A DNA stretch of 64,000 nt, from the NCBI GenBank assembly GCA_017548605.1, contig JAFYZT010000008.1, forward strand, positions 62,001-126,000. The letters are read 5' to 3'. The stretch comes from Prevotella sp. (lineage in GTDB: Bacteria; Bacteroidota; Bacteroidia; Bacteroidales; Bacteroidaceae). How positions within the stretch are numbered: the first letter of the stretch is position 1; every line of letters starts with the position of its first letter. Of the stretch, positions 1 through 64,000 are shown one piece after another. The translations under genes were made by a program, and so were the position numbers. A model generated the notes under the pieces. That model was not told where the DNA came from and made no database searches. It worked only from the letters and a program-made list of their open reading frames with translations.

Positions 1-535
1 TGTGCAGCGACAGCCAGAATAGTGGAAAGCGCAGCCACGGAGTCACCGAGGCGGGTATCTGCATGACATCATCCTTCATAAACCACTTCCTTGGTGATGT
101 CAGATGCATGTAACGGCCGGGGATGAATGCCGGATTGAGCGACGAGTTATACCGGTAGCCCACATGTGCTATCTCCTCATCATTGACAGGAAACATACGC
201 GGCTGGCGGTAGCCATACACCGTACGCCCCGTCACGCGCTCCACAATCTCTTTCGAGCGAGCGAAGTCCGTAGCCTGTGGCTGCCAGTGGTCAACTCCAT
301 GGCATGCCACCTCATGTCCTTCGTCCATAATGCGACGCATCACCTCCGGGGCTTTCTCGGCAAAATTGCCCGTACAGAAGAAGGTGGCTTTCGCCCCCTG
401 TTCCCTCAGCACATCTAAGATGCGGTGGGTGCCCACTGTCGATACGGCCATGCCCTCTTCCAACGAGAAGTCGACACCATGCTCACGTGGCACGTCAAAC
501 TCTTCTGTATCAAAGCTCAATAGGATCATACGCAT
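1..535 (-). CDS. Polysaccharide deacetylase family protein (3' end cut by window edge)
   Basis: The 178 visible codons match the NodB-type (CE4) deacetylase fold, which removes N- or O-acetyl groups from glycans. Seen: SFDTEEFD near residues 7-14 (metal and catalytic aspartates), TFFCTGNF at 51-58, CHGVDH at 78-83 (the H-x3-H type metal site) and RQPR near 110-113. The ATG at 535 was chosen because an upstream ATG in the next frame stops after a few codons. There is no signal peptide at the start, so it may act in the cytoplasm or at the inner membrane on lipid-linked glycans (inference). It begins 12 bases after the M28 gene and is the last visible gene of the Lrp operon. It continues past base 1. 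Confidence 0.85.
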   Translation of the reverse strand, partial: MRMILLSFDTEEFDVPREHGVDFSLEEGMAVSTVGTHRILDVLREQGAKATFFCTGNFAEKAPEVMRRIMDEGHEVACHGVDHWQPQATDFARSKEIVERVTGRTVYGYRQPRMFPVNDEEIAHVGYRYNSSLNPAFIPGRYMHLTSPRKWFMKDDVMQIPASVTPWLRFPLFWLSLH

Positions 536-547
536 CGCATGAAGACC

Positions 548-1561
548 TTACTCTTCCGTGAACAGCACCTGGATGAGGGTCTGTCCCACGGCCTTGAGGG
601 TGTTTTTGTCAAGGTGGGCCATATCATCGACCACGGTGTGCCAAGTGGGTCCGAAGGTGCTTTCCAGACAGTTGGGGTAATAGGGTATGATGTCGATGGT
701 GGGGATGCCCGCTTTCTGGTTTACAGGCACATGGTCGTCGGTGATTTGCCCGCCCAATTTGAAGGGGAAGTAGTCGCTGTATCCCGCATCACGGGCCGCC
801 TTCCATACTTTGTCAACCACTGATGGGGCGAAGTCCATCGACATGCGCTCCTGATAGAACTGGGCTTGTTGGCCGCCCACCATGTCGAGGAGGATACCAT
901 AAAGCGTGGTGTAGGTAGACGGTTTCTGGTAGTTGTTCGCCCAGTATTGCGCTCCCAAGGCCCAGGAATCTTCTGACGAGATGCGCATCCACTGCGGTAC
1001 GCCCCAGTCCTCGGCATCGAAACACACGAAGTCGACACCTACTTTGAGTGTCGTGTCGTTCTGTAGCAGACGGGCTATTTCAAGCATCACTGCCACACCC
1101 GATGCGCCGTCGTTGGCTGCCATCACCGGCTTGCGCCAGTTGGTGCTGTCGGGGTCGTTGTCAGCCCACGGACGACTATCCCAATGGGCGCAGAGCATCA
1201 CGTGGTAAGGCCGTTCACTATGTATTGAAGCGATGATGTTTGTGCTCTGCAACGGCGTGGCGTCGAACCCGCGCAAGGTGGCTTTCTGGAGGTCCACCGT
1301 GCAACCATATTGGCGGAACGCGTTGGCAATCCACGCGGCGCACTTTTCATGGGCATCACTGTTCATGGTGCGCGGTCCGAAATCGCACTGAGCCTGACAG
1401 AAGGCAAAGGCAGAGTCGGCATTGAAGTCGGGACCCACAGGTTGGGCCTTTGTCGTAGATACCTCGCCCGTACTTGGTTTATTCTTGTTGCACGAGGCGC
1501 TTGTACAGGCCATAACGGCTATCAGTGCCATACTGGCATAAAAGATTTTTTTTGTGTTCAT
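548..1561 (-). CDS. M28-type glutaminyl-peptide cyclotransferase-like lipoprotein
   Basis: Predicted lipoprotein of 337 residues. The N-terminus has a hydrophobic stretch ending in cysteines (ACTSASC), so it should be exported. The body is a zinc-dependent M28 fold: CAHWDSRPW and ANDGASG supply His/Asp ligands, CFDAEDWG carries the glutamate, and TDDHVPV gives a late histidine. This arrangement fits type II glutaminyl cyclases, which convert N-terminal glutamine of exported proteins to pyroglutamate; an aminopeptidase is the alternative. The ATG at 1561 was chosen over the longer frame because it starts the signal peptide and forms an ATGA overlap with the stop of the upstream peptidase gene, which implies translational coupling. 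Confidence 0.82.
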   Translation of the reverse strand: MNTKKIFYASMALIAVMACTSASCNKNKPSTGEVSTTKAQPVGPDFNADSAFAFCQAQCDFGPRTMNSDAHEKCAAWIANAFRQYGCTVDLQKATLRGFDATPLQSTNIIASIHSERPYHVMLCAHWDSRPWADNDPDSTNWRKPVMAANDGASGVAVMLEIARLLQNDTTLKVGVDFVCFDAEDWGVPQWMRISSEDSWALGAQYWANNYQKPSTYTTLYGILLDMVGGQQAQFYQERMSMDFAPSVVDKVWKAARDAGYSDYFPFKLGGQITDDHVPVNQKAGIPTIDIIPYYPNCLESTFGPTWHTVVDDMAHLDKNTLKAVGQTLIQVLFTEE

Positions 1562-3405
1562 TTTCTCATGTTTTGCACTTGTGCCATCACACGGAGCCAG
1601 TTGCCGCCCCATATTTTCTGGATGTCGCGTTCATTGAATTTCCTCCTGAGCAGGTGAAGCGTGAAATTGATTACCTCCGAGGCATCGGCCATGCCACGCA
1701 CGCCACCGTCGCCGTCGAAGTCGGTGCCCAGTCCCACATGCTCGATGCCCATGATACTGATGGCATGTTCGAGGTGGGCGATGGCATCGAGAATGGATGC
1801 TTCGCCTTCTTTGCGTAAGAATCCTCCATAGAGGGTGATATGTGCCACGCCTCCTTTCTTCGCCAACCGGCGCAGCTGGTCGTCGCTGAGGTTGCGGGGC
1901 ACGTCACACAACGCCTTGCAGTTGCTGTGGCTGCACACGATGGGCGTGGCGCTGATGTCGAGGGCGTCATAGAAACTGCTCTCTGCGGCATGGCTCAGAT
2001 CGACCATGATACCCAAGCGGTTCATCTCCTGTATCACCTGCTCGCCGAACTTGCTCACGCCGTGGTGCGTCTCACTGCCCTTAGCACTGTCGCAAATATC
2101 GTTGTCGCCGTTATGACACAGTGTGATATAGACCACGCCGCGCTGTGCGAAGTGTTTCACATTGGCCACGTCGTGGTTCAAGGCCAGTCCGTTCTCCACA
2201 GCGAACATGATGCTCTTGCGACCCTTGCGCTTATCCTCGTACAGTTCTGCTGGACTGCGTGCGATGCTCAGATAACTACGGTTGTTCTTTACAATGTCTT
2301 CTATCTTGTCGAAGATAGTGTCTGCATATTCTTTGGGGGTGTTCACGTCGAACTTTACCTTTGAAGAGAAGGTCTCGCCCATCTTGGGCTGGGGGAGGTA
2401 AGCGGCCATGATGATGGCATCCTGTCGTCCGTCGGTCATCTTGTGCAGGTCGACGAGGATGCGTGGGTCGCGTTGTTCGAAATGGATGCCCTGCGGGAAG
2501 AACATCGGCGTGTCGCAGTGGGTGTCGAGGGTGAGGATGCGGCTGTGCAGTTTTTTTGCCACGTAGAAATTATTGGCTTGGTGGACAAGCCATTCAAAGA
2601 GTTTCAGCCCCTCTGCGCCCAGCCATTCCGGATGCCATTGCACACCGAGGATAGGTTTGTATTCGCTGCTCTCCATGGCTTCGACCACACCGTCGGGAGC
2701 TGTGGCGTTCACACGGAAACGCTTTCCGGGGTCGGCCACCGCCTGATGATGGAAACTGTTCACGAAGATACGATCGGCATCATAGATGTCGTGGAGCATG
2801 GTGTCGGGCTTGATATCTACAGAGTGCGACAGCAGGTCGCGGTCGCCGTCCTGGCTGTGCTTGATGAGTGAGACAGGTGTATTCTCAGTTTCTTTTTCCT
2901 TCTCCTTCTCCTTCTTCCCGTTACGTTTCTTGTCGTCGGGGTTATTGTCACCCTTGCTTTCCCATGTGGCGGCGATATCTTGTTTCACCTTGCCATCAAG
3001 GGCCACGGCGAGAGTCTGTATGCCACGACAGATGCCAAGGATAGGTATCTGCCGGTTGTAGGCCAGCCGGGTGATAAGCAGCTCCGGCAGGTCGCGCGTG
3101 GCATTGATGCCATGCAGTTGTGGTGACGGCTCTTCGCCGGTCCACAAGGGGTTGATGTCACCACCGCCGGTGAGCAGCAGCCCGTCAATATGGTCGAGGG
3201 TGTTGACGATGGCTGCCTTATCAGCCACCGGGGGTATAATGACGGGTGTGCCTCCTGCATCTACCACCTGTTGGTAATACTTGTCTCGCAGACAGGCATC
3301 ACCGTTGGCATAATTGGCCGTTATGCCTATGATGGGTTGGTGGTTGGCTTCGGGAAAAGTGTTGTATATCTGTTCGAGATGGTCGTTTAGTTGGAAAGAA
3401 ATCAT
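1558..3405 (-). CDS. Fused C26 glutamine-amidotransferase-like hydrolase and M19 dipeptidase
   Basis: One 615-residue chain holds two peptidase families. Residues ~20-280 are a class I glutamine amidotransferase-like gamma-glutamyl hydrolase (PuuD/C26 type): GGGD at 80-83, catalytic Cys126 in GICRG, and His258/Glu260 in QWHPE. Residues ~285-610 are a membrane/renal dipeptidase (M19): His296 and Asp298 in THCDT, AVENG, and later histidines in DLSH and CSHSN as metal ligands. A Lys/Glu-rich stretch (about 151-176) interrupts the first domain. No signal peptide is seen, so it is probably cytosolic. A role in breaking gamma-glutamyl peptides and then dipeptides, for example glutathione-like or wall peptides, is inference. 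It starts 10 bases after the Lrp gene. Confidence 0.88.
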   Translation of the reverse strand: MISFQLNDHLEQIYNTFPEANHQPIIGITANYANGDACLRDKYYQQVVDAGGTPVIIPPVADKAAIVNTLDHIDGLLLTGGGDINPLWTGEEPSPQLHGINATRDLPELLITRLAYNRQIPILGICRGIQTLAVALDGKVKQDIAATWESKGDNNPDDKKRNGKKEKEKEKETENTPVSLIKHSQDGDRDLLSHSVDIKPDTMLHDIYDADRIFVNSFHHQAVADPGKRFRVNATAPDGVVEAMESSEYKPILGVQWHPEWLGAEGLKLFEWLVHQANNFYVAKKLHSRILTLDTHCDTPMFFPQGIHFEQRDPRILVDLHKMTDGRQDAIIMAAYLPQPKMGETFSSKVKFDVNTPKEYADTIFDKIEDIVKNNRSYLSIARSPAELYEDKRKGRKSIMFAVENGLALNHDVANVKHFAQRGVVYITLCHNGDNDICDSAKGSETHHGVSKFGEQVIQEMNRLGIMVDLSHAAESSFYDALDISATPIVCSHSNCKALCDVPRNLSDDQLRRLAKKGGVAHITLYGGFLRKEGEASILDAIAHLEHAISIMGIEHVGLGTDFDGDGGVRGMADASEVINFTLHLLRRKFNERDIQKIWGGNWLRVMAQVQNMRK

Positions 3406-3415
3406 AGCCGTGGCA

Positions 3416-3883
3416 TTATTCTTCGTTGGTCTTGACAGGTATTTCTCGTTTTATGCTTTGTTCCAGGGAGATGAGTGTTTCCGTGGCAACTACACCAGGG
3501 ATGCCTTGCAGTTGTGTGTTGAGCAGGTGCATGAGCTGTTCATTGTCGCGGGCGTAGAGCTTAACAAGCATGGTGTAGGGTCCCGTGGTGAAGTGACATT
3601 CCACGATTTCGGGGATATGGCGCAACCGTTCCACCACGTCTTTGTACATTGAACCCCTTTCGAGGGTGATGCCCACGTAGGTGCAGGTGGAATAGCCGAG
3701 ACTCTTGGGGTTGACATCGAAGCCGCTACCGGTGATGACCCCATCTTCGATGAGTCGTTGCACCCGTTGGTGTATGGCTGCCCGCGAAACGTTACATTCT
3801 GCTGCTACGTCTTTGAAAGGTATCCTGGCGTTAAGTGAGAGGATACTGAGGATTTTCTTGTCAAGATTGTCGATTTTTTCCAT
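3416..3883 (-). CDS. Lrp/AsnC family transcriptional regulator
   Basis: A 155-residue protein of normal Lrp/AsnC length. The first ~60 residues form the helix-turn-helix (LDKKILSILSLNARIPFKD... then VSRAAIHQRVQRL), followed by the RAM/AsnC ligand-binding beta-alpha sandwich (GSGFDVNP to the end). This family binds amino acids and controls amino acid and peptide metabolism. It is first in an operon with a C26-M19 peptidase and a glutaminyl-cyclase-like gene, so it may sense a peptide breakdown product (inference). A palindrome lies between its predicted transcription start and its ATG, which suggests autoregulation. Confidence 0.93.
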   Translation of the reverse strand: MEKIDNLDKKILSILSLNARIPFKDVAAECNVSRAAIHQRVQRLIEDGVITGSGFDVNPKSLGYSTCTYVGITLERGSMYKDVVERLRHIPEIVECHFTTGPYTMLVKLYARDNEQLMHLLNTQLQGIPGVVATETLISLEQSIKREIPVKTNEE

Positions 3884-3904
3884 TTTGTAAGATGATTTGT
3901 CGTT

Positions 3905-3925
3905 TTGACCACTTTATATGGTCAA
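3905..3925. promoter_or_regulatory. Candidate Lrp-type operator palindrome
   Basis: TTGACCA, 7 A/T-rich bases, TGGTCAA: a perfect 7-base inverted repeat 22 bases upstream of the Lrp/AsnC ATG. It sits just downstream of the predicted transcription start from the -7 box at 3934-3941, the place expected for an autorepressor site. Lrp-family proteins bind A/T-centred palindromes of about this size; assignment to this regulator is inference. Confidence 0.5.
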
Positions 3926-3933
3926 TTTGGTAG

Positions 3934-3964
3934 CAAAAGTACAACATCTAAATGAAATAAGCAA
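3934..3964 (-). promoter_or_regulatory. Bacteroidota-type promoter for the Lrp operon
   Basis: Read on the minus strand: -33 TTG (3964-3962), a 20-base spacer, -7 TACTTTTG (3941-3934). This matches the family form TTG-N20-TAnnTTTG exactly. Confidence 0.6.
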
Positions 3965-3999
3965 CAAAATGACAGAATTTTTGAGCAAGAAGTTAAATA

Positions 4000-4039
4000 A
4001 TGAGGGACGAACGCTATTCTTTTTTCGTCCGTCCCTCAT
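4000..4039 (-). terminator. Hairpin downstream of the FKBP operon, within the 326-base spacer
   Basis: ATGAGGGACG pairs with CGTCCCTCAT, extended by 3 more pairs after one mismatch; the loop is T-rich. It lies about 170 bases past the stop of the last FKBP gene. The rest of the spacer 3884-4209 holds the Lrp promoter and operator and a short TAGTTAAG word repeat (4078-4100). No gene is seen there. Confidence 0.45.
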
Positions 4040-4209
4040 CATTCAGTTTTTATCGCGTGTCGCATTTACTCTTTTTTAGTAGTTAAGTAGTTAAGAAGTT
4101 ATCGCTTCGCTCGGCAGTTATGCTATTACCTTGCAATATGCCATTTCAATCGTGTGGGTATAAGGCTACTCCTTTACTTTTTAACTCCTCTCAAAATGCG
4201 AAGGTTGGT

Positions 4210-5103
4210 TTATTTATCGCTCTTCGCTTTGACCTCATCGACTTCGACAATGAAGATGAGGGGTGAATAGGCAGGAATCTTGCCAGCTTCGCGTGCTCCG
4301 TAGGCCAGTTCCTGCGGGATGTAGAGTTCCCATTTGCTGCCTTGGGGCATGAGGGTGAGCGCTTCCGTCCATCCCTTGATGACCTGATTGGGTTTGAAGG
4401 TGCTGGTCTGCGGGTTACGCTCATACGAGCTGTCGAATACGGTGCCGTCGATGAGACGTCCTTCGTATTTCACCACTACCTCGTCGTCGGCAGAGGCCAC
4501 AGGGCCGTTGCCTTGGCGAAGTACTTTGTATTGCAGTCCGCTGGGTCTGGTCACCACCCCTTCTTTCTTGCCGTTCTGAGCCATAAAGTTCTTGCTCAGC
4601 TGCATAGCTTTTTCTGCGGTGGCCCGTTGTGCTGCCTGCGTGATGTGAGCCGCTGTGGAATCGGTGAGCAGCGAGTGGTCCTGGCGCAGCGATGCGATAA
4701 ATCCTTTGTTAAAGAGTTGAGAGTCCAAGGTGTCGGCGGTGAGAGCACCTTTCAGGTTTTTCTCTTCCGCTCCTATGATGCGTCCAGCCACCATTCCTGC
4801 CAGTTGCACACCGGCACTGTAGCCTTTGCCGCGCATATTGCCCAGAGCGGCAACGGTCTCTTCATAGCCGCGGATAAATTCTGGCATATCCGCCTCTTCC
4901 ACGCCGAACTGCTGTTTGAGATACGCTTTCAGCCCTTTGGTGGCTTCCATGCCTGCGGCATAGCTCAGAGAGTCCTCAGGAGTGACGAGTTGAGTGACAG
5001 TGGCTACTTTGCCTTTCTTCTTGCCTTTTTTGGATTGCGCAAGCGTTGTATTGAAAGAGGCACTCGCCAGAATGACGAGTGCCAATAACAGGTATCTTCT
5101 CAT
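4210..5103 (-). CDS. FKBP-type peptidyl-prolyl cis-trans isomerase, exported
   Basis: A 297-residue foldase. Residues 1-22 are a signal peptide ending at TLAQ, followed by a lysine-rich stretch and an FKBP N-terminal dimerisation-like helical region (LSYAAGMEATKG). The C-terminal ~110 residues are the FKBP domain: VVKYEGRLIDGTVFDSS, KGWTEAL and the IPQELAYG tail motif. It should catalyse X-Pro isomerisation in the periplasm. It is third of three related genes transcribed together and begins 9 bases after the previous stop. The domain order resembles FkpA/Mip proteins. Confidence 0.92.
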   Translation of the reverse strand: MRRYLLLALVILASASFNTTLAQSKKGKKKGKVATVTQLVTPEDSLSYAAGMEATKGLKAYLKQQFGVEEADMPEFIRGYEETVAALGNMRGKGYSAGVQLAGMVAGRIIGAEEKNLKGALTADTLDSQLFNKGFIASLRQDHSLLTDSTAAHITQAAQRATAEKAMQLSKNFMAQNGKKEGVVTRPSGLQYKVLRQGNGPVASADDEVVVKYEGRLIDGTVFDSSYERNPQTSTFKPNQVIKGWTEALTLMPQGSKWELYIPQELAYGAREAGKIPAYSPLIFIVEVDEVKAKSDK

Positions 5104-5112
5104 GATGGATGA

Positions 5113-6030
5113 TTATTTCTTCTGCACCTGAGCGGGATTAATGGTGATGGCCTGTGCCGGCTGGCTCTTCGGTTTTTGTTCAGCACTCAACAGTTGGAGT
5201 TTGAACACCAGCGGAGCGAAAGGAGGAATACTCTGCATGCCGCGTGCGCCATAGCCCAGTTGCTGTGGGATATACACTTCCCATGTTGAACCGACAGGCA
5301 TGTGAAGCAGTGCCTCGCGGAAACCCTTGATGACAGCTTGTTCGCGTGAAAGGTCAACGGTCATGGGGTCACGGTTGAAGGAACTGTCAAATACGGTGTC
5401 GTTGGTGAGTTTGCCTTCATAGTGTACCTTCACAATCATCGAGTCAGTAGGAACGGCACCCGAACCTTCGGTAATCACCTTGTACTGCAGGCCGGAGGGA
5501 AGGGTCTTCACACCTTCTTTCTTGGCATTCTCGGCCATCCATTTCTCACCTTCTTCTTTCTCTTTCTTGTAGCGTTTGGCTACTACGTTTTCGTGAACTT
5601 TGTCTGCCATTGGCTCAATCAAGCCCTGGGCAATATCGGGATCGATGGAAGCCTTGCCCTTGACACCGTCGATGAGACCGGCGGTCAGGTTGCTGTACGA
5701 CACATGTTCGGTGCTGTCACCGGCGAAGATAGAATTGTTGATGCCTTCGGACATCTGTCTTCCAACCTGCAAACCAAGCACATAAGCGGCCTTTTTCTTA
5801 TCACCGGCAGTCTCCACACCCTCGTTGAAGCCTTCGATAAAGTCATCGATATAAGCAGTGTCGATGCCTTGCTGTAAGAGGTAGTCTTTCATATGAGCAC
5901 CGTTAGCCACGCCGATGGCATAGCTGAGGGTGTCAACGTCGTTCTTGAGGTCGGCCTTGGGCTTGCTGCCGCAAGAGACGAACACTGCTGCCGTAACCAA
6001 ACTGGCAGCCATGAATAGAATTTTTTTCAT
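5113..6030 (-). CDS. FKBP-type peptidyl-prolyl cis-trans isomerase, lipoprotein
   Basis: 305 residues with a lipobox (VFVSC, Cys20) in place of the simple signal peptide of its downstream neighbour, so it should be membrane-anchored. An N-terminal FKBP-N helical region (DTLSYAIGVANG) precedes the FKBP domain (VHYEGKLTNDTVFDSS, KGFREALLHMP, YIPQQLGYG). A Lys/Glu-rich helix links the two. The C-terminus ends in a Pro/Gln/Lys tail after the domain. Middle gene of the FKBP trio; a role in folding envelope proteins is inferred from family and anchor. Confidence 0.92.
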   Translation of the reverse strand: MKKILFMAASLVTAAVFVSCGSKPKADLKNDVDTLSYAIGVANGAHMKDYLLQQGIDTAYIDDFIEGFNEGVETAGDKKKAAYVLGLQVGRQMSEGINNSIFAGDSTEHVSYSNLTAGLIDGVKGKASIDPDIAQGLIEPMADKVHENVVAKRYKKEKEEGEKWMAENAKKEGVKTLPSGLQYKVITEGSGAVPTDSMIVKVHYEGKLTNDTVFDSSFNRDPMTVDLSREQAVIKGFREALLHMPVGSTWEVYIPQQLGYGARGMQSIPPFAPLVFKLQLLSAEQKPKSQPAQAITINPAQVQKK

Positions 6031-6075
6031 TTTTAGTTTATGAGTTTTTAGTTTATGAATTCTTGGCTTATGAGG
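6031..6075. repeat. Short tandem word repeat between FKBP genes
   Basis: Three degenerate copies of a TTTTAGTTTATGAG-like word fill most of the spacer between the first and second FKBP genes. It is one of many short-period arrays in the spacers of this window. Confidence 0.6.
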
Positions 6076-6088
6076 TTTTGGAACTATC

Positions 6089-6694
6089 TTATTTTACCTC
6101 AATCAGTTCCACGTCGAAGATAAGTGCGGAAAAGGGGGGGATGGATGTACCCGCGCCGCGTTCGCCATAGCCCAGGCGGTAGGGAATGAAGAAACGGTAT
6201 TTGGCACCTTCCTGCATGAGTTGCAGTCCTTCCGTCCAACCCGTGATGACTTGGTCGAGACCGAAGGTGGCTGGTTCGCCACGTTGTACGCTGCTGTCGA
6301 ACACGGTGCCGTCGATGAGGAAACCCTCGTAATGGCATTTCACCTGATCGGTGGCTTTGGGTTTGCGACCGTTGCCTTCACGAAGCACCTGATACTGCAG
6401 TCCGCTGGGCAATGTGATAATACCCTCGCGTTTAGCATTCTCGGTCAGATATTCTTCTCCGGCCTTCTTGGCCACCATGCCCTGTGCCTCGCTCTCAGCA
6501 TTGAGTTTCTCTTCCTGTTTTTGGAAATATTCCTGCACCACGGCTTGGGCCTCACGATGAGACATCTTCGTCTTGTTGCCCTTAAGCACATCGGTGATGG
6601 CTGCGGCAAATTCGCTCACGTTGAGGTCGTCGGCGCCCATTTGTGCCAACTGTTGACCTATACCCAGTCCGAGGGCATAACTGAAATTGTTCAT
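6089..6694 (-). CDS. FKBP-type peptidyl-prolyl cis-trans isomerase without signal peptide
   Basis: A 201-residue FKBP protein. The ATG at 6694 starts MNNFSYALGLGIGQQL, the usual first helix of the FKBP-N region; the longer frame runs into the promoter and was rejected. The C-terminal FKBP domain has CHYEGFLIDGTVFDSS, TGWTEGLQLM and IPYRLGYGERG. No signal sequence is present, so this copy is probably cytoplasmic while the two downstream copies are exported. It is first in the trio and follows a -7 box. Confidence 0.9.
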   Translation of the reverse strand: MNNFSYALGLGIGQQLAQMGADDLNVSEFAAAITDVLKGNKTKMSHREAQAVVQEYFQKQEEKLNAESEAQGMVAKKAGEEYLTENAKREGIITLPSGLQYQVLREGNGRKPKATDQVKCHYEGFLIDGTVFDSSVQRGEPATFGLDQVITGWTEGLQLMQEGAKYRFFIPYRLGYGERGAGTSIPPFSALIFDVELIEVK

Positions 6695-6727
6695 AATAGC
6701 TTTCTCTGTTTTATTATTTTGAGGGTG

Positions 6728-6735
6728 CAAATTTA
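6728..6735 (-). promoter_or_regulatory. -7 box for the FKBP operon
   Basis: TAAATTTG on the minus strand, followed by CACCCTCAAA. The same CACCCTCAAA start region follows the metK -7 box at 46019. No clear -33 TTG at the normal spacing. Confidence 0.45.
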
Positions 6736-6755
6736 CGATTTTTCCCCCATAGGCA

Positions 6756-6786
6756 TTGCATATTTGCAGAAAAATTAATATTTTTG
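6756..6786 (+). promoter_or_regulatory. Promoter for the sirtuin gene
   Basis: TTG (6756-6758), a 20-base spacer, then TATTTTTG (6779-6786). It is divergent from, and only about 20 bases from, the FKBP -7 box. Confidence 0.55.
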
Positions 6787-6833
6787 TACATTATTAATTA
6801 ACCTTTTCGCAAAAATCAAATATTTTTAGACTT

Positions 6834-7541
6834 ATGGAAAAGAAAAAGATAGTGGTTCTCACCGGTGCGGGCATGTCAGTAGAGAGTGGTCTGAAGACCT
6901 TCCGTGATGCCGACGGTTTATGGGAGAATTATCCTGTTTCACGTGTTGCTACCCATGAAGGATGGGTGAGCGACCCCGAGTATGTGAACGCCTTCTACAA
7001 TATGCTGCGTAAGAAATGCCAAGGAACACAGCCCAATGATGGTCATCGGTTGGTGGCTGGTCTGGAACGTTGGTACGATGTGGATGTCGTGACACAGAAT
7101 GTAGATAACCTGCATGAGGTGGCGGGCAGCACCCATGTGATTCACCTGCATGGCGAACTGATGAAGGTATGCTCGTCGCGCGACCCGTGGGACAGTCGTT
7201 ATATCCGCACCCTCAAAGCTCCGAACCTTGATGTGGCTCCGGGTGAAAAAGCGGGTGACGGTTCCCTGCTCCGACCCCATATCGTGTTCTTCAACGAGGC
7301 TGTGCCGATGATAGAAAAAGCCGCCCATGCGGTGCAGATGGCCGACATTCTTATCGTGATAGGAACCTCGCTGGTAGTCTATCCTGCTGCCGGACTGTTA
7401 CATTATGCCCCCAGCGACTGTCCCATCTACCTCATTGACCCAGGTGATGTGAAGGCAGGTGTGCCGCGTGTGAATCACATTCAGAAAGGTGCCTCGGAGG
7501 GCATGAAGGAACTGTATAAAGTTTTGGGTCTGAATGCTTAA
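6834..7541 (+). CDS. cobB: SIR2 family NAD-dependent protein deacylase
   Basis: A 235-residue sirtuin. It uses NAD+ to remove acyl groups from protein lysines. Seen: GAGMSVESGLKTFRD (NAD loop), TQNVDNLHEVAG, HLHGE with the catalytic histidine, FFNEAVP and VIGTSLVVYPAAGL. The zinc-finger region has one cysteine (KVCSS) where classical sirtuins have four, so zinc is probably not bound, as in many short bacterial forms. The FYNMLRKK segment has leucine where CobB/SIRT5 deacylases have arginine in Y-x-x-R, so preference for acidic acyl groups may be reduced (inference). Single gene with its own promoter, ending at a convergent terminator. Confidence 0.93.
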   Translation: MEKKKIVVLTGAGMSVESGLKTFRDADGLWENYPVSRVATHEGWVSDPEYVNAFYNMLRKKCQGTQPNDGHRLVAGLERWYDVDVVTQNVDNLHEVAGSTHVIHLHGELMKVCSSRDPWDSRYIRTLKAPNLDVAPGEKAGDGSLLRPHIVFFNEAVPMIEKAAHAVQMADILIVIGTSLVVYPAAGLLHYAPSDCPIYLIDPGDVKAGVPRVNHIQKGASEGMKELYKVLGLNA

Positions 7542-7558
7542 TAATGAACAAAAAAACA

Positions 7559-7595
7559 ATGAAGGCCGAATGTATGTTGAACATTCGGCCTTCAT
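7559..7595. terminator. Bidirectional terminator between sirtuin and lipoprotein genes
   Basis: A perfect 15-base stem (ATGAAGGCCGAATGT and its complement) with a 7-base loop. A-rich sequence on the left and T-rich on the right let it serve both convergent genes. Confidence 0.8.
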
Positions 7596-7599
7596 CATT

Positions 7600-8061
7600 T
7601 TATTTCCCTAACCATTCGGCCTTGCGGAAGGATTCGCCTGTCATGTAGTTGAGCGATTTCTCCGTGTCGAGGCTTTGGATGATGTATTTGCGTCGGCTGT
7701 TGCCTGTCACTTTTTTTCCGGAGGCCGACTGCACCTCGTTTTGTGTCACCCAGAGCACATATTCCTCTTTATCATCAAGTTGCCAGGTACCTTTGATGAG
7801 CACTTTCTCACCATTGGAGGTCATGGTATGGTTCACGTATTCGCCGTTGGCGTAGAACGTCTCGATGCCCTTGGGGTAGGCTGTGCCTTTTTTCCCTTCA
7901 GGTGTGCTCTCCTCGTATTTCCATGTGCCCAGGATGAAGAAATCCCATTTGGCATCTTTTGCCACACTGGTTTGTGGGGTCGGTTCTGTTGATGTCGTTG
8001 CTTTATCCTTGCAGCCACAGACGAGAATGGCGCAGACAATGAACAATATGTATTTTTTCAT
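7600..8061 (-). CDS. Hypothetical lipoprotein, lipocalin-like
   Basis: A 153-residue predicted lipoprotein with lipobox LVCGC (Cys17). After a Thr/Pro/Ser-rich linker, the body carries GTWKYEES, an ENGEY-like FYANGEY and KGTWQLDD. This alternation of GTW strands resembles small lipocalin-like beta-barrels of Bacteroidota. No catalytic motif is visible. It lies 21 bases after the coiled-coil protein gene and is probably cotranscribed with it. The function is unknown. Confidence 0.75.
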   Translation of the reverse strand: MKKYILFIVCAILVCGCKDKATTSTEPTPQTSVAKDAKWDFFILGTWKYEESTPEGKKGTAYPKGIETFYANGEYVNHTMTSNGEKVLIKGTWQLDDKEEYVLWVTQNEVQSASGKKVTGNSRRKYIIQSLDTEKSLNYMTGESFRKAEWLGK

Positions 8062-8082
8062 AATGTGTAGTTGCGTTGATTG

Positions 8083-8829
8083 TTATTTACCCCGTTTCTG
8101 TTTGTACTGACGTGATGCCGCCTGCGCCTGACGAATAGCCGCCTCAGCCTCATCGAGGTATCCGCCGTATTCACTGGCTCCGGCAGCTTGCAGTTCAGCA
8201 CGTGCTTTCCGGATTTCGGCCAGGGCTTGTTCCACCTCGGCATCAGTCATCTCCATCTGCTGGTCGGCCTGCTGCAGTTTCTGCTGCGCCGCTGCAGCAT
8301 CTGTTTTGCTCTTGCCAGCCTGTGTCTGTGTCGTCTGTGCGCTCTGCTCTTTTTGCTGTACTTGTTGCTTGAGTGTTTCGGTGAGTTGTTGTTCGTAGAT
8401 GACATCTAACAGTTTTTCGTGGACTACCCATGGCAGGTCGTTATTGACGAACCAGTTGGGGTCTTCCTTGGCCATCCACTCCATGTCTTCCTTGGTGACG
8501 GACTCGGGATCGCGTCCGAGAAAACTACCTGTGCTGTCTTTCCACACCCATGTCTTGCGTTTGGGGTCCCACTCCTTGTGAACATAGGGATTGTTACCCG
8601 ACTTGTCGCCGTTGAAGAAGACGAACTGGTCTATTTTGTCTATGGGGAGTGCTTCTTCCGAAGAGCAGAGATAGTCACCGTTGCTGTTTGTCCAGTATTT
8701 TTCCCCGGTCTTGGGGTTGGTGGTCTCATGTACGCCAGGTGCCTCTGTATTGACGAAGCAGATGGCCTGTAGTGACAATGGCACAGTCATAGTGGCCATG
8801 CAGAGTGTAAGGATTTTTAGGATTCTCAT
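8083..8829 (-). CDS. Exported protein with C-terminal coiled coil, unknown function
   Basis: 248 residues. An N-terminal signal peptide (MRILKILTLCMATMTVPLSLQA) is followed by a Trp-rich segment of about 110 residues (KEWDPKRKTWVWKD, MEWMAKEDPNWF) and then a long Gln/Ala/Glu-rich helix from about residue 140 to the end, predicted to be a coiled coil. I do not recognise the family. It lies between a lipoprotein and a Na/Pi transporter gene on the same strand, 35 bases from the latter, so all three may form one transcript. Confidence 0.7.
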   Translation of the reverse strand: MRILKILTLCMATMTVPLSLQAICFVNTEAPGVHETTNPKTGEKYWTNSNGDYLCSSEEALPIDKIDQFVFFNGDKSGNNPYVHKEWDPKRKTWVWKDSTGSFLGRDPESVTKEDMEWMAKEDPNWFVNNDLPWVVHEKLLDVIYEQQLTETLKQQVQQKEQSAQTTQTQAGKSKTDAAAAQQKLQQADQQMEMTDAEVEQALAEIRKARAELQAAGASEYGGYLDEAEAAIRQAQAASRQYKQKRGK

Positions 8830-8864
8830 AGTTATATAAATGATTGGTAAATAATGTCAAGACC

Positions 8865-10574
8865 TCACCACATTTCTTTCTGCCGCTGTCCCATACGTGC
8901 CTCCACCACGTTGACCACATAGTCACCTAGTTTCTCACATTCGTTGATGATGTCCATGTAGATGGTGCCCACGGCGTAAGTGTATTCGTGGTTGTTCACA
9001 TCGATGATGTTCTGGCTCTTGAGTTGGTTGCGGTAGTTGTTAATCTCGTTTTCTATATTGAACGTACGGTTTACGTCGAAAACTTCTTTCCTTCCTCCCA
9101 TGAGTGCGTTCATCTGTGTCAGGGCGGAGTCGGTCAGCGTGAACATTTGGTGGATATGTTCGTATTGCTTTTCGTTGAAATGGTCTTCCTTGGTGATGAA
9201 CTTGCGGTTGATGGTGCGGGCGATGTTGTAGCATGAGTCGCCGATGCTCTCCAACTCGCTGATTTCGCGTAGCATGGCGCGTATTTTTGCTTTCGTCTCG
9301 TCGGAGAGATGGGCATCGCTCACATGGTCGAGATACTTGGCTATTTCCAACTCCATATTGTCGCTGATACCCTCGTATTTCTCGATGCGTGAGAACAGTT
9401 TGTTGAACTGTTGGCCGTCTTTCTCCGTTACCAGGGTCTGTACCATTCCGAACATACGCTGGATGCGTTCCGAGAACGAGCGTATTTCTTTTTGAGCCTC
9501 CAGCACCGAAAGTTCCGGTGTCTTCATGATACCCGAGGTGATAAAATGTAGCCTGAAATCCTCTTCCTCATCTTGTTTCTTTTGTTTGATGACACGGCAG
9601 ACAAATTTCTCTATCTGCGGCACGAACCAGATAAGCAACAGTGTGTTAGTGACGTTGAATGCCGAGTGGAAAGCCGCCAGCACCATCGATGCCTTGATGG
9701 CGAACCCTGGTGCCGTTGGTGCCATGTTGCGGTCAAAGCCCACGATATGGCACACCATGTTAAAGAAGGGATTGAGTAATATGAGTACCCAAAGAACGCC
9801 GAGGCAATTGATGGAGAGGTGGGCGAAGGCAGCCCTCCTCGCCTGCGTGTTGGCTCCCATGGCCACAATGTTCGATGTGATGGTTGTTCCGATGTTTTCG
9901 CCCAGCACGAGCATGATGCCCTGGTCGATACTCAACACACCGGTGGAGCAGAGTGTCATGGTGATGGCCATGATGGCCGCCGACGACTGCACGCAGAGGG
10001 TGAGCACGGTACCGGCTAGTAAGAAGAGCAGCGAGTTCCAGAAATTCTTGTCGTTGAAATTCTCGAAGAAGGCGCTGATGGCTCCTGTAGTGTCGTTCAT
10101 CACCAAGTCTTGGCCTGTGGCTTTCAGCGTGCCCAGTCCGAGGAAAAGGAAGGCCACGCCGAAAAGGAAGTCGCCCAAGATGCGGCGTTTCTTCATATAG
10201 ATGAGGATAATGCCGAGGAAGAAGGCGGGATAAACAAAGTCGGTGATATTAAACGAGAATCCCAAACTCATGATCCATGCCGTGACGGTCGTTCCGATGT
10301 GGGCACCCATGATGACGGAGATGGCCTGTACGAGGGTGAGCAGTCCCGCGTTGACAAACGATACGGTCATCAATGTGGTAGCTGTTGACGACTGCACCGC
10401 CGCGGTGACAAACATACCCGTTAGCATGCCCGTGAAGCGGTTGGTGGTCATGGCACCGAGCACATGGCGCAGCTGGGGACCCGCCATTTTCTGCAAACTG
10501 TCGCTCATGGATTTCATACCATACATGAGCAGGGCGAGCGACCCAATGAGTTTGAAAAAGATCCAAATCGACAT
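8865..10574 (-). CDS. Na+/phosphate cotransporter family protein with PhoU-like domain
   Basis: A 569-residue inner-membrane protein. The first ~330 residues hold hydrophobic helices with the inverted duplication typical of NptA/YjbB Na/Pi cotransporters, marked by VQSSTATT and VQSSAAIMA. The soluble C-terminal ~220 residues are a PhoU-like helical bundle (EKYEGISDNMELEIAKYLDHV and ISELESIGDSC). It may take up or export phosphate and link this to regulation. It is the first minus-strand gene of its group. The 90-base spacer to the divergent kinase gene shows no clear -7 box for it. Confidence 0.9.
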   Translation of the reverse strand: MSIWIFFKLIGSLALLMYGMKSMSDSLQKMAGPQLRHVLGAMTTNRFTGMLTGMFVTAAVQSSTATTLMTVSFVNAGLLTLVQAISVIMGAHIGTTVTAWIMSLGFSFNITDFVYPAFFLGIILIYMKKRRILGDFLFGVAFLFLGLGTLKATGQDLVMNDTTGAISAFFENFNDKNFWNSLLFLLAGTVLTLCVQSSAAIMAITMTLCSTGVLSIDQGIMLVLGENIGTTITSNIVAMGANTQARRAAFAHLSINCLGVLWVLILLNPFFNMVCHIVGFDRNMAPTAPGFAIKASMVLAAFHSAFNVTNTLLLIWFVPQIEKFVCRVIKQKKQDEEEDFRLHFITSGIMKTPELSVLEAQKEIRSFSERIQRMFGMVQTLVTEKDGQQFNKLFSRIEKYEGISDNMELEIAKYLDHVSDAHLSDETKAKIRAMLREISELESIGDSCYNIARTINRKFITKEDHFNEKQYEHIHQMFTLTDSALTQMNALMGGRKEVFDVNRTFNIENEINNYRNQLKSQNIIDVNNHEYTYAVGTIYMDIINECEKLGDYVVNVVEARMGQRQKEMW

Positions 10575-10664
10575 AAAATAATGCTTTTTTTCTGGTGATG
10601 GTCGATGGTTTGCGTTTTTTTTCTTACCTTTACACGGTGTTTAACGCTTTAATGACAAACGGCC

Positions 10665-12323
10665 ATGAACCAGACAGTACAAATCCGTTGCAAAAATAAT
10701 AAAAAAACTCAAAAATTCCCAATAGGCAGCACACTTTATGATATTTTTCAAGGTTTCGAGCTTGAAATGCCCTACGGGCCTGTAAATGCCAAGGTGAACA
10801 ATAAAGTGGAGGGCATGGACTTCCGAGTATTCCACGACAAAGACGTGGAGTTTCTCGACCTTTCTTCTTCTTCGGGAAATCGCGCGTACACACGTACCTT
10901 GTTTTTTGTCCTTTGCAAGGCTGTTCATGACCTTTTCCCCACGGGCAGTGTGACCATTGATATTCCCGTGAGCAACGGCTATTATTGTGACCTCTGTCTG
11001 GGTCGTGCCGTCACTCTTCAGGATGTTGATGCGCTACGCCGTCGCATGCAGGAGATTATCGATGCGGGTTATGAAATCGGACATTATGAATGTCCTACCG
11101 ATGAGGCCTTGCAGATTTTCGAGGAAAGGGGCACCAGTTCAAAGGTGAAACTGTTGCGCACCATAGGTCGGCTCTATACCACCTATTACGACATCGACGG
11201 ATATGCTGATTATTACTATGGTTCGCTGCTTACCAATACCAATCAGTTACACCTGTTCGATGTGGTGAAATATTATGACGGAGTGTTGCTTCGCGCTCCC
11301 CTGAAAAGTGACCCGTCGGCTTTGGGACCACTGATTCGGCAAGACAAGATGTTCAGCATTTTCAAGGAACAGCATCGCTGGCAGGAGATTCTGGGCATGA
11401 CCACCATCGGAGACTTCAACGAGGCGGTGATGGCGGGTTATGCCACTCAGATTGTCAATGTGTCGGAATCGTTGCAGGAGAAGAAGATAGCGCATATCGC
11501 CGAGCAGATTGCCGATCGTCGTGGCGTGCGTGTGGTACTCATTGCCGGTCCTTCGTCGAGTGGCAAGACCACCACATGCAAGCGACTAGCCATCCAACTG
11601 GCTTGTAACGGTCTGAAACCTATCATGCTCTCACTCGATGACTTCTTCCTCGACCGTGAGTTCACGCCTCGCGATGAAACGGGCGACTATGATTTTGAGA
11701 GCCTCTATGCTTTGGACATACCGTTGCTCAATGATACGCTGAATGCCTTACTCCGTGGTGAGGAGGTGCAGTTGCCGAAGTACAATTTCCAGAAAGGTGC
11801 CAAGGAGAAAGGGAAGAAACTGCGTCTTGGTACTAACGAGGTGTTGGTTATTGAGGGCATACACGCCCTGAACCCGGAACTCACTAAACAAGTGCCCGAG
11901 GAACAGAAGTTCCGTGTCTATGCCTCGGCGCTCACATCCATCCTTCTCGACCGTCATAATTATATCCCTACCACTGACAATCGTCTTCTTCGTCGTATCA
12001 TTCGCGACTATAAATACCGTGGTGTGAGTGCTGAGGAGACGATACGTCGCTGGCCGTCGGTCAGGGCAGGTGAGCAGAAATGGATATTCCCGTTCCAAGA
12101 GAATGCCGATGAGATGTTCAACACCGCCATGATATATGAACTGGCAGTTATACGCCAGCAGGCCGAACCGTTGCTCGAACTGGTGCCCGAACGTGCCGAT
12201 GAATATTCCGAGGCCTACCGCCTGAAGAAATTCTTACGTTATATCCGGCCTATTCCCAACAAACAGTTGCCGCCCACTTCATTACTCCGTGAGTTCCTCG
12301 GTGGCAGCTCGTTTAAGTATTGA
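10665..12323 (+). CDS. Nucleoside (uridine-type) kinase with N-terminal TGS/ThrRS-like region
   Basis: 552 residues in three parts. Residues ~1-65 resemble a TGS domain (PIGSTLYDIFQGF). Residues ~70-230 resemble the second additional domain of threonyl-tRNA synthetases (TGSVTIDIPVSNGYYCD). The C-terminal part is a uridine/phosphoribulokinase-type P-loop kinase (GPSSSGKTTT near 287-296, SLDDFFLDR, EGIHALNP). It should phosphorylate a nucleoside in pyrimidine salvage; the role of the synthetase-like front is unknown. The family is typical of Bacteroidota and some Clostridia. Single gene ending before a strong hairpin. Confidence 0.9.
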   Translation: MNQTVQIRCKNNKKTQKFPIGSTLYDIFQGFELEMPYGPVNAKVNNKVEGMDFRVFHDKDVEFLDLSSSSGNRAYTRTLFFVLCKAVHDLFPTGSVTIDIPVSNGYYCDLCLGRAVTLQDVDALRRRMQEIIDAGYEIGHYECPTDEALQIFEERGTSSKVKLLRTIGRLYTTYYDIDGYADYYYGSLLTNTNQLHLFDVVKYYDGVLLRAPLKSDPSALGPLIRQDKMFSIFKEQHRWQEILGMTTIGDFNEAVMAGYATQIVNVSESLQEKKIAHIAEQIADRRGVRVVLIAGPSSSGKTTTCKRLAIQLACNGLKPIMLSLDDFFLDREFTPRDETGDYDFESLYALDIPLLNDTLNALLRGEEVQLPKYNFQKGAKEKGKKLRLGTNEVLVIEGIHALNPELTKQVPEEQKFRVYASALTSILLDRHNYIPTTDNRLLRRIIRDYKYRGVSAEETIRRWPSVRAGEQKWIFPFQENADEMFNTAMIYELAVIRQQAEPLLELVPERADEYSEAYRLKKFLRYIRPIPNKQLPPTSLLREFLGGSSFKY

Positions 12324-12325
12324 TT

Positions 12326-12350
12326 TACCCCTAACCTTCCAAAGGGAGGG
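12326..12350. repeat. Partial GC-rich palindrome copy
   Basis: TACCCCTAACC then CTTCCAAAGGGAGGG, a degraded copy of the intergenic palindrome family, placed 2 bases after the kinase stop codon. Confidence 0.6.
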
Positions 12351-12374
12351 AGGAAGAATTTCCCAAGACTTGTC

Positions 12375-12415
12375 AAAAAAGAAATATGCGGGGTATTCCC
12401 GCATATTTCTTTTTT
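12375..12415. terminator. Bidirectional terminator (kinase / DUF3298 lipoprotein)
   Basis: A perfect 18-base stem (A6 GAAATATGCGGG with its complement ending in T6) and a 5-base loop, between convergent genes. The A and T runs make it work in both directions. Confidence 0.85.
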
Positions 12416-12419
12416 GTTA

Positions 12420-12453
12420 TTACTCCTTGGAAGGGTAGGAGTGGGTATTTTAT
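12420..12453. repeat. Partial GC-rich palindrome copy with GGGTATTTTA tail
   Basis: Carries CCTTGGAAGGGTAGGAGTGGGTATTTTA-type sequence, the same tail as copies at 25172 and 37975. It forms a degenerate inverted pair with the copy at 12326 around the terminator and overlaps the end of the lipoprotein gene. Confidence 0.55.
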
Positions 12454-13265
12454 TTGACTGTCTTGGCGAACTCAGCTTCAAGCCAGCCGTTTTTCTTCAT
12501 GTCTTTCAACGAGAGGCTTGCCTCAGGTAAACCGAAAGCGTATGGCAGGATTTCATATTGCTGATATATGAACACCACGCTATCATTGTTGATGTAAATA
12601 CCTTTTTCCGGCAATTCTACAATATTATCCTTGCCCGTTTCATCCTTTAACGGTGATTCAGCCTCGTTGTAATCACTACCCATCGTGTCCTTGAGGTATT
12701 TCTCCAGTTCTTGGGTCACGGCTTTCCTCACCTCATCAATCTTGTCTTGTGCCAGGATATTCTTGCCGAGTACCTTGCCATCGGCCTTGTTGAATGTAAC
12801 GCCTTCAAAAAGAGCTGATCCGTGTGCACCAGCCAGATACACATCTTGTATCACACCCATGGTGATTATCTGATCGTTCTCATACAAAATCTTGATTTCC
12901 ATCTCATGCCAAAGGTTGGGACCTTCCGGGTCGTCGCCTTCATAGTCGGCATCTTCCTTCATTTCATTCGCCCTGTTCTCGACGAAGAAGCGGGCCATGG
13001 CCTTGAGGTCGTTGGCGTCAACACTGTCGTTTGCTTCGACAGCAGCCTTGATCATTTGGTTGATGCTCTTGGTCAAGGCTTCGTTTCCAACGGGAACGAC
13101 AATCTTTATCTTTGTGGAGATGTCTTGTTTACCTTGGTGTATTTTGAGGGAATCTATCACGCTGTCCGTTTTTGGACTGTTGTCAGCTTCTGGTGTTCCC
13201 GTTCCATTTTTGTTACATGCCATGATGAGCAGCATGGCACAGGCAAAAAACAATAATTTTTTCAT
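12450..13265 (-). CDS. DUF3298 (RsiV-like) lipoprotein
   Basis: A 271-residue lipoprotein with lipobox LIMAC (Cys17). The middle holds a DUF4163-like strand-rich segment and the C-terminal half is DUF3298 (YLAGAHGS, FNKADGKVLGKNIL, QQYEILPYAFG). The fold is known from RsiV, an anti-sigma factor that binds lysozyme, but there is no N-terminal sigma-binding part or transmembrane helix here, only a lipid anchor. It could bind an envelope ligand (inference). Last of five consecutive minus-strand exported-protein genes. Confidence 0.82.
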   Translation of the reverse strand: MKKLLFFACAMLLIMACNKNGTGTPEADNSPKTDSVIDSLKIHQGKQDISTKIKIVVPVGNEALTKSINQMIKAAVEANDSVDANDLKAMARFFVENRANEMKEDADYEGDDPEGPNLWHEMEIKILYENDQIITMGVIQDVYLAGAHGSALFEGVTFNKADGKVLGKNILAQDKIDEVRKAVTQELEKYLKDTMGSDYNEAESPLKDETGKDNIVELPEKGIYINNDSVVFIYQQYEILPYAFGLPEASLSLKDMKKNGWLEAEFAKTVK

Positions 13266-13327
13266 GTCGTAGTGTTATTGAAATGTTTGTTTTATAGTTA
13301 TTAATTTCAAAAAGAGAATATCGTTGC

Positions 13328-14398
13328 TTACCACTCTTCCGTGCGTTCTTCCACGGCTTTGATGGTTTCTGCATTGAGTTGCTCCAGCGGAGTGAGGTGT
13401 ACCTGATTATTGTCGGCCACGGGCTTGTATCCTTTCACCTTGCTGAAACGTTGCTGCAGGTCGGGGGAATTGAACTTATACCCATGACGTGCCCAAATCT
13501 CGTTGCGCATAATACGCAAATCTTCTTTATCATAACCTTCAATCATACCTACGGTAAGCGGTTGTGTGGATGCGAAACCATAACGCCATTGCTGTTGGTC
13601 TTCCTGTGACAGTGAAAGGGATATGGTCTTGCCCCCGTTCATGGGTTCCCACAGTTCTTCATCCTGACTGTCTTGTTTCACCTCAGTGAGCGTCATTTTC
13701 CCTTTGGCAGCCTCCACGCTCCAGTGTGAGCCGTCGTTGAGGGTAATGACGTTGTAAGGTGTGTCGTAAACATATTCGAACTTATATTTGCCGCTGCCCG
13801 AGGGGAAAGAGTAGCTTTGATCGGCTTTTAAGGTATAGCGTTTGCCGTCGGCACTTTGCCAGTTGCCCGACATCCATTGAGCCATACTGGCTTGCATGGA
13901 AGCATCCAGTGCTTTCATGCCGTCGTCGGTACTCAGGAGAACAGAACGCACTCCCAATGTCTTATGCTTGATGACGATGACCGGCTTGCCGTCAAAGGCT
14001 TTCAGCTCTGCGGTCAGGTCGTTGGGTTCCAGTCCGAGCATTCCACGTGCCGATACGGATGCTTCAGCTTCCATCTCCGGGTCGTTTTCCCAAAGAGCAG
14101 GTACCACCTTATAACGATTGTTGCCGTTGGCCTTCAGTCCAAATACAGCACCACCCTCGTGGAGTGTACCTCCGAAGAAGACGAGCACATCGCCATCCTT
14201 GCGCACCTGGAACCATTCCAAGCCATCATGCCATTTTGAACCTACTTCAATGGAAGCCTTGACGGCCTCTGCTGATTGTGTTTGGGTGGACTCTTGGTTG
14301 GTGCCCTTCTCACCCGTTTCCGCTGTTTTTTTTGCATTGCCGTTGCATGCCATCATCGAGATGAGAGCCACGGTCAAGAATAATGATTTTCTAATCAT
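13328..14398 (-). CDS. YARHG domain lipoprotein
   Basis: A 356-residue lipoprotein (lipobox ISMMAC, Cys18). Residues ~50-270 form a two-part region shared with the next gene upstream (WHDGLEWFQVRKDG, GTLHEGG, then a second part ending VKQDSQDEELW). The C-terminus is a YARHG domain (LRIMRNEIWARHGYKF), a small extracellular module named for this motif. It lies 79 bases after its paralogue. The role is unknown; YARHG proteins are often linked to peptidoglycan or peptidase contexts (family knowledge, uncertain). Confidence 0.82.
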   Translation of the reverse strand: MIRKSLFLTVALISMMACNGNAKKTAETGEKGTNQESTQTQSAEAVKASIEVGSKWHDGLEWFQVRKDGDVLVFFGGTLHEGGAVFGLKANGNNRYKVVPALWENDPEMEAEASVSARGMLGLEPNDLTAELKAFDGKPVIVIKHKTLGVRSVLLSTDDGMKALDASMQASMAQWMSGNWQSADGKRYTLKADQSYSFPSGSGKYKFEYVYDTPYNVITLNDGSHWSVEAAKGKMTLTEVKQDSQDEELWEPMNGGKTISLSLSQEDQQQWRYGFASTQPLTVGMIEGYDKEDLRIMRNEIWARHGYKFNSPDLQQRFSKVKGYKPVADNNQVHLTPLEQLNAETIKAVEERTEEW

Positions 14399-14477
14399 GG
14401 TGAATTTTAATAAAATATCAAATAGGGATTATAAGTTGTTCCACGTGCAAAATTGATTTCTCTTTGTTATTGGAAGA

Positions 14478-15380
14478 TTAGTCTGCTTCGTTCGCAGCCA
14501 TGGCTTCCAGCAACTGCAGATTGATTGTTTCTATTTCGCTGGCCTTGTCACCCTTGGCTTTCAAGGCATCAATCATCTTTTTGCGCTCACCCTTGGTGAA
14601 ATAGCTCAGTTGTGAGGTCGTGAGAACATCTTTCGACACGTTGCCAGTCTGGTCTTCCGAACCCTGTACACGCTTCAGTACGATGGGCTGTCCAGCATCG
14701 TCCCATACTTCTTCGTCTTCTTTCGACTGCTTCACTGGTTGCAGTGTCGCTCCATCGTCGGTGCGCTCTAAGGTGAAAGCATCATTGCCCAGCTTGAATG
14801 TTCCAGAAGGCAGGTCGTACATAGTAACCGGTTCGAAGGTGGTGGCTTCAGCATTCAGTCCGGTCACCTCGGGTTTGTCAACACTGAACACCACCTTTGT
14901 TCCGTCTTCTTTCGTATATTCACCACTGAAGAGGTAACGCAGTAAATCTGCTTTCATCGTTTGGTTGATATCGCTGGTCTCCACATAGACAGCTATAGCC
15001 TTGTTATTCTTATCATACTGTATGAGCATTTTCTTGTCGTTGAATACCTTCGGTAAGAACTTGTCCCCTTCTTCTCCCGTGAAGACATAGCCTTCATAAT
15101 AGTTGGAGTCGTTTTTTGCTAGTCCATTGTTACCCTTGGCACCTACGAATCCCTCTTCTGTGGGTACGAGCGCGAACATGATACCTCCTTCATGTACACT
15201 GCCGCCTTCGCAGTTGAAGATGCTGTCAGCTTTTGTGACGTTGAAGAAGTAGAGTCCGTCCGTCCAGGTCTTACCTGCGATGTCGAAGTTCTCCTCATTA
15301 CCTTTGTTTCCCTGATTGTGGCAAGCTCCCAGTCCCATCAGTCCGATGGCGAGAATTGCCAGAAAAGCCTTTTTTTTCAT
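14478..15380 (-). CDS. Lipoprotein, paralogue of the YARHG protein with degenerate C-terminus
   Basis: A 300-residue lipoprotein (lipobox GLGAC, Cys20). It aligns with the downstream YARHG protein across most of its length: WTDGLYFFNVTKAD, GSVHEGGIMF and VKQSKEDEEVW match the paralogue in order. At the C-terminus, SYFTKGERKKMIDALKAKG lies where the paralogue has its YARHG motif, so that domain looks decayed. It has a strong promoter of its own. Tandem duplication followed by divergence is the likely history. Confidence 0.75.
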   Translation of the reverse strand: MKKKAFLAILAIGLMGLGACHNQGNKGNEENFDIAGKTWTDGLYFFNVTKADSIFNCEGGSVHEGGIMFALVPTEEGFVGAKGNNGLAKNDSNYYEGYVFTGEEGDKFLPKVFNDKKMLIQYDKNNKAIAVYVETSDINQTMKADLLRYLFSGEYTKEDGTKVVFSVDKPEVTGLNAEATTFEPVTMYDLPSGTFKLGNDAFTLERTDDGATLQPVKQSKEDEEVWDDAGQPIVLKRVQGSEDQTGNVSKDVLTTSQLSYFTKGERKKMIDALKAKGDKASEIETINLQLLEAMAANEAD

Positions 15381-15443
15381 ATGTTTTCTAATAAATTATT
15401 AATGAATGAACAGACCTATAATTATGAGTGCTCATAATTCGTG

Positions 15444-15474
15444 CAAATTTAAGTAAAATAAAAAAATGTGACAA
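15444..15474 (-). promoter_or_regulatory. Promoter for the paralogue/YARHG lipoprotein genes
   Basis: Minus strand: TTG (15474-15472), a 20-base spacer, TAAATTTG (15451-15444) followed by CAC. It lies just past the terminator of the upstream lipoprotein gene and starts a new transcription unit. Confidence 0.65.
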
Positions 15475-15478
15475 ATAA

Positions 15479-15517
15479 AAGTGTGGATTTTTGCAAAAAA
15501 AGCAAAAGTCCACACTT
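15479..15517 (-). terminator. Terminator of the 187-residue lipoprotein gene
   Basis: A 16-base stem with one G-T pair (AAGTGTGGATTTTTGC and GCAAAAGTCCACACTT), a 7-base loop, and T-rich sequence after it on the minus strand. The GTGTGGATTTTTG arm also occurs in the hairpin at 17059. Confidence 0.75.
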
Positions 15518-15596
15518 ATTTTATGATTGATGGGTGATTATATCCGGTCATTGCTGACCGCCAGCCATCGTGTTTGGGGATAAACAGAAAACAGTA

Positions 15597-16160
15597 TTAT
15601 TTGTCGTTTATGAACTCCACGATATACCATTTACCCTTTTCATAGCCGCTTGACCACAACCAATCGGCTTCGTCTCCGTTACCGTTGAACTCAAATTCAA
15701 GGCCTTCTTCTTCACCTGTTTTTTTAGGGGCTTTCTTCATGAAGTCGTTATAGTCAGCTTCACTGCGGAATGCGATGTAACCAGAGGCTACCGACTCTGC
15801 AGTCAGGTGGATAACCACGGCATGATCATCGTCGGCTGTTACTTTCTTGGTAATGCCTTCCTCGTCGATTTCCACCGTTGCTCCCTTTCCGTAATAGTAT
15901 TGCACATTGTCGCACTGTGCCTCTTTTGCTTCCTCCTTGAAGGATTTCAGGACCTTGATACCCATGGAATCAAGCAGGGTCTGAGGTACAGCATCCCAGT
16001 CGGCATCTATCAGGGCAGCCAGGTTTTCGGAGGTAATGTTAGCGGCAGTCGTTTCTGCTTTCTCTGCTTTGTCTGTCGGTTCAGCAGTCTTTGACTTGCA
16101 TGCTGACATGCCAATAGCAGCCAGCGCAACGATTGTCAAGGATAAAAATACTTTCTTCAT
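15597..16160 (-). CDS. Hypothetical lipoprotein
   Basis: A 187-residue predicted lipoprotein with lipobox GMSAC (Cys21) and then a Lys/Glu/Ala-rich linker. The body contains IDADWDAVPQTLLDSMG and YYYGKGATVEIDEEG, and it ends GKWYIVEFINDK. I recognise no family or catalytic motif. It is 53 bases after the FGE-like gene and is probably cotranscribed with it, ending at its own terminator hairpin. Confidence 0.7.
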   Translation of the reverse strand: MKKVFLSLTIVALAAIGMSACKSKTAEPTDKAEKAETTAANITSENLAALIDADWDAVPQTLLDSMGIKVLKSFKEEAKEAQCDNVQYYYGKGATVEIDEEGITKKVTADDDHAVVIHLTAESVASGYIAFRSEADYNDFMKKAPKKTGEEEGLEFEFNGNGDEADWLWSSGYEKGKWYIVEFINDK

Positions 16161-16213
16161 ATTTAATTTAGGTTATTAATGATGATAATTTGCAAAGACA
16201 ACACAGATGGGCA

Positions 16214-16987
16214 TTACATGGCGATGCGGAAACCGAGGCCCGGGGAGATATAGCCGGGTGAGAAACTGCGTATCGATATACGGCAGTCTTTAGGCTCGTT
16301 ACTGAAACTGGCGCCACGTGTTACGTTGGCATCAGCATTGTCATCGGAGACCTTCGGGTTCGTTTGGGCAGCACTGCTGTAAGGGCCGTAACCATCGCAG
16401 CACCACTCCCACACGTTACCGGTCATATCGTAAAGACCCAATTCGTTGGGAGCCTTCAGTTTCACGGGGTGTGTTTTATTGTCGCTGTTACTTTCATACC
16501 AGGCCACGGAGCCGATATCGTTGCTGCCTGCATATTTATAGCCGCGGCTCTTGGTGCCGCCACGCGCAGCAAACTCCCATTCTGCTTCGGTGGGGAGGCG
16601 GAACTTAAGGCCGGTGAGGGCATTCAGTTTCTCTACAAATAATTCGCAGTCTTCCAATGATACCAGTTCCACGGGCATACCGGGAGCCTTGTATTCTGAA
16701 GGATTGTCGCCACCCAAGACTGCCACCCACAGTGCCTGTGTCACTTCCGTCTCGCCGATGTAATAGTCGGAGAGCGTGACTTTGTGGGCGGGTTTCTCGT
16801 TGGCTTTGGCATCGCTTGCTTGCTCCGGTGTGGCTCCCATGGTGTAGGTGCCACCCTTGACAAAGACCATGGTAAACGTGATACCGTTGGCTGTTATGGT
16901 GATGTTTTCACCAGAAGATGCTTTCTGTGCCATAGCTACAGAGCAAGTCATGAGGGTGATGAGTAGAGCGGAAAATAGCTTTTTCAT
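16214..16987 (-). CDS. Formylglycine-generating-enzyme-like (SUMF1/FGE-sulfatase) exported protein
   Basis: 257 residues: signal peptide MKKLFSALLITLMTCSVAMAQ, then one FGE-sulfatase domain. Seen: MGATPEQASDAKANEKPAHKVTLSDYYIGETEVTQALW, LPTEAEWEFAARGG, GNVWEWCCDGYG, RGASFS and GFRIAM. Authentic FGE oxidises a cysteine in sulfatases, but most bacterial relatives, especially those without a sulfatase nearby, bind or modify other substrates or are structural. There is no sulfatase gene in this window. The upstream neighbour is a secreted CHAT protein; FGE-like domains often accompany CHAT/caspase-type proteins in bacteria (family knowledge), so a partnership is possible. Confidence 0.88.
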   Translation of the reverse strand: MKKLFSALLITLMTCSVAMAQKASSGENITITANGITFTMVFVKGGTYTMGATPEQASDAKANEKPAHKVTLSDYYIGETEVTQALWVAVLGGDNPSEYKAPGMPVELVSLEDCELFVEKLNALTGLKFRLPTEAEWEFAARGGTKSRGYKYAGSNDIGSVAWYESNSDNKTHPVKLKAPNELGLYDMTGNVWEWCCDGYGPYSSAAQTNPKVSDDNADANVTRGASFSNEPKDCRISIRSFSPGYISPGLGFRIAM

Positions 16988-17020
16988 GATGTAACTTTTT
17001 TAGTTGATTTAAATTTCATG

Positions 17021-17051
17021 CAAAAATAGGACAAGGTGTGTAATCATACAA
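17021..17051 (-). promoter_or_regulatory. Promoter for the FGE-like gene
   Basis: Minus strand: TTG (17051-17049), a 20-base spacer, TATTTTTG (17028-17021). A clean match to the consensus. Confidence 0.65.
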
Positions 17052-17058
17052 AAAATAT

Positions 17059-17094
17059 AGTGTGGATTTTTGTGCTTTAACAAAATTCCACACT
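17059..17094 (-). terminator. Terminator of the first CHAT gene
   Basis: AGTGTGGATTTTTGT pairs with ACAAAATTCCACACT (one mismatch or wobble) around a 6-base loop, with T runs on both sides. It lies about 130 bases after the CHAT stop codon and shares its arm with the hairpin at 15479. Confidence 0.7.
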
Positions 17095-17219
17095 TTTTTA
17101 CATTTGTTTTCAAGGGAGGTTGTTCGAGAGTCATTTCGTTCTTTTAATCCAATCTCTGGGTTTAAGGTCGAAATCCTATGAATAGAATGGGATAAGAGTG
17201 CTAATTGTGTCTAAATTAC

Positions 17220-20200
17220 TTAATCTAATAATATGAATGCCGCCCAGAATTGGGGCTTGTCAAACTGACCATTATCCACGGTGCGGAGGTGATGCTGTGC
17301 GTTCTGGAAGGCATCACGTTTCGATTGGCCTTGCAGCAGGTTCTCGTAGAATGCTGTCATGAGAATCTGCGTGGCCTCGTCGTTCACCTCCCATAGGCTC
17401 ATGACGATGGTCTGGGCCCCCGCCTTCTTGAAACCCCGTTGTAGCCCGAAGACTCCCTCACCTTGGTTGATGTCGCCGTTGCCCGTCTTGCACGCAGAGA
17501 GTACCACGAGGTCTAGACCGCGCAGGTCAAGTCGAGAGATTTCCTGTGCCGTGAGTACACCGTCATCCACGTCCAACGGCCTGTCTTCGCCGTGCAACGT
17601 TTCGTTGGCTCCTGCCATGAGCAGACCGCTGCGTGTGAGTGCCTTGTCCTCGAGGTCTGCCGCGCTGCGTTGGTCGTCATGTCCGAGGAAGCGAAGTTTA
17701 TCCTGACTTCTCGCATAGTCTGCCCTGTCCTCGGTGAGATAGAATCCGTGAGTTGCGATATGGATTATTCTTGGCGAGTGCGACGAGAGCGATTTCACAG
17801 ATGTCTCTGTGGCTTCCTTTCCTGTGGTCAAAGTAGCAATCTGTTTCTTAATGTCAAATGAAGCCTTGATTTCTTGCACCTCGGTGAGTGTTTGTGGCAA
17901 ATAGTTGGCCGTCATCCCACGAACATCCAGGCTGTCGATGAGAGAACGGTGCAGGGCAATGGATACTGAAGCCTCCCCCGTCCCCTCCAAAGGAGGGGTG
18001 CCGCTGATTGAGGCATTGTAATCAACTCCCCCGAACAAGGAAGCCGTAACGCGCTCCCCTCCTTGGGAGGGGTTGGGGGAGGTTTCCCTCACCCTCCCTT
18101 GGGGAGGGGCGGGGTGGATTTCAGCGCGGCTTTCAGAGAGGGCGATTATCTCCCTCGTCGTGGACAGCCGGTACATCTCATAGTTCTCCATTCCCGCCGC
18201 ATATTCGATGCCGATGTTGTGCAGTGCTCCTGCAGGTGAGAAAAAGATTCTCTTGATGCCCTTCAGTTCCTGTTGTAAAGGTTGCCACACAAGAGCAGTT
18301 ACTTCTGGGCAATGATAATACTGCTGGTCGCTGACTGATTGCAATTGCTGTTGCTCGAACAATGGTATGAACTTTGGTTCGGTATCATCCTTCCGCAGCG
18401 TGAGTGCAGCCACCATCGTGCTGTCTGAACCCCATACGTTAAAAGACAGGAATTCCACGGCTATCTCGTCACTCTTCAACGCCCCCTGCACATCTTGCCA
18501 TGTGGTTCGCAACTTGCGGGTGAAGTCTCCGTATACTTTTGAACGTTTTACTAATGCTTGTTCTTGTCGGTCAACTGCCTGTGCCAAAGAATCGGTATTG
18601 GTATGCCGCTCGGCGATGGGTGTCTCATACGATTTCTGCAATTGCATTCTGTTCATCTGCAGTTTCTCAAACATCCTCAGTGCCTCTTCGTCGCCGCTCT
18701 CCTGAATAAGTCGGTTCATTTCTATTTCCGTAGAAAGGAGCAGCCCCTTCGTAAATAGTGCCGATTTGTCGTAGAGGTCGGGGACGGTAGTGGCTTGGGA
18801 CTGATAAGTGAAGGAAGGGTAGATGTCTGTGAAATCATAGGAATCTTTTGCCCAGAACATCGAACGCTGGGTAGATGTTAATCCTGTGAATTGTTGTAGG
18901 GTGTTGGACTGTTTGATGGAAATGTTTTCATTATAGTATTTAAACATCTTGGTATAGTCGCCGAGATAGTAGTAATAATTGGCGAGGTTGCCCAGTGACG
19001 TGGCGTAATCGGGATGTTTCTCTCCGAGCACTTCCCTTTGGATTTCCATGGCCTTTGTTTCCATTTCCACCGCTTTGGCGTAGTCGCCGAGATGGGAGTA
19101 ATAACTAGCGAGGTTGCCCAGTGACGTGGCGTAGTCTGGATGTTTCTCTCCGAGCACTTCCCTTTGGATTTCCATGGCTTTCGTTCCCATTTCCACCGCC
19201 TTGGCATAGTCGCCGAGATTGGAGTAATAAAGGGCGAAGTTGTTCAGGGACAAGGCGTAATCTGGATGTTTCTCCCCGAGTGCTTCCCGAAGGATTTCCA
19301 TGGCTAGTGTTCCCATTTCCGCCGCCTTGTCGTAGTCGCCGAAATCGGAGTAATAAAGGGCGAGGTTGTTCAGGGACATGGCGTAGTTGGGATGTTTCTC
19401 CCCGAGTGCTTCCCGAAGGATTTCCATGGCTAGTGTTCCCATTTCCACCGCCTTGTCGTAGTTGCCGAGGCTGTAATAATAATTGGCGAGGCTGATTAGT
19501 GACGTGGCGTAATCGGGATGTTTCATTCCGAGCACTTCCTTTTGGATTTCCACGGCCTTTGTTCCCATTTCCACCGCCTTGGCGTAGTCACCGAGATGGG
19601 AGTAATAACCAGCGAGGTTGTTTAGTGAAATGGCGTAATCTGGATGTTTCTCCCCGAGTGCTTCCCGGAGGATCTCCATGGCTTGTGTTCCCATTTCCAC
19701 TGCCTTGTCGTAGTTGCCGAGGTAGTCATAATAATTGGCGAGGTTGATTCGTGATGTGGCGTAATCGGGATGTTTTTCTCCGAACATTTCCCTACGTATT
19801 TCCATGGCTAGTGTTCCTAGTTCCATCGCCTTGGCGTAGTCGCCGAGATAGTAGTAATAATTAGCGAGGTTGTTCAGTGACAAGGCGTAATCGGGATGTT
19901 TCTCTCCGAGCATTTCCCTGCGGATTTCCAAGGCCTTTGTTCCCGTTTCCACCGCCTTGGCATAGTCGCTGAGATGGGAGTAATACTCGGCGAGGTTACC
20001 CAGTGACGTGGCATAATCGGGATGTTTCTCTCCGAGCGTTTCCCTATAGATCTCCATGGCCTTTGTTCCCATTTCCACCGCCTTGTCGTAGTCGCCGAGG
20101 TTGTAATATTCAATACCAAGGTCATTATAACTATTTCCTAACAAGACCAGTGTTCGCCCATATTTCTCATCCTCTTGTTTGTTTAACTTTTCATACCCCT

Positions 20201-20357
20201 CTTTGCACATCTCCAACCACTTGATAGCATCTTGAGAATTACCTTGTTCAGATGCATCCAAGCCTCTATAAAACCACCCTTGTATTTCTATTTCCGTCTG
20301 TGCATATAACGAGATGGAAAATAAGAATGTTATGAAGAGAAGGACGATTTTTTTCAT
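17220..20357 (-). CDS. Secreted TPR-repeat CHAT-domain protein (CHAT1)
   Basis: 1045 residues. The ATG at 20357 starts a signal peptide (MKKIVLLFITFLFSISLYAQ); the longer frame runs through the promoter. Residues 89-466 are nine tandem 42-residue TPR units with the GEKHPDYA signature. After a helical linker, the C-terminal CHAT domain (caspase HetF-associated with TPRs) has His870 in ATHG and Cys956 in SACKTG, the expected protease dyad. Residues 746-796 are coded by three copies of an intergenic palindromic repeat (PNPSQGG, PPLEGTG) and are absent from the paralogue at 40169. It probably acts in the periplasm or outside the cell; the substrate is unknown. Confidence 0.9.
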   Translation of the reverse strand: MKKIVLLFITFLFSISLYAQTEIEIQGWFYRGLDASEQGNSQDAIKWLEMCKEGYEKLNKQEDEKYGRTLVLLGNSYNDLGIEYYNLGDYDKAVEMGTKAMEIYRETLGEKHPDYATSLGNLAEYYSHLSDYAKAVETGTKALEIRREMLGEKHPDYALSLNNLANYYYYLGDYAKAMELGTLAMEIRREMFGEKHPDYATSRINLANYYDYLGNYDKAVEMGTQAMEILREALGEKHPDYAISLNNLAGYYSHLGDYAKAVEMGTKAVEIQKEVLGMKHPDYATSLISLANYYYSLGNYDKAVEMGTLAMEILREALGEKHPNYAMSLNNLALYYSDFGDYDKAAEMGTLAMEILREALGEKHPDYALSLNNFALYYSNLGDYAKAVEMGTKAMEIQREVLGEKHPDYATSLGNLASYYSHLGDYAKAVEMETKAMEIQREVLGEKHPDYATSLGNLANYYYYLGDYTKMFKYYNENISIKQSNTLQQFTGLTSTQRSMFWAKDSYDFTDIYPSFTYQSQATTVPDLYDKSALFTKGLLLSTEIEMNRLIQESGDEEALRMFEKLQMNRMQLQKSYETPIAERHTNTDSLAQAVDRQEQALVKRSKVYGDFTRKLRTTWQDVQGALKSDEIAVEFLSFNVWGSDSTMVAALTLRKDDTEPKFIPLFEQQQLQSVSDQQYYHCPEVTALVWQPLQQELKGIKRIFFSPAGALHNIGIEYAAGMENYEMYRLSTTREIIALSESRAEIHPAPPQGRVRETSPNPSQGGERVTASLFGGVDYNASISGTPPLEGTGEASVSIALHRSLIDSLDVRGMTANYLPQTLTEVQEIKASFDIKKQIATLTTGKEATETSVKSLSSHSPRIIHIATHGFYLTEDRADYARSQDKLRFLGHDDQRSAADLEDKALTRSGLLMAGANETLHGEDRPLDVDDGVLTAQEISRLDLRGLDLVVLSACKTGNGDINQGEGVFGLQRGFKKAGAQTIVMSLWEVNDEATQILMTAFYENLLQGQSKRDAFQNAQHHLRTVDNGQFDKPQFWAAFILLD
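17972..18120. repeat. Three GC-rich palindrome copies inside the CHAT1 coding sequence
   Basis: Copies at 17972-18000, 18054-18084 and 18086-18120 match the intergenic family (CCTCC-AAAGGAGG or CTCCTTGGGAGGGG with a GGGGTGG-type tail). The reading frame stays open through all three, giving Pro/Gly-rich peptide in residues 746-796. Confidence 0.8.
18960..20093 (-). repeat. Nine tandem 126-base units coding the CHAT1 TPR array
   Basis: Each unit codes 42 residues with the pattern DYxKAVEMGTKAMEI then GEKHPDYAxSLxNLA. The two units nearest the CHAT end differ at few residues, so the array looks recently expanded. Confidence 0.85.
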
Positions 20358-20474
20358 GGATAAACGGTTATCTTGGTTGTCATATAATGTATCCTTAACA
20401 TATAGCATTGTCAAAAATGGGTTGCCAATAATGATTTCTGTCTGGATGCTGTGATTGTCGATGTAATTCGAGTA

Positions 20475-20505
20475 CAAAAATAGATAAAATTTTTAGTTTT
20501 TGCAA
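20475..20505 (-). promoter_or_regulatory. Promoter for CHAT1
   Basis: Minus strand: TTG (20505-20503), a 20-base spacer, TATTTTTG (20482-20475). It leaves a leader of about 110 bases before the ATG at 20357. Confidence 0.65.
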
Positions 20506-20790
20506 GTGTATAGATAAAATGCTATAGTATTCGCAGTGGAATAATTGACAATAGGTTGTTTTCGAAGACATCGACAACTCAAATAGGTTTCATTAAAATA
20601 ACAAAAGAACAAGAGTATGACGATGAGAGAGGTAAAACACTTAAGTTGCTTTGTGTGAACGAAAATGGGCCATTAATCCTTTCATTCTCGCTGTTTTTGC
20701 CATAGAAATGTAAAAGCAGCGAACTTTTTTCTATAAAAATGCAACAATTTGCAATTAATGTGCCAAAAATGAATTTTTATGCTAAAAGAT
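20506..20790. other. Spacer between divergent CHAT1 and kor genes
   Basis: No convincing gene. A 13-codon frame (20619-20660) is too short to support. A hairpin with a T run lies at 20688-20730 and is listed separately. Otherwise A/T-rich. Confidence 0.5.
20688..20730 (+). terminator. Orphan terminator-like hairpin
   Basis: TCGCTG(TTTT) pairs with (AAAA)CAGCGA with one bulge, followed by AAC and T6, oriented on the plus strand. No plus-strand gene precedes it, so it may end a small RNA or be a remnant. Confidence 0.35.
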
Positions 20791-20821
20791 TTTGCTATGT
20801 CGAGATTATTTAAGACCTTTG
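20791..20821 (+). promoter_or_regulatory. Promoter for korAB
   Basis: TTTTG ending at 20794, a 19-base spacer, GACCTTTG (20814-20821) followed by CACGC. The -7 box differs from TAnnTTTG at its first base. Confidence 0.45.
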
Positions 20822-20903
20822 CACGCAAAATTATAGATTTTTCAATTTCCTAAGTTATAATAAGGAAGAAAAAAGGTAACAATCGCGAAAATTTAAATCA
20901 GTT

Positions 20904-22748
20904 ATGGCTGAAGCATTGGAAGTGAAAGAATTGGAACAAGTAGTAGTCCGTTTTTCGGGCGACTCCGGCGACGGCATGCAGCTGGCCGGAAACATTTTCT
21001 CTACCGTGTCGGCATCGGTGGGTAACGGCATATCTACGTTTCCCGACTATCCTGCCGATATTCGTGCTCCGCAAGGGTCGCTCACAGGAGTAAGTGGTTT
21101 TCAGGTTCATATCGGCTCGGGTAAGGTGTACACCCCCGGTGACCTGTGCGACGTATTGGTGGCGATGAATGCCGCCGCACTGAAGACACAGTACCGTTAT
21201 GCCAAACCGCAGGCCACCATCATCATTGACACCGACAGTTTCGGACCGAACGACCTGAAAAAGGCACAGTTCGAAACACCTGACTACCTGGGTGAGATGG
21301 GCATCGACCCTGACCGCGTGGTGCAGTGCCCGTTGACGACGATGGTGAAAGATTGTCTGGCCGACAGCGGCATGGACAACAAGGCCATCCTTAAATGCCG
21401 CAACATGTTCGCGCTGGGTCTGGTATGCTGGCTCTTCAACCGCGACCTGAACCTAGTGAACAACTTCCTGCGTGAGAAATTCGCCAAGAAACCTGCCATC
21501 GCGGAGAGTAATATCAAGGTGGTGCAGGCTGGCTACGACTACGGTCATAACGTTCACGCCTCCGTGCCCGCCACCTACCGCATAGAGTCGAAGGAGAAGG
21601 TGCCGGGACGTTACATGGACATCACGGGCAACAAAGCCACGGCCTACGGTCTGATAGCAGCTGCTGAGAAAGCGGGACTCAAGCTCTTCCTCGGTTCCTA
21701 TCCTATCACCCCCGCCACCGACATTCTGCATGAGTTGTCGAAACATAAGTCATTGGGCGTGATGACCGTGCAGTGCGAGGATGAGATATCGGGCGCAGCC
21801 AGCGCCATCGGTGCCGCCTTTGCCGGTGCCCTCGCTGCCACATCGACCTCCGGACCAGGTATCTGTCTGAAGTCAGAGGCCATGAACCTAGCTGTTATCG
21901 ACGAGCTGCCACTTGTCATCATCGACGTACAACGTGGCGGTCCTTCCACGGGTCTGCCGACGAAGAGCGAACAGACCGACCTTTTGCAGGTGCTTTATGG
22001 TCGCAACGGTGAATCGCCGATGCCCGTCATCGCCGCCACTTCGCCTACCAACTGCTTCGATGCTGCCTACGCAGCCGCGAAGATGGCACTCGAGCACCTC
22101 ACCCCTGTGGTGCTGCTTACGGATGCTTTCGTGGCCAACGGCTCTGCGGCATGGAAGCTGCCGACGATGGCTGAGTTGCCGGAAATACATCCCCATTACG
22201 TCACGCCGGAAATGAAAGGTAATTACACCCCGTATTTCCGCGATGAGGAGTCGCTGGTGCGTTATTGGGCTATTCCCGGACAGGAGGGCTACACCCATAT
22301 CCTTGGCGGTCTGGAGAAAGATGGTAAGACAGGTGCTATCAGTACCGACCCAGAGAACCATGACCTCATGTGCCGGCTTCGTGCCGACAAGGTAGCTCGT
22401 ATCGCCGTGCCCGACCTGCAGGTGGAGGGTGATGTTGACGATGCCGAACTGCTTATCGTGGGCTTCGGCGGTACTTACGGCCATCTCTATTCGGCTATGG
22501 AGGCACTTCGTGCCAAAGGTCACAAGGTGGCTCACGCTCATTTTGAGTTCATCAACCCGCTGCCCGCTAACGCTGCAGAGGTACTGAAGAGATACCCGAA
22601 GGTGGTGGTGGCAGAACAGAACCTCGGTCAATTGGCGGCATATCTGCGCACCAAGGTCGACAACTTCGTTCCCTACCAGTTCAACGAGGTCAAAGGACAA
22701 CCGTTTGTGGAAAACCAGCTAATAAAATATTTTGAAAGTCTAATATAA
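20904..22748 (+). CDS. korA: 2-oxoacid:ferredoxin oxidoreductase, fused gamma-alpha subunit
   Basis: 614 residues. The N-terminal ~190 residues are the gamma domain (VVRFSGDSGDGMQLAGN), followed by the alpha pyrimidine-binding domain (GNKATAYGLIAAAEKAGLK, GPSTGLPTKSEQTDL) and a C-terminal transketolase-like domain. With the beta subunit it decarboxylates a 2-oxoacid, most likely 2-oxoglutarate, to an acyl-CoA and reduces ferredoxin; run in reverse it fixes CO2. The gamma-alpha fusion is usual for 2-oxoglutarate enzymes of Bacteroidota. Substrate choice cannot be read from the sequence. The beta gene follows after an unusually long spacer. Confidence 0.93.
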   Translation: MAEALEVKELEQVVVRFSGDSGDGMQLAGNIFSTVSASVGNGISTFPDYPADIRAPQGSLTGVSGFQVHIGSGKVYTPGDLCDVLVAMNAAALKTQYRYAKPQATIIIDTDSFGPNDLKKAQFETPDYLGEMGIDPDRVVQCPLTTMVKDCLADSGMDNKAILKCRNMFALGLVCWLFNRDLNLVNNFLREKFAKKPAIAESNIKVVQAGYDYGHNVHASVPATYRIESKEKVPGRYMDITGNKATAYGLIAAAEKAGLKLFLGSYPITPATDILHELSKHKSLGVMTVQCEDEISGAASAIGAAFAGALAATSTSGPGICLKSEAMNLAVIDELPLVIIDVQRGGPSTGLPTKSEQTDLLQVLYGRNGESPMPVIAATSPTNCFDAAYAAAKMALEHLTPVVLLTDAFVANGSAAWKLPTMAELPEIHPHYVTPEMKGNYTPYFRDEESLVRYWAIPGQEGYTHILGGLEKDGKTGAISTDPENHDLMCRLRADKVARIAVPDLQVEGDVDDAELLIVGFGGTYGHLYSAMEALRAKGHKVAHAHFEFINPLPANAAEVLKRYPKVVVAEQNLGQLAAYLRTKVDNFVPYQFNEVKGQPFVENQLIKYFESLI

Positions 22749-22945
22749 ATTGTCGACAACGAATTTGACGAATGAAACGAATCGACAACGATTATTATAT
22801 TTTTGTTATTTTGGCATGGATGATAAACGGCCTTTTATAAAATATCCTCAAAAAAGCTACAAGATAATTGGAGCTGAATATATTAAATCATTCGAAGATA
22901 ATTCGTTTAATTTGTATAATTCGTTGTAGAAAAAGTAATAATAAT
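22749..22945. repeat. korA-korB spacer with repeated words
   Basis: A 197-base spacer between two subunit genes. It holds the palindrome TTGTCGACAA (22750-22759), CGACAACGA twice (22754 and 22783), and AATTCGTT/AATTCG-type words four times, the last near 22917. No gene is supported. Confidence 0.55.
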
Positions 22946-23959
22946 ATGATTCAGTACACTTCACAAGATTATAAAAAAGGGCAGCCGCGGTGGTGCCCGG
23001 GTTGTGGTGACCATTTCTTCCTCGCCTCGTTGCATAAAGCCATGGCTGAAGTGGGTGTGGCACCCCATGAGATGGCAGTCATCTCCGGTATCGGCTGTTC
23101 CAGCCGTCTGCCTTATTATGTGAATACCTACGCCATGCAGACCATTCACGGTCGTGCGGCGGCCATTGCCACAGGTGCCAAGGTGGCTAATCCCAACCTA
23201 ACAATATGGCAGGTGTCAGGTGATGGCGACGGTCTGGCTATTGGTGGTAACCATTTCATCCATGCCATGCGTCGTAACATCGACTTGAACATGATATTGC
23301 TGAATAACCGTATCTACGGACTGACGAAGGGACAGTATTCACCTACCAGTCCACGCGGTTTCGTGTCGAAGTCGAGTCCCTATGGCACTGTAGAAGACCC
23401 CTTCCGTCCGGCTGAGCTGTGCTTCGGTGCCCGTGGCCGTTTCTTCGCCCGTGCCGTGGCGACTGATGCCCAGGGAACTGTAGATATTCTCAAGGCTGCC
23501 TATGAACATAAGGGCGCCGCAGTGTGCGAGATTCTTCAGAACTGCGTCATCTTCAACAACGGTACGCACGACTCCGTATATAACAAAGAGGGTCGTAAGA
23601 AAAATGCTATCTATGTGCGCCATGGTGAGAAACTTATCTTCGGTGAGAACGATGAATTCGGTTTGGTGCAGGAAGGTTTTGGTTTGAAGGTGGTAAAAAT
23701 CGGCGAAGACGGTTATACCCTCGATGACGTGCTCGTGCATGATGCTCACTGCGAGGACAACACCCTGCAACTGAAACTGGCCATGATGGATCCCGAGAAT
23801 GGCTTCCCCGTAGCACTTGGCGTTATCCGCGATGTAGAGGCTCCCACCTACGATGCTGCCGTACACGAGCAGATAGCCCAGGTGAGCGACCAGAAGAAAT
23901 ATCACAATTTTGAGGAGTTGCTCATGACCAACGATACTTGGGAAGTGGTTGAAGGGTAA
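22946..23959 (+). CDS. korB: 2-oxoacid:ferredoxin oxidoreductase, beta subunit
   Basis: 337 residues. It binds thiamine diphosphate: GDGDGLAIGGNHF and NNRIYGLTKGQYSPT are the cofactor motifs, and CPGCGDH near the N-terminus is the conserved family motif. The ATG at 22946 (MIQYTSQDYKKG) is the usual start; the longer frame from 22868 runs through repeat words in the spacer. It pairs with korA. Transcription ends at a strong hairpin at 24059. Confidence 0.93.
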   Translation: MIQYTSQDYKKGQPRWCPGCGDHFFLASLHKAMAEVGVAPHEMAVISGIGCSSRLPYYVNTYAMQTIHGRAAAIATGAKVANPNLTIWQVSGDGDGLAIGGNHFIHAMRRNIDLNMILLNNRIYGLTKGQYSPTSPRGFVSKSSPYGTVEDPFRPAELCFGARGRFFARAVATDAQGTVDILKAAYEHKGAAVCEILQNCVIFNNGTHDSVYNKEGRKKNAIYVRHGEKLIFGENDEFGLVQEGFGLKVVKIGEDGYTLDDVLVHDAHCEDNTLQLKLAMMDPENGFPVALGVIRDVEAPTYDAAVHEQIAQVSDQKKYHNFEELLMTNDTWEVVEG

Positions 23960-23996
23960 AAATACCCACCCCCAACCCCTCCCCAAGGGAGGGGAG
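23960..23996. repeat. GC-rich palindrome copy
   Basis: Starts at the base after the korB stop: AAATACCCACCCCC, then AACCCCTCCCC-AAGGGAGGGG. Reverse orientation relative to the copies at 25136 and 37941, sharing the AATACCCACCC tail. Confidence 0.75.
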
Positions 23997-24058
23997 ATGA
24001 ATGGCGGGGAAGGGTAAATAAGGTAAAAAAGTAAAAGGGGGATTAGGTAATAAATTGG

Positions 24059-24094
24059 AAAGGGGAACCGATGAATGGCCATCGGTTCCCCTTT
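24059..24094. terminator. Shared terminator of korAB (+) and upp (-)
   Basis: A perfect 15-base stem (AAAGGGGAACCGATG and its complement) with a 6-base loop; T-rich sequence follows on each strand. Confidence 0.8.
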
Positions 24095-24104
24095 ATATTT
24101 GTGC

Positions 24105-24170
24105 TCTGGACTATTGGCTTCTAACTTCTTCTAACTCCTCCTTACTTCTTTTAACTCCTTACAACTGGAG
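24105..24170. repeat. Word repeat downstream of upp
   Basis: Degenerate TTCTAACTCC/CTTACTTCTT/TTAACTCCTT words in tandem between the shared terminator and the upp stop codon. Confidence 0.5.
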
Positions 24171-24185
24171 CTTGCTGAAGTTGAA

Positions 24186-24842
24186 TTATAATTTCTCGCC
24201 GTAGCAGAGGTCGCCACAGTCGCCGAAGCCTGGAACGATATATTTGTGTTCGTTCATGCCTGGGTCGATGGCAGCGCACCAGAGGGTGGTGTCTTCTGGT
24301 ACGGCCTGGCGCACGATGTCGATGCCCTCTTCTGTGCCGATGACGCAGGCGATATGCAGGGCGGCAGGTTTGCCCGTCTTGAGCAGCGCCTCATAGCTGG
24401 CAGCCATGGAGCCGCCGGTGGCCAGCATGGGGTCTGCAATGATGAGCGTCTTACCCTCGATGGTGGGCGATGCCATATATTCAGTATGTACGCCTACTTC
24501 GGTATGCTCGCGGTTGGTGTACATGCGGAATGCTGAGACGAAGGCGTTGGCGGCATGGTCAAACACGTCGAGGAACCCCTCGTGGAAAGGCAGTCCGGCC
24601 CGCAGGATAGTGGCCAGGAGGATGTCATCGGTAGGCAGGTCGATTCGAGCCGTGCCCAGAGGTGTGGTCACCTCACGTGGCTGATAACTGAGAACTTTGG
24701 AGATTTCATAAGCCATCATCTGGCCGATGCGGCGTATGTTGTTACGGAATAGTTGGCGGTTCTGCTGATACTCAGTATCACGAATCTCTGCCAGATATTG
24801 GTTGATGACGGAATGGCCATCGCTCAGATTGATGATATTCAT
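24186..24842 (-). CDS. upp: Uracil phosphoribosyltransferase
   Basis: 218 residues. It makes UMP from uracil and PRPP in pyrimidine salvage. Seen: ILRAGLPFHEGF, the PRPP loop as IADPMLATGGSM, and a C-terminal uracil-binding segment (IVPGFGDCGD). Normal family length. It has a predicted leader of about 440 bases (promoter at 25289) that contains two GC-rich palindromes and a GGAGTTAAAATG word array, a layout also found upstream of rbfA. It converges on korAB at a shared terminator. Confidence 0.95.
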   Translation of the reverse strand: MNIINLSDGHSVINQYLAEIRDTEYQQNRQLFRNNIRRIGQMMAYEISKVLSYQPREVTTPLGTARIDLPTDDILLATILRAGLPFHEGFLDVFDHAANAFVSAFRMYTNREHTEVGVHTEYMASPTIEGKTLIIADPMLATGGSMAASYEALLKTGKPAALHIACVIGTEEGIDIVRQAVPEDTTLWCAAIDPGMNEHKYIVPGFGDCGDLCYGEKL

Positions 24843-24859
24843 GATGATATTTTTTATCG

Positions 24860-24921
24860 AAGTTAAAGTGGGAGTTTTTGTTTAATCGGGAGTTAAAGTG
24901 GAAGTTAAAATGGAAGTTAAT
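24860..24921. repeat. GGAGTTAAAATG word array upstream of upp
   Basis: Degenerate tandem words (AAGTTAAAGTGG, GGAGTTAAAGTGG, AAGTTAAAATGG) ending in AAGTTAATTCGC. A close relative lies at 37791-37890, 12 bases before the rbfA start, in the same relation to a minus-strand gene. Confidence 0.7.
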
Positions 24922-25040
24922 TCGCGTCGCTATTTTTTGAATGTTGATTTTTGAATTTTGATTGTTGACGAGTTGTTGAGACATATGTCGAAAAATTGTC
25001 GCTTCGCGATTCTGATTTATCAATGAAGAATTTATAGGGT

Positions 25041-25068
25041 ATTCTCTTGCTCCTTGCCCCCTGCTCCT
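25041..25068 (+). repeat. Left member of the inverted repeat pair around pckA
   Basis: A 28-base word array beginning ATTCTCTTGCTCC. The reverse complement of 27121-27148 matches it at 25 of 28 positions by eye. Related words occur at 36146-36170 and 54547-54575. Confidence 0.7.
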
Positions 25069-25073
25069 TCATT

Positions 25074-25104
25074 CCCCCTCCCTTTGGGAGGGTTGGGGTG
25101 GGTT
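25074..25104. repeat. GC-rich palindrome copy
   Basis: CCCCCTCCCTTTGGGAGGG followed by TTGGGGTGGG, in the upp leader region. Confidence 0.75.
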
Positions 25105-25135
25105 CTCACCACTTACCTCTTACCCCTTCTTTGCT

Positions 25136-25172
25136 CCCCTCCCTTGGGGAGGGGTCGGGGGTGGGTATTTTA
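25136..25172. repeat. GC-rich palindrome copy with GGGTATTTTA tail
   Basis: CCCCTCCCTTGGGGAGGGG, then TCGGGGGTGGGTATTTTA; same orientation as the copy at 25074, about 60 bases away. Confidence 0.75.
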
Positions 25173-25288
25173 ATTCTTTTACTTTTTTACCCTTCAAGGC
25201 TTATTGTCCTGCACGAAGTGCATAACTTCCTTTTATTACTTCCAATTTTACTTCCTTTCAGTTACTTCCAATTAATAATTGTTTGCTG

Positions 25289-25296
25289 CAAAGATA
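25289..25296 (-). promoter_or_regulatory. -7 box, probably for upp
   Basis: TATCTTTG on the minus strand, followed by CAGC. The nearest -33 TTG is 24 bases away, longer than usual. It would give a leader of about 440 bases. Confidence 0.4.
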
Positions 25297-25372
25297 ATTA
25301 TTTTTGTAAAGTGAATATGTCAAAATGATTGCCAAAGCGAGCGTTTTTAAAAACTTTAACCAAAAATCGATG

Positions 25373-25400
25373 ATTGCACGCGCTTTTTTGGGTGTGCAAT
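25373..25400. promoter_or_regulatory. Inverted repeat upstream of the pckA -7 box
   Basis: ATTGCAC, 14 bases, GTGCAAT; it ends 26 bases upstream of the -7 box at 25426. A possible activator or repressor site for a gluconeogenic gene (inference). Confidence 0.3.
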
Positions 25401-25425
25401 GACGGGGAAAGCCCCAAAAAATTCG

Positions 25426-25433
25426 TACCTTTG
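25426..25433 (+). promoter_or_regulatory. -7 box for pckA
   Basis: TACCTTTG, 62 bases before the ATG. No TTG at normal spacing, which would suit activator dependence. Confidence 0.5.
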
Positions 25434-25494
25434 TAGCCGAATTTTTGAGATATGTATTTCGGATATAATATTCACAACTTAAATAAAACAAAAA

Positions 25495-27117
25495 ATGGCA
25501 AAGTTTGAAAAGTCTGTTTTGGAGAAGTACGGTATCACTGGAACTACCGAAGTGCTTTACAATCCCTCGTATGAGGTGCTTTTCGCAGAAGAGACCAAAG
25601 AAGGTCTGGAAGGTTTTGATAAAGGACAATTGACCGAGTTGGATGCTGTCAACGTGATGACAGGTATCTATACCGGCCGTTCGCCTAAGGACAAATACAT
25701 CGTTGACGATGCACAGAGCCACGACAAGGTGTGGTGGACTACTGAGGGCTATCCCAACGACAACCACCCCATGAGCGAAACTGTGTGGAAAGAAGTGAAA
25801 GAGATTGCTGTCAAGGAACTCTGCAATAAACGCCTCTTCGTGGTCGACGCTTTCTGCGGCGCCAATGAGGGTACACGTCTTGCTGTCCGTTTCATCATGG
25901 AAGTGGCTTGGCAGGCTCATTTCATCAAGAATATGTTCATCCAGCCCAGCGAAGAAGAACTGGAAAGCTTTGAGCCCAACTTCGTTATCTACAATGCCTC
26001 CAAGGCTAAGGTAGAGAACTATAAGGAGCTGGGTCTGCGCAGCGAGACCTGTGTGGCTTTCAACACCACCAGCCGTGAGCAGTGCATCATCAACACCTGG
26101 TATGGTGGTGAGATGAAGAAAGGTATGTTCTCGATGATGAACTACTTCCTGCCGTTGCAGGGTATCGCCGCCATGCACTGTTCAGCCAACACCGATATGG
26201 AAGGCAAGAACACGGCTATCTTCTTCGGCCTTTCCGGTACAGGTAAGACCACCCTTTCCACCGACCCGAAACGTCTGCTCATCGGCGACGACGAGCACGG
26301 ATGGGACGACGACGGTGTGTTCAACTTCGAAGGTGGCTGCTATGCCAAGGTTATCAACCTCGACAAAGAGAGCGAGCCCGATATCTACAACGCTATCCGT
26401 CGCGACGCCCTGTTGGAGAATGTTACCGTGGATGGTGAGGGCAAGATTGATTTCGCCGACAAGAGCGTGACCGAGAATACCCGCGTAAGCTATCCTATCG
26501 AGCATATTGAGAAGATTGTAAAGCCTATCTATGGCAAGAGCGCTGGTCCCGCTGCCGAGAATGTTATCTTCCTGAGCGCCGACGCCTTCGGTGTGCTGCC
26601 TCCGGTGAGCATCCTCGATCCCGAGCAGACCAAGTATTACTTCCTGAGCGGTTTCACAGCCAAGTTGGCAGGTACCGAACGTGGTATCACAGAGCCCACT
26701 CCTACCTTCTCGGCTTGCTTCGGCCAGGCTTTCCTCGAGTTGCATCCCACGAAGTATGCTGAGGAACTGGTGAAGCGCATGGAGAAGAGTGGTGCCAAGG
26801 CTTATCTGGTGAACACTGGTTGGAACGGTACGGGCAAGCGTATCTCCATCAAGGACACTCGTGGCATCATTGACGCCATCCTCGGTGGAGCCATCTTGAA
26901 AGCTCCCACCAAGCGCATTCCTTACTTCAACCTTGAAGTGCCCACACAGCTGGACGGCGTGGCATGGGGTATTCTTGACCCGCGTGACACCTATCAGAAT
27001 CGCGCAGAGTGGGACGAGAAAGCCAAAGACCTGGCTGGCCGCTTCATCAAGAACTTCGTGAAGTACGAAGGAAATGAGGCTGGTAAGGCTCTCGTGGCTG
27101 CCGGACCGAAACTGTAA
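25495..27117 (+). CDS. pckA: Phosphoenolpyruvate carboxykinase (ATP)
   Basis: 540 residues, full family length. It interconverts oxaloacetate plus ATP with phosphoenolpyruvate, CO2 and ADP. In succinate-producing Bacteroidales the enzyme usually runs in the CO2-fixing direction (family knowledge). Seen: [10 protein letters not shown], the P-loop [37 protein letters not shown] and NTGWNGTG. Single gene with its own -7 box and a hairpin terminator, enclosed by an inverted repeat pair. The smooth codon use suggests high expression. Confidence 0.97.
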
Positions 27118-27120
27118 TCA

Positions 27121-27148
27121 GGGAGCAAGGGGCAGGGAGCAAGAGAAT
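27121..27148 (-). repeat. Right member of the inverted repeat pair around pckA
   Basis: Starts 4 bases after the pckA stop codon. It is the near reverse complement of 25041-25068 and contains GGGAGCAAGG and AGCAAGAGAAT. Confidence 0.7.
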
Positions 27149-27191
27149 AGCTTGGAACCTTGCCTGTATTCCTGAAAACATACAATAAACC

Positions 27192-27224
27192 ATCGGGACA
27201 TCCATTGGGTGTTCCGATTTTTTT
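27192..27224 (+). terminator. Terminator of pckA
   Basis: ATCGGGACATCC pairs with GGGTGTTCCGAT (12 pairs, two of them G-T) around a 3-base loop, followed by T7. Between it and 27360 nothing else is seen. Confidence 0.75.
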
Positions 27225-27360
27225 ATGGATTTCACGTATTGTAGGTGAGACGAGCACGCTCCCTTCACTCCTCTCACTCCTCATGTTGATTTATATCAAA
27301 AAATTATACAATATTCGGAAAAAGGTAGTCGCTGAGACAATTGATAAGCGGAAAAGCACG

Positions 27361-27368
27361 TATCTTTG
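27361..27368 (+). promoter_or_regulatory. -7 box for the 33-residue ORF
   Basis: TATCTTTG followed by CATCG. A TTG lies 17 bases upstream, closer than usual. The predicted start is about 52 bases before the small ORF. Confidence 0.45.
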
Positions 27369-27427
27369 CATCGTGTTCGTGAGAATACTTATTCATAGGT
27401 TAGTAGTTTGATAGATTTTTTAAGGTA

Positions 27428-27529
27428 ATGATTATGTTATTAGATTTTGAAACAGCCATGGTGTTGGCTTTCGTAGGACTGATGACCACCCTTTGTGTGG
27501 TCAGACTAATGAAGACCAACATCCGTTAA
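27428..27529 (+). CDS. Candidate 33-residue membrane microprotein
   Basis: An open frame of 33 codons (MIMLLDFETAMV then LAFVGLMTTLCVV and a basic end RLMKTNIR). It reads as one transmembrane helix with a positive C-terminal tail, the usual look of bacterial small membrane proteins. It lies between a -7 box at 27361 and a terminator at 27541, so it forms a compact unit of about 200 bases. A second in-frame ATG is at 27434. It could instead be an sRNA whose hairpin (GACCAC/GTGGTC, near 27484) falls in the frame by chance. No family is recognised. Confidence 0.45.
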   Translation: MIMLLDFETAMVLAFVGLMTTLCVVRLMKTNIR

Positions 27530-27540
27530 GATGTTTTCAG

Positions 27541-27578
27541 GAGGCCGGGATGAGCGATTCATGTCGTCCTCTTTTTTT
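27541..27578 (+). terminator. Terminator of the small ORF unit
   Basis: GAGGCCGGGATGA against TCATGTCGTCCTC pairs at 11 of 13 positions (one G-T) around a 5-base loop, followed by T7. Confidence 0.65.
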
Positions 27579-27672
27579 GTATCTAACTCTAAACAGACCT
27601 TAAAAATACTCATTTATTCAATAATTTGTATAATATTGAAGCAAAAAGAAGTCTTTTTTGCGGATTTCTGCT

Positions 27673-27680
27673 TAAATTTG
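27673..27680 (+). promoter_or_regulatory. -7 box for the DUF6242 gene
   Basis: TAAATTTG followed by CACCC, 111 bases before the ATG. No -33 TTG at normal spacing. Confidence 0.4.
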
Positions 27681-27791
27681 CACCCTAAATACCCATGACC
27701 GACAGCGTTAAGACACGTGATGCGGGCCAATGTTGGTGCGCGAAAGGTAAGCTTTGGGTAATTGATACATGAATTATTAATCTGAAAACGG

Positions 27792-29207
27792 ATGAAAAGA
27801 ATATTCTTGCCCTTGGCATGGCTCTGCATGGCAGCCGTCGTGTTTACGTCATGTCTTGGCGACAATGAAGATGAGTATATCTCCTATAACGACACTGCCA
27901 TCTCGGCGTTCGTACTCGGTACCATGAACCGTTACTTGCACACAACGAGCAGCAAGGGAGTGGATAGCGTATATAAAGAGACCTATACGGGTAACGTCTA
28001 TAAGTTCTACATCGACCATATCAATCGTACGGTTTATAATCCCGACTCATTGCCCTATGGTACTGATGCCAAGCATGTGGTATGTACCATCACAGCCAAG
28101 AACTCAGGCTATATCGGTATCAAAAGTTTGACCAGCGACAGCATCAATTCTTACGTCAGTAGTGACTCTATCGATTTCTCAACGCCGCGCATCATCGTGA
28201 TAGCCTCGAACGACTTGACGGCTACACGTAACTATACCGTCAAGGTGAACGTACACCAAGAGAAGGCTGATGAATTCAAGTGGCAGCAGATGACCACACC
28301 AGAGTGGCTGGCGGGTATGCAGTCGCTTCGTGCACTGCCCTGCGGCGACCGAATGTTTGTATTCGGGTCTGCCGACGGTTCCACGGGTGTCATTTATTCC
28401 TCTTCTTTGGAAAATGGTAACGAATGGACAGCCGTCACCCCCGATATCAGCGGGTCACTGCCAGCAGATATCCATGAGAATGTAGTGGTGAAAGACGACT
28501 TGTTGTATGTGAAAGTGGGAGATAAACTGTTCCGCAGTGCCAATGGTGAGAACTGGGAAGAGGTAGGTAATATTCCCTATCGCCAATTAGTGGGTTCTTC
28601 GGCGAACCAACTTTTTGCTTTGGGCAATGACAATCTGTTATATGCCTCGTCAGATAATGGTGCCTCGTGGACTGTTGAGACATTGGATGACCAGGTTACT
28701 TTACTCCCCACGACTGATGTCAACGTGGTGGCCGCCCCGTTGGTCACTGATGAATCGGCAGAGCGTATTATCATGGCAGGTAACCGTGATGTGACAGCCT
28801 ATCCCGATGATGACAAAGCCGTGGTTTGGGTAAAGATCAATCCGTCGGAAAGTGTTGAAAATTCATGGATGTTACTCACCCCCACCAAGAGCTATGCTCT
28901 GCCGAGGATGAACCATCTGGCTATGGTACCCTATGCCAAAGGATTGCTGGCCTTGGGCGCAGAAGGGGTAGGGGCTTGCGACCAAACTGCTTTCTCGAAA
29001 TTCTTCTTTAGTCTGGACGGTGGACTGTTGTGGCAGACGGACAGCCGATTCGTCCTGCCTTCGGCTTTTGCTAGCGGCAGTGTATTCTCCATGACTGTTG
29101 ATAACAACCATTTCATCTGGTTGTTCTGTTCGGAGAGTGGACAGGTGTGGCGTGGACGTCTCAATGAAGAGGGATGGCAAAAAGAAGAAAAAGCGATTAC
29201 ACAATAA
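27792..29207 (+). CDS. DUF6242 lipoprotein with BNR/sortilin-like repeats
   Basis: A 471-residue lipoprotein (lipobox VFTSC, Cys20). Residues ~30-160 are an N-terminal beta domain (SYNDTAISAFVLGTM), and the rest is a beta-propeller-like region with Asp-box-type repeats (SADGSTGVIYSSSLENGNEWTAV, SSDNGASWTVET, SLDGGLLWQTD). Proteins of this kind are common in Bacteroidales and their role is unknown. Glycan or protein binding at the surface is inference. It precedes an outer membrane DUF6089 protein by 93 bases. Confidence 0.82.
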   Translation: MKRIFLPLAWLCMAAVVFTSCLGDNEDEYISYNDTAISAFVLGTMNRYLHTTSSKGVDSVYKETYTGNVYKFYIDHINRTVYNPDSLPYGTDAKHVVCTITAKNSGYIGIKSLTSDSINSYVSSDSIDFSTPRIIVIASNDLTATRNYTVKVNVHQEKADEFKWQQMTTPEWLAGMQSLRALPCGDRMFVFGSADGSTGVIYSSSLENGNEWTAVTPDISGSLPADIHENVVVKDDLLYVKVGDKLFRSANGENWEEVGNIPYRQLVGSSANQLFALGNDNLLYASSDNGASWTVETLDDQVTLLPTTDVNVVAAPLVTDESAERIIMAGNRDVTAYPDDDKAVVWVKINPSESVENSWMLLTPTKSYALPRMNHLAMVPYAKGLLALGAEGVGACDQTAFSKFFFSLDGGLLWQTDSRFVLPSAFASGSVFSMTVDNNHFIWLFCSESGQVWRGRLNEEGWQKEEKAITQ

Positions 29208-29214
29208 AACAAAG

Positions 29215-29296
29215 AGTAAAGGAGTTAAAGAGTTGAGGAGTGAAGAATAGCCTGTGGTATTTTTTCTTAGCTCATAACTCATCACTCATAAACGTA
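29215..29296. repeat. Word repeats before the DUF6089 gene
   Basis: AAAGGAGTTAAAGAGTTGAGGAGTG-type words (29215-29245) and CTCATAACTCATCACTCATAAAC words (29269-29291) fill the spacer. Confidence 0.5.
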
Positions 29297-29300
29297 AATA

Positions 29301-29984
29301 ATGCGAAGACTGTTTCCATTTCTCCTGTTGTTGATGACCATGACTCCCGTCATGGCCCAGGATGATGTGGAATACCAGATGGAAGTGGGTGGCGGTCTTG
29401 GATTGCTCAATTACCAGGGTGACTTCAACGGCTCCTTAACGAAGAGCCTGCAGCCCATGGGCTGTTTATTGCTACGCAGGGTATTCAACCCCTATATGGG
29501 TCTTCGGGCAGACGTGGGTGTGGGGAAAATCAAAGGTTCATCAGCAGATGCAGACACCTATTACCCCGATATGGATGTAACACCTTATAAGTTCGATAAT
29601 CTCCTGGCCGACCTCAATGTGGTGTTTGAATGTAATTTCTGGCCATATGGCACTGGAAGGGAATATCGTGGCGCCAAGAGGATTACACCCTACGTGTTTG
29701 GTGGCATCGGTGGCACATTTGTCAAGGGTGACGAGAAAAACGTGTTCACCGCCAATGTGCCTTTTGGCATCGGCGTAAAATACAAGATGGGCGACCGTAC
29801 CAACATCGGCATTTCCTATGCCATGCATATCTCCATGAGCGATAAGTTGGATGGCTTTAAGGACCCCTACGGCATCAAGAGCAGCGGACTGTTCAAAAAC
29901 ACCGACTGTTATGGCATGCTCAAAGTGACATTGACCTACAGCTTCATGGCTAAATGCCGCACTTGTCACAACGATGATTATTAG
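29301..29984 (+). CDS. DUF6089 outer membrane beta-barrel protein
   Basis: 227 residues: signal peptide MRRLFPFLLLLMTMTPVMAQ, then alternating strands with glycines (EVGGGLGLLNYQGDFNG, PYVFGGIGGTFVKG, IGISYAMHISMSDKLDG). It ends with FMAKCRTCHNDDY, a conserved cysteine tail of this family. A small outer membrane barrel is likely. In Bacteroidales a gene like this usually precedes uppS and bamA (recalled synteny), so it may take part in envelope assembly; the exact role is unknown. Confidence 0.85.
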   Translation: MRRLFPFLLLLMTMTPVMAQDDVEYQMEVGGGLGLLNYQGDFNGSLTKSLQPMGCLLLRRVFNPYMGLRADVGVGKIKGSSADADTYYPDMDVTPYKFDNLLADLNVVFECNFWPYGTGREYRGAKRITPYVFGGIGGTFVKGDEKNVFTANVPFGIGVKYKMGDRTNIGISYAMHISMSDKLDGFKDPYGIKSSGLFKNTDCYGMLKVTLTYSFMAKCRTCHNDDY

Positions 29985-30052
29985 AACCCACCCCGGCCCT
30001 CCCAAAGGGAGGGGGGTGAATGTTGAGTGTTGAATGTTGAGTGTTGAGTGGG
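29985..30052. repeat. GC-rich palindrome copy followed by TGTTGAGTG word array
   Basis: 29985-30017: AACCCACCCCGG then CCCTCCCAAAGGGAGGGG, starting right after the DUF6089 stop. 30018-30052: about five TGTTGAGTG/TGTTGAATG words. Confidence 0.75.
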
Positions 30053-30083
30053 TGAAGGATGAAAAAGAAATTTGTCATTTGAA

Positions 30084-30833
30084 ATGAACATAGAAATAGA
30101 TAACAATCGCATACCGCAGCATATTGCCATTATCATGGATGGCAATGGCCGGTGGGCCACCGAACGTGGAAAGTCGCGCAGCTATGGTCATCAGGCTGGT
30201 GTTGAGTCGGTGCGCGCCGTGACTACAGTGTGCAAGAACATAGGTGTGAAATATCTCACCCTATATACCTTCTCCACCGAGAACTGGAACCGTCCGGAAG
30301 AGGAAGTGGCTTCTCTCATGGCTCTGGTGCTCTCTGCCCTCGAGGAAGAGATCTTCATGAAGAACAATGTGCGGCTGCGTGTGATTGGTGATTTCGACCG
30401 TTTGCCCGCCAGCGTACAGGATAAGCTCAACGAGGTGATGGAACATACCGCAGCCAACGATGCCATGACCATGACCCTTGCCCTGAGCTATTCGTCGCGA
30501 TGGGAGATGACACAGGCTGCCAAGGAGATAGCCGCAGAGGTGGCCGAGGGCAGGATGCAGATAGACGATATCAACGAGGATGCGCTGTCGGCGCACATGA
30601 ACACCCGTTATATGCCTGATCCCGACCTGCTCATACGCACCGGAGGCGAGGTGAGGGTTTCCAACTACCTGCTTTGGCAAATCGCTTATTCGGAGCTGTA
30701 TTTCTGTGACACCTACTGGCCCGATTTTGGTGAGGATAACCTGTTGGAAGCCATTGCTGATTATCAGCGTAGGCAACGTCGTTTCGGTAAGACCGAGGCA
30801 CAGGTGGAAGAGAACAATAATGACTTGAAATAA
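30084..30833 (+). CDS. uppS: Isoprenyl (undecaprenyl) diphosphate synthase
   Basis: 249 residues. It extends farnesyl diphosphate with isopentenyl units to make the C55 lipid carrier for peptidoglycan and surface glycans. Seen: [12 protein letters not shown] with the catalytic aspartate, ENWNRP, and [20 protein letters not shown], where the family usually has RTSGE. The ATG at 30084 is preferred to an in-frame TTG at 30072. It opens the uppS-bamA-skp-murI cluster and ends 18 bases before bamA. Confidence 0.95.
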
Positions 30834-30851
30834 GAATATTCGATTTATTCG

Positions 30852-33479
30852 ATGATGAAATATATTAATAAGGTGATATTGTCCGTGCTGGCGATGACGT
30901 TCAGCATGGCTCTCTATGCCCAGCAACGAGTGGAGCATCCCGATGTGTCGTATGCCGGCACGCCCCGAACCTGTACGCTTGCCGGATTGACGGTGTCGGG
31001 CGTGGAAGGCTACGAGGATTATGTGCTTTTGAGCATTTCCGGTCTTAAAGTAGGACAACAGGTGACCATCCCTGGCAACGAGGTGACTGATGCTGTGAAG
31101 CGTTATTGGCGCCATGGCCTGTTCTCGGATGTAAAAATCAGTGTTGACAGCATCGTGGGTGACAATGCTTATTTGCATATCAACCTGGCCATCCGTCCCC
31201 GTATCTCGACAATCAATTATATTGGTCTGAAGAAATCGGAGCGCGAGGATATGGAGCAGAAACTGGGTATCATCAAGGGAGGTCAGGTTACACCTAACAT
31301 CATCGACCGTGCCAAGATATTGGCCAAGCGCTATTTCGACGAAAAAGGTTACAAGAATGCGGATATTACCATCACGCAACGTGATGACGTGGCCAACAAG
31401 AACCAGGTGATTCTCGATGTCACCGTCGACAAGAAAGAGAAGATGAAGGTGCATGAGATTATCATCGAGGGTAATGACCATCTGACGGACTCGAAAATCA
31501 AAGGTGGAATGTTCCGCAAAGGTGCTTTCTCTAAGATTCATGAGGCTGGCAAACTCGCCAATTTCTTCAAGTCGAAGAAATTTACCCCAGAACGTTGGAA
31601 GGAAGACAAGCAGAAACTGATTGAGAAATACAACGAATACGGTTACCGCGATGCCACCATCCTGGCCGATAGTGTTTGGAACTATGACGAGAAACACGTC
31701 AATGTGTACGTGAAAGTGGATGAGGGACAGCAATATTTCGTGCGCAACATCACGTGGGTGGGTAACACCGTCTATCCCACTGACAAGCTGAGTCAGATAC
31801 TGGGCATGCAGAAAGGTGATGTCTATAACCAGAAACTGCTCAACAAACGCCTTACTGAGGATGACGATGCCGTGGGTAACCTATATTGGAACAATGGTTA
31901 CTTGTTCTACCAGTTGCAACCCACCGAGGTGAACATCGTAGGTGACAGCATCGACTTGGAGATGCGTATTACCGAGGGTATACAGGCACATATCAGCCAT
32001 GTGAACATTTTCGGTAACACACGACTCTATGAGAATGTGGTGCGCCGCGAGCTCCGTACCAAGCCAGGTGATTTGTTCTCCAAAGATGCGCTCATGCGTT
32101 CGGCCCGTGAGTTGGCCTCCATGGGACATTTCGACCCGGAAAAGGTGAACCCCGACGTGCAGCCTAACTACGAAGAAGGTACCGTGGATATCAACTGGAA
32201 CCTCGAACAGAAGTCGAACGATCAGATTGAGTTCTCGTTGGGTTGGGGACAGACGGGTGTCATCGGACGCGTGGGATTGAAGCTCAACAACTTCTCCATG
32301 GCCAACTTGTTCAATAAGAACAAGGAACATCGTGGTATCCTGCCTATTGGCGATGGCGAGGTGCTCTCCATCGGTGCACAGACCAATGGTACGTACTACC
32401 AGTCGTATAACCTGTCTTATTCCACGGCATGGTTTGGTGGCAAACGACCTATACAGTTCAGCTTCGGTGTGTATTTCTCGAAGCAGACCGACGTGTCGAG
32501 TTCGTATTACAATAGCGGTTATATGAACAATTACTATAATTACCTGTATGGCGTTGGTTCCTATTACGGCAATTATTATAATTCATACGAAAACTATTAC
32601 GACCCCGACAAATATGTGAAGCTGTTGGGTGCCTCGTTGGGATGGGGTAAACGTCTGAGCTGGCCTGATGACTATTTCACGCTCTCAATGAACATATCGT
32701 ATACCCGCTATATGCTCAAGAATTGGCGTTATTTCCTCATGACATCGGGTAACTCTAACAATCTCAACCTGAACTTTGCCATCAACAGGGCATCTACCGA
32801 CAACCAGCTCTTCCCTCGTTCGGGTAGTGAGTTCTCCGCTTCATTGTCCATCACACCGCCATGGTCGTTGTGGGACGGCAAGGACTATTCGCAGTTGGCC
32901 AACAACAGCCAATCGCCCGATTATGTGAAGGAGCAGCAGGAGAAATACCGTTGGGTGGAATATCATAAATGGAAATTCAAAGCCCGCACATTCACCGCGC
33001 TGACCAACAACGTGAAATGTCTGGTGCTCATGGCACGTGTGGAATTCGGTCTGTTGGGCTCCTATAACAAATATAAGAAGTCGCCGTTTGAAACCTTCTA
33101 TATGGGTGGTGACGGTATGAGCGGCTATAGTACTGGTTATGCCGAGGAGACCATCGGTTTGCGCGGTTATGAGAATGGTTCGCTGACGCCCTATGGCTAT
33201 TCGGGCTATGCCTACGACCGCATGACGCTGGAACTCCGTTATCCTTTCCTCCTGGGCAACACCACCATCTACGGACTTGGGTTTGTGGAAGGCGGTAATG
33301 CTTGGGCTGAGACCAGAGACTTCAATCCCTTCGACATGAAACGTAGTGCCGGCGTGGGTGTGCGTATCTTCCTTCCCATGGTGGGTCTGATGGGTATTGA
33401 CTGGGCCTACGGATTCGACACCGTATGGGGCAAGAAAGGTGGCGGCCAGTTCCACTTCATTCTCGGACAGGAATTCTAA
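30852..33479 (+). CDS. bamA: Outer membrane protein assembly factor BamA
   Basis: 875 residues. Signal peptide to about residue 24 (ends LYAQ), then POTRA domains over ~30-430 (GLKVGQQV, GLKKSEREDMEQKLGI, GNDHLTDSKIKGGMF, RNITWVGNTVYPTDKLS, ISHVNIFGNTRLYENVVRREL) and a C-terminal 16-strand barrel with YGYSGYAYDRMTLELRYPFL and the final aromatic (GQEF). It inserts beta-barrel proteins into the outer membrane. Residues ~550-586 form a Tyr/Asn-rich insertion, probably an external loop. Three Skp-type chaperone genes follow. Confidence 0.95.
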   Translation: MMKYINKVILSVLAMTFSMALYAQQRVEHPDVSYAGTPRTCTLAGLTVSGVEGYEDYVLLSISGLKVGQQVTIPGNEVTDAVKRYWRHGLFSDVKISVDSIVGDNAYLHINLAIRPRISTINYIGLKKSEREDMEQKLGIIKGGQVTPNIIDRAKILAKRYFDEKGYKNADITITQRDDVANKNQVILDVTVDKKEKMKVHEIIIEGNDHLTDSKIKGGMFRKGAFSKIHEAGKLANFFKSKKFTPERWKEDKQKLIEKYNEYGYRDATILADSVWNYDEKHVNVYVKVDEGQQYFVRNITWVGNTVYPTDKLSQILGMQKGDVYNQKLLNKRLTEDDDAVGNLYWNNGYLFYQLQPTEVNIVGDSIDLEMRITEGIQAHISHVNIFGNTRLYENVVRRELRTKPGDLFSKDALMRSARELASMGHFDPEKVNPDVQPNYEEGTVDINWNLEQKSNDQIEFSLGWGQTGVIGRVGLKLNNFSMANLFNKNKEHRGILPIGDGEVLSIGAQTNGTYYQSYNLSYSTAWFGGKRPIQFSFGVYFSKQTDVSSSYYNSGYMNNYYNYLYGVGSYYGNYYNSYENYYDPDKYVKLLGASLGWGKRLSWPDDYFTLSMNISYTRYMLKNWRYFLMTSGNSNNLNLNFAINRASTDNQLFPRSGSEFSASLSITPPWSLWDGKDYSQLANNSQSPDYVKEQQEKYRWVEYHKWKFKARTFTALTNNVKCLVLMARVEFGLLGSYNKYKKSPFETFYMGGDGMSGYSTGYAEETIGLRGYENGSLTPYGYSGYAYDRMTLELRYPFLLGNTTIYGLGFVEGGNAWAETRDFNPFDMKRSAGVGVRIFLPMVGLMGIDWAYGFDTVWGKKGGGQFHFILGQEF

Positions 33480-33480
33480 G

Positions 33481-33563
33481 AGCCCCTTCCCTATCCCTCC
33501 CCAAGGGGAGTGTGTAGATTACGAGGAAATTGTTCTCCCCCTTGGGGGAGTTAGAGAGGGGCC
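33481..33563. repeat. Paired GC-rich palindromes forming a long imperfect hairpin
   Basis: Begins after the bamA stop. It holds CCCTCCCCAAGGGGAG and CTCCCCCTTGGGGGAG; outer arms AGCCCCTT and AGAGGGGCC can pair across about 80 bases. It lies between bamA and the first skp gene and may tune downstream expression. Confidence 0.65.
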
Positions 33564-33659
33564 TAATTAAAATAAATGTTAAATAATTGTTGGCGTCATG
33601 TGACAATTCTCCTGCTTGCCCGTCAAACAAGGGAACCAACAAAAACAAAACGACAGACG

Positions 33660-34172
33660 ATGAAAAAACTGATGATCTTAAGCCTTTTGGCTATGATGGC
33701 AATGGTGAGCCATGCCCAGAAATTCGCATTGGTCGATATGGACTATATCCTTCGCAATGTGCCAGCCTATGAACGCGCCAACGAACAGCTCAATCAGGTA
33801 TCTCGCAAGTGGCAAGCCGAGGTTGAGGCTCTCAATACTGAGGCGGCTACTATGTACAAGAACTACCAGAACGAGGTGGTTTTCCTCTCGCAGGAACAGA
33901 AACAGAAAAAGCAAGAGGAAATCATGAACAAGGAAAAGGAAGCCAGCGAACTGAAGAAGAAATATTTCGGTCCGGAAGGCGAATTGTTCAAGAAACGCGA
34001 GGCTTTAATGACCCCCATTCAGGAAGAGATTTACAATGCCGTGAAAGACATTTCTGAACTTCGCGGTTATTCGTTGGTGCTTGACCGTGCCAGCAATGGA
34101 GGCATCATCTTCGGCTCACCGAAAATAGACATCAGCAACGAAGTGCTTGAAAAATTAGGCTATTCCAATTAA
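33660..34172 (+). CDS. skp: OmpH/Skp family periplasmic chaperone (copy 1)
   Basis: 170 residues. The ATG at 33660 starts a signal peptide (MKKLMILSLLAMMAMVSHAQ). The mature protein has the Skp head-strand FALVDMDYILRNVPAYERA and long Lys/Glu/Gln-rich helices (SQEQKQKKQEEIMNKEKEASE) forming the tentacles. It should hold unfolded outer membrane proteins on their way to BamA, encoded just upstream. First of three tandem paralogues of unlike sequence but the same layout. Confidence 0.9.
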   Translation: MKKLMILSLLAMMAMVSHAQKFALVDMDYILRNVPAYERANEQLNQVSRKWQAEVEALNTEAATMYKNYQNEVVFLSQEQKQKKQEEIMNKEKEASELKKKYFGPEGELFKKREALMTPIQEEIYNAVKDISELRGYSLVLDRASNGGIIFGSPKIDISNEVLEKLGYSN

Positions 34173-34178
34173 TTATAT

Positions 34179-34186
34179 TAATTTTG
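34179..34186 (+). promoter_or_regulatory. -7 box upstream of skp copy 2
   Basis: TAATTTTG followed by CCGC, 55 bases before the ATG. No TTG at normal spacing. It may give extra transcription of the later skp genes and murI. Confidence 0.35.
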
Positions 34187-34241
34187 CCGCGCCATTGTGG
34201 CAAAGAAGCAAGAAAACAATAATCACTTAATAACGAAAGAA

Positions 34242-34739
34242 ATGAAGAAACTATTTTTGATGTTGATGCTGTGCGCTCCCCTTTCACTCTTTGCACAGCA
34301 GAAGTTTGGCCATGTGGATCTTGACAAAGTGATCCAATCGTTGCCTGAATATACTACTGCCATGCAGGAGTTGGAAGCTCTTGGCAAGCAATATGAACAG
34401 GAGCTGACCGCTTCTCAGACAGAGTTGCAGCGTTTGGCCGAGGAATACGACAAGACCAAGAGCACACTTAGTGCTACTCAGCAGCAGGAGAAGGAAGCCG
34501 ACCTTCAGGAGAAATATCAACGCATTACCGAGCAGGCCCAGCAGAACCAACAAGCGTTCCAACGTGCCCAGCAGGAGAAGATGGCTCCCATCCAGCAACG
34601 TGTGATGCAGGCTGTTGAAGCAGTTGGCAAAGCTGGTGGTTATGTCTACATCATGTCAAACGGCTCTCTTCCTTACATCAACGACAGTATCAGTAAGGAT
34701 GTGACGAGCGATGTGAAAGCTCAGTTAGCTAAAAAATAA
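34242..34739 (+). CDS. skp: OmpH/Skp family periplasmic chaperone (copy 2)
   Basis: 165 residues. The ATG at 34242 starts MKKLFLMLMLCAPLSLFAQ; the longer frame from 34197 is not a signal peptide. The mature part begins QKFGHVDLDKVIQSLPEYTTAM and continues as Gln/Glu-rich coiled coil (QQQEKEADLQEKYQRITEQAQ), ending with the YVYIMSNGS core strand. Same role as copy 1: chaperone of outer membrane proteins. Two skp genes near bamA are usual in Bacteroidales. Confidence 0.9.
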   Translation: MKKLFLMLMLCAPLSLFAQQKFGHVDLDKVIQSLPEYTTAMQELEALGKQYEQELTASQTELQRLAEEYDKTKSTLSATQQQEKEADLQEKYQRITEQAQQNQQAFQRAQQEKMAPIQQRVMQAVEAVGKAGGYVYIMSNGSLPYINDSISKDVTSDVKAQLAKK

Positions 34740-34760
34740 ACATTCATACATCTGTTTATG

Positions 34761-34786
34761 GGGGCAGGCACAAATATGCTTGCCCC
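34761..34786 (+). terminator. Attenuator-like hairpin between skp copies 2 and 3
   Basis: GGGGCAGGCA pairs with TGCTTGCCCC (10 pairs, one G-T) around a 6-base loop, followed by TTGTTACACTTTT. The weak T run suggests partial termination inside the operon. Confidence 0.5.
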
Positions 34787-34811
34787 TTGTTACACTTTTA
34801 ACCGACACGAC

Positions 34812-35312
34812 ATGAAAAAAACATTTTGGTTGTTACTGTTGCTTCTTTTTCCAATGGTGATGACAGCCCAGACAAAGGTGGGATATTTTAGCCACGACGC
34901 TGTGCTTCGTGCCATGCCGGGTTATGCCGAGGCGCAAAGTGCCATCGACAAACTGCGCAGTCAGTATGATGCGGAGACGCAGCGGGTGGAAGATGAGTTC
35001 AACCGCAAATATGAGGAATTTCTGGAGGGTCAGCGCGATTTCGCACCTACCATCTTGCAGAAACGTCAGACTGAGTTGCAGGAGTTGATGACGAAGAACA
35101 TACAGTTCCGTCAGGAAGCCGAACGGTTGTTGCGTCAGGCGGAGCAGGATGCCCTTGTGCCGTTGAACAATAAGATTAGTGAAGTGGTAAAAGCCTTGGG
35201 ACGGGAACGTGGATTCCTGATGATTCTCAATACCGATGGCGATGCCCTTCAATATGTGGACATGGAGATGGGGGAAGACCTCACCAATGTTATTCTTAGT
35301 CGTTTGAGATAA
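34812..35312 (+). CDS. skp: OmpH/Skp family periplasmic chaperone (copy 3)
   Basis: 166 residues. The ATG at 34812 starts MKKTFWLLLLLLFPMVMTAQ. Mature start TKVGYFSHDAVLRAMPGYAEAQ, then helices with RVEDEFNRKYEEFLEGQRDF and a core strand GFLMILNTDGDALQYVD. Less Lys-rich than the others. Its stop overlaps the murI start (TAATG), so the two are translationally coupled. The third copy lies behind an attenuator-like hairpin and may be made in smaller amount (inference). Confidence 0.88.
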   Translation: MKKTFWLLLLLLFPMVMTAQTKVGYFSHDAVLRAMPGYAEAQSAIDKLRSQYDAETQRVEDEFNRKYEEFLEGQRDFAPTILQKRQTELQELMTKNIQFRQEAERLLRQAEQDALVPLNNKISEVVKALGRERGFLMILNTDGDALQYVDMEMGEDLTNVILSRLR

Positions 35313-36148
35313 TGGATTTGCCTTCCTCACCTGGACCTATTGGTATCTTCGACTCAGGCTATGGCGGTCTGACCATCTTGCATGGCATCCGCCAGCTGCT
35401 TCCCGAATACGACTATTTGTATCTGGGTGACAATGCGCGTGCTCCTTATGGCCCCCGCTCTTTCGATGTTGTCTATTCTTTCACTCGTCAGGCGGTGCTC
35501 AAACTCTTCGAGATGGGTTGTCATCTAGTGATTCTCGGATGTAATACGGCATCGGCTAAGGCGTTGCGCAGCATTCAGCAGAACGACCTGCCACAGTGGG
35601 ATGACCATCGTCGTGTGCTGGGTATCATACGTCCCACGGCAGAGGTGATTGGTTCGCTCACACAGACTCGCCATGTAGGGGTGCTGGCCACGGAGGGAAC
35701 CATTAAGAGTAAGAGTTATGATTTGGAAATTAACAAGTTACATCCAGACATCCAAGTGACGGGTGTGGCTTGTCCTTTCTGGGTGCCTCTGGTGGAATAT
35801 CATGAGGCCGACGGTCCGGGAGCCGACTATTTCGTGAAGAAACGTATTGATGAGGTGATGCGCAAAGACCCCAATATTGATGCCTTGGTGCTAGGTTGCA
35901 CCCATTATCCCTTGTTGATGCCCAAGATTGTGAAGTATCTGCCTCCCGGTGTGCGTATCATTCCCCAAGGCGAGTTCGTGGCAGACAGTTTGCAACAGTA
36001 TTTTGAACGCCATCCCGATTTCGAGCGTCACTGCTCGAAAGGTGCCACGGTACGTTATCTCACGACGGAGAACCCCGATACGTTCAAGGAGCAGGCACAA
36101 GTATTTCTCCATGAAGACGTCTTCGTGGAAAGGATAGAATTAGAGTAA
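35312..36148 (+). CDS. murI: Glutamate racemase
   Basis: 278 residues. It converts L- to D-glutamate for peptidoglycan. Seen: GIFDSGYGGLTIL, NARAPYG, the first catalytic cysteine in LGCNTASAKAL and the second in LGCTHYPLL. Normal length with no signal peptide. It ends the uppS-bamA-skp operon, overlapping skp copy 3 by the TAATG junction. Convergent with the Lol-type permease gene; the 22-base gap holds CTCTTGCTCC words but no hairpin. Confidence 0.95.
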   Translation: MDLPSSPGPIGIFDSGYGGLTILHGIRQLLPEYDYLYLGDNARAPYGPRSFDVVYSFTRQAVLKLFEMGCHLVILGCNTASAKALRSIQQNDLPQWDDHRRVLGIIRPTAEVIGSLTQTRHVGVLATEGTIKSKSYDLEINKLHPDIQVTGVACPFWVPLVEYHEADGPGADYFVKKRIDEVMRKDPNIDALVLGCTHYPLLMPKIVKYLPPGVRIIPQGEFVADSLQQYFERHPDFERHCSKGATVRYLTTENPDTFKEQAQVFLHEDVFVERIELE

Positions 36149-36170
36149 TCTCTTGCTCCTTACTCCTTTA

Positions 36171-37400
36171 TCACAATAGTTTTTTGCTCAGTTGTCTTAC
36201 GGGATACCACACCGCTATCCATCCCATGGCGATAACGGTGAAGAAGATAATGATGATATCCCAGAAATGAACACTTACAGGATAGGCGTCGACCACGAAG
36301 TTGCCGCTGCTGTCGCCTAAGCGCACCACGCCGAATTGTTGCTGTATCCAACAGAGCAGCAGACCGCCGATGATGCCTAATACAGCACCTGCCGTGGCTA
36401 TCATACGTCCTTCGAACAAGAAAATTTTCGTTATTTGTTTATCGTCGGCTCCCAGGTTGCGTAAGGTCTGCACATCTTCTTTTTTATCGATGATGAGCAT
36501 GGAAAGAGAGCCAATGATATTGAAACAGGCCACCAGAAGAATGAAACTGAGGAACACATAGGCAAGAAGTTTCTCGATGTTCATAATGTTGAATGTCTCG
36601 GCCTGTTGTTCATAGCGGTCCATCACCTTGTATTTATCACCGGCAATCCTTTCTATTTCTTTTTTCGTGCCATCGAAATTGGCCCCCTCTTTCAGGCGCA
36701 GTTCCAATGAGGAGAGCATGCCCTGTTGTCCGAACAGGTTGCGTGCAAAGGCAATGGGTGCAAGCAAGTAGTCACGGTCATATTTCGACTGCTGTACGTT
36801 GAACACCACGCCAGAGGAGATAAGCGAGTCGGTGACGAAGGCCTCTTCCGGGTGCGTCATGTCAAGTTGTCCTTCCCTGCGTGGTGCGAATAGATGAAGG
36901 TAACCTCTCCATCTCACGCCCAAGGCCAGATTTTGGGCCAGCTGGATACCAGGCGTGCCATATTGCAGGTTGGCTTTTGCCAGGGCAAACTGTCCGTCGC
37001 CATAGAGAATATCATTGATATGAGTGAGATTGGGGAAATTCTCATCCACACCCTTCACCTTGACCATGGCTTGACGGTCGTTATAGACGGCCATGGCTTG
37101 GTCTTCCACACATTCTGTAGCTACGTCGATGGCAGGCAGCTGTTTGATTTCTGTGAGGATGGGGTCATCGCTTGGTGCCGTCTTGCCCATGGTTGGCACC
37201 ACCTTGATTTGTGGGTCGAAAGACGTGAAGAATGAAGCGACCAGGTCGTGGAATCCGTTGAACACACTCAGCGTGACCACCAATGCCAACGTACCCACGG
37301 CGACACCTATCACCGAGATGGCACTGATGATATTGATGGCATGGGTGCTCTTTTTCGAGAACAGGTACCTTCGTGCGATGAAGAACGGGAAGTTGGCCAT
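36171..37400 (-). CDS. Lipoprotein-releasing (LolC/E-like) ABC transporter permease
   Basis: 409 residues. One N-terminal transmembrane helix (INIISAISVIGVAVGTLALVV), a periplasmic MacB-like core of about 220 residues, then three helices of the FtsX domain (LAYVFLSFILLVACFNIIGSL, MIATAGAVLGIIGGLLLCW, and WDIIIIFFTVIAMGWIAVWYPV). This is the LolC/LolE layout for moving lipoproteins off the inner membrane. The ATPase is not in this window. It follows rbfA by 43 bases and is probably cotranscribed. Confidence 0.87.
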   Translation of the reverse strand: MANFPFFIARRYLFSKKSTHAINIISAISVIGVAVGTLALVVTLSVFNGFHDLVASFFTSFDPQIKVVPTMGKTAPSDDPILTEIKQLPAIDVATECVEDQAMAVYNDRQAMVKVKGVDENFPNLTHINDILYGDGQFALAKANLQYGTPGIQLAQNLALGVRWRGYLHLFAPRREGQLDMTHPEEAFVTDSLISSGVVFNVQQSKYDRDYLLAPIAFARNLFGQQGMLSSLELRLKEGANFDGTKKEIERIAGDKYKVMDRYEQQAETFNIMNIEKLLAYVFLSFILLVACFNIIGSLSMLIIDKKEDVQTLRNLGADDKQITKIFLFEGRMIATAGAVLGIIGGLLLCWIQQQFGVVRLGDSSGNFVVDAYPVSVHFWDIIIIFFTVIAMGWIAVWYPVRQLSKKLL

Positions 37401-37443
37401 TTCTTGAGGGCAGAACGATGAGCGATGAAAAACAACCGATGTG

Positions 37444-37779
37444 TTATTTCTTCAGCAGCTCATCAATATGCTCGATATAGTCGAGCGAGTCGTCGATGAA
37501 GAATCTCAGTTCAGGAATGATACGCAGTTGGTTACGTACGCGCGTACCTAATTCATACCTTATGGTTTTGGCGTTGTTGTTCACATTCTGCAATATTTCT
37601 TCGCCCCGTTCCGAAGGGAACACACTCAGGTAGGCGGTGCAAATGCTTAGGTCGGGCGATATTCGGCAGCGCGTTACGCTGACCATCACGCCATGCATCA
37701 TACGTGTCTGCGACTGGAAGATGAGGCTCAGCTCTTTCTGCAGCAGTCTTGCTATGCGGTTTTGTCTTGTCTCTTGCAT
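37444..37779 (-). CDS. rbfA: Ribosome-binding factor A
   Basis: 111 residues, normal length. It binds the 30S subunit during 16S rRNA maturation and cold adaptation. Seen: RQNRIARLLQKELSLIF, the KH-type core with VSVTRCRISPDLSICTAYLSVFP, and RTRVRNQLRIIPELRFFIDDSLDY. The predicted leader is about 220 bases (promoter at 38006) and contains a GC-rich palindrome and a GGAGTTAAAATG word array like that of upp. Confidence 0.93.
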   Translation of the reverse strand: MQETRQNRIARLLQKELSLIFQSQTRMMHGVMVSVTRCRISPDLSICTAYLSVFPSERGEEILQNVNNNAKTIRYELGTRVRNQLRIIPELRFFIDDSLDYIEHIDELLKK

Positions 37780-37790
37780 AAATATTGTTT

Positions 37791-37890
37791 TTAATCGGGA
37801 GTTAAAGTGGGAGTTTTTTGGGGGGAAGTTAAAATGGGAGTTAAAATGGAAGTTAATTCGCTTCGCTCATGGGAGTTAAAATGGACATTA
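37791..37890. repeat. GGAGTTAAAATG word array upstream of rbfA
   Basis: Begins 12 bases upstream of the rbfA ATG. Five or more degenerate words (GGAGTTAAAGTGG, GAAGTTAAAATGG, GGAGTTAAAATGG) and the AAGTTAATTCGC segment also found at 24910-24925. Confidence 0.7.
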
Positions 37891-37940
37891 CTCCTCCCAC
37901 AACTTTTACCTTTTTACTTTTTTCCCCTTTTACCCTTCAC

Positions 37941-37975
37941 CCCCTCCCTTTGGGAGGGTCGGGGTGGGTATTTTA
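37941..37975. repeat. GC-rich palindrome copy with GGGTATTTTA tail
   Basis: CCCCTCCCTTTGGGAGGG, then TCGGGGTGGGTATTTTA, within the rbfA leader. The nearest full match is at 25136. Confidence 0.75.
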
Positions 37976-38002
37976 CTCTTTTACTTTTCCTTTTCTTTTC
38001 GG

Positions 38003-38076
38003 CTGCGAAGTTACGGCTTTTTATTGGAAAAGCCAAATACATTTTGCAGTTACGTGGAAAAATTGTAACTTCGCAG
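38003..38076. promoter_or_regulatory. Mirror-image divergent promoters of rbfA (-) and aroQ (+)
   Basis: A perfect 12-base inverted repeat, CTGCGAAGTTAC (38003-38014) and GTAACTTCGCAG (38065-38076), puts TAACTTCG as -7 box on each strand. rbfA: TTG at 38036-38034, a 20-base spacer, box 38013-38006. aroQ: TTG at 38044-38046, 19 bases, box 38066-38073. An inner hairpin GGCTTTT/AAAAGCC lies at 38015-38034. Confidence 0.6.
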
Positions 38077-38104
38077 CGGATTCATCATTTTATTCACACG
38101 TGTT

Positions 38105-38530
38105 ATGAATATACTCATTATCAATGGTCCCAACCTGAATTTATTAGGACAGCGCGAGCCTGGTATCTATGGCAACGAGTCGTTTGAAGCCTACTTGCCC
38201 CAACTACGTGAGCACTATCCTGACATTGAAATAGGCTATTATCAGAGCAATGTAGAAGGTGAGCTTATCAATGAGATACAGCGACAGGGATTTACTGTTG
38301 ATGGTATCGTGTTTAATGCCGGGGCCTATACCCATACCAGTGTGGCACTGCACGACTGCATCCGTGCCATCAAGGCTCCTGTAGTGGAGGTACACATCAG
38401 CAATGTCCACCAACGTGAGCCTTTCCGTCACCGCTCACTTATCAGTGCCGCCTGCAAGGGAGTAATCTGCGGCTTCGGACTTGACAGCTACCGTCTGGCC
38501 ATAGAAGCGTTGAAGGGAGATAGTGTTTAG
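38105..38530 (+). CDS. aroQ: 3-dehydroquinate dehydratase, type II
   Basis: 141 residues. Third step of the shikimate pathway: removes water from 3-dehydroquinate. Seen: INGPNLNLLGQREPGIYG with the catalytic tyrosine, YQSNVEGELINEIQ, NAGAYTHTSVAL, and HISNVHQREPFRHRS with the catalytic histidine. Normal length. Transcribed from the mirror-image promoter; a TTTAGTG word array overlaps its stop codon. Confidence 0.96.
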   Translation: MNILIINGPNLNLLGQREPGIYGNESFEAYLPQLREHYPDIEIGYYQSNVEGELINEIQRQGFTVDGIVFNAGAYTHTSVALHDCIRAIKAPVVEVHISNVHQREPFRHRSLISAACKGVICGFGLDSYRLAIEALKGDSV

Positions 38531-38555
38531 TGGTTAGTGTTGAGTGTTTAGTGTG
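38521..38555. repeat. TTTAGTG/TTGAGTG word array
   Basis: Four or five 7-9 base words (TAGTGTT, TAGTGGT, TAGTGTT, GAGTGTT, TAGTGTG) at the end of aroQ, similar in style to the array at 30018. Confidence 0.55.
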
Positions 38556-38608
38556 CTTTCGGCAAAGGTCTTTTGTCTGAACTCACGACACTCCAGAAAT
38601 TCCTGAAA

Positions 38609-39232
38609 ATGGAAGACTACATTGCCGCCCATATCGACCCTGAAGACGACTATCTTTACCGTCTTTGGAGGGCTACCAATGTGCATCTGCTTGCCGGGCG
38701 TATGGCCAGTGGTCATCTGCAAGGGCGGCTGTTGCGTATGTTGGTGCGCATGATTCGTCCGCGTAACATCCTCGAAGTGGGTACGTTCAGCGGCTATAGT
38801 GCCATCAGCATGGCACAGGGATTGGACGAGGGCGGCATGGTCTATACCTTTGAGATAGACGATGAGTTGGAGGATTTCACGCGTCCATGGATAGAAGGGT
38901 CGTCGGTGGCAGATAAGATACGTTTTATCATCGGTGATGCCTTGGTGGAGGCTCCCCGTTTAGGCGTTACGTTTGACATGGCCTTTCTCGACGGCGATAA
39001 ACGCACCTATGTGGAGACATACGAGATGGCATTGCGATTGGTGCGCCCTGGTGGGTTCATCTTGGCCGACAACACGTTGTGGGACGGACATGTGGTGGAC
39101 CGTCAGTACGACCGTGACCCGCAGACCCTCGGCATTCGCCGTTTCAACGACCATGTGGCCTCTGATGCAAGAGTGGAGAAGGTGATTCTCCCCCTGCGCG
39201 ACGGACTGACTCTTATCCATATCCTGCCATGA
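38609..39232 (+). CDS. O-methyltransferase (class I SAM-dependent)
   Basis: 207 residues. It resembles catechol/caffeoyl-CoA-type O-methyltransferases. Seen: GHLQGRLLRMLVRM, the SAM site ILEVGTFSGYSAISMAQGL, FEIDDEL, DMAFLDGDKRTYVETYE and ILADNTLWDG. The ATG at 38609 fits family starts (DYIAAHIDPED); an in-frame TTG at 38573 is possible. Its stop overlaps the xerD start (ATGA), so the two are coupled. Substrate unknown. Confidence 0.88.
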   Translation: MEDYIAAHIDPEDDYLYRLWRATNVHLLAGRMASGHLQGRLLRMLVRMIRPRNILEVGTFSGYSAISMAQGLDEGGMVYTFEIDDELEDFTRPWIEGSSVADKIRFIIGDALVEAPRLGVTFDMAFLDGDKRTYVETYEMALRLVRPGGFILADNTLWDGHVVDRQYDRDPQTLGIRRFNDHVASDARVEKVILPLRDGLTLIHILP

Positions 39233-40176
39233 ACAAAGTATCGTCGCATTCAGACAAGCAACCAGCCTCCGTGGTGTCACGTTACCGTCGTTACCTGCGA
39301 TTGCAACGTAACTATTCACCCAACACGCTTGAGGCGTATATGCGGGATTTAGACAAATTGTTGCAGTTCCTGCGACAGGAACAGGTGGAACCTGTCAAGG
39401 CCACTCTTGATGACCTGCGTCATTTCGCTGCCGCCCTCTACGACCTCGGCATTGGTGCACGTTCGCAATGCCGTATCCTGAGTGGTGTGCGCTCGTTTTA
39501 TCATTTCTTGCTGACCGACGGCTATATTGACAGCGACCCCACCGAACTGTTGGAATCGCCACAGTTGGGTGCTCATCTGCCCGAGGTGCTTTCCACGGAA
39601 GAGGTGGACAAGATAGAGGCGGTTATCGACCTGTCGAAGTGGGAGGGTCACCGCAACCGTGCCATCGTGGAGATGCTCTTCAGTTGCGGTTTGCGCGTGT
39701 CGGAACTGGTGAATCTCAAACTGTCAGACCTCTATCTCCAGGAGCGTTTCCTGCGTATCATGGGTAAGGGGAGTAAGGAACGGTTGGTACCCATGTCACC
39801 GAGGGTCATCGAAGAGTTACGTTTATGGTTCAAATGTCGTGATGATATGGACATTAAACCTGGCGAGGAGGACTATGTCTTCTTGAACCGCCGGGGGGCA
39901 CATCTCACGCGCACGATGATTCTCATCATGGTGAAAAAACTCGGTGCCGAGGCAGGCATCACGAAGACCATCAGTCCGCACACTTTCCGTCACAGCTTTG
40001 CTACGGCACTGCTCGAAGGGGGTGCCGACTTGCGTGCCATACAGGCCATGCTCGGCCATGAGAGTATCACCACCACAGAGATTTACACCCATATCGACAT
40101 GGCCAGTCTCCGTCGCGAGATAGAAGAGCATCATCCGAGAAACATTATATCCGACAATAATGACACAGATGAATAA
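39229..40176 (+). CDS. xerD: Site-specific tyrosine recombinase XerD
   Basis: 315 residues. N-terminal SAM-like core-binding domain (YLRLQRNYSPNTLEAYMRDLD) and C-terminal catalytic domain with Arg in FSCGLRVSEL, Lys in GKGSKER, HTFRHSF and the LGHESITTTEIYTH tyrosine motif. With XerC it resolves chromosome dimers at dif. There are no mobile-element genes beside it, so this is the housekeeping copy. It overlaps the methyltransferase at its start and the CHAT2 gene at its end. Confidence 0.92.
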   Translation: MNKVSSHSDKQPASVVSRYRRYLRLQRNYSPNTLEAYMRDLDKLLQFLRQEQVEPVKATLDDLRHFAAALYDLGIGARSQCRILSGVRSFYHFLLTDGYIDSDPTELLESPQLGAHLPEVLSTEEVDKIEAVIDLSKWEGHRNRAIVEMLFSCGLRVSELVNLKLSDLYLQERFLRIMGKGSKERLVPMSPRVIEELRLWFKCRDDMDIKPGEEDYVFLNRRGAHLTRTMILIMVKKLGAEAGITKTISPHTFRHSFATALLEGGADLRAIQAMLGHESITTTEIYTHIDMASLRREIEEHHPRNIISDNNDTDE

Positions 40177-43072
40177 GATAATCCTTTTTTTATCGGCTGC
40201 TGTTTTGTATCTGATGCCAATGAGCGTCAAAGCACAAACCGAAGATGACCTTTTTGCAGGAAAGCAATTGGAAACACATCTTGATTCTTTGTTGTATGCC
40301 CTACAACATTATAATGGTCCACGGGATACTACTTATGCCGAACTGCTCAACTCTATTGCTGTGGAATATATTGATAGAGAGGAGTATAAAGAGGGAATAA
40401 CTTATGGTTTCCAGGCTGTTTCTTTGTACGATTCGTTGAAATGTTCTCAACAACAGGCTGACGCTATAGAAAATGTTGCTTCGGCCTACTATTGGATGCA
40501 TGATTTTGTCAGTGCCATCGCATTAGAGGAGTCGGCAGTGGATTTGTATAAAAAATCAATCCCCGACAATAAGGAAGGATTAGCTTATGCGCTAAACCTG
40601 TTAAGTATTTTCCATGTGGAAGGGTATAGGATGGAAGGGACGGTTGAATTGTTGGAAGAGTCGGCCGCTATATACAAGGACCTTTATGGAGAATATAGTA
40701 TGGAATATGCGCGTAGTCAGGCTAATCTTGGCGTTACCCTTTCCAACTGTGGCCGGGAAGTTGAAGGTCTGGCTTACTTTGAGAAATCGTTGGATATCTT
40801 GGGAGTGGTCTTAGGTGAAGAATCCGATGATTATATACATACAGCCTTGAATCTTGCTGCAGCTTTCAATGAATTGTCTTTTTATGAAAAGGCGGCCAAG
40901 ATTTGCGAGAAAGTAAAAAGTATAGAAGAAAGGAAAGAGATAGGTGCCAAGGAGCAGGCCATGTGTAGAAATTACCTGGCTCGTGCATACAATGGTATGG
41001 GTTATTATGACAGGGCGGTGGAAATAGAAGAGCAGGAGATAGCATTGCTCAAGAGTTACTGCAAGGAGACCGACCTTGACTATATCACGGCATTGCATAA
41101 TTTGGCTGTTTACCTGATGTTTTCAGACCTTCCCAGGTCGCTTGATATGGAACTTAAGGTTTTAGACCTCAGAAGACATATTCTGGGTGAAAGTCATATT
41201 CTTACCATCGGTTCAAGGAATGTGTTGGCTCAGATTTATAGTAAGATGGGCGATTATGGAAGGGCAGAGGACCTGGCAAAAGAGTCGTTGGCATTGGTAG
41301 AAAAACATTATGGTAAGTATGGGCAGTATTATTCTTCCGTATTGTATAATTATGGTGCTTTCTCGTTTCTGAACGGTCATCATGACAATACCGTAAAAGC
41401 TATGTCGGAATATGTAGATTATTCATCGAACATGGTGCTTAATTATTTCACAGGGCTTAATGCCGGTAACCGTAATGATTTTTGGAGTAAATATGCCAAA
41501 GTGTTTACCCTAGAGTTACCTTATTATACTTACTATTCCTCCGATACCGGTTTTGCACCGATACTCTACAATGGTATGCTGCTTTCCAAGGGTTTGCTTC
41601 TAAGTGCCGATACACAGTTGCGGGAAACCATTCTGAGCAGTGGCGATGCGGAATTACTGTCCACCTATGAACAGTTGTGTGATATGCGCGACCAATTGAC
41701 CCAAGCTTGTGGCCAGGTGGCGCAGGGCGACACAACAATCAATATCGACTCCTTGACACAACTTGTTGACCGGCAAGAGCAGTTGCTGGTGAGAAAATCC
41801 TCCGCTGTGGGTGACTTTACGAAAAACCTCCGTGTGAAATGGCAGGATGTAAAGGCGGCATTGAAACCGGAGGATTTGGCCATAGAATTCGTGCGATGCC
41901 CTATTGATAACGACAGTGTGGTGTATATGGCCGTCGTCTTAAGGGCGGATAGTAGTCAGCCCAAGGTTTACAGGCTTTTCGAAGAAAGGGAACTATCTGA
42001 TTTGAGCTACTATGATGAGCAGACAGCTTTCAAACTGTTTGAACCGATGGCAGGAGAGTTGGAAGGAATTAGCAATATCTATTTTTCTCCCGACGGCGAG
42101 CTATATAACAAAGCTATAGAGAATATGCCTGCGGGGAAAGGAATGTTCCTATCTGATTTATGGAATTTTTATCGGCTGTCGTCAACCCGAGAATTAGTCA
42201 TTCAACATGATATCCCCGAGACTGGTAATGCCGTTATTTACGGCGGTATTCGCTATGATGCCGATGTGAGTCAGCTGGCGTATGATTCCAATACCAATCA
42301 CGGAAGCCGTTCTCTGGATGATTTATCGTTTGTTGCCGATTCTCTCCATCTACGGGCAGGTGCTTCTTATCTGCCAGCCACAAAGAATGAGGCAGAAGAA
42401 GTGGAAAGAACACTCTCTGCTCATCATATCCCCACATCGTTGAAAACAGACACAGATGCGACAGAGATGTCTTTCAAGGTGCTGCCGAGAGAAGGAGTAA
42501 GGATGCTTCATATTGCCACGCATGGTTTTTATTGGACAGAACGTGAAGCTACAAAGATGAGCAAACTGTCTTTCTTGCAACAGTCTACCGGTCAGCCTGC
42601 CGATTCCGAGGACAAGATGCTCACCCGTTCTGGCCTGCTCTTTGCCGGTGCTAACCATGTGCTTAAAGGTCTTCCGTTGCCAGAAGGCTTAGACGATGGT
42701 ATCTTGACGGCCAAGGAGATTTCGCGTATGGATTTGCGGGGTCTAGATCTGGTGGTTCTCTCGGCATGTCAGACTGGTCTTGGAGAAATCAAGGGTGATG
42801 GTGTGTTCGGCTTGCAAAGAGGGTTCAAGAAAGCTGGAGCTAATACCTTGCTCATGACCTTATGGAAGGTCGATGATGATGCTACCCGTCTTCTGATGAC
42901 ACACTTTTATGAGCTGTTGATGTCTGGTCATGCCAAAAACGTGGCTTTGCGGATGGCGCAGCATGCTGTACGGACATATACTGTTGAAGGAGAGACAGAT
43001 CCACAAAAGAGCCATCCTTACAAGGATCCCCTGTTTTGGGCTGCCTTTATCTTATTGGATGCGCTACATTGA
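40169..43072 (+). CDS. Secreted TPR-repeat CHAT-domain protein (CHAT2)
   Basis: 967 residues. The ATG at 40169 (MNKIILFLSAAVLYLMPMSVKAQ) begins a signal peptide; an in-frame ATG at 40160 is also possible. Either way it overlaps the 3' end of xerD. Degenerate TPR units cover ~30-440, then a linker and the CHAT protease domain with His785 (ATHG) and Cys867 (SACQTG). It aligns with CHAT1 (STRELV, YGGIRYDAD, SYLPATKNEAEEVE, GDGVFGLQRGFKKAGA) but lacks the Pro/Gly-rich repeat-coded insertions. A/T-richer than its neighbours. Probably periplasmic or secreted; substrate unknown. Confidence 0.9.
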   Translation: MNKIILFLSAAVLYLMPMSVKAQTEDDLFAGKQLETHLDSLLYALQHYNGPRDTTYAELLNSIAVEYIDREEYKEGITYGFQAVSLYDSLKCSQQQADAIENVASAYYWMHDFVSAIALEESAVDLYKKSIPDNKEGLAYALNLLSIFHVEGYRMEGTVELLEESAAIYKDLYGEYSMEYARSQANLGVTLSNCGREVEGLAYFEKSLDILGVVLGEESDDYIHTALNLAAAFNELSFYEKAAKICEKVKSIEERKEIGAKEQAMCRNYLARAYNGMGYYDRAVEIEEQEIALLKSYCKETDLDYITALHNLAVYLMFSDLPRSLDMELKVLDLRRHILGESHILTIGSRNVLAQIYSKMGDYGRAEDLAKESLALVEKHYGKYGQYYSSVLYNYGAFSFLNGHHDNTVKAMSEYVDYSSNMVLNYFTGLNAGNRNDFWSKYAKVFTLELPYYTYYSSDTGFAPILYNGMLLSKGLLLSADTQLRETILSSGDAELLSTYEQLCDMRDQLTQACGQVAQGDTTINIDSLTQLVDRQEQLLVRKSSAVGDFTKNLRVKWQDVKAALKPEDLAIEFVRCPIDNDSVVYMAVVLRADSSQPKVYRLFEERELSDLSYYDEQTAFKLFEPMAGELEGISNIYFSPDGELYNKAIENMPAGKGMFLSDLWNFYRLSSTRELVIQHDIPETGNAVIYGGIRYDADVSQLAYDSNTNHGSRSLDDLSFVADSLHLRAGASYLPATKNEAEEVERTLSAHHIPTSLKTDTDATEMSFKVLPREGVRMLHIATHGFYWTEREATKMSKLSFLQQSTGQPADSEDKMLTRSGLLFAGANHVLKGLPLPEGLDDGILTAKEISRMDLRGLDLVVLSACQTGLGEIKGDGVFGLQRGFKKAGANTLLMTLWKVDDDATRLLMTHFYELLMSGHAKNVALRMAQHAVRTYTVEGETDPQKSHPYKDPLFWAAFILLDALH

Positions 43073-43093
43073 GAAAAAATGCAGACAAATAAC

Positions 43094-43124
43094 TTGGCTG
43101 TTATCTCGTTTTTCTATACCTTTG
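43094..43124 (+). promoter_or_regulatory. Promoter for the M16 peptidase gene
   Basis: TTG (43094-43096), a 20-base spacer, TACCTTTG (43117-43124) followed by CAT. Exact match to the consensus. Confidence 0.65.
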
Positions 43125-43145
43125 CATACCATTAATTCTACAAAT

Positions 43146-45965
43146 ATGAATATCAAGAAAATCGTTACTCTCGTGTTGCTGCTTGTTGTGGTAGCCACGA
43201 CCAAGGCGCAGCAGTATCCGCTGCCTGTTGACCCCGCCGTGAGGATGGGACAGTTGGATAATGGTCTGAAGTATTACGTGCGGCAGAACGGCTATCCCGA
43301 GCACCGCGTCAACTTCTACATCGCTCAGCGTGTGGGTAGTATCCAGGAAGATGAGGACCAGCGTGGTTTGGCTCACTTCCTCGAGCACATGGCTTTCAAC
43401 GGATCCGACAATTTCAAAGGCAATAACCTTATCGAGTACACCCGTTCGCTCGGCGTGGAGTTCGGTGGCGACCTTAATGCCTACACAGGCATTGACCAGA
43501 CGGTTTACCGTATCTGCAACGTGCCTTCGGCACGCATCAGTGCCCTCGACTCCTGTCTGCTCATCCTCAAGGACTGGAGCAACGGCCTGTTGTTGGAAGA
43601 GGAAGAGATACAGAAAGAACGTGGTGTGATTCATGAGGAATGGCGTCTGCGCACCTCGCCCATCATGCGTATGTTGGAACGTAACCTTGAGGCGTTGTAT
43701 CCTGATAGCAAGTATGGCCGTCGTATGCCCATCGGTAAGATGGAGATTGTGGACAACTTCGCCCCTGAGGTGTTGAGGGCTTATTACCGCAAATGGTATC
43801 GTCCCGACAACCAGGCCATCATCGTGGTGGGTGATATTGACGTGGACCGTACCGAGGCGAAGATTAAGGAGATGTTCAGCGGCATCAAGGTTCCTGCCGG
43901 TGCCCCCAAGGTGGTACCCGAGCCGGTGCCCGACAATCCCAAGCCCATCATCATCATCGATAAGGACAAGGAACAGCAGACGGACATGATAGAGGTGATG
44001 TTCAAGCATGAGATAGAGACTGCCGAGGAAAAAGGCGACCTGTCGTATGTTCTCGGCGAATATGCCAAACGCATGGTTGTGGCTATGCTTGACAACCGTC
44101 TCACCGAGGTGGGACAGGAGCCCGACTGTCCCTTCCTCAATGCAGGTGTTGGCGACGGTGCTTTCTTCCTGTCGCATACCAAGGGTGCTTTCGACCTGAG
44201 TGTCGTTCCCAAGGAAGGCAAACATGTGGAAGCTCTGACCGCCGCCTACCGCGAGGTGGAACGAGCCTTGCAGCATGGCTTCACAGCCACTGAATATGCC
44301 CGTGCCCGTGCCGAGTTCCTCAGTCAGGTGGACAAGGTGTACACCAATCGTGACAAGCGTGACAATTCCGTCTATGGCAATGCCTGCCGCGACCATTTCT
44401 TGGAGAATGAGCCGCTGATGGCCATCGACGCCGAGAAGCAGATATATGACCAGTTCGCTCCGATGGTACCTGTCGAGATGGTGAACGAGGTGCTGGGCGA
44501 GTTGGTGAGCCGCACCGACACCAATGTGGTGGTGCTCTGCCTGAACAATGAAAAAGACGGCAAGGTATATCCTACGGCCGACGGTCTTTACCGGGCCATC
44601 TCCAGCGTGCGTGGCGAGACACTCACCCCCTGGGTTGACAACGTGAAGGAAGAGCCGCTCATCAGCGAGATGCCCGCTAAGGGTTCCATCGTCAGCGAGA
44701 GCAAGAACGAACAGCTGGGCTTCACACAGCTGCAGCTATCTAATGGTGCCAAGGTGCTGATGAAGAAGACCGACTTCAAGGACGACGAGGTGCGTATGTA
44801 TGCCTTCTCAAAAGGTGGCTCCTCACTCTATCCTGAAAGTGACATCTTCAATACCTCTCTTTTGGGCAGCGTAGTGGGCATGAGCGGTTTGGGTGCTTTC
44901 AACAGCACCGAGCTCGACAAGGCACTGGCTGGTAAGCAGGCACAGGTAAGTCTGTCGCTCAGCGACACCCATGAAAATGTGTCAGGTAACTGTGCTCCCA
45001 AAGACTTGGAGACGATGTTCCAACTCTGCTATCTCAAGTTCACGAATATCTCCAAGGACGAGAAATCGTTCGCCACTCTGATGGGCATGTTGGAGAACCA
45101 ACTCAAGAACAAAGACCTGTCGCCCGATGTGGCATTCTCCGACTCTATCCGTGTCACCCTGTATGACCGTAATCCGAGATTTATGTCGATGAATGTCGGC
45201 GACCTGGCGAAGGTCAACTACGACCGTATCCTGCAAATAGCAGCTGAACGTACGGCCAATGCCGGTGACTATACCTTCATCTTCGTGGGCAACTACGATG
45301 AGGCGTTGCTTCGCCAGATGATTGAGCAATATATCGCCTCGTTGCCCGACAACGGCCAGCGCGACCAATGGCGTCCTGTGACGACATACGCCCAGGGCAA
45401 GAAGGTGAACCGTTTCCTGCGCAAGATGGAAACGCCGAAAGCCAACTCACGCATGGTGTGGTTCAACGATACCGCTCCCTATACTCAGGAGGGTGACGTA
45501 TTGGTGACGGCTGCCGGTCAGGTGCTGGAAATGATTTACCTGAAGAAGATACGCGAGGAGGCCAGTGCAGCCTATTCGGCTGGTGCAGGAGGCTATTCCG
45601 TACTGGGTGGCGACAAGCCTTTCACCGCCTTGGTGGGTGTCTGTCCGATGAAACCTGAGCAGGCTGACGAGGCTCTCGGCATCATGCGCGACGAAGCTCT
45701 CAAGTTGTGCAGCGAGGTGGATGCAGACATGTTGGGCAAGGTGAAGGAACTGATGCTCAAACAGGCTGATGACAATGCCCGCAAGAACGGCTATTGGGTG
45801 AATGTGCTCGAAGCCTATGCAGAGAACGGCATCGACCTGCACACCAACTACAAGAGCATCATCAATGGCATTACTCCGCAGAAGGTTGCATCGTTTGTGA
45901 AGGACGTGGTGATGAAACCAGGTAACCAGGTGGAAGTGGTTATGCTGCCCGATATGAGTGAATAA
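43146..45965 (+). CDS. M16 family zinc metallopeptidase, exported
   Basis: 939 residues. The ATG at 43146 starts the signal peptide (MNIKKIVTLVLLLVVVATTKAQ); the longer frame from 42930 overlaps CHAT2 and was rejected. The first M16 domain has the inverted zinc motif HFLEH at 77-81 and the downstream glutamate in KERGVIHEEWR. The second, inactive half ends near the C-terminus, as in pitrilysin and PqqL-type enzymes. It should degrade peptides in the periplasm. Strong promoter of its own. Confidence 0.93.
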   Translation: MNIKKIVTLVLLLVVVATTKAQQYPLPVDPAVRMGQLDNGLKYYVRQNGYPEHRVNFYIAQRVGSIQEDEDQRGLAHFLEHMAFNGSDNFKGNNLIEYTRSLGVEFGGDLNAYTGIDQTVYRICNVPSARISALDSCLLILKDWSNGLLLEEEEIQKERGVIHEEWRLRTSPIMRMLERNLEALYPDSKYGRRMPIGKMEIVDNFAPEVLRAYYRKWYRPDNQAIIVVGDIDVDRTEAKIKEMFSGIKVPAGAPKVVPEPVPDNPKPIIIIDKDKEQQTDMIEVMFKHEIETAEEKGDLSYVLGEYAKRMVVAMLDNRLTEVGQEPDCPFLNAGVGDGAFFLSHTKGAFDLSVVPKEGKHVEALTAAYREVERALQHGFTATEYARARAEFLSQVDKVYTNRDKRDNSVYGNACRDHFLENEPLMAIDAEKQIYDQFAPMVPVEMVNEVLGELVSRTDTNVVVLCLNNEKDGKVYPTADGLYRAISSVRGETLTPWVDNVKEEPLISEMPAKGSIVSESKNEQLGFTQLQLSNGAKVLMKKTDFKDDEVRMYAFSKGGSSLYPESDIFNTSLLGSVVGMSGLGAFNSTELDKALAGKQAQVSLSLSDTHENVSGNCAPKDLETMFQLCYLKFTNISKDEKSFATLMGMLENQLKNKDLSPDVAFSDSIRVTLYDRNPRFMSMNVGDLAKVNYDRILQIAAERTANAGDYTFIFVGNYDEALLRQMIEQYIASLPDNGQRDQWRPVTTYAQGKKVNRFLRKMETPKANSRMVWFNDTAPYTQEGDVLVTAAGQVLEMIYLKKIREEASAAYSAGAGGYSVLGGDKPFTALVGVCPMKPEQADEALGIMRDEALKLCSEVDADMLGKVKELMLKQADDNARKNGYWVNVLEAYAENGIDLHTNYKSIINGITPQKVASFVKDVVMKPGNQVEVVMLPDMSE

Positions 45966-45983
45966 AGAATTATTCCATTTTTC

Positions 45984-46035
45984 TTGAGGGTGCAAAGTGC
46001 GAAATGAATAAAAAATCGTACCTTTGCACCCTCAA
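45984..46035. promoter_or_regulatory. Inverted repeat overlapping the metK -7 box
   Basis: TTGAGGGTGCAAAG (45984-45997) and CTTTGCACCCTCAA (46022-46035) are perfect 14-base arms, 24 bases apart. The right arm covers the end of the -7 box TACCTTTG (46019-46026). It could be a regulator site or a hairpin ending M16 transcription. Confidence 0.5.
46019..46026 (+). promoter_or_regulatory. -7 box for metK
   Basis: TACCTTTG followed by CACCCTCAAA, the same start region as the FKBP promoter at 6728. No TTG at normal spacing. Confidence 0.5.
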
Positions 46036-46053
46036 ACGTATAATCTTCATATT

Positions 46054-47316
46054 ATGCCATATCTTTTCACTTCAGAATCTGTATCGGAAGGACATCCCGA
46101 CAAGGTGGCCGACCAAATCAGTGATGCACTGCTCGACCAGTTCCTGGCCTATGACGACCAGGCCCGTTGTGCCATAGAGACTTTCGTGACTACTGGTCAG
46201 GTGGTTATCATGGGTGAGGTGCATTCCGAGGCATACATTGACTTGCAGACCATTGCCCGCCGCACCATTAACCGTATCGGCTATACGAAGTCGGAATACC
46301 AGTTCGACGGTGACTCATGTGGCATTCTCACCGCCATACATGAGCAAAGTGGCGACATCAACCGAGGTGTCGACCGCGCCACACCTGCCGAGCAGGGTGC
46401 CGGTGACCAAGGTATGATGTTCGGGTATGCCACGGCAGAGACCGACAGTTACATGCCTGTATCGCTCTATCTCTCCCATCTGTTGATGGAAACGCTGGCT
46501 ACCATCCGCAGGGAGGGAAGGGAGATGACCTATCTGCGTCCCGACTCGAAGAGTCAGGTGACCATCGAATATGGCGATGACAATGTGCCGCGCCGCATCG
46601 ATACCATTGTCGTATCGACGCAGCATGACGAGTTCCTCGACGACGATGAGCGTATGCTTGCGCAGATACGTCAGGATGTCATCAATATTCTTATTCCGCG
46701 TGTGAAGGAACGCATCACCAGCCAGCAGGTGTTGGACCTCTTCCATTCCGATATCAAGTATTTTGTCAATCCCACAGGCAAGTTCGTCATCGGCGGTCCC
46801 CACGGTGATACAGGTCTTACGGGACGCAAGATTATTGTTGACACCTATGGCGGCAAGGGAGCACATGGCGGCGGCGCTTTCTCGGGCAAGGATTCGAGCA
46901 AGGTGGACCGTTCGGCGGCATATGCAGCCCGTCATATCGCCAAGAATATGGTGGCTGCCGGTGTGAGTGATGAGATGTTGGTGCAGGTAAGCTATGCCAT
47001 CGGTGTAGCCCAACCCGTTAGTGTCTATGTAAACACCTATGGACGTAGTCATGTGGCCATGAGCGATGGCGAGATAGCCTTGTGGATACGTAACCATTTC
47101 GACCTGACCCCCCGTGGCATAGAAGAGCGTTTCAAATTGCGTCAGCCCATGTACTTGGAGACGGCGGCCTACGGTCACATGGGCCGGAAGTGCTGCAAGG
47201 TGAAGAAGGTGTTCACCAGCCATTACCATGAAACGAAAGTCATGGTAGTAGAGCTTTTCACTTGGGAGAAACTTGACGAAGTGGATGCCATCCGTAAGGC
47301 GTTTGCTTTGGTGTAA
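46054..47316 (+). CDS. metK: S-adenosylmethionine synthetase
   Basis: 420 residues. Makes SAM from methionine and ATP. Seen: [36 protein letters not shown]-type ([19 protein letters not shown]), [21 protein letters not shown], and [19 protein letters not shown]. The ATG at 46054 was chosen to match the family start. It leads a run of close genes (DUF4271, hemD, rnpA, yidD). Confidence 0.97.
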
Positions 47317-47331
47317 TCATCATCTCTTGCC

Positions 47332-48138
47332 ATGCCTTTTCTCAACGACAGTCTGTTTTCGGCATCTTCTTCTAGTTATGGTGATGCCGTAGTCGGCTTT
47401 CAGACCGACACGTTTGTCGTTGAGGGTATGGTGCCGAAAGGAGAGGCGGGCGACCCCCTTCCTTATTCTGTCAGCACCGACAGTTGGGTTATCTCCATTT
47501 ACATCGCTTGTCTCTTGCTGATGATGGTGGCTTTCTCCTACAGCAGCAAGTTCATTCGCCGCCATCTGAAGGGATTCTTTCATTATGAGAAGGCGCGTAC
47601 CACGACAGTGCCCGACACGAAGACGGAGATACGTGGCTTGTGGCTCCTTGGAGTGAACACGGTGCTTGTCTTCGGTCTGGGTTCCTATCTGTTCGTCAAT
47701 CAGCAAGGTCTTGGCCGCCTGCTCTTTCTTCCTCAACAAACCCACCTGTTTGTTTTCATAGGAATCGTATTACTGTATTTCCTGTTGAAGACATGTGCCT
47801 ACTTGTTCATCGACTGGATATTTTTCGATAAGAAAAAAAACTTACAATGGCACAAGTCTCTTTTGTTGCTTACTGCGATGGAAGGACTGTTGGTCTATCC
47901 CGTGGTATTGTTGCTCCCTTACGTGTCCATACCCATCGAAATTGTACTCATTTATGTCGGAATAGTCATCATTTTGATAAAAATATTGGCTTTTTATAAG
48001 GCATATATCATCTTTTTTCGCCGATCGGGCTCCTTATTGCAAATTTTTTTGTACTTTTGTGCCCTCGAAATGATGCCTCTTGTCGTTTTGTACGGCGTGA
48101 TGGCGTTTTTTAATGAGTATTTGAAAATCAATTTTTAA
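47332..48138 (+). CDS. DUF4271 membrane protein
   Basis: 268 residues. A soluble front of about 55 residues is followed by several transmembrane helices (IYIACLLLMMVAFSY, LLGVNTVLVFGLGSYLF, LFVFIGIVLLYFLLKTCAYLFIDWIFF, LLTAMEGLLVYPVVLLLPYV, IEIVLIYVGIVIILIKILAFYKAYIIFF). This matches DUF4271, a Bacteroidota family of unknown function often placed just before hemD. It starts 15 bases after metK and ends 8 bases before hemD. Confidence 0.85.
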   Translation: MPFLNDSLFSASSSSYGDAVVGFQTDTFVVEGMVPKGEAGDPLPYSVSTDSWVISIYIACLLLMMVAFSYSSKFIRRHLKGFFHYEKARTTTVPDTKTEIRGLWLLGVNTVLVFGLGSYLFVNQQGLGRLLFLPQQTHLFVFIGIVLLYFLLKTCAYLFIDWIFFDKKKNLQWHKSLLLLTAMEGLLVYPVVLLLPYVSIPIEIVLIYVGIVIILIKILAFYKAYIIFFRRSGSLLQIFLYFCALEMMPLVVLYGVMAFFNEYLKINF

Positions 48139-48146
48139 GACAAGAA

Positions 48147-48893
48147 ATGATTAAGAAAATATTGGTTTCACAACCCCAGCCTACCAGTTCCAAATCACCG
48201 TATTTTGACATCGCTGAGGAGTTTGGTGTGGAATTGGTGTTTCGTCCTTTCATCAAGGTGGAAGGTATCACAGCTAAGGACTTTCGCCAGCAGAAGGTGA
48301 GCATCCTGAGCCATACTGCCGTAGTGTTCACCTCTCGGCATGCCATTGATCATTTCTTTACTTTGGCCAAGGAGTTACGTCTGACGATTCCTGAGGACAT
48401 GAAGTATTTCTGTGTGACGGAAACAATAGCATTGTATATCCAGAAATACGTGCAGTACCGCAAGCGTAAGGTCTTCTTTGGCACCACGGGCAAGATTGTT
48501 GATTTGGTGCCTTTGATGGTGAAACACAAGACCGAGAAATTTCTTGTGCCCATGAGCGATGTTCACAACAACGACGTGAAGGAACTGCTCGATGCCAAGA
48601 AGTTGCAGCATACGGAGTGTGTGATGTACCGCACGGTGAGCAATGACTTCACTGAGGAAGAAGTAGCCACTTTTGACTACGACATGCTCCTTTTCTTTAG
48701 TCCCACGGGTATCAAGTCGCTCACCAAGAATTTCCCCGACTTCAAACAGGGCGACATTCGTATTGCCACTTTCGGACCTGCAACGGCCAAGGAAGTGACC
48801 GACCAAGGACTGCGGCTTGACCTGAATGCCCCCACTGCAGAATATCCTTCGATGACCAGCGCGTTGCGTGCTTATCTGAAGAAGAACCGATAA
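48147..48893 (+). CDS. hemD: Uroporphyrinogen-III synthase
   Basis: 248 residues. Cyclises hydroxymethylbilane in heme/corrinoid synthesis. The family is poorly conserved; seen are the two-domain layout, FTSRHAIDHFF, KFLVPMSDVHNND, YRTVSNDF, DMLLFFSPTGIKSLTKNFP and the end region IATFGPATAKEVTDQGLRLD. The other heme genes are not nearby. Placement between DUF4271 and rnpA agrees with Bacteroidales gene order. Confidence 0.88.
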   Translation: MIKKILVSQPQPTSSKSPYFDIAEEFGVELVFRPFIKVEGITAKDFRQQKVSILSHTAVVFTSRHAIDHFFTLAKELRLTIPEDMKYFCVTETIALYIQKYVQYRKRKVFFGTTGKIVDLVPLMVKHKTEKFLVPMSDVHNNDVKELLDAKKLQHTECVMYRTVSNDFTEEEVATFDYDMLLFFSPTGIKSLTKNFPDFKQGDIRIATFGPATAKEVTDQGLRLDLNAPTAEYPSMTSALRAYLKKNR

Positions 48894-48903
48894 CCGTTTG
48901 CCG

Positions 48904-49302
48904 ATGGCCGCTCTGGGATTGTTCACCCTGCCCAAGAAAGAGCGTCTGTGCAACCGTAAGGAGATAGACCGGCTCTTCGATGGTGCCAACCGCTCTCTGT
49001 CCGCTTATCCGTTGCGAGTGGTCTATACATTAGTGCCCCGCGAACATGACGGTGTGGTGGCTCGGATGATGGTGAGCGTGCCTAAGCGTTGTTTCAAACG
49101 TGCCGTGAAGCGCAACAGGGTGAAGCGGCAGGTGCGTGAGGCTTATCGTCATGTCAAGGCCGATGTGAGCCGACTGATGGAGACACATCCGGAAGAGACG
49201 CTCCTGCTGGCTTTCGTATGGCTGGATAGTTGTTTGTGCGATTCCGCTACCGTGTCCGCTAAGATGACCAATTTACTTGAGCGGTTATGCGAACGGTTAT
49301 AA
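48904..49302 (+). CDS. rnpA: Ribonuclease P protein component
   Basis: 132 residues. Protein subunit of RNase P, which trims tRNA 5' ends. Seen: [19 protein letters not shown] at the front and the RNR signature in [19 protein letters not shown]. The ATG at 48904 is used; an in-frame TTG at 48898 is also possible. It is followed at once by yidD. rpmH, its partner in many other phyla, is not present. Confidence 0.93.
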
Positions 49303-49550
49303 TGATAGTAAAAAAGGTGTGGTCGTTCGTTAAGAGGGTGTTGGTATGGTTGCTGCTCCTTCCTATCCGTTTCTACCAAGTGTGCATATCACCGCTCACG
49401 CCGCCATCATGTCGGTTTACACCCACCTGTTCGGAATATGCTCGTCAGGCGCTGGTTAAGCACGGTCCGTTCAAGGGTCTTTATCTGGCCATACGGCGTA
49501 TCCTCAGATGTCATCCTTGGGGTGGCAGTGGTTACGACCCGGTACCGTAG
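49302..49550 (+). CDS. yidD: Membrane protein insertion efficiency factor YidD
   Basis: 82 residues from the ATG at 49302, which overlaps the rnpA stop (TAATG); an in-frame ATG at 49287 would add five residues. An amphipathic N-terminal helix ([19 protein letters not shown]) is followed by the family motifs [18 protein letters not shown] and [12 protein letters not shown]. It helps YidC-dependent insertion of membrane proteins. Confidence 0.93.
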
Positions 49551-49599
49551 GAAATTATAAAATTAAAATATTAAAAAATTAAAATATTAGGAAATCAAT

Positions 49600-50907
49600 A
49601 TGGCGATAAGAAAGAATTTTGTAGAAGAGTTGAAGTGGCGTGGTATGCTGGCGCAAATCATGCCGGGCACTGAAGAGCTGTTGCAGAAAGAGATGGTGAC
49701 GGCTTATCTGGGTACCGATCCCACTGCCGACTCACTTCATATTGGTCACCTCTGTGGTATCATGATGCTGCGCCATCTCCAGCGTTGCGGGCACAAACCT
49801 ATCATCCTCGTGGGAGGTGCCACGGGCATGATTGGCGACCCCTCGGGCAAAAGCCAGGAACGTAACCTGCTCGACAGCGACACCTTATACCACAACCAGG
49901 AGGCCATCAAACGTCAGGTGGCTAAGTTTCTTGATTTCGAGAGCACTGACGCCAATGCCGCCGAGATGGTGAATAACTACGACTGGATGAAGGATTTCAC
50001 GTTCCTCGACTTTGCACGTACCGTGGGCAAGCACATCACCGTCAACTACATGATGGCCAAGGACAGTGTGCAGCAGCGTCTCAATGGCACGGCCCGCGAC
50101 GGACTGTCATTCACGGAGTTCACCTATCAGTTGCTGCAGGGCTACGACTTCCTTTATCTGTATCAGAACAAGGGATGTAAGTTGCAGTTGGGTGGTAATG
50201 ACCAGTGGGGCAATATGACCACGGGTACTGAGCTTATCCGTCGCACTCTGGGCAACGAGGCTGAGGCTTTTGCCCTCACCTGTCCGCTCATCACCAAGGC
50301 CGACGGCAAGAAGTTCGGCAAGACGGAGAGCGGTAACGTATGGCTCGACCCGAAGCGCACCACTCCCTACAAGTTCTACCAGTTCTGGCTGAACGTGAGC
50401 GATGACGATGCAGAACGTTACATCAAGATTTTCACCTCGTTGGAGAAGGAGACAATTAATGCATTGGTGGAAGAGCACCGTCAGGATCCCGGCCGCCGTG
50501 TGTTACAGAAGCGTCTGGCCGAGGAGGTGACCGTCATGGTACATTCACAGGCCGATCTGGAGATGGCCATCGAGGCCTCCGGCATCCTGTTTGGCAAGTC
50601 CACCAAAGAGGCACTTGAGAAACTCGATGAGCAGACATTGCTCGACATCTTCGAAGGTGTGTCTCATTTCGATTTGCCCAAAGAGCAGATAGGTGCCCCG
50701 GCCGTCGAATTATTCACACGTGAGGATGTGCCTGTATTCCCCAGCCGTGGCGAGATGCGTAAGATGGTGCAGGGTGGCGGTGTGTCGCTCAACAAGGAGA
50801 AACTGACCGCTTTCGACCGTCCTATTACTGCCGACGACCTCATTAACGGCAAATACTTGCTCGTTCAGCGAGGCAAGAAAAACTATTATTTGGTAACCGT
50901 AAAATAA
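49600..50907 (+). CDS. tyrS: Tyrosyl-tRNA synthetase
   Basis: 435 residues. Class I synthetase charging tRNA-Tyr. Seen: the HIGH motif in [54 protein letters not shown] and the KMSKS equivalent KFGKT; a C-terminal S4-like RNA-binding domain ([20 protein letters not shown]). The 49-base gap to yidD is A/T-rich with ATTAAAATA words. A tRNA-Gln gene follows. Confidence 0.97.
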
Positions 50908-50922
50908 AATATGCGGAAAAAT

Positions 50923-50953
50923 TTGGTGGTGGTGTAAAAAACCACTACCTTTG
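50923..50953 (+). promoter_or_regulatory. Promoter for tRNA-Gln
   Basis: TTG (50923-50925), a 20-base spacer, TACCTTTG (50946-50953) followed by CATCC. An exact consensus match, 19 bases before the tRNA 5' end. Confidence 0.7.
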
Positions 50954-50971
50954 CATCCGCATTTTTGCGAT

Positions 50972-51042
50972 TGTCCAATGGTGTAATGGTAGCACAACAG
51001 GTTTTGGTTCTGTTTGTGGTGGTTCGAATCCGCCTTGGACAA
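50972..51042 (+). tRNA. tRNA-Gln (anticodon UUG)
   Basis: A 71-base cloverleaf. Acceptor arms TGTCCAA and TTGGACA pair fully; the anticodon arm ACAGG/TCTGT encloses loop TTTTGGT with TTG at positions 34-36; T arm with GGTTCGAATCC. The CCA end is not encoded. Confidence 0.95.
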
Positions 51043-51048
51043 CAAGAG

Positions 51049-51078
51049 AAAAGGACAGGTGAAATGCCTGTCCTTTTT
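51049..51078. terminator. Terminator between tRNA-Gln and the minus-strand membrane gene
   Basis: AAAAGGACAGG pairs perfectly with CCTGTCCTTTT (11 pairs) around a 7-base loop; A and T runs let it act both ways. Confidence 0.8.
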
Positions 51079-51099
51079 CATTTGTAACGAGAGAGAGAA

Positions 51100-51684
51100 T
51101 CATTCCGTCAGATCGTCTATCTGTTCGATAATCTCCTTGTACTGACGTTGGTTTCTGAAGTGGATGGAGAGACCGATGGCCGTACCGATGACCGCTCCGA
51201 CGCAGGCGCCCCAGGACATGGGCTGGTTGAACAAGTCGTTGTCGATTTTGTATAATTCGTAGAAGAACCAAGCCAGCCAAACCAGGATGGCGGGGATGCC
51301 GAAGAAAAGAAAGTCGTTGTCAAACTTCTTGGCGCGGGCTATGCGGCGGCGGGCATCTACCAGGTTGTTCGCCATCAGGTTTGCGTCATTGAGGTTCCTC
51401 TTATTGTAATAGGTGGCTCCTGCGCATATCAGCATTAAGATGCTTGTGCCAATCCAGAAGGCGACGGAGAGGCCCGACAGCATTACGAAAGCCCAGTAGC
51501 CATAGGGAATCATTACCAGACCGAGGATAATCACCCAGAAATATGTGCGGTTGATGTTACCGGCAGCTTTTTTCATTGACTGGCGGATGAAGTGGTCGTT
51601 CACTATCTCCTGTTGCTCCAGTTTCTTCTTCAGCGTGGCCATCTGCTCACGCATATTCTCGAATTCAAAATCGTTGTTGTTCAT
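51100..51684 (-). CDS. Hypothetical membrane protein cotranscribed with ECF sigma factor
   Basis: 194 residues. A charged N-terminal helix (FENMREQMATLKKKLEQQEI) precedes two hydrophobic helices (YFWVIILGLVMIPYGYWAFVML and VAFWIGTSILMLICAGATYY) and, after a charged segment, two more (FLFFGIPAILVWLAWFFYEL and SWGACVGAVIGTAIGLSIHF). It begins 12 bases after the sigma gene. I see no zinc-binding anti-sigma motif (HxxxCxxC), so it is not a classical ZAS factor, but position and membrane location make it a candidate regulator or sensor (inference). Confidence 0.72.
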   Translation of the reverse strand: MNNNDFEFENMREQMATLKKKLEQQEIVNDHFIRQSMKKAAGNINRTYFWVIILGLVMIPYGYWAFVMLSGLSVAFWIGTSILMLICAGATYYNKRNLNDANLMANNLVDARRRIARAKKFDNDFLFFGIPAILVWLAWFFYELYKIDNDLFNQPMSWGACVGAVIGTAIGLSIHFRNQRQYKEIIEQIDDLTE

Positions 51685-51696
51685 CTTGTGTGAATT

Positions 51697-52176
51697 TTAA
51701 TTGTTTGACATTTGTTTCAATTGTTCTCTGATACGGAACAGGCGAACGCTGACGTTCTTGGTGGTGATGCCGACAATCTGTCCGATTTCCTCATAGGTGA
51801 GGTTTTCCAGCCAGAGCAGGACGATGGCCCTATCGAAGGGTTGCAGGCGTGAGATACGCTTGTGGAGCATGTCCACCTGACGTGTGTCTTCGTCGTGGTC
51901 TTCAAAAAGGTTGATGTCCATGGTCAGCCTTGCATTGCTGCTGCGTCGTTTCTTTCTGTCGAGAGAGATGCAAGTGTTCAGTGAGATGCGGTAGATCCAT
52001 GTCTTGATGTCACTGCGATGCTCGAAGTTGTCGAATCCTTTCCAGATGTTTACCAACACCTCTTGAAAGAGGTCGTTCACCTCATCGGCATCTTTCGAGA
52101 ACATGTAGCACACGGTGTAGATGGTGCTCTTGTGTTCTGCGATGGTTTGCGCAAACTGTTTTTCCAAAGTTGTCAT
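51697..52176 (-). CDS. RNA polymerase sigma-70 factor, ECF subfamily
   Basis: 159 residues. Region 2 (TVCYMFSKDADEVNDLFQEVLVNIWKGF, then DIKTWIYRISLNTCI) and region 4 (LENLTYEEIGQIVGITTKNVSVRLFRIREQL) are complete. The ATG at 52176 (MTTLEKQFAQTI) was chosen; the longer frame passes through the promoter. It directs polymerase to a private promoter set. The partner membrane gene follows after 12 bases. Confidence 0.93.
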   Translation of the reverse strand: MTTLEKQFAQTIAEHKSTIYTVCYMFSKDADEVNDLFQEVLVNIWKGFDNFEHRSDIKTWIYRISLNTCISLDRKKRRSSNARLTMDINLFEDHDEDTRQVDMLHKRISRLQPFDRAIVLLWLENLTYEEIGQIVGITTKNVSVRLFRIREQLKQMSNN

Positions 52177-52215
52177 TGTTGTCTTTTCCGATTGATTTTC
52201 ACACTTTAGACGCAA

Positions 52216-52223
52216 CAAAGTTA
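52216..52223 (-). promoter_or_regulatory. -7 box for the ECF sigma operon
   Basis: TAACTTTG on the minus strand, followed by TTGCG; 40 bases before the sigma ATG. Divergent from the kduI promoter. Confidence 0.45.
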
Positions 52224-52260
52224 CAAAAACTACAAGGATTATGAAAAAAAATTGATTTTT

Positions 52261-52291
52261 TTGATTTTCTGCGTGTTTCATCGTATCTTTG
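52261..52291 (+). promoter_or_regulatory. Promoter for kduI
   Basis: TTG (52261-52263), a 20-base spacer, TATCTTTG (52284-52291) followed by CACAA. Exact consensus match. Confidence 0.65.
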
Positions 52292-52324
52292 CACAAACAA
52301 ATCAAAAAAACACTTATATAAAGT

Positions 52325-53167
52325 ATGAAAACCAATTATGAAGTACGCTATGCGGCGCACCCCGAGGATGCGAAGCATTACGACACGGCGCGTATTCGCC
52401 GCGATTTCCTCATTGAGAAGGTGTTTGCCGCCGATGAGGTGAACATGGTTTATTCAATGTATGACCGAATGGTGGTGGGCGGTGCCATGCCAGTGAAAGA
52501 GGCATTGAAACTTGAGGCCATCGATCCGTTGCGTGCTCCCTTCTTCACCACACGCCGTGAGGTGGGCATCTTCAACGTGGGTGGTGAGGGTGTTGTCCGT
52601 GTGGGCGATGAAGAGTTCTCCCTTGGCTATAAGGAAGCTTTGTATATCGGCCGTGGCGACCGTGATGTGTTCTTCGAGAGTAAAGACGGCAAGAAACCAG
52701 CCAAGTTCTATTTCAACAGTACTACTGCTCATCAGGAATATCCCTGCCGTAAGGTGACGAAGAAAGATGCCGTGGTGGCCCACATGGGCAGCTTGGAGAT
52801 GAGCAACGAACGCGACATCAACAAGATGCTGGTCAACCAGGTGTTGTCTACTTGTCAACTACAGATGGGCATGACCGAGCTGGCGACGGGTTCGGTGTGG
52901 AATACCATGCCTGCGCACGTTCACAGCCGCCGCATGGAGGCCTATTTCTATTTTGAGGTGCCCGAGGAGCAGGCTGTATGTCACTTCATGGGTGAGGTGG
53001 AAGAGACACGCCACATCTGGATGAAGGGCGACCAGGCGGTGCTCTCTCCTGAATGGAGTATCCATAGTGCTGCTGCCACCCACAATTACACATTCATCTG
53101 GGGTATGGGCGGCGAAAACCTTGACTACGGCGATCAGGATTTTTCGAAGATTGGGGAATTAAGGTAA
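52325..53167 (+). CDS. kduI: 5-dehydro-4-deoxy-D-glucuronate isomerase
   Basis: 280 residues. Isomerises 5-keto-4-deoxyuronate, released from pectin or glycosaminoglycans by lyases, to 2,5-diketo-3-deoxygluconate. The two-cupin fold is seen with the zinc site in AHVHSRRMEAYFYFE and later HSAAATHNYTFIWGMGGEN. Normal length. In most Bacteroidota kduD follows directly; here 582 bases, with a four-helix-bundle gene and repeat arrays, lie between. Confidence 0.95.
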   Translation: MKTNYEVRYAAHPEDAKHYDTARIRRDFLIEKVFAADEVNMVYSMYDRMVVGGAMPVKEALKLEAIDPLRAPFFTTRREVGIFNVGGEGVVRVGDEEFSLGYKEALYIGRGDRDVFFESKDGKKPAKFYFNSTTAHQEYPCRKVTKKDAVVAHMGSLEMSNERDINKMLVNQVLSTCQLQMGMTELATGSVWNTMPAHVHSRRMEAYFYFEVPEEQAVCHFMGEVEETRHIWMKGDQAVLSPEWSIHSAAATHNYTFIWGMGGENLDYGDQDFSKIGELR

Positions 53168-53260
53168 GGAGTGTGGGAGTATGGGAGTATAGGAGTTTGG
53201 ACGATAGTTTGTGGGAACATAGGAGTGTGGGAGTATGGGAGTATAGGAGTTTGGACGATA
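53167..53260 (+). repeat. Two perfect 40-base direct repeats made of octamers
   Basis: Copies at 53167-53206 and 53221-53260 look identical, with a 14-base spacer. Each is four octamers (GGAGTGTG, GGAGTATG, GGAGTATA, GGAGTTTG) followed by GACGATA. It begins at the last base of the kduI stop codon. Left boundary of the four-helix-bundle insert. Confidence 0.9.
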
Positions 53261-53283
53261 CTTTGTAATTAATAGATTCATAG

Positions 53284-53673
53284 ATGATGGCAACGTTTAC
53301 TTTTCAGAATATCTTAGCATGGCAAAAGGCACATGAGTTCTCGTTAATTGTTTACGAGATTACGGGTCTTTTTCCCGAAGAAGAGAAATATGGCTTGGTA
53401 TCTCAATTCAGACGGGCTGCTGTTTCTGTGGGAGCCAATATTGCCGAAGGATACAAAAAACTCAGCAAGGCTGACAAACTCCGCTTCTTGAATATTGCCG
53501 AAGGTAGTATGGCTGAATGTATGAACTACATCTTATTGTCAAAAGACCTTGGTTTTATTAACGATGAGCAATTTACTAAATTGTGTGAAACGATAAATAG
53601 CGCAGGCAGGTTGCTGACGGCTTATTGCAATGGAATAATTAACAATAAAGGAATAAAATCGGAGTTGGAATAA
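53284..53673 (+). CDS. Four-helix-bundle protein (23S rRNA intervening-sequence protein family)
   Basis: 129 residues. The family signature is clear: ILAWQKAHEFSLIVYEIT, then SQFRRAAVSVGANIAEGYKK and the helix FLNIAEGSMAECMNYILL. Relatives occur in 23S rRNA intervening sequences and resemble Avd, the accessory protein of diversity-generating retroelements; the biochemical role of free-standing copies is unknown. It splits kduI from kduD and is bounded by octamer arrays in inverted orientation, so it looks like cargo of a small mobile unit (inference). A/T-richer than the kdu genes. Confidence 0.92.
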   Translation: MMATFTFQNILAWQKAHEFSLIVYEITGLFPEEEKYGLVSQFRRAAVSVGANIAEGYKKLSKADKLRFLNIAEGSMAECMNYILLSKDLGFINDEQFTKLCETINSAGRLLTAYCNGIINNKGIKSELE

Positions 53674-53690
53674 ATGAAAGAGTCGGGGGA

Positions 53691-53737
53691 TGGACTAATG
53701 TCCAAACTCCCAAACTCCTAAACTCCCAAACTCCCAA
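53691..53737 (-). repeat. Right-hand octamer array, inverted relative to the left one
   Basis: On the minus strand four octamers (GGGAGTTT, GGGAGTTT, AGGAGTTT, GGGAGTTT) end in GGAC, matching the GGAGTTTGGAC inner end of the left arrays. A small palindrome TGGAC-TAAT-GTCCA (53691-53704) marks its inner edge. It ends 12 bases before kduD. Confidence 0.85.
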
Positions 53738-53749
53738 AAATAAACAACT

Positions 53750-54541
53750 ATGAACCTATTCTCACTCAAAGGAAAAGTGGCATTGGTGACCGGTGCAGCC
53801 TATGGCATTGGCTTCGCTATTGCCGAGGCACTGGCAAAGGCCGGTGCGCAGATTGCATTTAATTGTCGTGGACAGGAACATTTGGACAAGGCGTTGGCCG
53901 ACTATCGTGCCTTGGGCATCGATGCACAGGGTTACTTGTGCGACGTGACCAATGAAGCCGATGTGCAGAAGATGGTGGATGCCATCCGTCGCCAATTTGG
54001 ACACATTGACATCCTTGTCAATAACGCGGGCATCATCAAGCGCATTCCTATGCACGAGATGAAACGTGAGGAGTTCCAGCAGGTCATCGACATCGACCTT
54101 GTGGGGCCGTTTATTATGACCAAGGCTGTCATCCCCGAGATGATGGAGCGCCGTGAGGGAAAGATTATCAATATCTGCTCGATGATGAGCGAACTGGGAC
54201 GTGAGACGGTTTCGGCGTACGCCGCCGCCAAGGGAGGGCTGAAGATGCTCACTCGTAATATCTGCTCCGAATATGGAGGGTATAATATCCAGTGCAACGC
54301 CATCGGTCCGGGTTATATCGCCACACCTCAGACGGCACCTTTACGTGAACGTCAGGCCGACGGCAGCCGTCATCCCTTCGACTCGTTCATCTGTGCCAAG
54401 ACACCTGCAGGGCGCTGGCTCGAACCCGAAGAACTGGGCGGTCCCGCCGTGTTCCTCGCCTCACATGCCTCCGATGCCGTCAATGGTCATATCTTGTACG
54501 TTGACGGTGGCATTCTTGCCTATATCGGGAAACAGCCTTAA
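53750..54541 (+). CDS. kduD: 2-dehydro-3-deoxy-D-gluconate 5-dehydrogenase (SDR)
   Basis: 263 residues. Classical short-chain dehydrogenase reducing 2,5-diketo-3-deoxygluconate to KDG with NADH, the step after KduI. Seen: TGAAYGIGFAIAEALAKAGA (cofactor site), NNAGI, the catalytic serine in ICSMMSELG and YAAAKGG (Tyr-x3-Lys), plus GYIATPQTAPLR. It follows the inserted unit; no clear -7 box was found in the 76 bases before it. Confidence 0.93.
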   Translation: MNLFSLKGKVALVTGAAYGIGFAIAEALAKAGAQIAFNCRGQEHLDKALADYRALGIDAQGYLCDVTNEADVQKMVDAIRRQFGHIDILVNNAGIIKRIPMHEMKREEFQQVIDIDLVGPFIMTKAVIPEMMERREGKIINICSMMSELGRETVSAYAAAKGGLKMLTRNICSEYGGYNIQCNAIGPGYIATPQTAPLRERQADGSRHPFDSFICAKTPAGRWLEPEELGGPAVFLASHASDAVNGHILYVDGGILAYIGKQP

Positions 54542-54608
54542 AGGGGGTGAGAGGTGAGGGGTAAGAGAATAGTCTGAGGGGTAATCTCTCACTTCTCACC
54601 CCTCACCA
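54542..54608. repeat. Word repeats with inverted arrangement after kduD
   Basis: GGTGAGAGGTGAGGGGTAAG (54546 onward) and CTCTCACTTCTCACCCCTCACC-type sequence (to 54606) are degenerate inverted arms. The segment AAGAGAATAG matches the pckA-flanking words. Confidence 0.6.
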
Positions 54609-54611
54609 CAA

Positions 54612-54643
54612 AAAAAGGTGTCTTCCCAAGAAGACACCTTTTT
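54612..54643. terminator. Bidirectional terminator kduD / HU
   Basis: A perfect 14-base stem (AAAAAGGTGTCTTC and its complement) with a 4-base loop between convergent genes. Confidence 0.85.
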
Positions 54644-54660
54644 GATTTTTCTTTACAAAA

Positions 54661-54924
54661 TTAGAGAGCCAAATCGGCACCGGCCTTAAATTTGACCACT
54701 TTCTTGGCGTCAATCTTAATCTTCTCCTTGGTACGGGGGTTGATACCTTCGCGAGCGGGACGCTCAGCAACGCTAAATGTTCCGAAGCCGATAAGGGCCA
54801 CTTTGTCACCTGCTACGACAGCCTCTTTGATAGCTTTCAATGTAGCGTCCAATGCTTTCTTGGCATCCACCTTGGTCAAACCTGCACCAGCGGCGATTTT
54901 CTCGATAAGTTCTGTTTTGTTCAT
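54661..54924 (-). CDS. HU family DNA-binding protein
   Basis: 87 residues. Histone-like dimer that bends DNA and compacts the nucleoid. Seen: MNKTELIEKIAAGAGLTKVDAKKALDA, GFGTFSVAERPAREGINPRTKEKI and AKKVVKFKAGADL. Close to the E. coli HU length. It has its own consensus promoter and terminator, as expected for a highly expressed single gene. Confidence 0.96.
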   Translation of the reverse strand: MNKTELIEKIAAGAGLTKVDAKKALDATLKAIKEAVVAGDKVALIGFGTFSVAERPAREGINPRTKEKIKIDAKKVVKFKAGADLAL

Positions 54925-54978
54925 GATTGATGTTAATTATTGGGTTAAAAATATGAAACGAATTGACGATTTTCGTGG

Positions 54979-55008
54979 CAAATATAAACCATTCCTTTCA
55001 TAAAACAA
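54979..55008 (-). promoter_or_regulatory. Promoter for the HU gene
   Basis: Minus strand: TTG (55008-55006), a 19-base spacer, TATATTTG (54986-54979). Confidence 0.6.
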
Positions 55009-55091
55009 ACAAAAAATAAAAAAAAGTGAAGAAAATCTTGAAAAAAATCGTGTATGCCGCTGATTTTGTGCCTAATAACGGATATTTTTAG

Positions 55092-55099
55092 TAATTTTG
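55092..55099 (+). promoter_or_regulatory. -7 box for the rhomboid gene
   Basis: TAATTTTG followed by CGCCC, 38 bases before the ATG; a TTTTG lies 23 bases upstream. Confidence 0.45.
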
Positions 55100-55136
55100 C
55101 GCCCGATAAACCATATTTTGCTATAGAATCAAAATC

Positions 55137-56066
55137 ATGCGCAGCATACCTACCGTTACCAAGAATCTGTTGATTGTTAACGTCATCGCCTTCATCGCGA
55201 TGTTGGTTTTTAAGTCCAAAGGAGTTGACCTGAACGACATTTTCGGGTTGCATTTCTTTTTGGCCAGCGATTTCCATATCTACCAGTTCTTCACCTACAT
55301 GTTCATGCATGGTGGTTGGGAACATCTGTTTTTCAATATGTTCGCTTTGTGGATGTTCGGCTGTGTGGTGGAAAGAGTGTGGGGACCCAAGAAATTCCTT
55401 TTTTATTACATTTCCTGCGGTCTGGGTGCCGGTCTGTTGCAAGAAGTGTCGCAGCTGGTGTCACTCTGTGTCAGTACAGGTCTGGGACTGGGAGAGGTGT
55501 TCTCCCTGCGTCAGGAACTGGCTGTAGCACTCAATGCTTGGACCACGGTGGGAGCCTCAGGTGCCATCTATGCCATCCTTTTGGCTTTTGGTATGATATT
55601 CCCCAACGAGCGTATCTTCATCTTCCCACTCCCCATACCCATTAAGGCCAAATGGTTTGTTATCTTCTATGTGGCTGTGGAACTGTTCTCCGCCTTGGGC
55701 ACGTCGAACGACAACGTGGCTCATTTTGCCCACCTTGGCGGTATGCTCTTCGGCTTCCTTATGATACGCTATTGGCAGCGCCATCCCGACACGGGCGGCA
55801 ACTATGGACGCAGTAAGGGACAGCAGTTTTTTGACAATATGCGTGGTAATTGGGAGCGGCGCACGCACAAAGATGCCGGCCCTCAGCCGCGTCAGCCACG
55901 TCAGGAGGAACCTACTCGTCGTGAGACCGACGAGCAGTACAATGTGCGCAAGCAACGTGAGCAAGACGAGATAGACCTCATCCTTGATAAGATTCGTAAG
56001 AGTGGCTATGATAGTCTTACCAAGGAAGAGAAGCGTAAGCTCTTCGAAGCGGGGAACAAGAAATGA
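55137..56066 (+). CDS. Rhomboid family intramembrane serine protease
   Basis: 309 residues. Six transmembrane helices with the rhomboid marks: GGWEHLFFNMFALW (His and Asn), the catalytic serine in VGASGAIYAI, and the histidine in VAHFAHLGGMLFGF. The C-terminal ~90 residues are a soluble charged tail (QPRQPRQEEPTRRETDEQYNVRKQ, then ILDKIRKSGYDSLTKEEKRKLFE) seen in many Bacteroidota rhomboids. It cleaves membrane proteins; substrates unknown. ATGA overlap with the next gene. Confidence 0.93.
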   Translation: MRSIPTVTKNLLIVNVIAFIAMLVFKSKGVDLNDIFGLHFFLASDFHIYQFFTYMFMHGGWEHLFFNMFALWMFGCVVERVWGPKKFLFYYISCGLGAGLLQEVSQLVSLCVSTGLGLGEVFSLRQELAVALNAWTTVGASGAIYAILLAFGMIFPNERIFIFPLPIPIKAKWFVIFYVAVELFSALGTSNDNVAHFAHLGGMLFGFLMIRYWQRHPDTGGNYGRSKGQQFFDNMRGNWERRTHKDAGPQPRQPRQEEPTRRETDEQYNVRKQREQDEIDLILDKIRKSGYDSLTKEEKRKLFEAGNKK

Positions 56067-57151
56067 CCGTCATGGCACGTTCTTTGCGTCGTTTTTTTAT
56101 TTCCTTGCTGGTAGTCTTCAATGTGGTGGTTATCGCCTTGATGCTGCTTTCCGGCTATTCGGGCTACTTCTCGCCGGAAGACTATCCGTTACTGAGTCTT
56201 TCGGGGCTCATCTTTCCCCTGTTTCTCGCCCTTGACATCCTCATGGTGCTGGTGTGGTTATTTGTGCGCAAACGTATGATGCTCCTGCCCATTGCCGGAC
56301 TGCTTCTGGCTTTTCCACCCGTGCGCACATACGTACCTATCAATTTGAATACCCCGCCACCTGAAGGCTCTTTCAAGGTCTTGTCGTTCAATGTATTCCT
56401 ATGGGCTGGATGGGAATATAAGAAAACAGGCAGTAACCCTATCGTCGACTATTTGGTGGCAAGTGATGCCGATATTATCTGCTTACAGGAAGCCAGTCCC
56501 CATGAGTATGATCCCCGGCTTATCGACGAGGCCCTGAACCCTCTCTATCCATACCGCGACAGCATCATGTACAGACATGATGGTGACTGTTTGGCCATCT
56601 ACAGCCGTTTTCCCATTCTCGGCAGCGAGCGCATCAGCTATTCTTCGAAAGGTAACCAGAGTATGGCCTCTCGCCTGCTCATCGACGGCGACACGGTGCT
56701 GGTGGTGAATAACCATCTGGAAACCGTAGGCTTTTCGATGCATGAGAAAAAACTGTTCAATCAGATGGTAGAAGGGAAGAAGCCCAAGGTGAAGAAGCGC
56801 CATTTCCTCTCGAAACTGAAGATAGCCCAGTCCAAACGTGCCCCACAGGCCGATGCCGTGGCGCGTTATATCGCCGAGAAAGGAGGAGAGCATGTTATCG
56901 TTTGTGGCGATTTCAACGATTCCCCCTTGTCCTATGCCCACCACACCATTGGGCGAGGTTTGCGTGACTGTTTTGTCGCCTCCGGCACGGGCTTTGGCTA
57001 TACCTTCGAGCGTTATGGAATGCACGTGCGTATCGACAATATCTTCTGTTCAAAGACTTACGATGCCTACAACTGCCAAGTGGACAGGTCGGTCACCGCA
57101 AGTGACCATTATCCTATCTATTGTTGGATAAAAAGACGCGCAAATCCTTAA
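56063..57151 (+). CDS. Endonuclease/exonuclease/phosphatase family protein, membrane-anchored
   Basis: 362 residues. Three hydrophobic helices over ~5-90 (FISLLVVFNVVVIALMLLSGY, LIFPLFLALDILMVLVWLFV, MLLPIAGLLLAFPPV) precede an EEP domain: LSFNVFLWAG, DIICLQEASP, VNNHLETVGF, VIVCGDFNDSPLSYAHH and SDHYPIYCW. This Mg-dependent fold cuts phosphodiesters or phosphoesters; the anchored domain probably faces the periplasm. Its start overlaps the rhomboid stop, so the two are coupled. Confidence 0.9.
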   Translation: MTVMARSLRRFFISLLVVFNVVVIALMLLSGYSGYFSPEDYPLLSLSGLIFPLFLALDILMVLVWLFVRKRMMLLPIAGLLLAFPPVRTYVPINLNTPPPEGSFKVLSFNVFLWAGWEYKKTGSNPIVDYLVASDADIICLQEASPHEYDPRLIDEALNPLYPYRDSIMYRHDGDCLAIYSRFPILGSERISYSSKGNQSMASRLLIDGDTVLVVNNHLETVGFSMHEKKLFNQMVEGKKPKVKKRHFLSKLKIAQSKRAPQADAVARYIAEKGGEHVIVCGDFNDSPLSYAHHTIGRGLRDCFVASGTGFGYTFERYGMHVRIDNIFCSKTYDAYNCQVDRSVTASDHYPIYCWIKRRANP

Positions 57152-57200
57152 AAAATGAATATTTAAGTACATTTTTTTTCCCGAATGTGAAAAAATGACT

Positions 57201-57208
57201 ATCTTTGC
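57201..57208 (+). promoter_or_regulatory. -7 box for secDF
   Basis: TATCTTTG followed by CACGC, 53 bases before the ATG. Only TTT/TTC lies at the -33 position. Confidence 0.5.
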
Positions 57209-57260
57209 ACGCTAAAACGTGTAATGGCGGAAAAAATAATCAAAAACAATCATAAACAAA

Positions 57261-60200
57261 ATGCAAAACAAAGGAATTGTAATCGTTACAGCCGTACTCT
57301 TGACGCTGGCAAGTATCTTCTACTTGTCGTTCTCGGTGGCTACGAGTTATTATGACAAGCAAGCCGCTAAAATCAAAGACCCCATAGCCCAGCAGGACTA
57401 TAAGGACTCCGTGAAATACCTGGGTATCTACTCCTATCAGAAGTGTCTGGAGACACAGGTAGGTCTCGGTCTGGACCTCAAGGGCGGTATGAACGTGATT
57501 CTCGAAGTGTCTGTGCCTGACTTGGTGGAGAACCTGGCTGGTTTCAAGAAAGATGCTACTTTCCTGAAGACCATGCAGGAAGCACGTGCCGAGGAAGAGC
57601 AGACCCAAGACGATTTTATCTCGCTGTTCATCAAACATTACCAGCAGAACGCTCCTGGTCACCGTCTGGCCGAGGTGTTCGCCACACAGCAGTTGCCTGA
57701 GGTGAAGACCAACAGCAGCGACGACGAGGTGGAGAGTATCCTGCGCAAGAAGGTGAGCGAGACCGTGACCGACGCCAAGAACGTTATCACCAACCGTATC
57801 GACCAGTTTGGTGTCGTCCAGCCCAACATCCAGATGTTGGAAGGTCAGGAAGGCCGTATCATGGTGGAGATGCCGGGTGTGAAAGACCCCGAGCGTATGC
57901 GTAAGCTGCTTCAGGGTAGTGCCAACCTTGAGTTCTGGGAGACCTACCAGAGTGCGGAGATTGCTCCGTATCTCAGCCAGCTGAGCATGGCCTATGGCAA
58001 TACTGCAGCTAAGGACAGCACCGCTGCCGCTGCTAAGGACACGACAGCCGTTCAGACGACCGCTGTTGCCGATTCTGCCAAGGCGAAGACTCCTGCCGCT
58101 ACGACAACGACGTTGGCTGCCGGTGAGAAGAAGCTCACCGATATGTTGCAGCTCAGCCGCGACCAGTATTGCGTGGTCGGTATGGCCAACGTGGCTGATA
58201 CCGCTGCCATCAATACCATCCTGCACTCCAACGAGGCACACCAGATGTTGCCCGTTGATGTGAAACTGTTGTGGAGCGCCAAACCCAGCGACCGCATACC
58301 TAACAACAAGCGTATCTATGAGCTTTACTGCTTACGCGTCACTACTGCCGATGGCCGTGCACCGTTGGAGGGCGACGTGATAGAAGGTGCCAACGATGAG
58401 TTCGACCATTTCACCGGTCGTCCCGTGGTGACCATGCAGATGAATGAGGACGGTGCACGCAGCTGGGCCAACCTCACCAAGAAGAACATCGGTAAGCCCG
58501 TGGCTATCGTGCTCGACAACCTCGTTTACAGTGCTCCTAACGTGAATGGGGAGATTACCGGTGGTAACTCACAGATTAGCGGTAGCTTCACCGTTGAAGA
58601 TACCAAGGACTTGGCCAACACGCTCAAGTCGGGTCGTATGAAGGCTCCCGTACGTATCGTACAGGAAGAGGTGGTGGGTCCCTCCCTCGGTGCCCAGTCC
58701 ATCAAGCAGGGTATCACCTCGTTCATCATCGCCTTTGTGGTGCTGATGCTCTACATGATTCTCATGTACGACTTCATCCCGGGTATGATGGCCAACTGCG
58801 CCCTGTTGATTAACCTGTTCTTCACGATGGGTATCATGGCCTCGTTCCAGTCGGCGCTTACCATGCCGGGTATCGCCGGTATCGTGCTCACCCTGGGTAT
58901 GGCTGTGGACGCCAATGTGCTTATCTATGAACGTACGAAAGAAGAGTTGCGTGCGGGCAAGAATGTGCGTCAGGCACTGACTGCCGGTTACAGCAACGCC
59001 TTCTCTGCCATCTTCGACTCGAACCTCACCTCTATCATCACGGGTGTCATTCTGGCCGTTATCGGTACAGGTCCTGTACGTGGTTTCGCCATCACCTTGA
59101 TCATCGGTATATGCTGCTCGTTCTTTACCGCAGTGTTCCTCACACGTCTGGTCTATGAGCACATGATGAAGAAGGGCAAGTGGCTCAACCTCGACTTTAC
59201 CACCCGTTTCTCGCGCAACCTGTTGCAGAACACGAAGTTCAACTTCATGGGCATGTACAAAAAGACCTTCTTCATCTGGGGTATCATGGCGTTGATCTTC
59301 ATCGGTTTCTTCGCTATCCGTGGCTTGAGCCGCAGTATCGACTTCACCGGTGGTCGTAACTATGTGGTCACCCTCGACAAGGCTACTCCTGTGGAGAAGG
59401 TTCGTCAGGCTGTGGCTGGTAAGTTCATTAACACCTTGGGTGAGAAGAATGGTACTGAGGCCAATACGAGCGTTATCGCTTTGGGTACCGACGGCAAGAC
59501 CGTGCGTGTTTCCACGAACTGGAATATCGAGTCGAACAGTCCTACCGTTGATGACGAGGCTGAGACCAAGCTGTTCAAGGCCTTGAGTGATGCCGGTCTG
59601 GTTACCCAGAAAGATGAGGCCGACTTCAAGAACCCAGACGTACGTGAGGGTGGTTCTATCATCAGCAGTACGAAGGTGGGTCCGAGCATCGCCCGCGATG
59701 TGACCAACAAGGCTATTGTTTCGGTCATCGTGGCCCTCATCGCCATCTTCATCTATATCTTGATTCGTTTCCGCAACGTGGCGTTCTCTGTTGGTTCGCT
59801 CGTAGCTCTGGCACTCGATACGCTCATCGTTATCGGCTTCTTCTCCGCCCTGTGGGGCATCGTTCCCTTCTCGTTGGAGATTGACCAGACATTCATCGGT
59901 GCTATCCTTACCGTTATCGGTTATTCCATCAACGATAAGGTGGTGGTCTTCGACCGTGTGCGTGAGAACCTGCGCCTGTATAAGAAACGTGACAAGCAGA
60001 CCATCTTCAACAGTTCGCTGAACCAGACCTTGGCACGTACCATCAATACGTCGGTATCTACCTTGATCGTGTTGCTCTGTATCTTCATCTTTGGTGGTGC
60101 GAGCATCCGCAGCTTCTCCTTCGCCATGATTCTCGGTGTGATATTCGGTACGCTTTCGTCCATCTTCATTGCTGCTCCTGTGGCTTATCTGACCATGGGT

Positions 60201-60269
60201 CGCAAGATTGAGGAAGGCGAAGTGGCCGTAGCTGAGAAAGAAGTGAAAGAACCTGTTAAGAAGAAATAA
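57261..60269 (+). CDS. secDF: Protein translocase subunit SecDF (fused)
   Basis: 1002 residues: SecD (~1-660) and SecF (~670-1002) in one chain, usual for Bacteroidota. SecD: first helix ILTLASIFYLSFSVA, GLGLDLKGGMNVILEV, periplasmic P1 region, and five helices starting ITSFIIAFVVLMLYM with GMAVDANVLIYERTKEEL. SecF: RSIDFTGGRNYV, helices with GYSINDKVVVFDRVRENL. It uses the proton gradient to pull exported proteins across. Residues ~246-287 are an Ala/Thr/Lys-rich low-complexity insertion in the periplasmic part. Confidence 0.96.
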   Translation: MQNKGIVIVTAVLLTLASIFYLSFSVATSYYDKQAAKIKDPIAQQDYKDSVKYLGIYSYQKCLETQVGLGLDLKGGMNVILEVSVPDLVENLAGFKKDATFLKTMQEARAEEEQTQDDFISLFIKHYQQNAPGHRLAEVFATQQLPEVKTNSSDDEVESILRKKVSETVTDAKNVITNRIDQFGVVQPNIQMLEGQEGRIMVEMPGVKDPERMRKLLQGSANLEFWETYQSAEIAPYLSQLSMAYGNTAAKDSTAAAAKDTTAVQTTAVADSAKAKTPAATTTTLAAGEKKLTDMLQLSRDQYCVVGMANVADTAAINTILHSNEAHQMLPVDVKLLWSAKPSDRIPNNKRIYELYCLRVTTADGRAPLEGDVIEGANDEFDHFTGRPVVTMQMNEDGARSWANLTKKNIGKPVAIVLDNLVYSAPNVNGEITGGNSQISGSFTVEDTKDLANTLKSGRMKAPVRIVQEEVVGPSLGAQSIKQGITSFIIAFVVLMLYMILMYDFIPGMMANCALLINLFFTMGIMASFQSALTMPGIAGIVLTLGMAVDANVLIYERTKEELRAGKNVRQALTAGYSNAFSAIFDSNLTSIITGVILAVIGTGPVRGFAITLIIGICCSFFTAVFLTRLVYEHMMKKGKWLNLDFTTRFSRNLLQNTKFNFMGMYKKTFFIWGIMALIFIGFFAIRGLSRSIDFTGGRNYVVTLDKATPVEKVRQAVAGKFINTLGEKNGTEANTSVIALGTDGKTVRVSTNWNIESNSPTVDDEAETKLFKALSDAGLVTQKDEADFKNPDVREGGSIISSTKVGPSIARDVTNKAIVSVIVALIAIFIYILIRFRNVAFSVGSLVALALDTLIVIGFFSALWGIVPFSLEIDQTFIGAILTVIGYSINDKVVVFDRVRENLRLYKKRDKQTIFNSSLNQTLARTINTSVSTLIVLLCIFIFGGASIRSFSFAMILGVIFGTLSSIFIAAPVAYLTMGRKIEEGEVAVAEKEVKEPVKKK

Positions 60270-60290
60270 CTGCTTCCAGAAACGATAAAC

Positions 60291-60325
60291 AAATCAGACG
60301 AGCGAAGACATCGCTCGTCTGATTT
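60291..60325. terminator. Terminator secDF / ADP-ribosylglycohydrolase
   Basis: A perfect 15-base stem (AAATCAGACGAGCGA and its complement) with a 5-base loop, between convergent genes. Confidence 0.85.
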
Positions 60326-60342
60326 CTTATTGGGGGTGGGGG

Positions 60343-60397
60343 TTATAGTTTTTATAGCTTCTATAGTATCTTTAGCTACTATAGTTTCTATAGTTTA
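60343..60397. repeat. TTCTATAGTT word array
   Basis: About five degenerate 10-base words (GTTATAGTTT, TTATAGCTTC, TATAGTATC, CTATAGTTTC, TATAGTTTAT) up to the stop codon of the ADP-ribosylglycohydrolase gene. Confidence 0.6.
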
Positions 60398-61186
60398 TTC
60401 TTCTACTTGTACTTGCCTGCTGATGAACTCATTGATGATGTCGAGCATATCGTTGGGAAGATAGGTGAAAGCTTTCTCCACAATCTCTTCCGGAATGATG
60501 TAGAGTGCTTCTGCCATGGATGCGGCGATGGCACCCTTGGTGTCTGTGTCGCCGTCGGCAAGGATGGCCTTGCGCAGTACATCTTCGAAGTCGTTGCCGT
60601 CCATCAGACAGCGGATGGCCATGGGAACCGTCTCTTGACAGGTGCCGTCGAAATGACCTAAACTGCCTATCCTGTTGACATCGGCCATCGATGGAATGTC
60701 ATAGTTGAAACTGCGTTTTACCGACCTCTCTATATCATCCTTGATGATGCGGCAGGTACGCAGCCAATAGATGAGAGCGGCCACACATTGAGCCCCCTTG
60801 ATGCCTTCGGGATGATTGTGGCTCACCTCTGCGGAACGCTTGGCCTCTTCCATCACTTGGTCAAAATCATCAAACAGCCATCCGATGCTGCTCACGCGCA
60901 TGGCCGCCCCATTGCCGCAACTGTTGTTAGGGGCAGGGTCGTCTGTGTTGATCCATTGATAGAACCGGCTCCCGTAGCCTCCCATGGGGTTGGGGTATTT
61001 GCGGCACCATTTCAGTAACGCCTGTTTGTAATCGCCACCGTGCATGGCGGCATCAGCCACGGCGATGGTGCAGATAGTGTCGTCGGTAAAACCGCATTTG
61101 TCGGTGAACAATTCAAATCCGGGTTGTGGGGCGTCGGAAAATTCAAATCTCGAGCCCACGATGTCTCCAATAATAGCTCCAATCAT
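60395..61186 (-). CDS. ADP-ribosylglycohydrolase family protein
   Basis: 263 residues. Removes ADP-ribose from proteins or small molecules using two Mg ions. Seen: GAIIGDIVGSRFE, FTDDT (metal ligands), NNSCGNGAAMR, SHNHPEGIKGA and the C-terminal GDTDTKGAIAASMAEA metal motif. Full length for the DraG-like family. It stands alone with its own -7 box; no ADP-ribosyltransferase partner is in the window. Confidence 0.92.
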   Translation of the reverse strand: MIGAIIGDIVGSRFEFSDAPQPGFELFTDKCGFTDDTICTIAVADAAMHGGDYKQALLKWCRKYPNPMGGYGSRFYQWINTDDPAPNNSCGNGAAMRVSSIGWLFDDFDQVMEEAKRSAEVSHNHPEGIKGAQCVAALIYWLRTCRIIKDDIERSVKRSFNYDIPSMADVNRIGSLGHFDGTCQETVPMAIRCLMDGNDFEDVLRKAILADGDTDTKGAIAASMAEALYIIPEEIVEKAFTYLPNDMLDIINEFISRQVQVEE

Positions 61187-61212
61187 AAGGCTTGGTTGTT
61201 TAGGTTGTCATG

Positions 61213-61220
61213 CAAAGATA
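61213..61220 (-). promoter_or_regulatory. -7 box for the ADP-ribosylglycohydrolase gene
   Basis: TATCTTTG on the minus strand followed by CATG, 26 bases before the ATG. Confidence 0.5.
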
Positions 61221-61276
61221 CGAAAAAAAGCGATATGGTGTGTTTCTTGTGGCATTATTTTCAACAAAAAAACAAA

Positions 61277-61300
61277 AGTGGATGTCCTGAGACATCCGCT
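61277..61300 (-). terminator. Terminator of tRNA-Arg
   Basis: AGTGGATGTC and GACATCCGCT pair (10 pairs, one G-T) around CTGA; on the minus strand it is followed by TTTTGTTTTTTTG. Confidence 0.75.
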
Positions 61301-61305
61301 TTCGT

Positions 61306-61375
61306 AGACCCACCGAGAATCGAACTCGGATCTAATCTTTAGGAGAGACTTATTCTATCCATTGAACTATGGGTC
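61306..61375 (-). tRNA. tRNA-Arg (anticodon CCU)
   Basis: Cloverleaf of about 70 bases on the minus strand. Acceptor GACCCAT pairs with GTGGGTC (one G-T); anticodon arm AGTCT/AGATT encloses loop CTCCTAA, so CCT reads AGG; T arm with GAGTTCGATTCTC. No encoded CCA; the discriminator base reads T. Confidence 0.9.
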
Positions 61376-61419
61376 CGTTTTTCTCGACACATAAGGTGTC
61401 GTATCCTATTTGGATGCTG

Positions 61420-61427
61420 CAAAGGTA
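61420..61427 (-). promoter_or_regulatory. -7 box for tRNA-Arg
   Basis: TACCTTTG on the minus strand followed by CAGC, 44 bases before the tRNA. A small hairpin CGACAC-ATAAG-GTGTCG (61385-61401) lies in the leader. Confidence 0.5.
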
Positions 61428-61561
61428 ATGCAAAAAAACCATAAATATCTATTTCTGACGATGATTTTTTCCATATCGCCCATGATGATGGCTTATTTTA
61501 TTAAATTAAATAAGGTATATATGGTTAAACTTTTTCGTTGAAATGGCGTCTAAAATATATT

Positions 61562-64000
61562 ATGAATCGATTTGTTGAAACTTTATTATTCTTTTTTGTT
61601 GGTATTTCCATGGCCATGGCCCAGGGTTCTGTGCGTGGCAAGGTGAAAGACAAGAAAACCGATGAGCCATTAGGCTTTGTCAATGTGGTCATCTCGCCAC
61701 GCGGTGGGACGAAACTGGTGAAGGGTGCCGTTACGGATTTGGACGGTGCTTTCGACATCACTGACCTGCCTCAGGGGAATTACACACTCACCCTGTCGTT
61801 TGTGGGTTACAAGGAACTGACACGCGATTTTGCTGTCACGGCCTCGAAACCCTCCACCCATTACAATGTGCTCTATATGAGTGAAGATTCCCATCAGTTG
61901 CAGGAGGTAACGGTCACCGGCCAGCGCTCCAGCATGAAACTGGAGGTGGACCGTAAATCGTTTGATGTGACGCAGGACATCGCCAATGCAGGAGGTGCCG
62001 CATCCGATGTGCTGGAAAATATCCCTTCCGTCGAGGTGGATAATGACGGTAACATATCCCTGCGTGGTAATACCAGCGTAGAGGTGTGGATCAACGGACG
62101 CGCCAGTGGTCTCACCAGCGACAACCGTGCGCAGATTCTTCAACAGCTGCCTGCCGAGAGTATCGAGCGCATCGAGGTCATCGACAACCCCTCGGCCAAA
62201 TTCTCCGCTGAAGGCAGTGCTGGTATCATCAATATCGTGCTTAAGAAAGACCGTAAGGCCGGCTACTACGGCTCGGTGCAGGCAGGAGGCAACACACGGG
62301 GCAGTGCTCACACCAGCTTCAATATCAACTACAACAGTTCAGCCCTCGATGCCTATTTCAACATCGGATACCGTCATCGTCAAAACAATGGCGGTGGCAG
62401 CTACAGCTATCAGGAATATCTCACCACGAACCAATACCAGATGTATCGCGGTTCAAATGACAGCCGTGGCAACAATCTCTTCTCGCGTGGCGGACTGACG
62501 TGGCATGCTACGTCGAAAGATGATTTCTCGGTAGGCGGCATGTTTATGATAGGAGGTAACAATAATCTCAATATCACCCCTTACCACTATGGACTTCTCG
62601 GCACCGACACCGACACACAACTCATGCTACGCCGGAATTCAGGCGACGGTAACATGCGTATGATGCATGGTGAGTTCAACTACCGTCATAACTTCACCGA
62701 CAAGCATTTCCTCGACTTCGTGGTAGAGTATAACAATTGGCGTTCTGACAACGACAATGTGTACCAGGACTCCACCACTTATTATGACGGTGTCACACCC
62801 ACCACCTATACCTATCAGTATCGTCCCGCTTTTATCCGTAACCGCTCGTGGGAGGTGAGGCTTGACTACGAGAACCCCATCTCCGAACAAGTACTCATCC
62901 AGGCAGGTTACAATGGCCGTTTCTCCCATGAGAACACCCCCCAGGAATCATGGATTGACAACAGCAACTGGGACGGTCGCTCACAAGTGGAGGATAAGCC
63001 CTATTACAACCGTTTCATCTATGATATGGATGTTCATTCCCTCTATTTCACCTCGACCATGAAATTCGGTAATTTCGGTGTGATGGCGGGTCTGCGCGGC
63101 GAATATTGGAAGGTGAACACCGAGAGTTACGACTGGTATCAGGAACGCGACGCATCGTTGCGCGACAAACCTTTCAAGAAAGACTATTTCCAACTCTTCC
63201 CCAGTGTCTTCCTCTCTTACCAGATTACCGAGAACGACCAGTTGCAGCTCAACTACACCCGTCGTCTGCGCCGGCCGTGGGGAGGACAGCTCAACTCGTT
63301 CAGGAACACGCGTGATGCCTCGATGGTGGAATTCGGCAACCCAGAGCTGACACCTGAGTTCAGCAATTCTTTCTCGCTCAACTACCTGCGTACATGGACA
63401 CAGCACTCCCTTCTGGTAAGTGCCTATTACCGTCCCACCACCGATGTCATGCAGCGCATACGGTGGCAGAGCAGCACCGACGGGATGATGTACCAAACGA
63501 GCATGAACTTGGCGAAGAGTCTGAGCACAGGTCTTGAGGTGGTGCTCAAGAACAAATTCTTCCGCATCCTCGACCTTACCACCACCGCCAATGCCTATTA
63601 CTACAAGATAAATGGCTTCAGCTATGTGATCGACGGGCAGACGGTGACAGGCGACGAGAACCATAACTTCACGTGGAATGCGCGTATGCAGGCCAGTATC
63701 ATTTTGCCTTACGACATCACTGTGCAGCTGTCTGGACGCTACCGTTCCCGCCAGGTCATTACCCAAGGCTACCGTAAGTCGAACTTCAGCATGGAGATGG
63801 GTGTCAAGAAGAATTTCTTCAATCGTCAGCTGGTCGTATCGCTCAATTGCCGCGACCTGCTCAACAGCCGCAGGTGGAAGACCTATACCAGTGGCGACAC
63901 ATTTACACGCTATCAGGAGAACTGGCGCCGCGGACGCACTGTCAATCTTACCGTCACATGGAACTTCGGTAATATGACACCGAAGCGTCCCAAGGAGGAA
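61562..64000 (+). CDS. TonB-dependent receptor-type outer membrane protein (3' end cut by window edge)
   Basis: 813 codons are visible with no stop. Signal peptide MNRFVETLLFFFVGISMAMAQ, then a carboxypeptidase-D regulatory-like domain (GSVRGKVKDKKTDEPLGFVNVVI to LSFVGYKEL), a plug domain (DVLENIPSVEVDNDGNISLRG, IERIEVIDNPSAKFSAEGSAGIINIVLKK) and a large beta-barrel (PELTPEFSNSFSLNYLRTW). This matches the outer membrane beta-barrel family of Bacteroidota receptors (OMP_b-brl_3 type) that lack an obvious SusD partner. Substrate unknown. The 185 bases before it hold the tRNA-Arg promoter and no clear promoter for this gene. Confidence 0.88.
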   Translation, partial: MNRFVETLLFFFVGISMAMAQGSVRGKVKDKKTDEPLGFVNVVISPRGGTKLVKGAVTDLDGAFDITDLPQGNYTLTLSFVGYKELTRDFAVTASKPSTHYNVLYMSEDSHQLQEVTVTGQRSSMKLEVDRKSFDVTQDIANAGGAASDVLENIPSVEVDNDGNISLRGNTSVEVWINGRASGLTSDNRAQILQQLPAESIERIEVIDNPSAKFSAEGSAGIINIVLKKDRKAGYYGSVQAGGNTRGSAHTSFNINYNSSALDAYFNIGYRHRQNNGGGSYSYQEYLTTNQYQMYRGSNDSRGNNLFSRGGLTWHATSKDDFSVGGMFMIGGNNNLNITPYHYGLLGTDTDTQLMLRRNSGDGNMRMMHGEFNYRHNFTDKHFLDFVVEYNNWRSDNDNVYQDSTTYYDGVTPTTYTYQYRPAFIRNRSWEVRLDYENPISEQVLIQAGYNGRFSHENTPQESWIDNSNWDGRSQVEDKPYYNRFIYDMDVHSLYFTSTMKFGNFGVMAGLRGEYWKVNTESYDWYQERDASLRDKPFKKDYFQLFPSVFLSYQITENDQLQLNYTRRLRRPWGGQLNSFRNTRDASMVEFGNPELTPEFSNSFSLNYLRTWTQHSLLVSAYYRPTTDVMQRIRWQSSTDGMMYQTSMNLAKSLSTGLEVVLKNKFFRILDLTTTANAYYYKINGFSYVIDGQTVTGDENHNFTWNARMQASIILPYDITVQLSGRYRSRQVITQGYRKSNFSMEMGVKKNFFNRQLVVSLNCRDLLNSRRWKTYTSGDTFTRYQENWRRGRTVNLTVTWNFGNMTPKRPKEE

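Follow-up and report, generated by a model that had tools for sequence, protein, structure and literature searches.

The described systems closest to the locus reported here fall into two groups: elements that carry a gene between complementary ends, and short tandem arrays. The 23S rRNA intervening sequence (IVS) of Coxiella has a 28-bp terminal stem (PMC4990558), and the mobility of IVSs was suspected earlier (Ralph & McClelland 1993, as cited in PMC4990558). The protein family PF05635 has also been reported in rRNA insertions of CPR bacteria (PMC11270868), and 18 PF05635 genes have been recorded in cas loci (PMC3936711). In the REPIN/RAYT system, a gene is accompanied by its own specific inverted repeats and by dispersed gene-less inverted doublets (PMC3116915). 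Among the tandem arrays, the cyanobacterial STRRs consist of 7-bp units, lie mostly in intergenic regions, and were proposed to couple genes or stabilise transcripts (PMC2670836). For Xanthomonas campestris, 186 GGGAATC-type arrays were reported, as well as 70 inverted pairs in strain ATCC 33913; the arrays showed no overall link to mobile elements and sat at fairly conserved places (PMC4692102). For the TAACTGA repeats, mobile origins were discussed, and cold shock or ribosomal proteins were proposed as binders (PMC4679880). The term S23 is absent from the main texts of the latter two papers. Two 7-nt repeat classes replace each other in the stem of the Nostoc trnL intron (PMC4476775). Among the titles and abstracts listed by searches of open-licence PMC papers, none describes four-helix-bundle (4HB) or GxxExxY genes with ends made of inverted short-unit arrays.

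The window analysed here is a stretch of 64,000 nucleotides from a Prevotella genome. It contains a PF05635 4HB gene between kduI and a kduD-like gene (Table 1). The locus resembles the IVSs in its PF05635 protein, in the position of the ORF inside complementary ends, and in its sporadic distribution. It differs from them in lying in an intergenic gap of a protein-coding operon, outside rRNA genes. Moreover, 4HB elements of this kind end in tandem arrays with element-specific units, the mismatches between their arms show no bias such as an RNA stem would be expected to leave, and their insertion can be seen in pairs of filled and empty sites. As in the STRRs, the array consists of short tandem units (8 bp here) in an intergenic region. 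The STRR, GGGAATC, and TAACTGA repeats are known as arrays, whereas in the 4HB elements such arrays form the element ends. The 4HB elements share with REPIN/RAYT the combination of a gene with specific inverted repeats and dispersed gene-less relatives, but RAYTs are linked to GTAG-type REPs, whereas 4HB units are short, tandem, and variable. In addition, the source genome has no match to a Y1 transposase, and the cassette encodes only PF05635. Insertion sequences and transposons share with the family a target duplication (GTAAT, see below), but no transposase is recognisable among the ORFs of the window cassette.

Table 1. Parts of the 4HB locus in the window and the adjoining host genes
Feature	Position	Strand	Basis
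kduI, flanking host gene outside the element	52325..53167	+	NF002091, 419 bits (cut-off 250)
Left arm, outer block, four GGAGTNTR octamers	53167..53200	+	sequence
Inner-end motif GGACGATAG closing the outer left block	53199..53207	+	sequence
Left arm, inner block, four octamers, 54-bp duplicate of the outer block	53221..53254	+	sequence
Inner-end motif GGACGATAC closing the inner left block	53253..53261	+	sequence
4HB gene, 129 aa	53284..53673	+	PF05635, 123 bits (cut-off 33.8); TIGR02436, 115 bits (cut-off 24)
Inner-end motif GGACATTAG of the right arm	53695..53703	-	sequence
Right arm, four inverted octamers (AAACTCCC/T), last full octamer ends at 53735	53700..53738	-	sequence
kduD-like SDR gene, flanking host gene outside the element	53750..54541	+	best model gluconate 5-dehydrogenase
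Probable gene-less relative, hairpin of inverted GGTGAGA arrays directly after the kduD-like gene	54542..54608	+	by eye

The preliminary description of this DNA had reported a 129-residue 4HB gene that splits two genes of one pathway and sits inside inverted octamer arrays, and re-reading of the sequence agrees with it. Compared as inverted repeats, the arms are 83% identical over 41 nt and 93% over 27 nt, and a GGAC-type inner end closes each octamer block. A search for 2.6 copies of GGAGTNTG with up to three mismatches gave eight matches in the window, all at the 4HB locus, where 0.02 were expected; this count was reached in none of 100 shuffles. The left array begins, as had been claimed, at the kduI stop codon, namely at the last base of TAA (53165–53167). 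The right array was said to end 12 bases before kduD. The measured gap is 14 bases from the end of the last octamer to the ATG at 53750, or 11 when the following AAA is counted, so that the claim was near. The downstream gene encodes an SDR protein. As to its name, the KduD model TIGR01832 gave 224 bits, under its cut-off of 339, whereas the gluconate 5-dehydrogenase model NF005488 was passed with 474 bits (cut-off 369). The hairpin that follows this gene was spotted by eye only and is absent from the automatic scan lists of the window; its unit resembles the arms of another 4HB gene of the same genome (L002). A further 18 places with GGAGTNTR arrays were found in the source genome (our own count from 49 overlapping matches).

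A profile of 12 relatives of the 4HB protein matched the PDB entries 2gsc (XCC0516, E 1e-35) and 2rld, each with five chains. XCC0516 comes from X. campestris ATCC 33913, the strain with the 70 inverted pairs of GGGAATC arrays. A solved member of the family thus forms a five-membered ring, and a homopentameric ring has been described (PMC4990558). The preliminary description had related the protein to Avd, the accessory protein of diversity-generating retroelements (DGRs). It is indeed a distant homologue, but it does not pass the Avd model NF033474 (29.9 bits, cut-off 80) and is also below the cut-off of bAvd; the source genome has no reverse transcriptase (RVT_1) match.

The source genome contains four full PF05635 genes and two weaker matches. 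Inverted short arrays flank all four full genes by eye, and their units differ: GGAGTNTG in the window copy, and GGAAGTTAAA-type, GGTGAGA-type, and GAATTTTGA-type in the others. Beyond the preliminary description, this means that the octamer does not mark the family as a whole, because each element may have another unit. An arm score was defined by aligning the 300 bases left of a gene to the reverse complement of the 300 bases right of it, with a threshold of at least 16. The four genes scored 23.5, 14.5, 22.5, and 26.5; the copy L001 was under the threshold.

PF05635 was matched in 105 of 120 genomes of the genus (95 above cut-off). The survey drew 117 loci almost wholly from the top-scoring part of the matches listed; they hold 121 genes, or 119 after two duplicates were dropped. 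Inverted arms scoring at least 16 flank 86 of these 119 non-redundant loci, so that the other 4HB genes carry such arrays in the main. The median score was 21.5, against 9.0 for 51 genes of the window. Only two of the latter reached 16, the window 4HB gene itself and a gene at 24186–24842 between stray arrays; with the 4HB gene excluded, the controls (1/50) differ from the 4HB loci with p = 5e-19. Shuffled sequences reached the threshold in 0.04% of cases. Low scores were found at 33 loci (below 16), 18 of them below 12. The score is strict where the end of the ORF overlaps the right arm (as in L452–L454), and counts of loci without arrays may therefore be too high. When the left arm of each locus was compared with all 121 right arms, its own ranked first at 53 loci and among the top five at 89. 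The units include GGAGTTAA, GGTGAGA, AGTTGACA, CGAGGTA, GGATGAA, ATAATGC, and GTTCAA with little palindromes. The period was 7 or 8 in 38 of the 72 arms with a clear period and 14–16 in 16 more, with about 4.6 units per aligned arm (median). The left arm has more G than C at 83 of the 86 loci. In the subfamily of the window copy, a motif like the inner end occurs in 29/37 left and 29/37 right arms, where the pattern itself demands AC or CC after G. Three similar 4HB cassettes lie close together in one genome (G076). The 119 loci fall at 62 sites, and many copies thus look vertically inherited.

The architecture extends beyond the genus. PF05635 was matched in 235 of 296 sampled genomes of the phylum (221 over cut-off), and 10 of the 30 best-scoring loci had arms of at least 16. 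A wider search gave at least 80 loci, of which a subset of 41 (L281–L321) provided 39 scorable genes, 21 with such arms. By record title, 14 of these 39 genes are outside Bacteroidota (Balneolaceae being counted as inside), and 10 of the 14 reach 16. Array-flanked 4HB genes outside Bacteroidota belong to Phycisphaerales, Planctomycetales, Acidobacteria, Omnitrophota, Lentisphaerae, Thermodesulfobacteriota, and WWE3. Unmatched pairs of left and right arms reached the threshold at rates of 1% in the phylum set and 5% in the wider set. IMG/VR gave 27 loci, 19 of the 25 scorable ones with arms of at least 16; phage records had no 4HB match at E 1e-8. On plasmids, the gene was found in 23 records, mostly of cyanobacteria. 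Arms reached 16 at 6 of 14 plasmid loci and 14.5 and 15 at two more, and the ORF end overlaps the right arm in three of the other low-scoring loci. An rRNA location was considered for the array-poor loci and rejected, as none of 20 array-poor relatives had an Rfam match at the gathering score.

The array unit follows the protein. When elements that differ in both site and genome are paired, the similarity of their arms rises with the identity of their proteins (Spearman 0.40), a value reached in 0 of 500 permutations. Two kinds of 4HB gene occur at four sites. At pta-ackA (L004 versus L062, L065, L097, and L101) and beside a ParA/ParB-like pair (L127 versus L145) the swap is clear, and gene and unit change together. 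The swaps at kduI-kduD and at a recA site (L159) are weak because the arms of the odd gene score 15.5 and 11.0. The two arms of an element match in register, with an identity of 0.871 compared with 0.727 after a shift by one period, the in-register value being higher at 64 of 75 loci. For proteins less than 70% identical, the arms within an element resemble each other more than the same arm does between species (37/38 and 113/127 pairs); in 24 independent pairs the values are 19.5 and 14.5 (p = 0.0005). With closer proteins, the within-element similarity is higher in 8 of 21 pairs at 70–85% identity and in none of 5 above 85%. The comparisons between species used intergenic flanks unfiltered for arm score.

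For the family, plasmid records show that a 4HB gene and both arms insert as one unit and that a few bases of the target are duplicated beyond the arms: records with flanks 97.0–98.4% identical differ by a single insert that comprises the gene and both arms. The filled records come from Trichormus ATCC 29413 (plasmid C) and Scytonema NIES-4073 (a plasmid), in which a 4HB gene lies between inverted AGGAGTCAGAATTC-type arrays; the corresponding plasmids in Nostoc linckia NIES-25 and Aulosira NIES-50 lack the insert. With the duplicated GTAAT included, the inserts measure 428 and 414 bp. This 5-bp target duplication contains the upstream TAA stop and was seen in the comparison of the two filled with the two empty records. 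Four more plasmid records look empty from the match table (78% covered, 97.6–98.1%). At the same place, Brasilonema has an array-only insert of 83 bp, counting a 9-bp overlap of which the two copies differ, with flanks of 80–82%. In pNsp_c of Nostoc ATCC 53789, another kind of 4HB gene, flanked by GGGGAAAA-type arrays, occupies a junction that is empty in two C052 plasmids (insert 506 bp, counting a 3-bp overlap ATG; flanks 92–96%). The ends are less clear for the copies in C052_D and pNsp_a, with an 11-bp overlap in one comparison and none in others. At cas10/cmr2-cmr3, a 4HB copy is present in PCC 7003 and absent in PCC 7002, and no sharp insert boundary was found. A clear 5-bp duplication was thus seen at one site. 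Elsewhere the overlap was 3 bp long, imperfect (9 bp), or ambiguous (TTCTA), or no boundary could be discerned. The pair L107/L108 in genome G089 was rejected as a clean transposition since its duplication (1.07 kb) is larger than the element. For the window copy, no near-identical empty site was found, and we strongly infer that it also inserted as a unit. The earlier suggestion that gene and arrays form one unit is supported by the unit–protein correlation, the two clear swaps, and the plasmid insertion with both arms.

Junctions without the element exist among relatives of the source genome. kduD was found in 37 of 60 relatives (E <= 1e-60), 30 kduD loci were examined, and kduI adjoins kduD at 16 of them (15 by tblastn; at L076 the kduI end was recognised by eye). 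Five of these junctions have a 4HB gene with arrays, two have arrays only, and nine have neither, the latter with a kduI-kduD gap of 19–99 bp. One of the five filled junctions (L073) carries the gene of another subfamily, with 25% identity and a borderline arm score of 15.5. The gene-less arrays have GGAGTTAAA-type units at L072 and ACACAGAG units of the GxxExxY type at L084. Among the best 30 of 107 genomes matching the etfA-acd region, two have a 4HB gene with arrays (those of L327 recognised by eye) and seven are essentially empty (0–21 bp); the others have unrelated small ORFs or other repeats. The gene names at this site were assigned by eye, and the upstream gene matched an electron-transfer subunit family with a score below the cut-off.

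Here, we propose that the cassette is probably a single-gene mobile element whose inverted-array ends are bound by its own 4HB ring protein. The ends would be the two arrays, each with about four to five short tandem units. The ring may recognise the unit of its own element, with each subunit perhaps holding one copy, and this binding would bring both element ends together as DNA. Strand transfer may then be performed by some nuclease or replication activity, either of the host or of the 4HB complex itself. The gene is presumably expressed by operon read-through, so that only sense insertions would persist. Gene-less arrays would be non-autonomous copies moved by the cognate 4HB protein, and the rRNA IVSs may represent a particular outcome, the insertion of such an element into rRNA. 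Points against this reading are that PF05635 has no known catalytic domain, that the source genome has no RVT_1 or Y1_Tnp match, that a part of the loci have low arm scores, and that the fairly conserved places of the GGGAATC repeats (PMC4692102) speak against lively movement.

A division of labour is the alternative that survives best, and we regard it as possible with somewhat less than even chances: the 4HB protein would be an accessory end-binder, and an enzyme acting in trans (an IS transposase, a PDDEXK protein, or another) would move a non-autonomous cassette. We know of no catalytic domain in PF05635, gene-less array elements exist, and the unrelated GxxExxY family carries analogous arrays, all of which fit this alternative. 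Against it, none of three candidate families tracks PF05635 in the genus: RVT_1 was matched in 67, Y1_Tnp in 74, and PF13366 (GxxExxY) in 75 of the 120 genomes, compared with 105 for PF05635, and the relative G003 has 4HB elements and no PF13366 match. The preliminary description had considered help in trans. For a reverse transcriptase or a Y1 transposase this is not supported, whereas another kind of enzyme may provide it. The source genome (assembly about 92% complete) has no match to RVT_1 or Y1_Tnp (PF01797), and RVT_1 also has no match in G003, G007, and G021, each of these four genomes having 6 to 15 PF05635 matches. A reverse transcriptase or RAYT is therefore not needed for persistence, and the former was rejected as a requirement for it.

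For the gene-less arrays, help in trans is possible, and the evidence that they are mobilised in this way is moderate. The pattern RGAGTTNN x3 occurs in 35 of the 105 genomes with PF05635 and in none of the 15 without it (P = 0.004, a value uncorrected for the kinship of the genomes); its reversed control pattern occurs in 11 of 120. Six genomes with 4HB genes yielded 14 array hairpins over 864 kb, and five genomes lacking them yielded 3 over 689 kb (p = 0.02). Pairs of arrays in the same direction number 11 and 0 in these stretches, nine of them in the source genome, which gave two hairpins. Five of the 14 hairpins match the arms of their own genome better than those of others at p < 0.05 (combined p = 0.0007). 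Their orientation is not strict, the upstream gene being in the same direction at 10 and in the opposite direction at 4. Such gene-less hairpins may be non-autonomous copies.

The orientation of the full elements brings in the second alternative, an RNA-level element like the 23S rRNA IVS, whose arms form an RNA stem and which spreads via reverse transcription. Based on neighbours taken from ORF calls, 103 of the 119 genus loci have both neighbouring genes in the sense direction and none has both in antisense; the remainder comprises 9 sense/antisense, 4 antisense/sense, and 3 contig ends. All 103 copies between two same-strand genes thus read in sense. For the genes of the window, both neighbours are sense in 24 of 49 cases and antisense in 4. 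This bias can arise either by selection for read-through expression or by RNA-level insertion. The RNA fold of the locus pairs the arms (z = -3.97, 20 shuffles), and PF05635 is common to the rRNA IVSs, including that of Coxiella with its 28-bp stem (PMC4990558). However, the mismatches between arms show no G-U bias, with 157 wobble-compatible changes against 175 other transitions (p = 0.35), and the three further gene sets (19 versus 18, 36 versus 41, and 28 versus 39) and the array-only hairpins (9 versus 11) likewise gave no excess. The arms therefore seem to be kept as DNA and not as an RNA stem. The lack of an RVT_1 match in the four 4HB-bearing genomes and the short target duplication, which fits DNA insertion, also argue against spread via RNA. 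An RNA-level element is therefore unlikely, and DNA ends combined with selection for expression are the favoured reading.

It is highly improbable that ordinary slippage or hairpin repeats belonging to the host account for the arrays, with the 4HB genes sitting inside them or being old vertical passengers. Lone arrays are common, with 177 tandem arrays in 464 kb of the source genome, and different species have many 4HB loci in common. Genomes without PF05635 contain lone arrays and hairpins too, although more rarely (89 tandem arrays and the 3 hairpins in 689 kb). This explanation does not account for the correlation of the unit with the 4HB protein across sites and genomes, for a plasmid insert that includes both arms with the duplication outside them, or for control genes without inverted arrays. 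The least probable reading, a regulatory module in which the 4HB protein would control kduI-kduD by binding to the arrays, either in mRNA or in DNA, draws on their position between stop and start codons and on the coupling or stabilising idea for STRRs (PMC2670836), but is opposed by the sporadic presence at kduI-kduD and etfA-acd and by the occurrence of this cassette type at 62 sites in unrelated operons, as well as in plasmid and CRISPR operons.

The proposed single-gene mobile element bound by its own protein gives the very common family PF05635 a testable role and would place the rRNA intervening sequences within a broader mobile group. It also offers a possible origin for short tandem arrays that were left without an agreed explanation in earlier papers. 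A 4HB gene inside an operon, for instance in a CRISPR locus, may be a passenger. Ends that differ between elements and yet follow their own protein would constitute an unusual recognition system, open to binding tests.

The chances are about even that a general class exists of minimal mobile elements with protein-specific inverted arrays, spread over many phyla and built on at least two unrelated genes, 4HB (GGAGTTAA-like and other units) and the PDDEXK-type GxxExxY (CACAGAG-like units). The heptamer repeats known from cyanobacteria, Xanthomonas, and Bacteroidota would be products of this class, as would the rRNA IVSs. Among the strongest 30 of the GxxExxY loci, with 31 genes, 20 have inverted flanks scoring at least 16. 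Since these unrelated genes carry analogous arrays, the array architecture is suggested to be independent of the protein family. The flank units are mostly CAC(A/G)GA(G/T)-like or CACGAAT-like, and a few of the loci (L372, L374) have longer inverted repeats with no clear short unit.

The design of the four-helix-bundle (4HB; PF05635) elements, a gene between inverted arrays of short tandem units, is shared by a second gene family, GxxExxY (PF13366), a PDDEXK-type family unrelated to 4HB. When the left 300 bases were aligned to the reverse complement of the right 300 bases, inverted flanks scoring at least 16 were found for 20 of the 31 GxxExxY genes at the 30 strongest loci of the genus (L353–L382), with CACAGAG/CACAGAT/CACGGAT-like units as the majority type.

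In cyanobacterial plasmids, 4HB genes also sit between cas genes (cmr2–cmr3 and cas6–cas4) at loci L455, L471, and L474. Because these genes carry inverted arrays (scores of 14.5, 30.5, and 28.0, respectively), the PF05635 genes earlier termed "cas-associated" may be insertions. On another plasmid, Nostoc C052 pC052_E, an apparently decayed and shortened 4HB copy (L458) occupies the junction that is filled in Trichormus ATCC 29413 and empty in Nostoc linckia NIES-25.

Some 4HB genes lie within larger repeated or shared stretches. The same gene with GGGTGTA-type arrays is present in plasmids 1 and 2 of Calothrix NIES-22 (L450 and L451), embedded in a longer stretch common to both, and its presence on two plasmids is therefore not in itself proof of transposition. 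In genome G089, a near-identical duplication of 1.07 kb, which exceeds the element in size, contains a 4HB gene, and its copies are 18 kb apart (L107 and L108).

The left arm of the element in the window is duplicated with a 54-bp period, inner motif included, and that of L076 is likewise repeated together with its inner motif. This repetition is a sign of repeated insertion, or of slippage, at one end.

Coordinates of repeat features
Feature	Record	Position	Context
Duplicated left arm	Window	53167–53266	
CCTCACCCCC(G/A)(G/A)CCCCTCTCC-like repeats	Window	about 23970–24000 and 25080–25165	Around the upp region
Left-over arrays, unit types GGAAGTTAAA and GAATTTTGA side by side	Window	24843–25255	Adjoining upp-like gene
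GTTCAA arrays with small variable palindromes	L130	about 4661–4800 and 5602–5745 (reverse-complement positions)	

No 4HB gene was found beside the left-over arrays near the upp-like gene. Repeats of the CCTCACCCCC(G/A)(G/A)CCCCTCTCC type also occur at the etfA–acd junction in L333, L348, and L349; inverted copies bracket a gene in L348 and a single copy adjoins one in L333, both genes being DUF559-like by eye. The GTTCAA arrays of L130 fall within a reading frame that is O-acyltransferase-like by eye, and three similar 4HB cassettes are located nearby.
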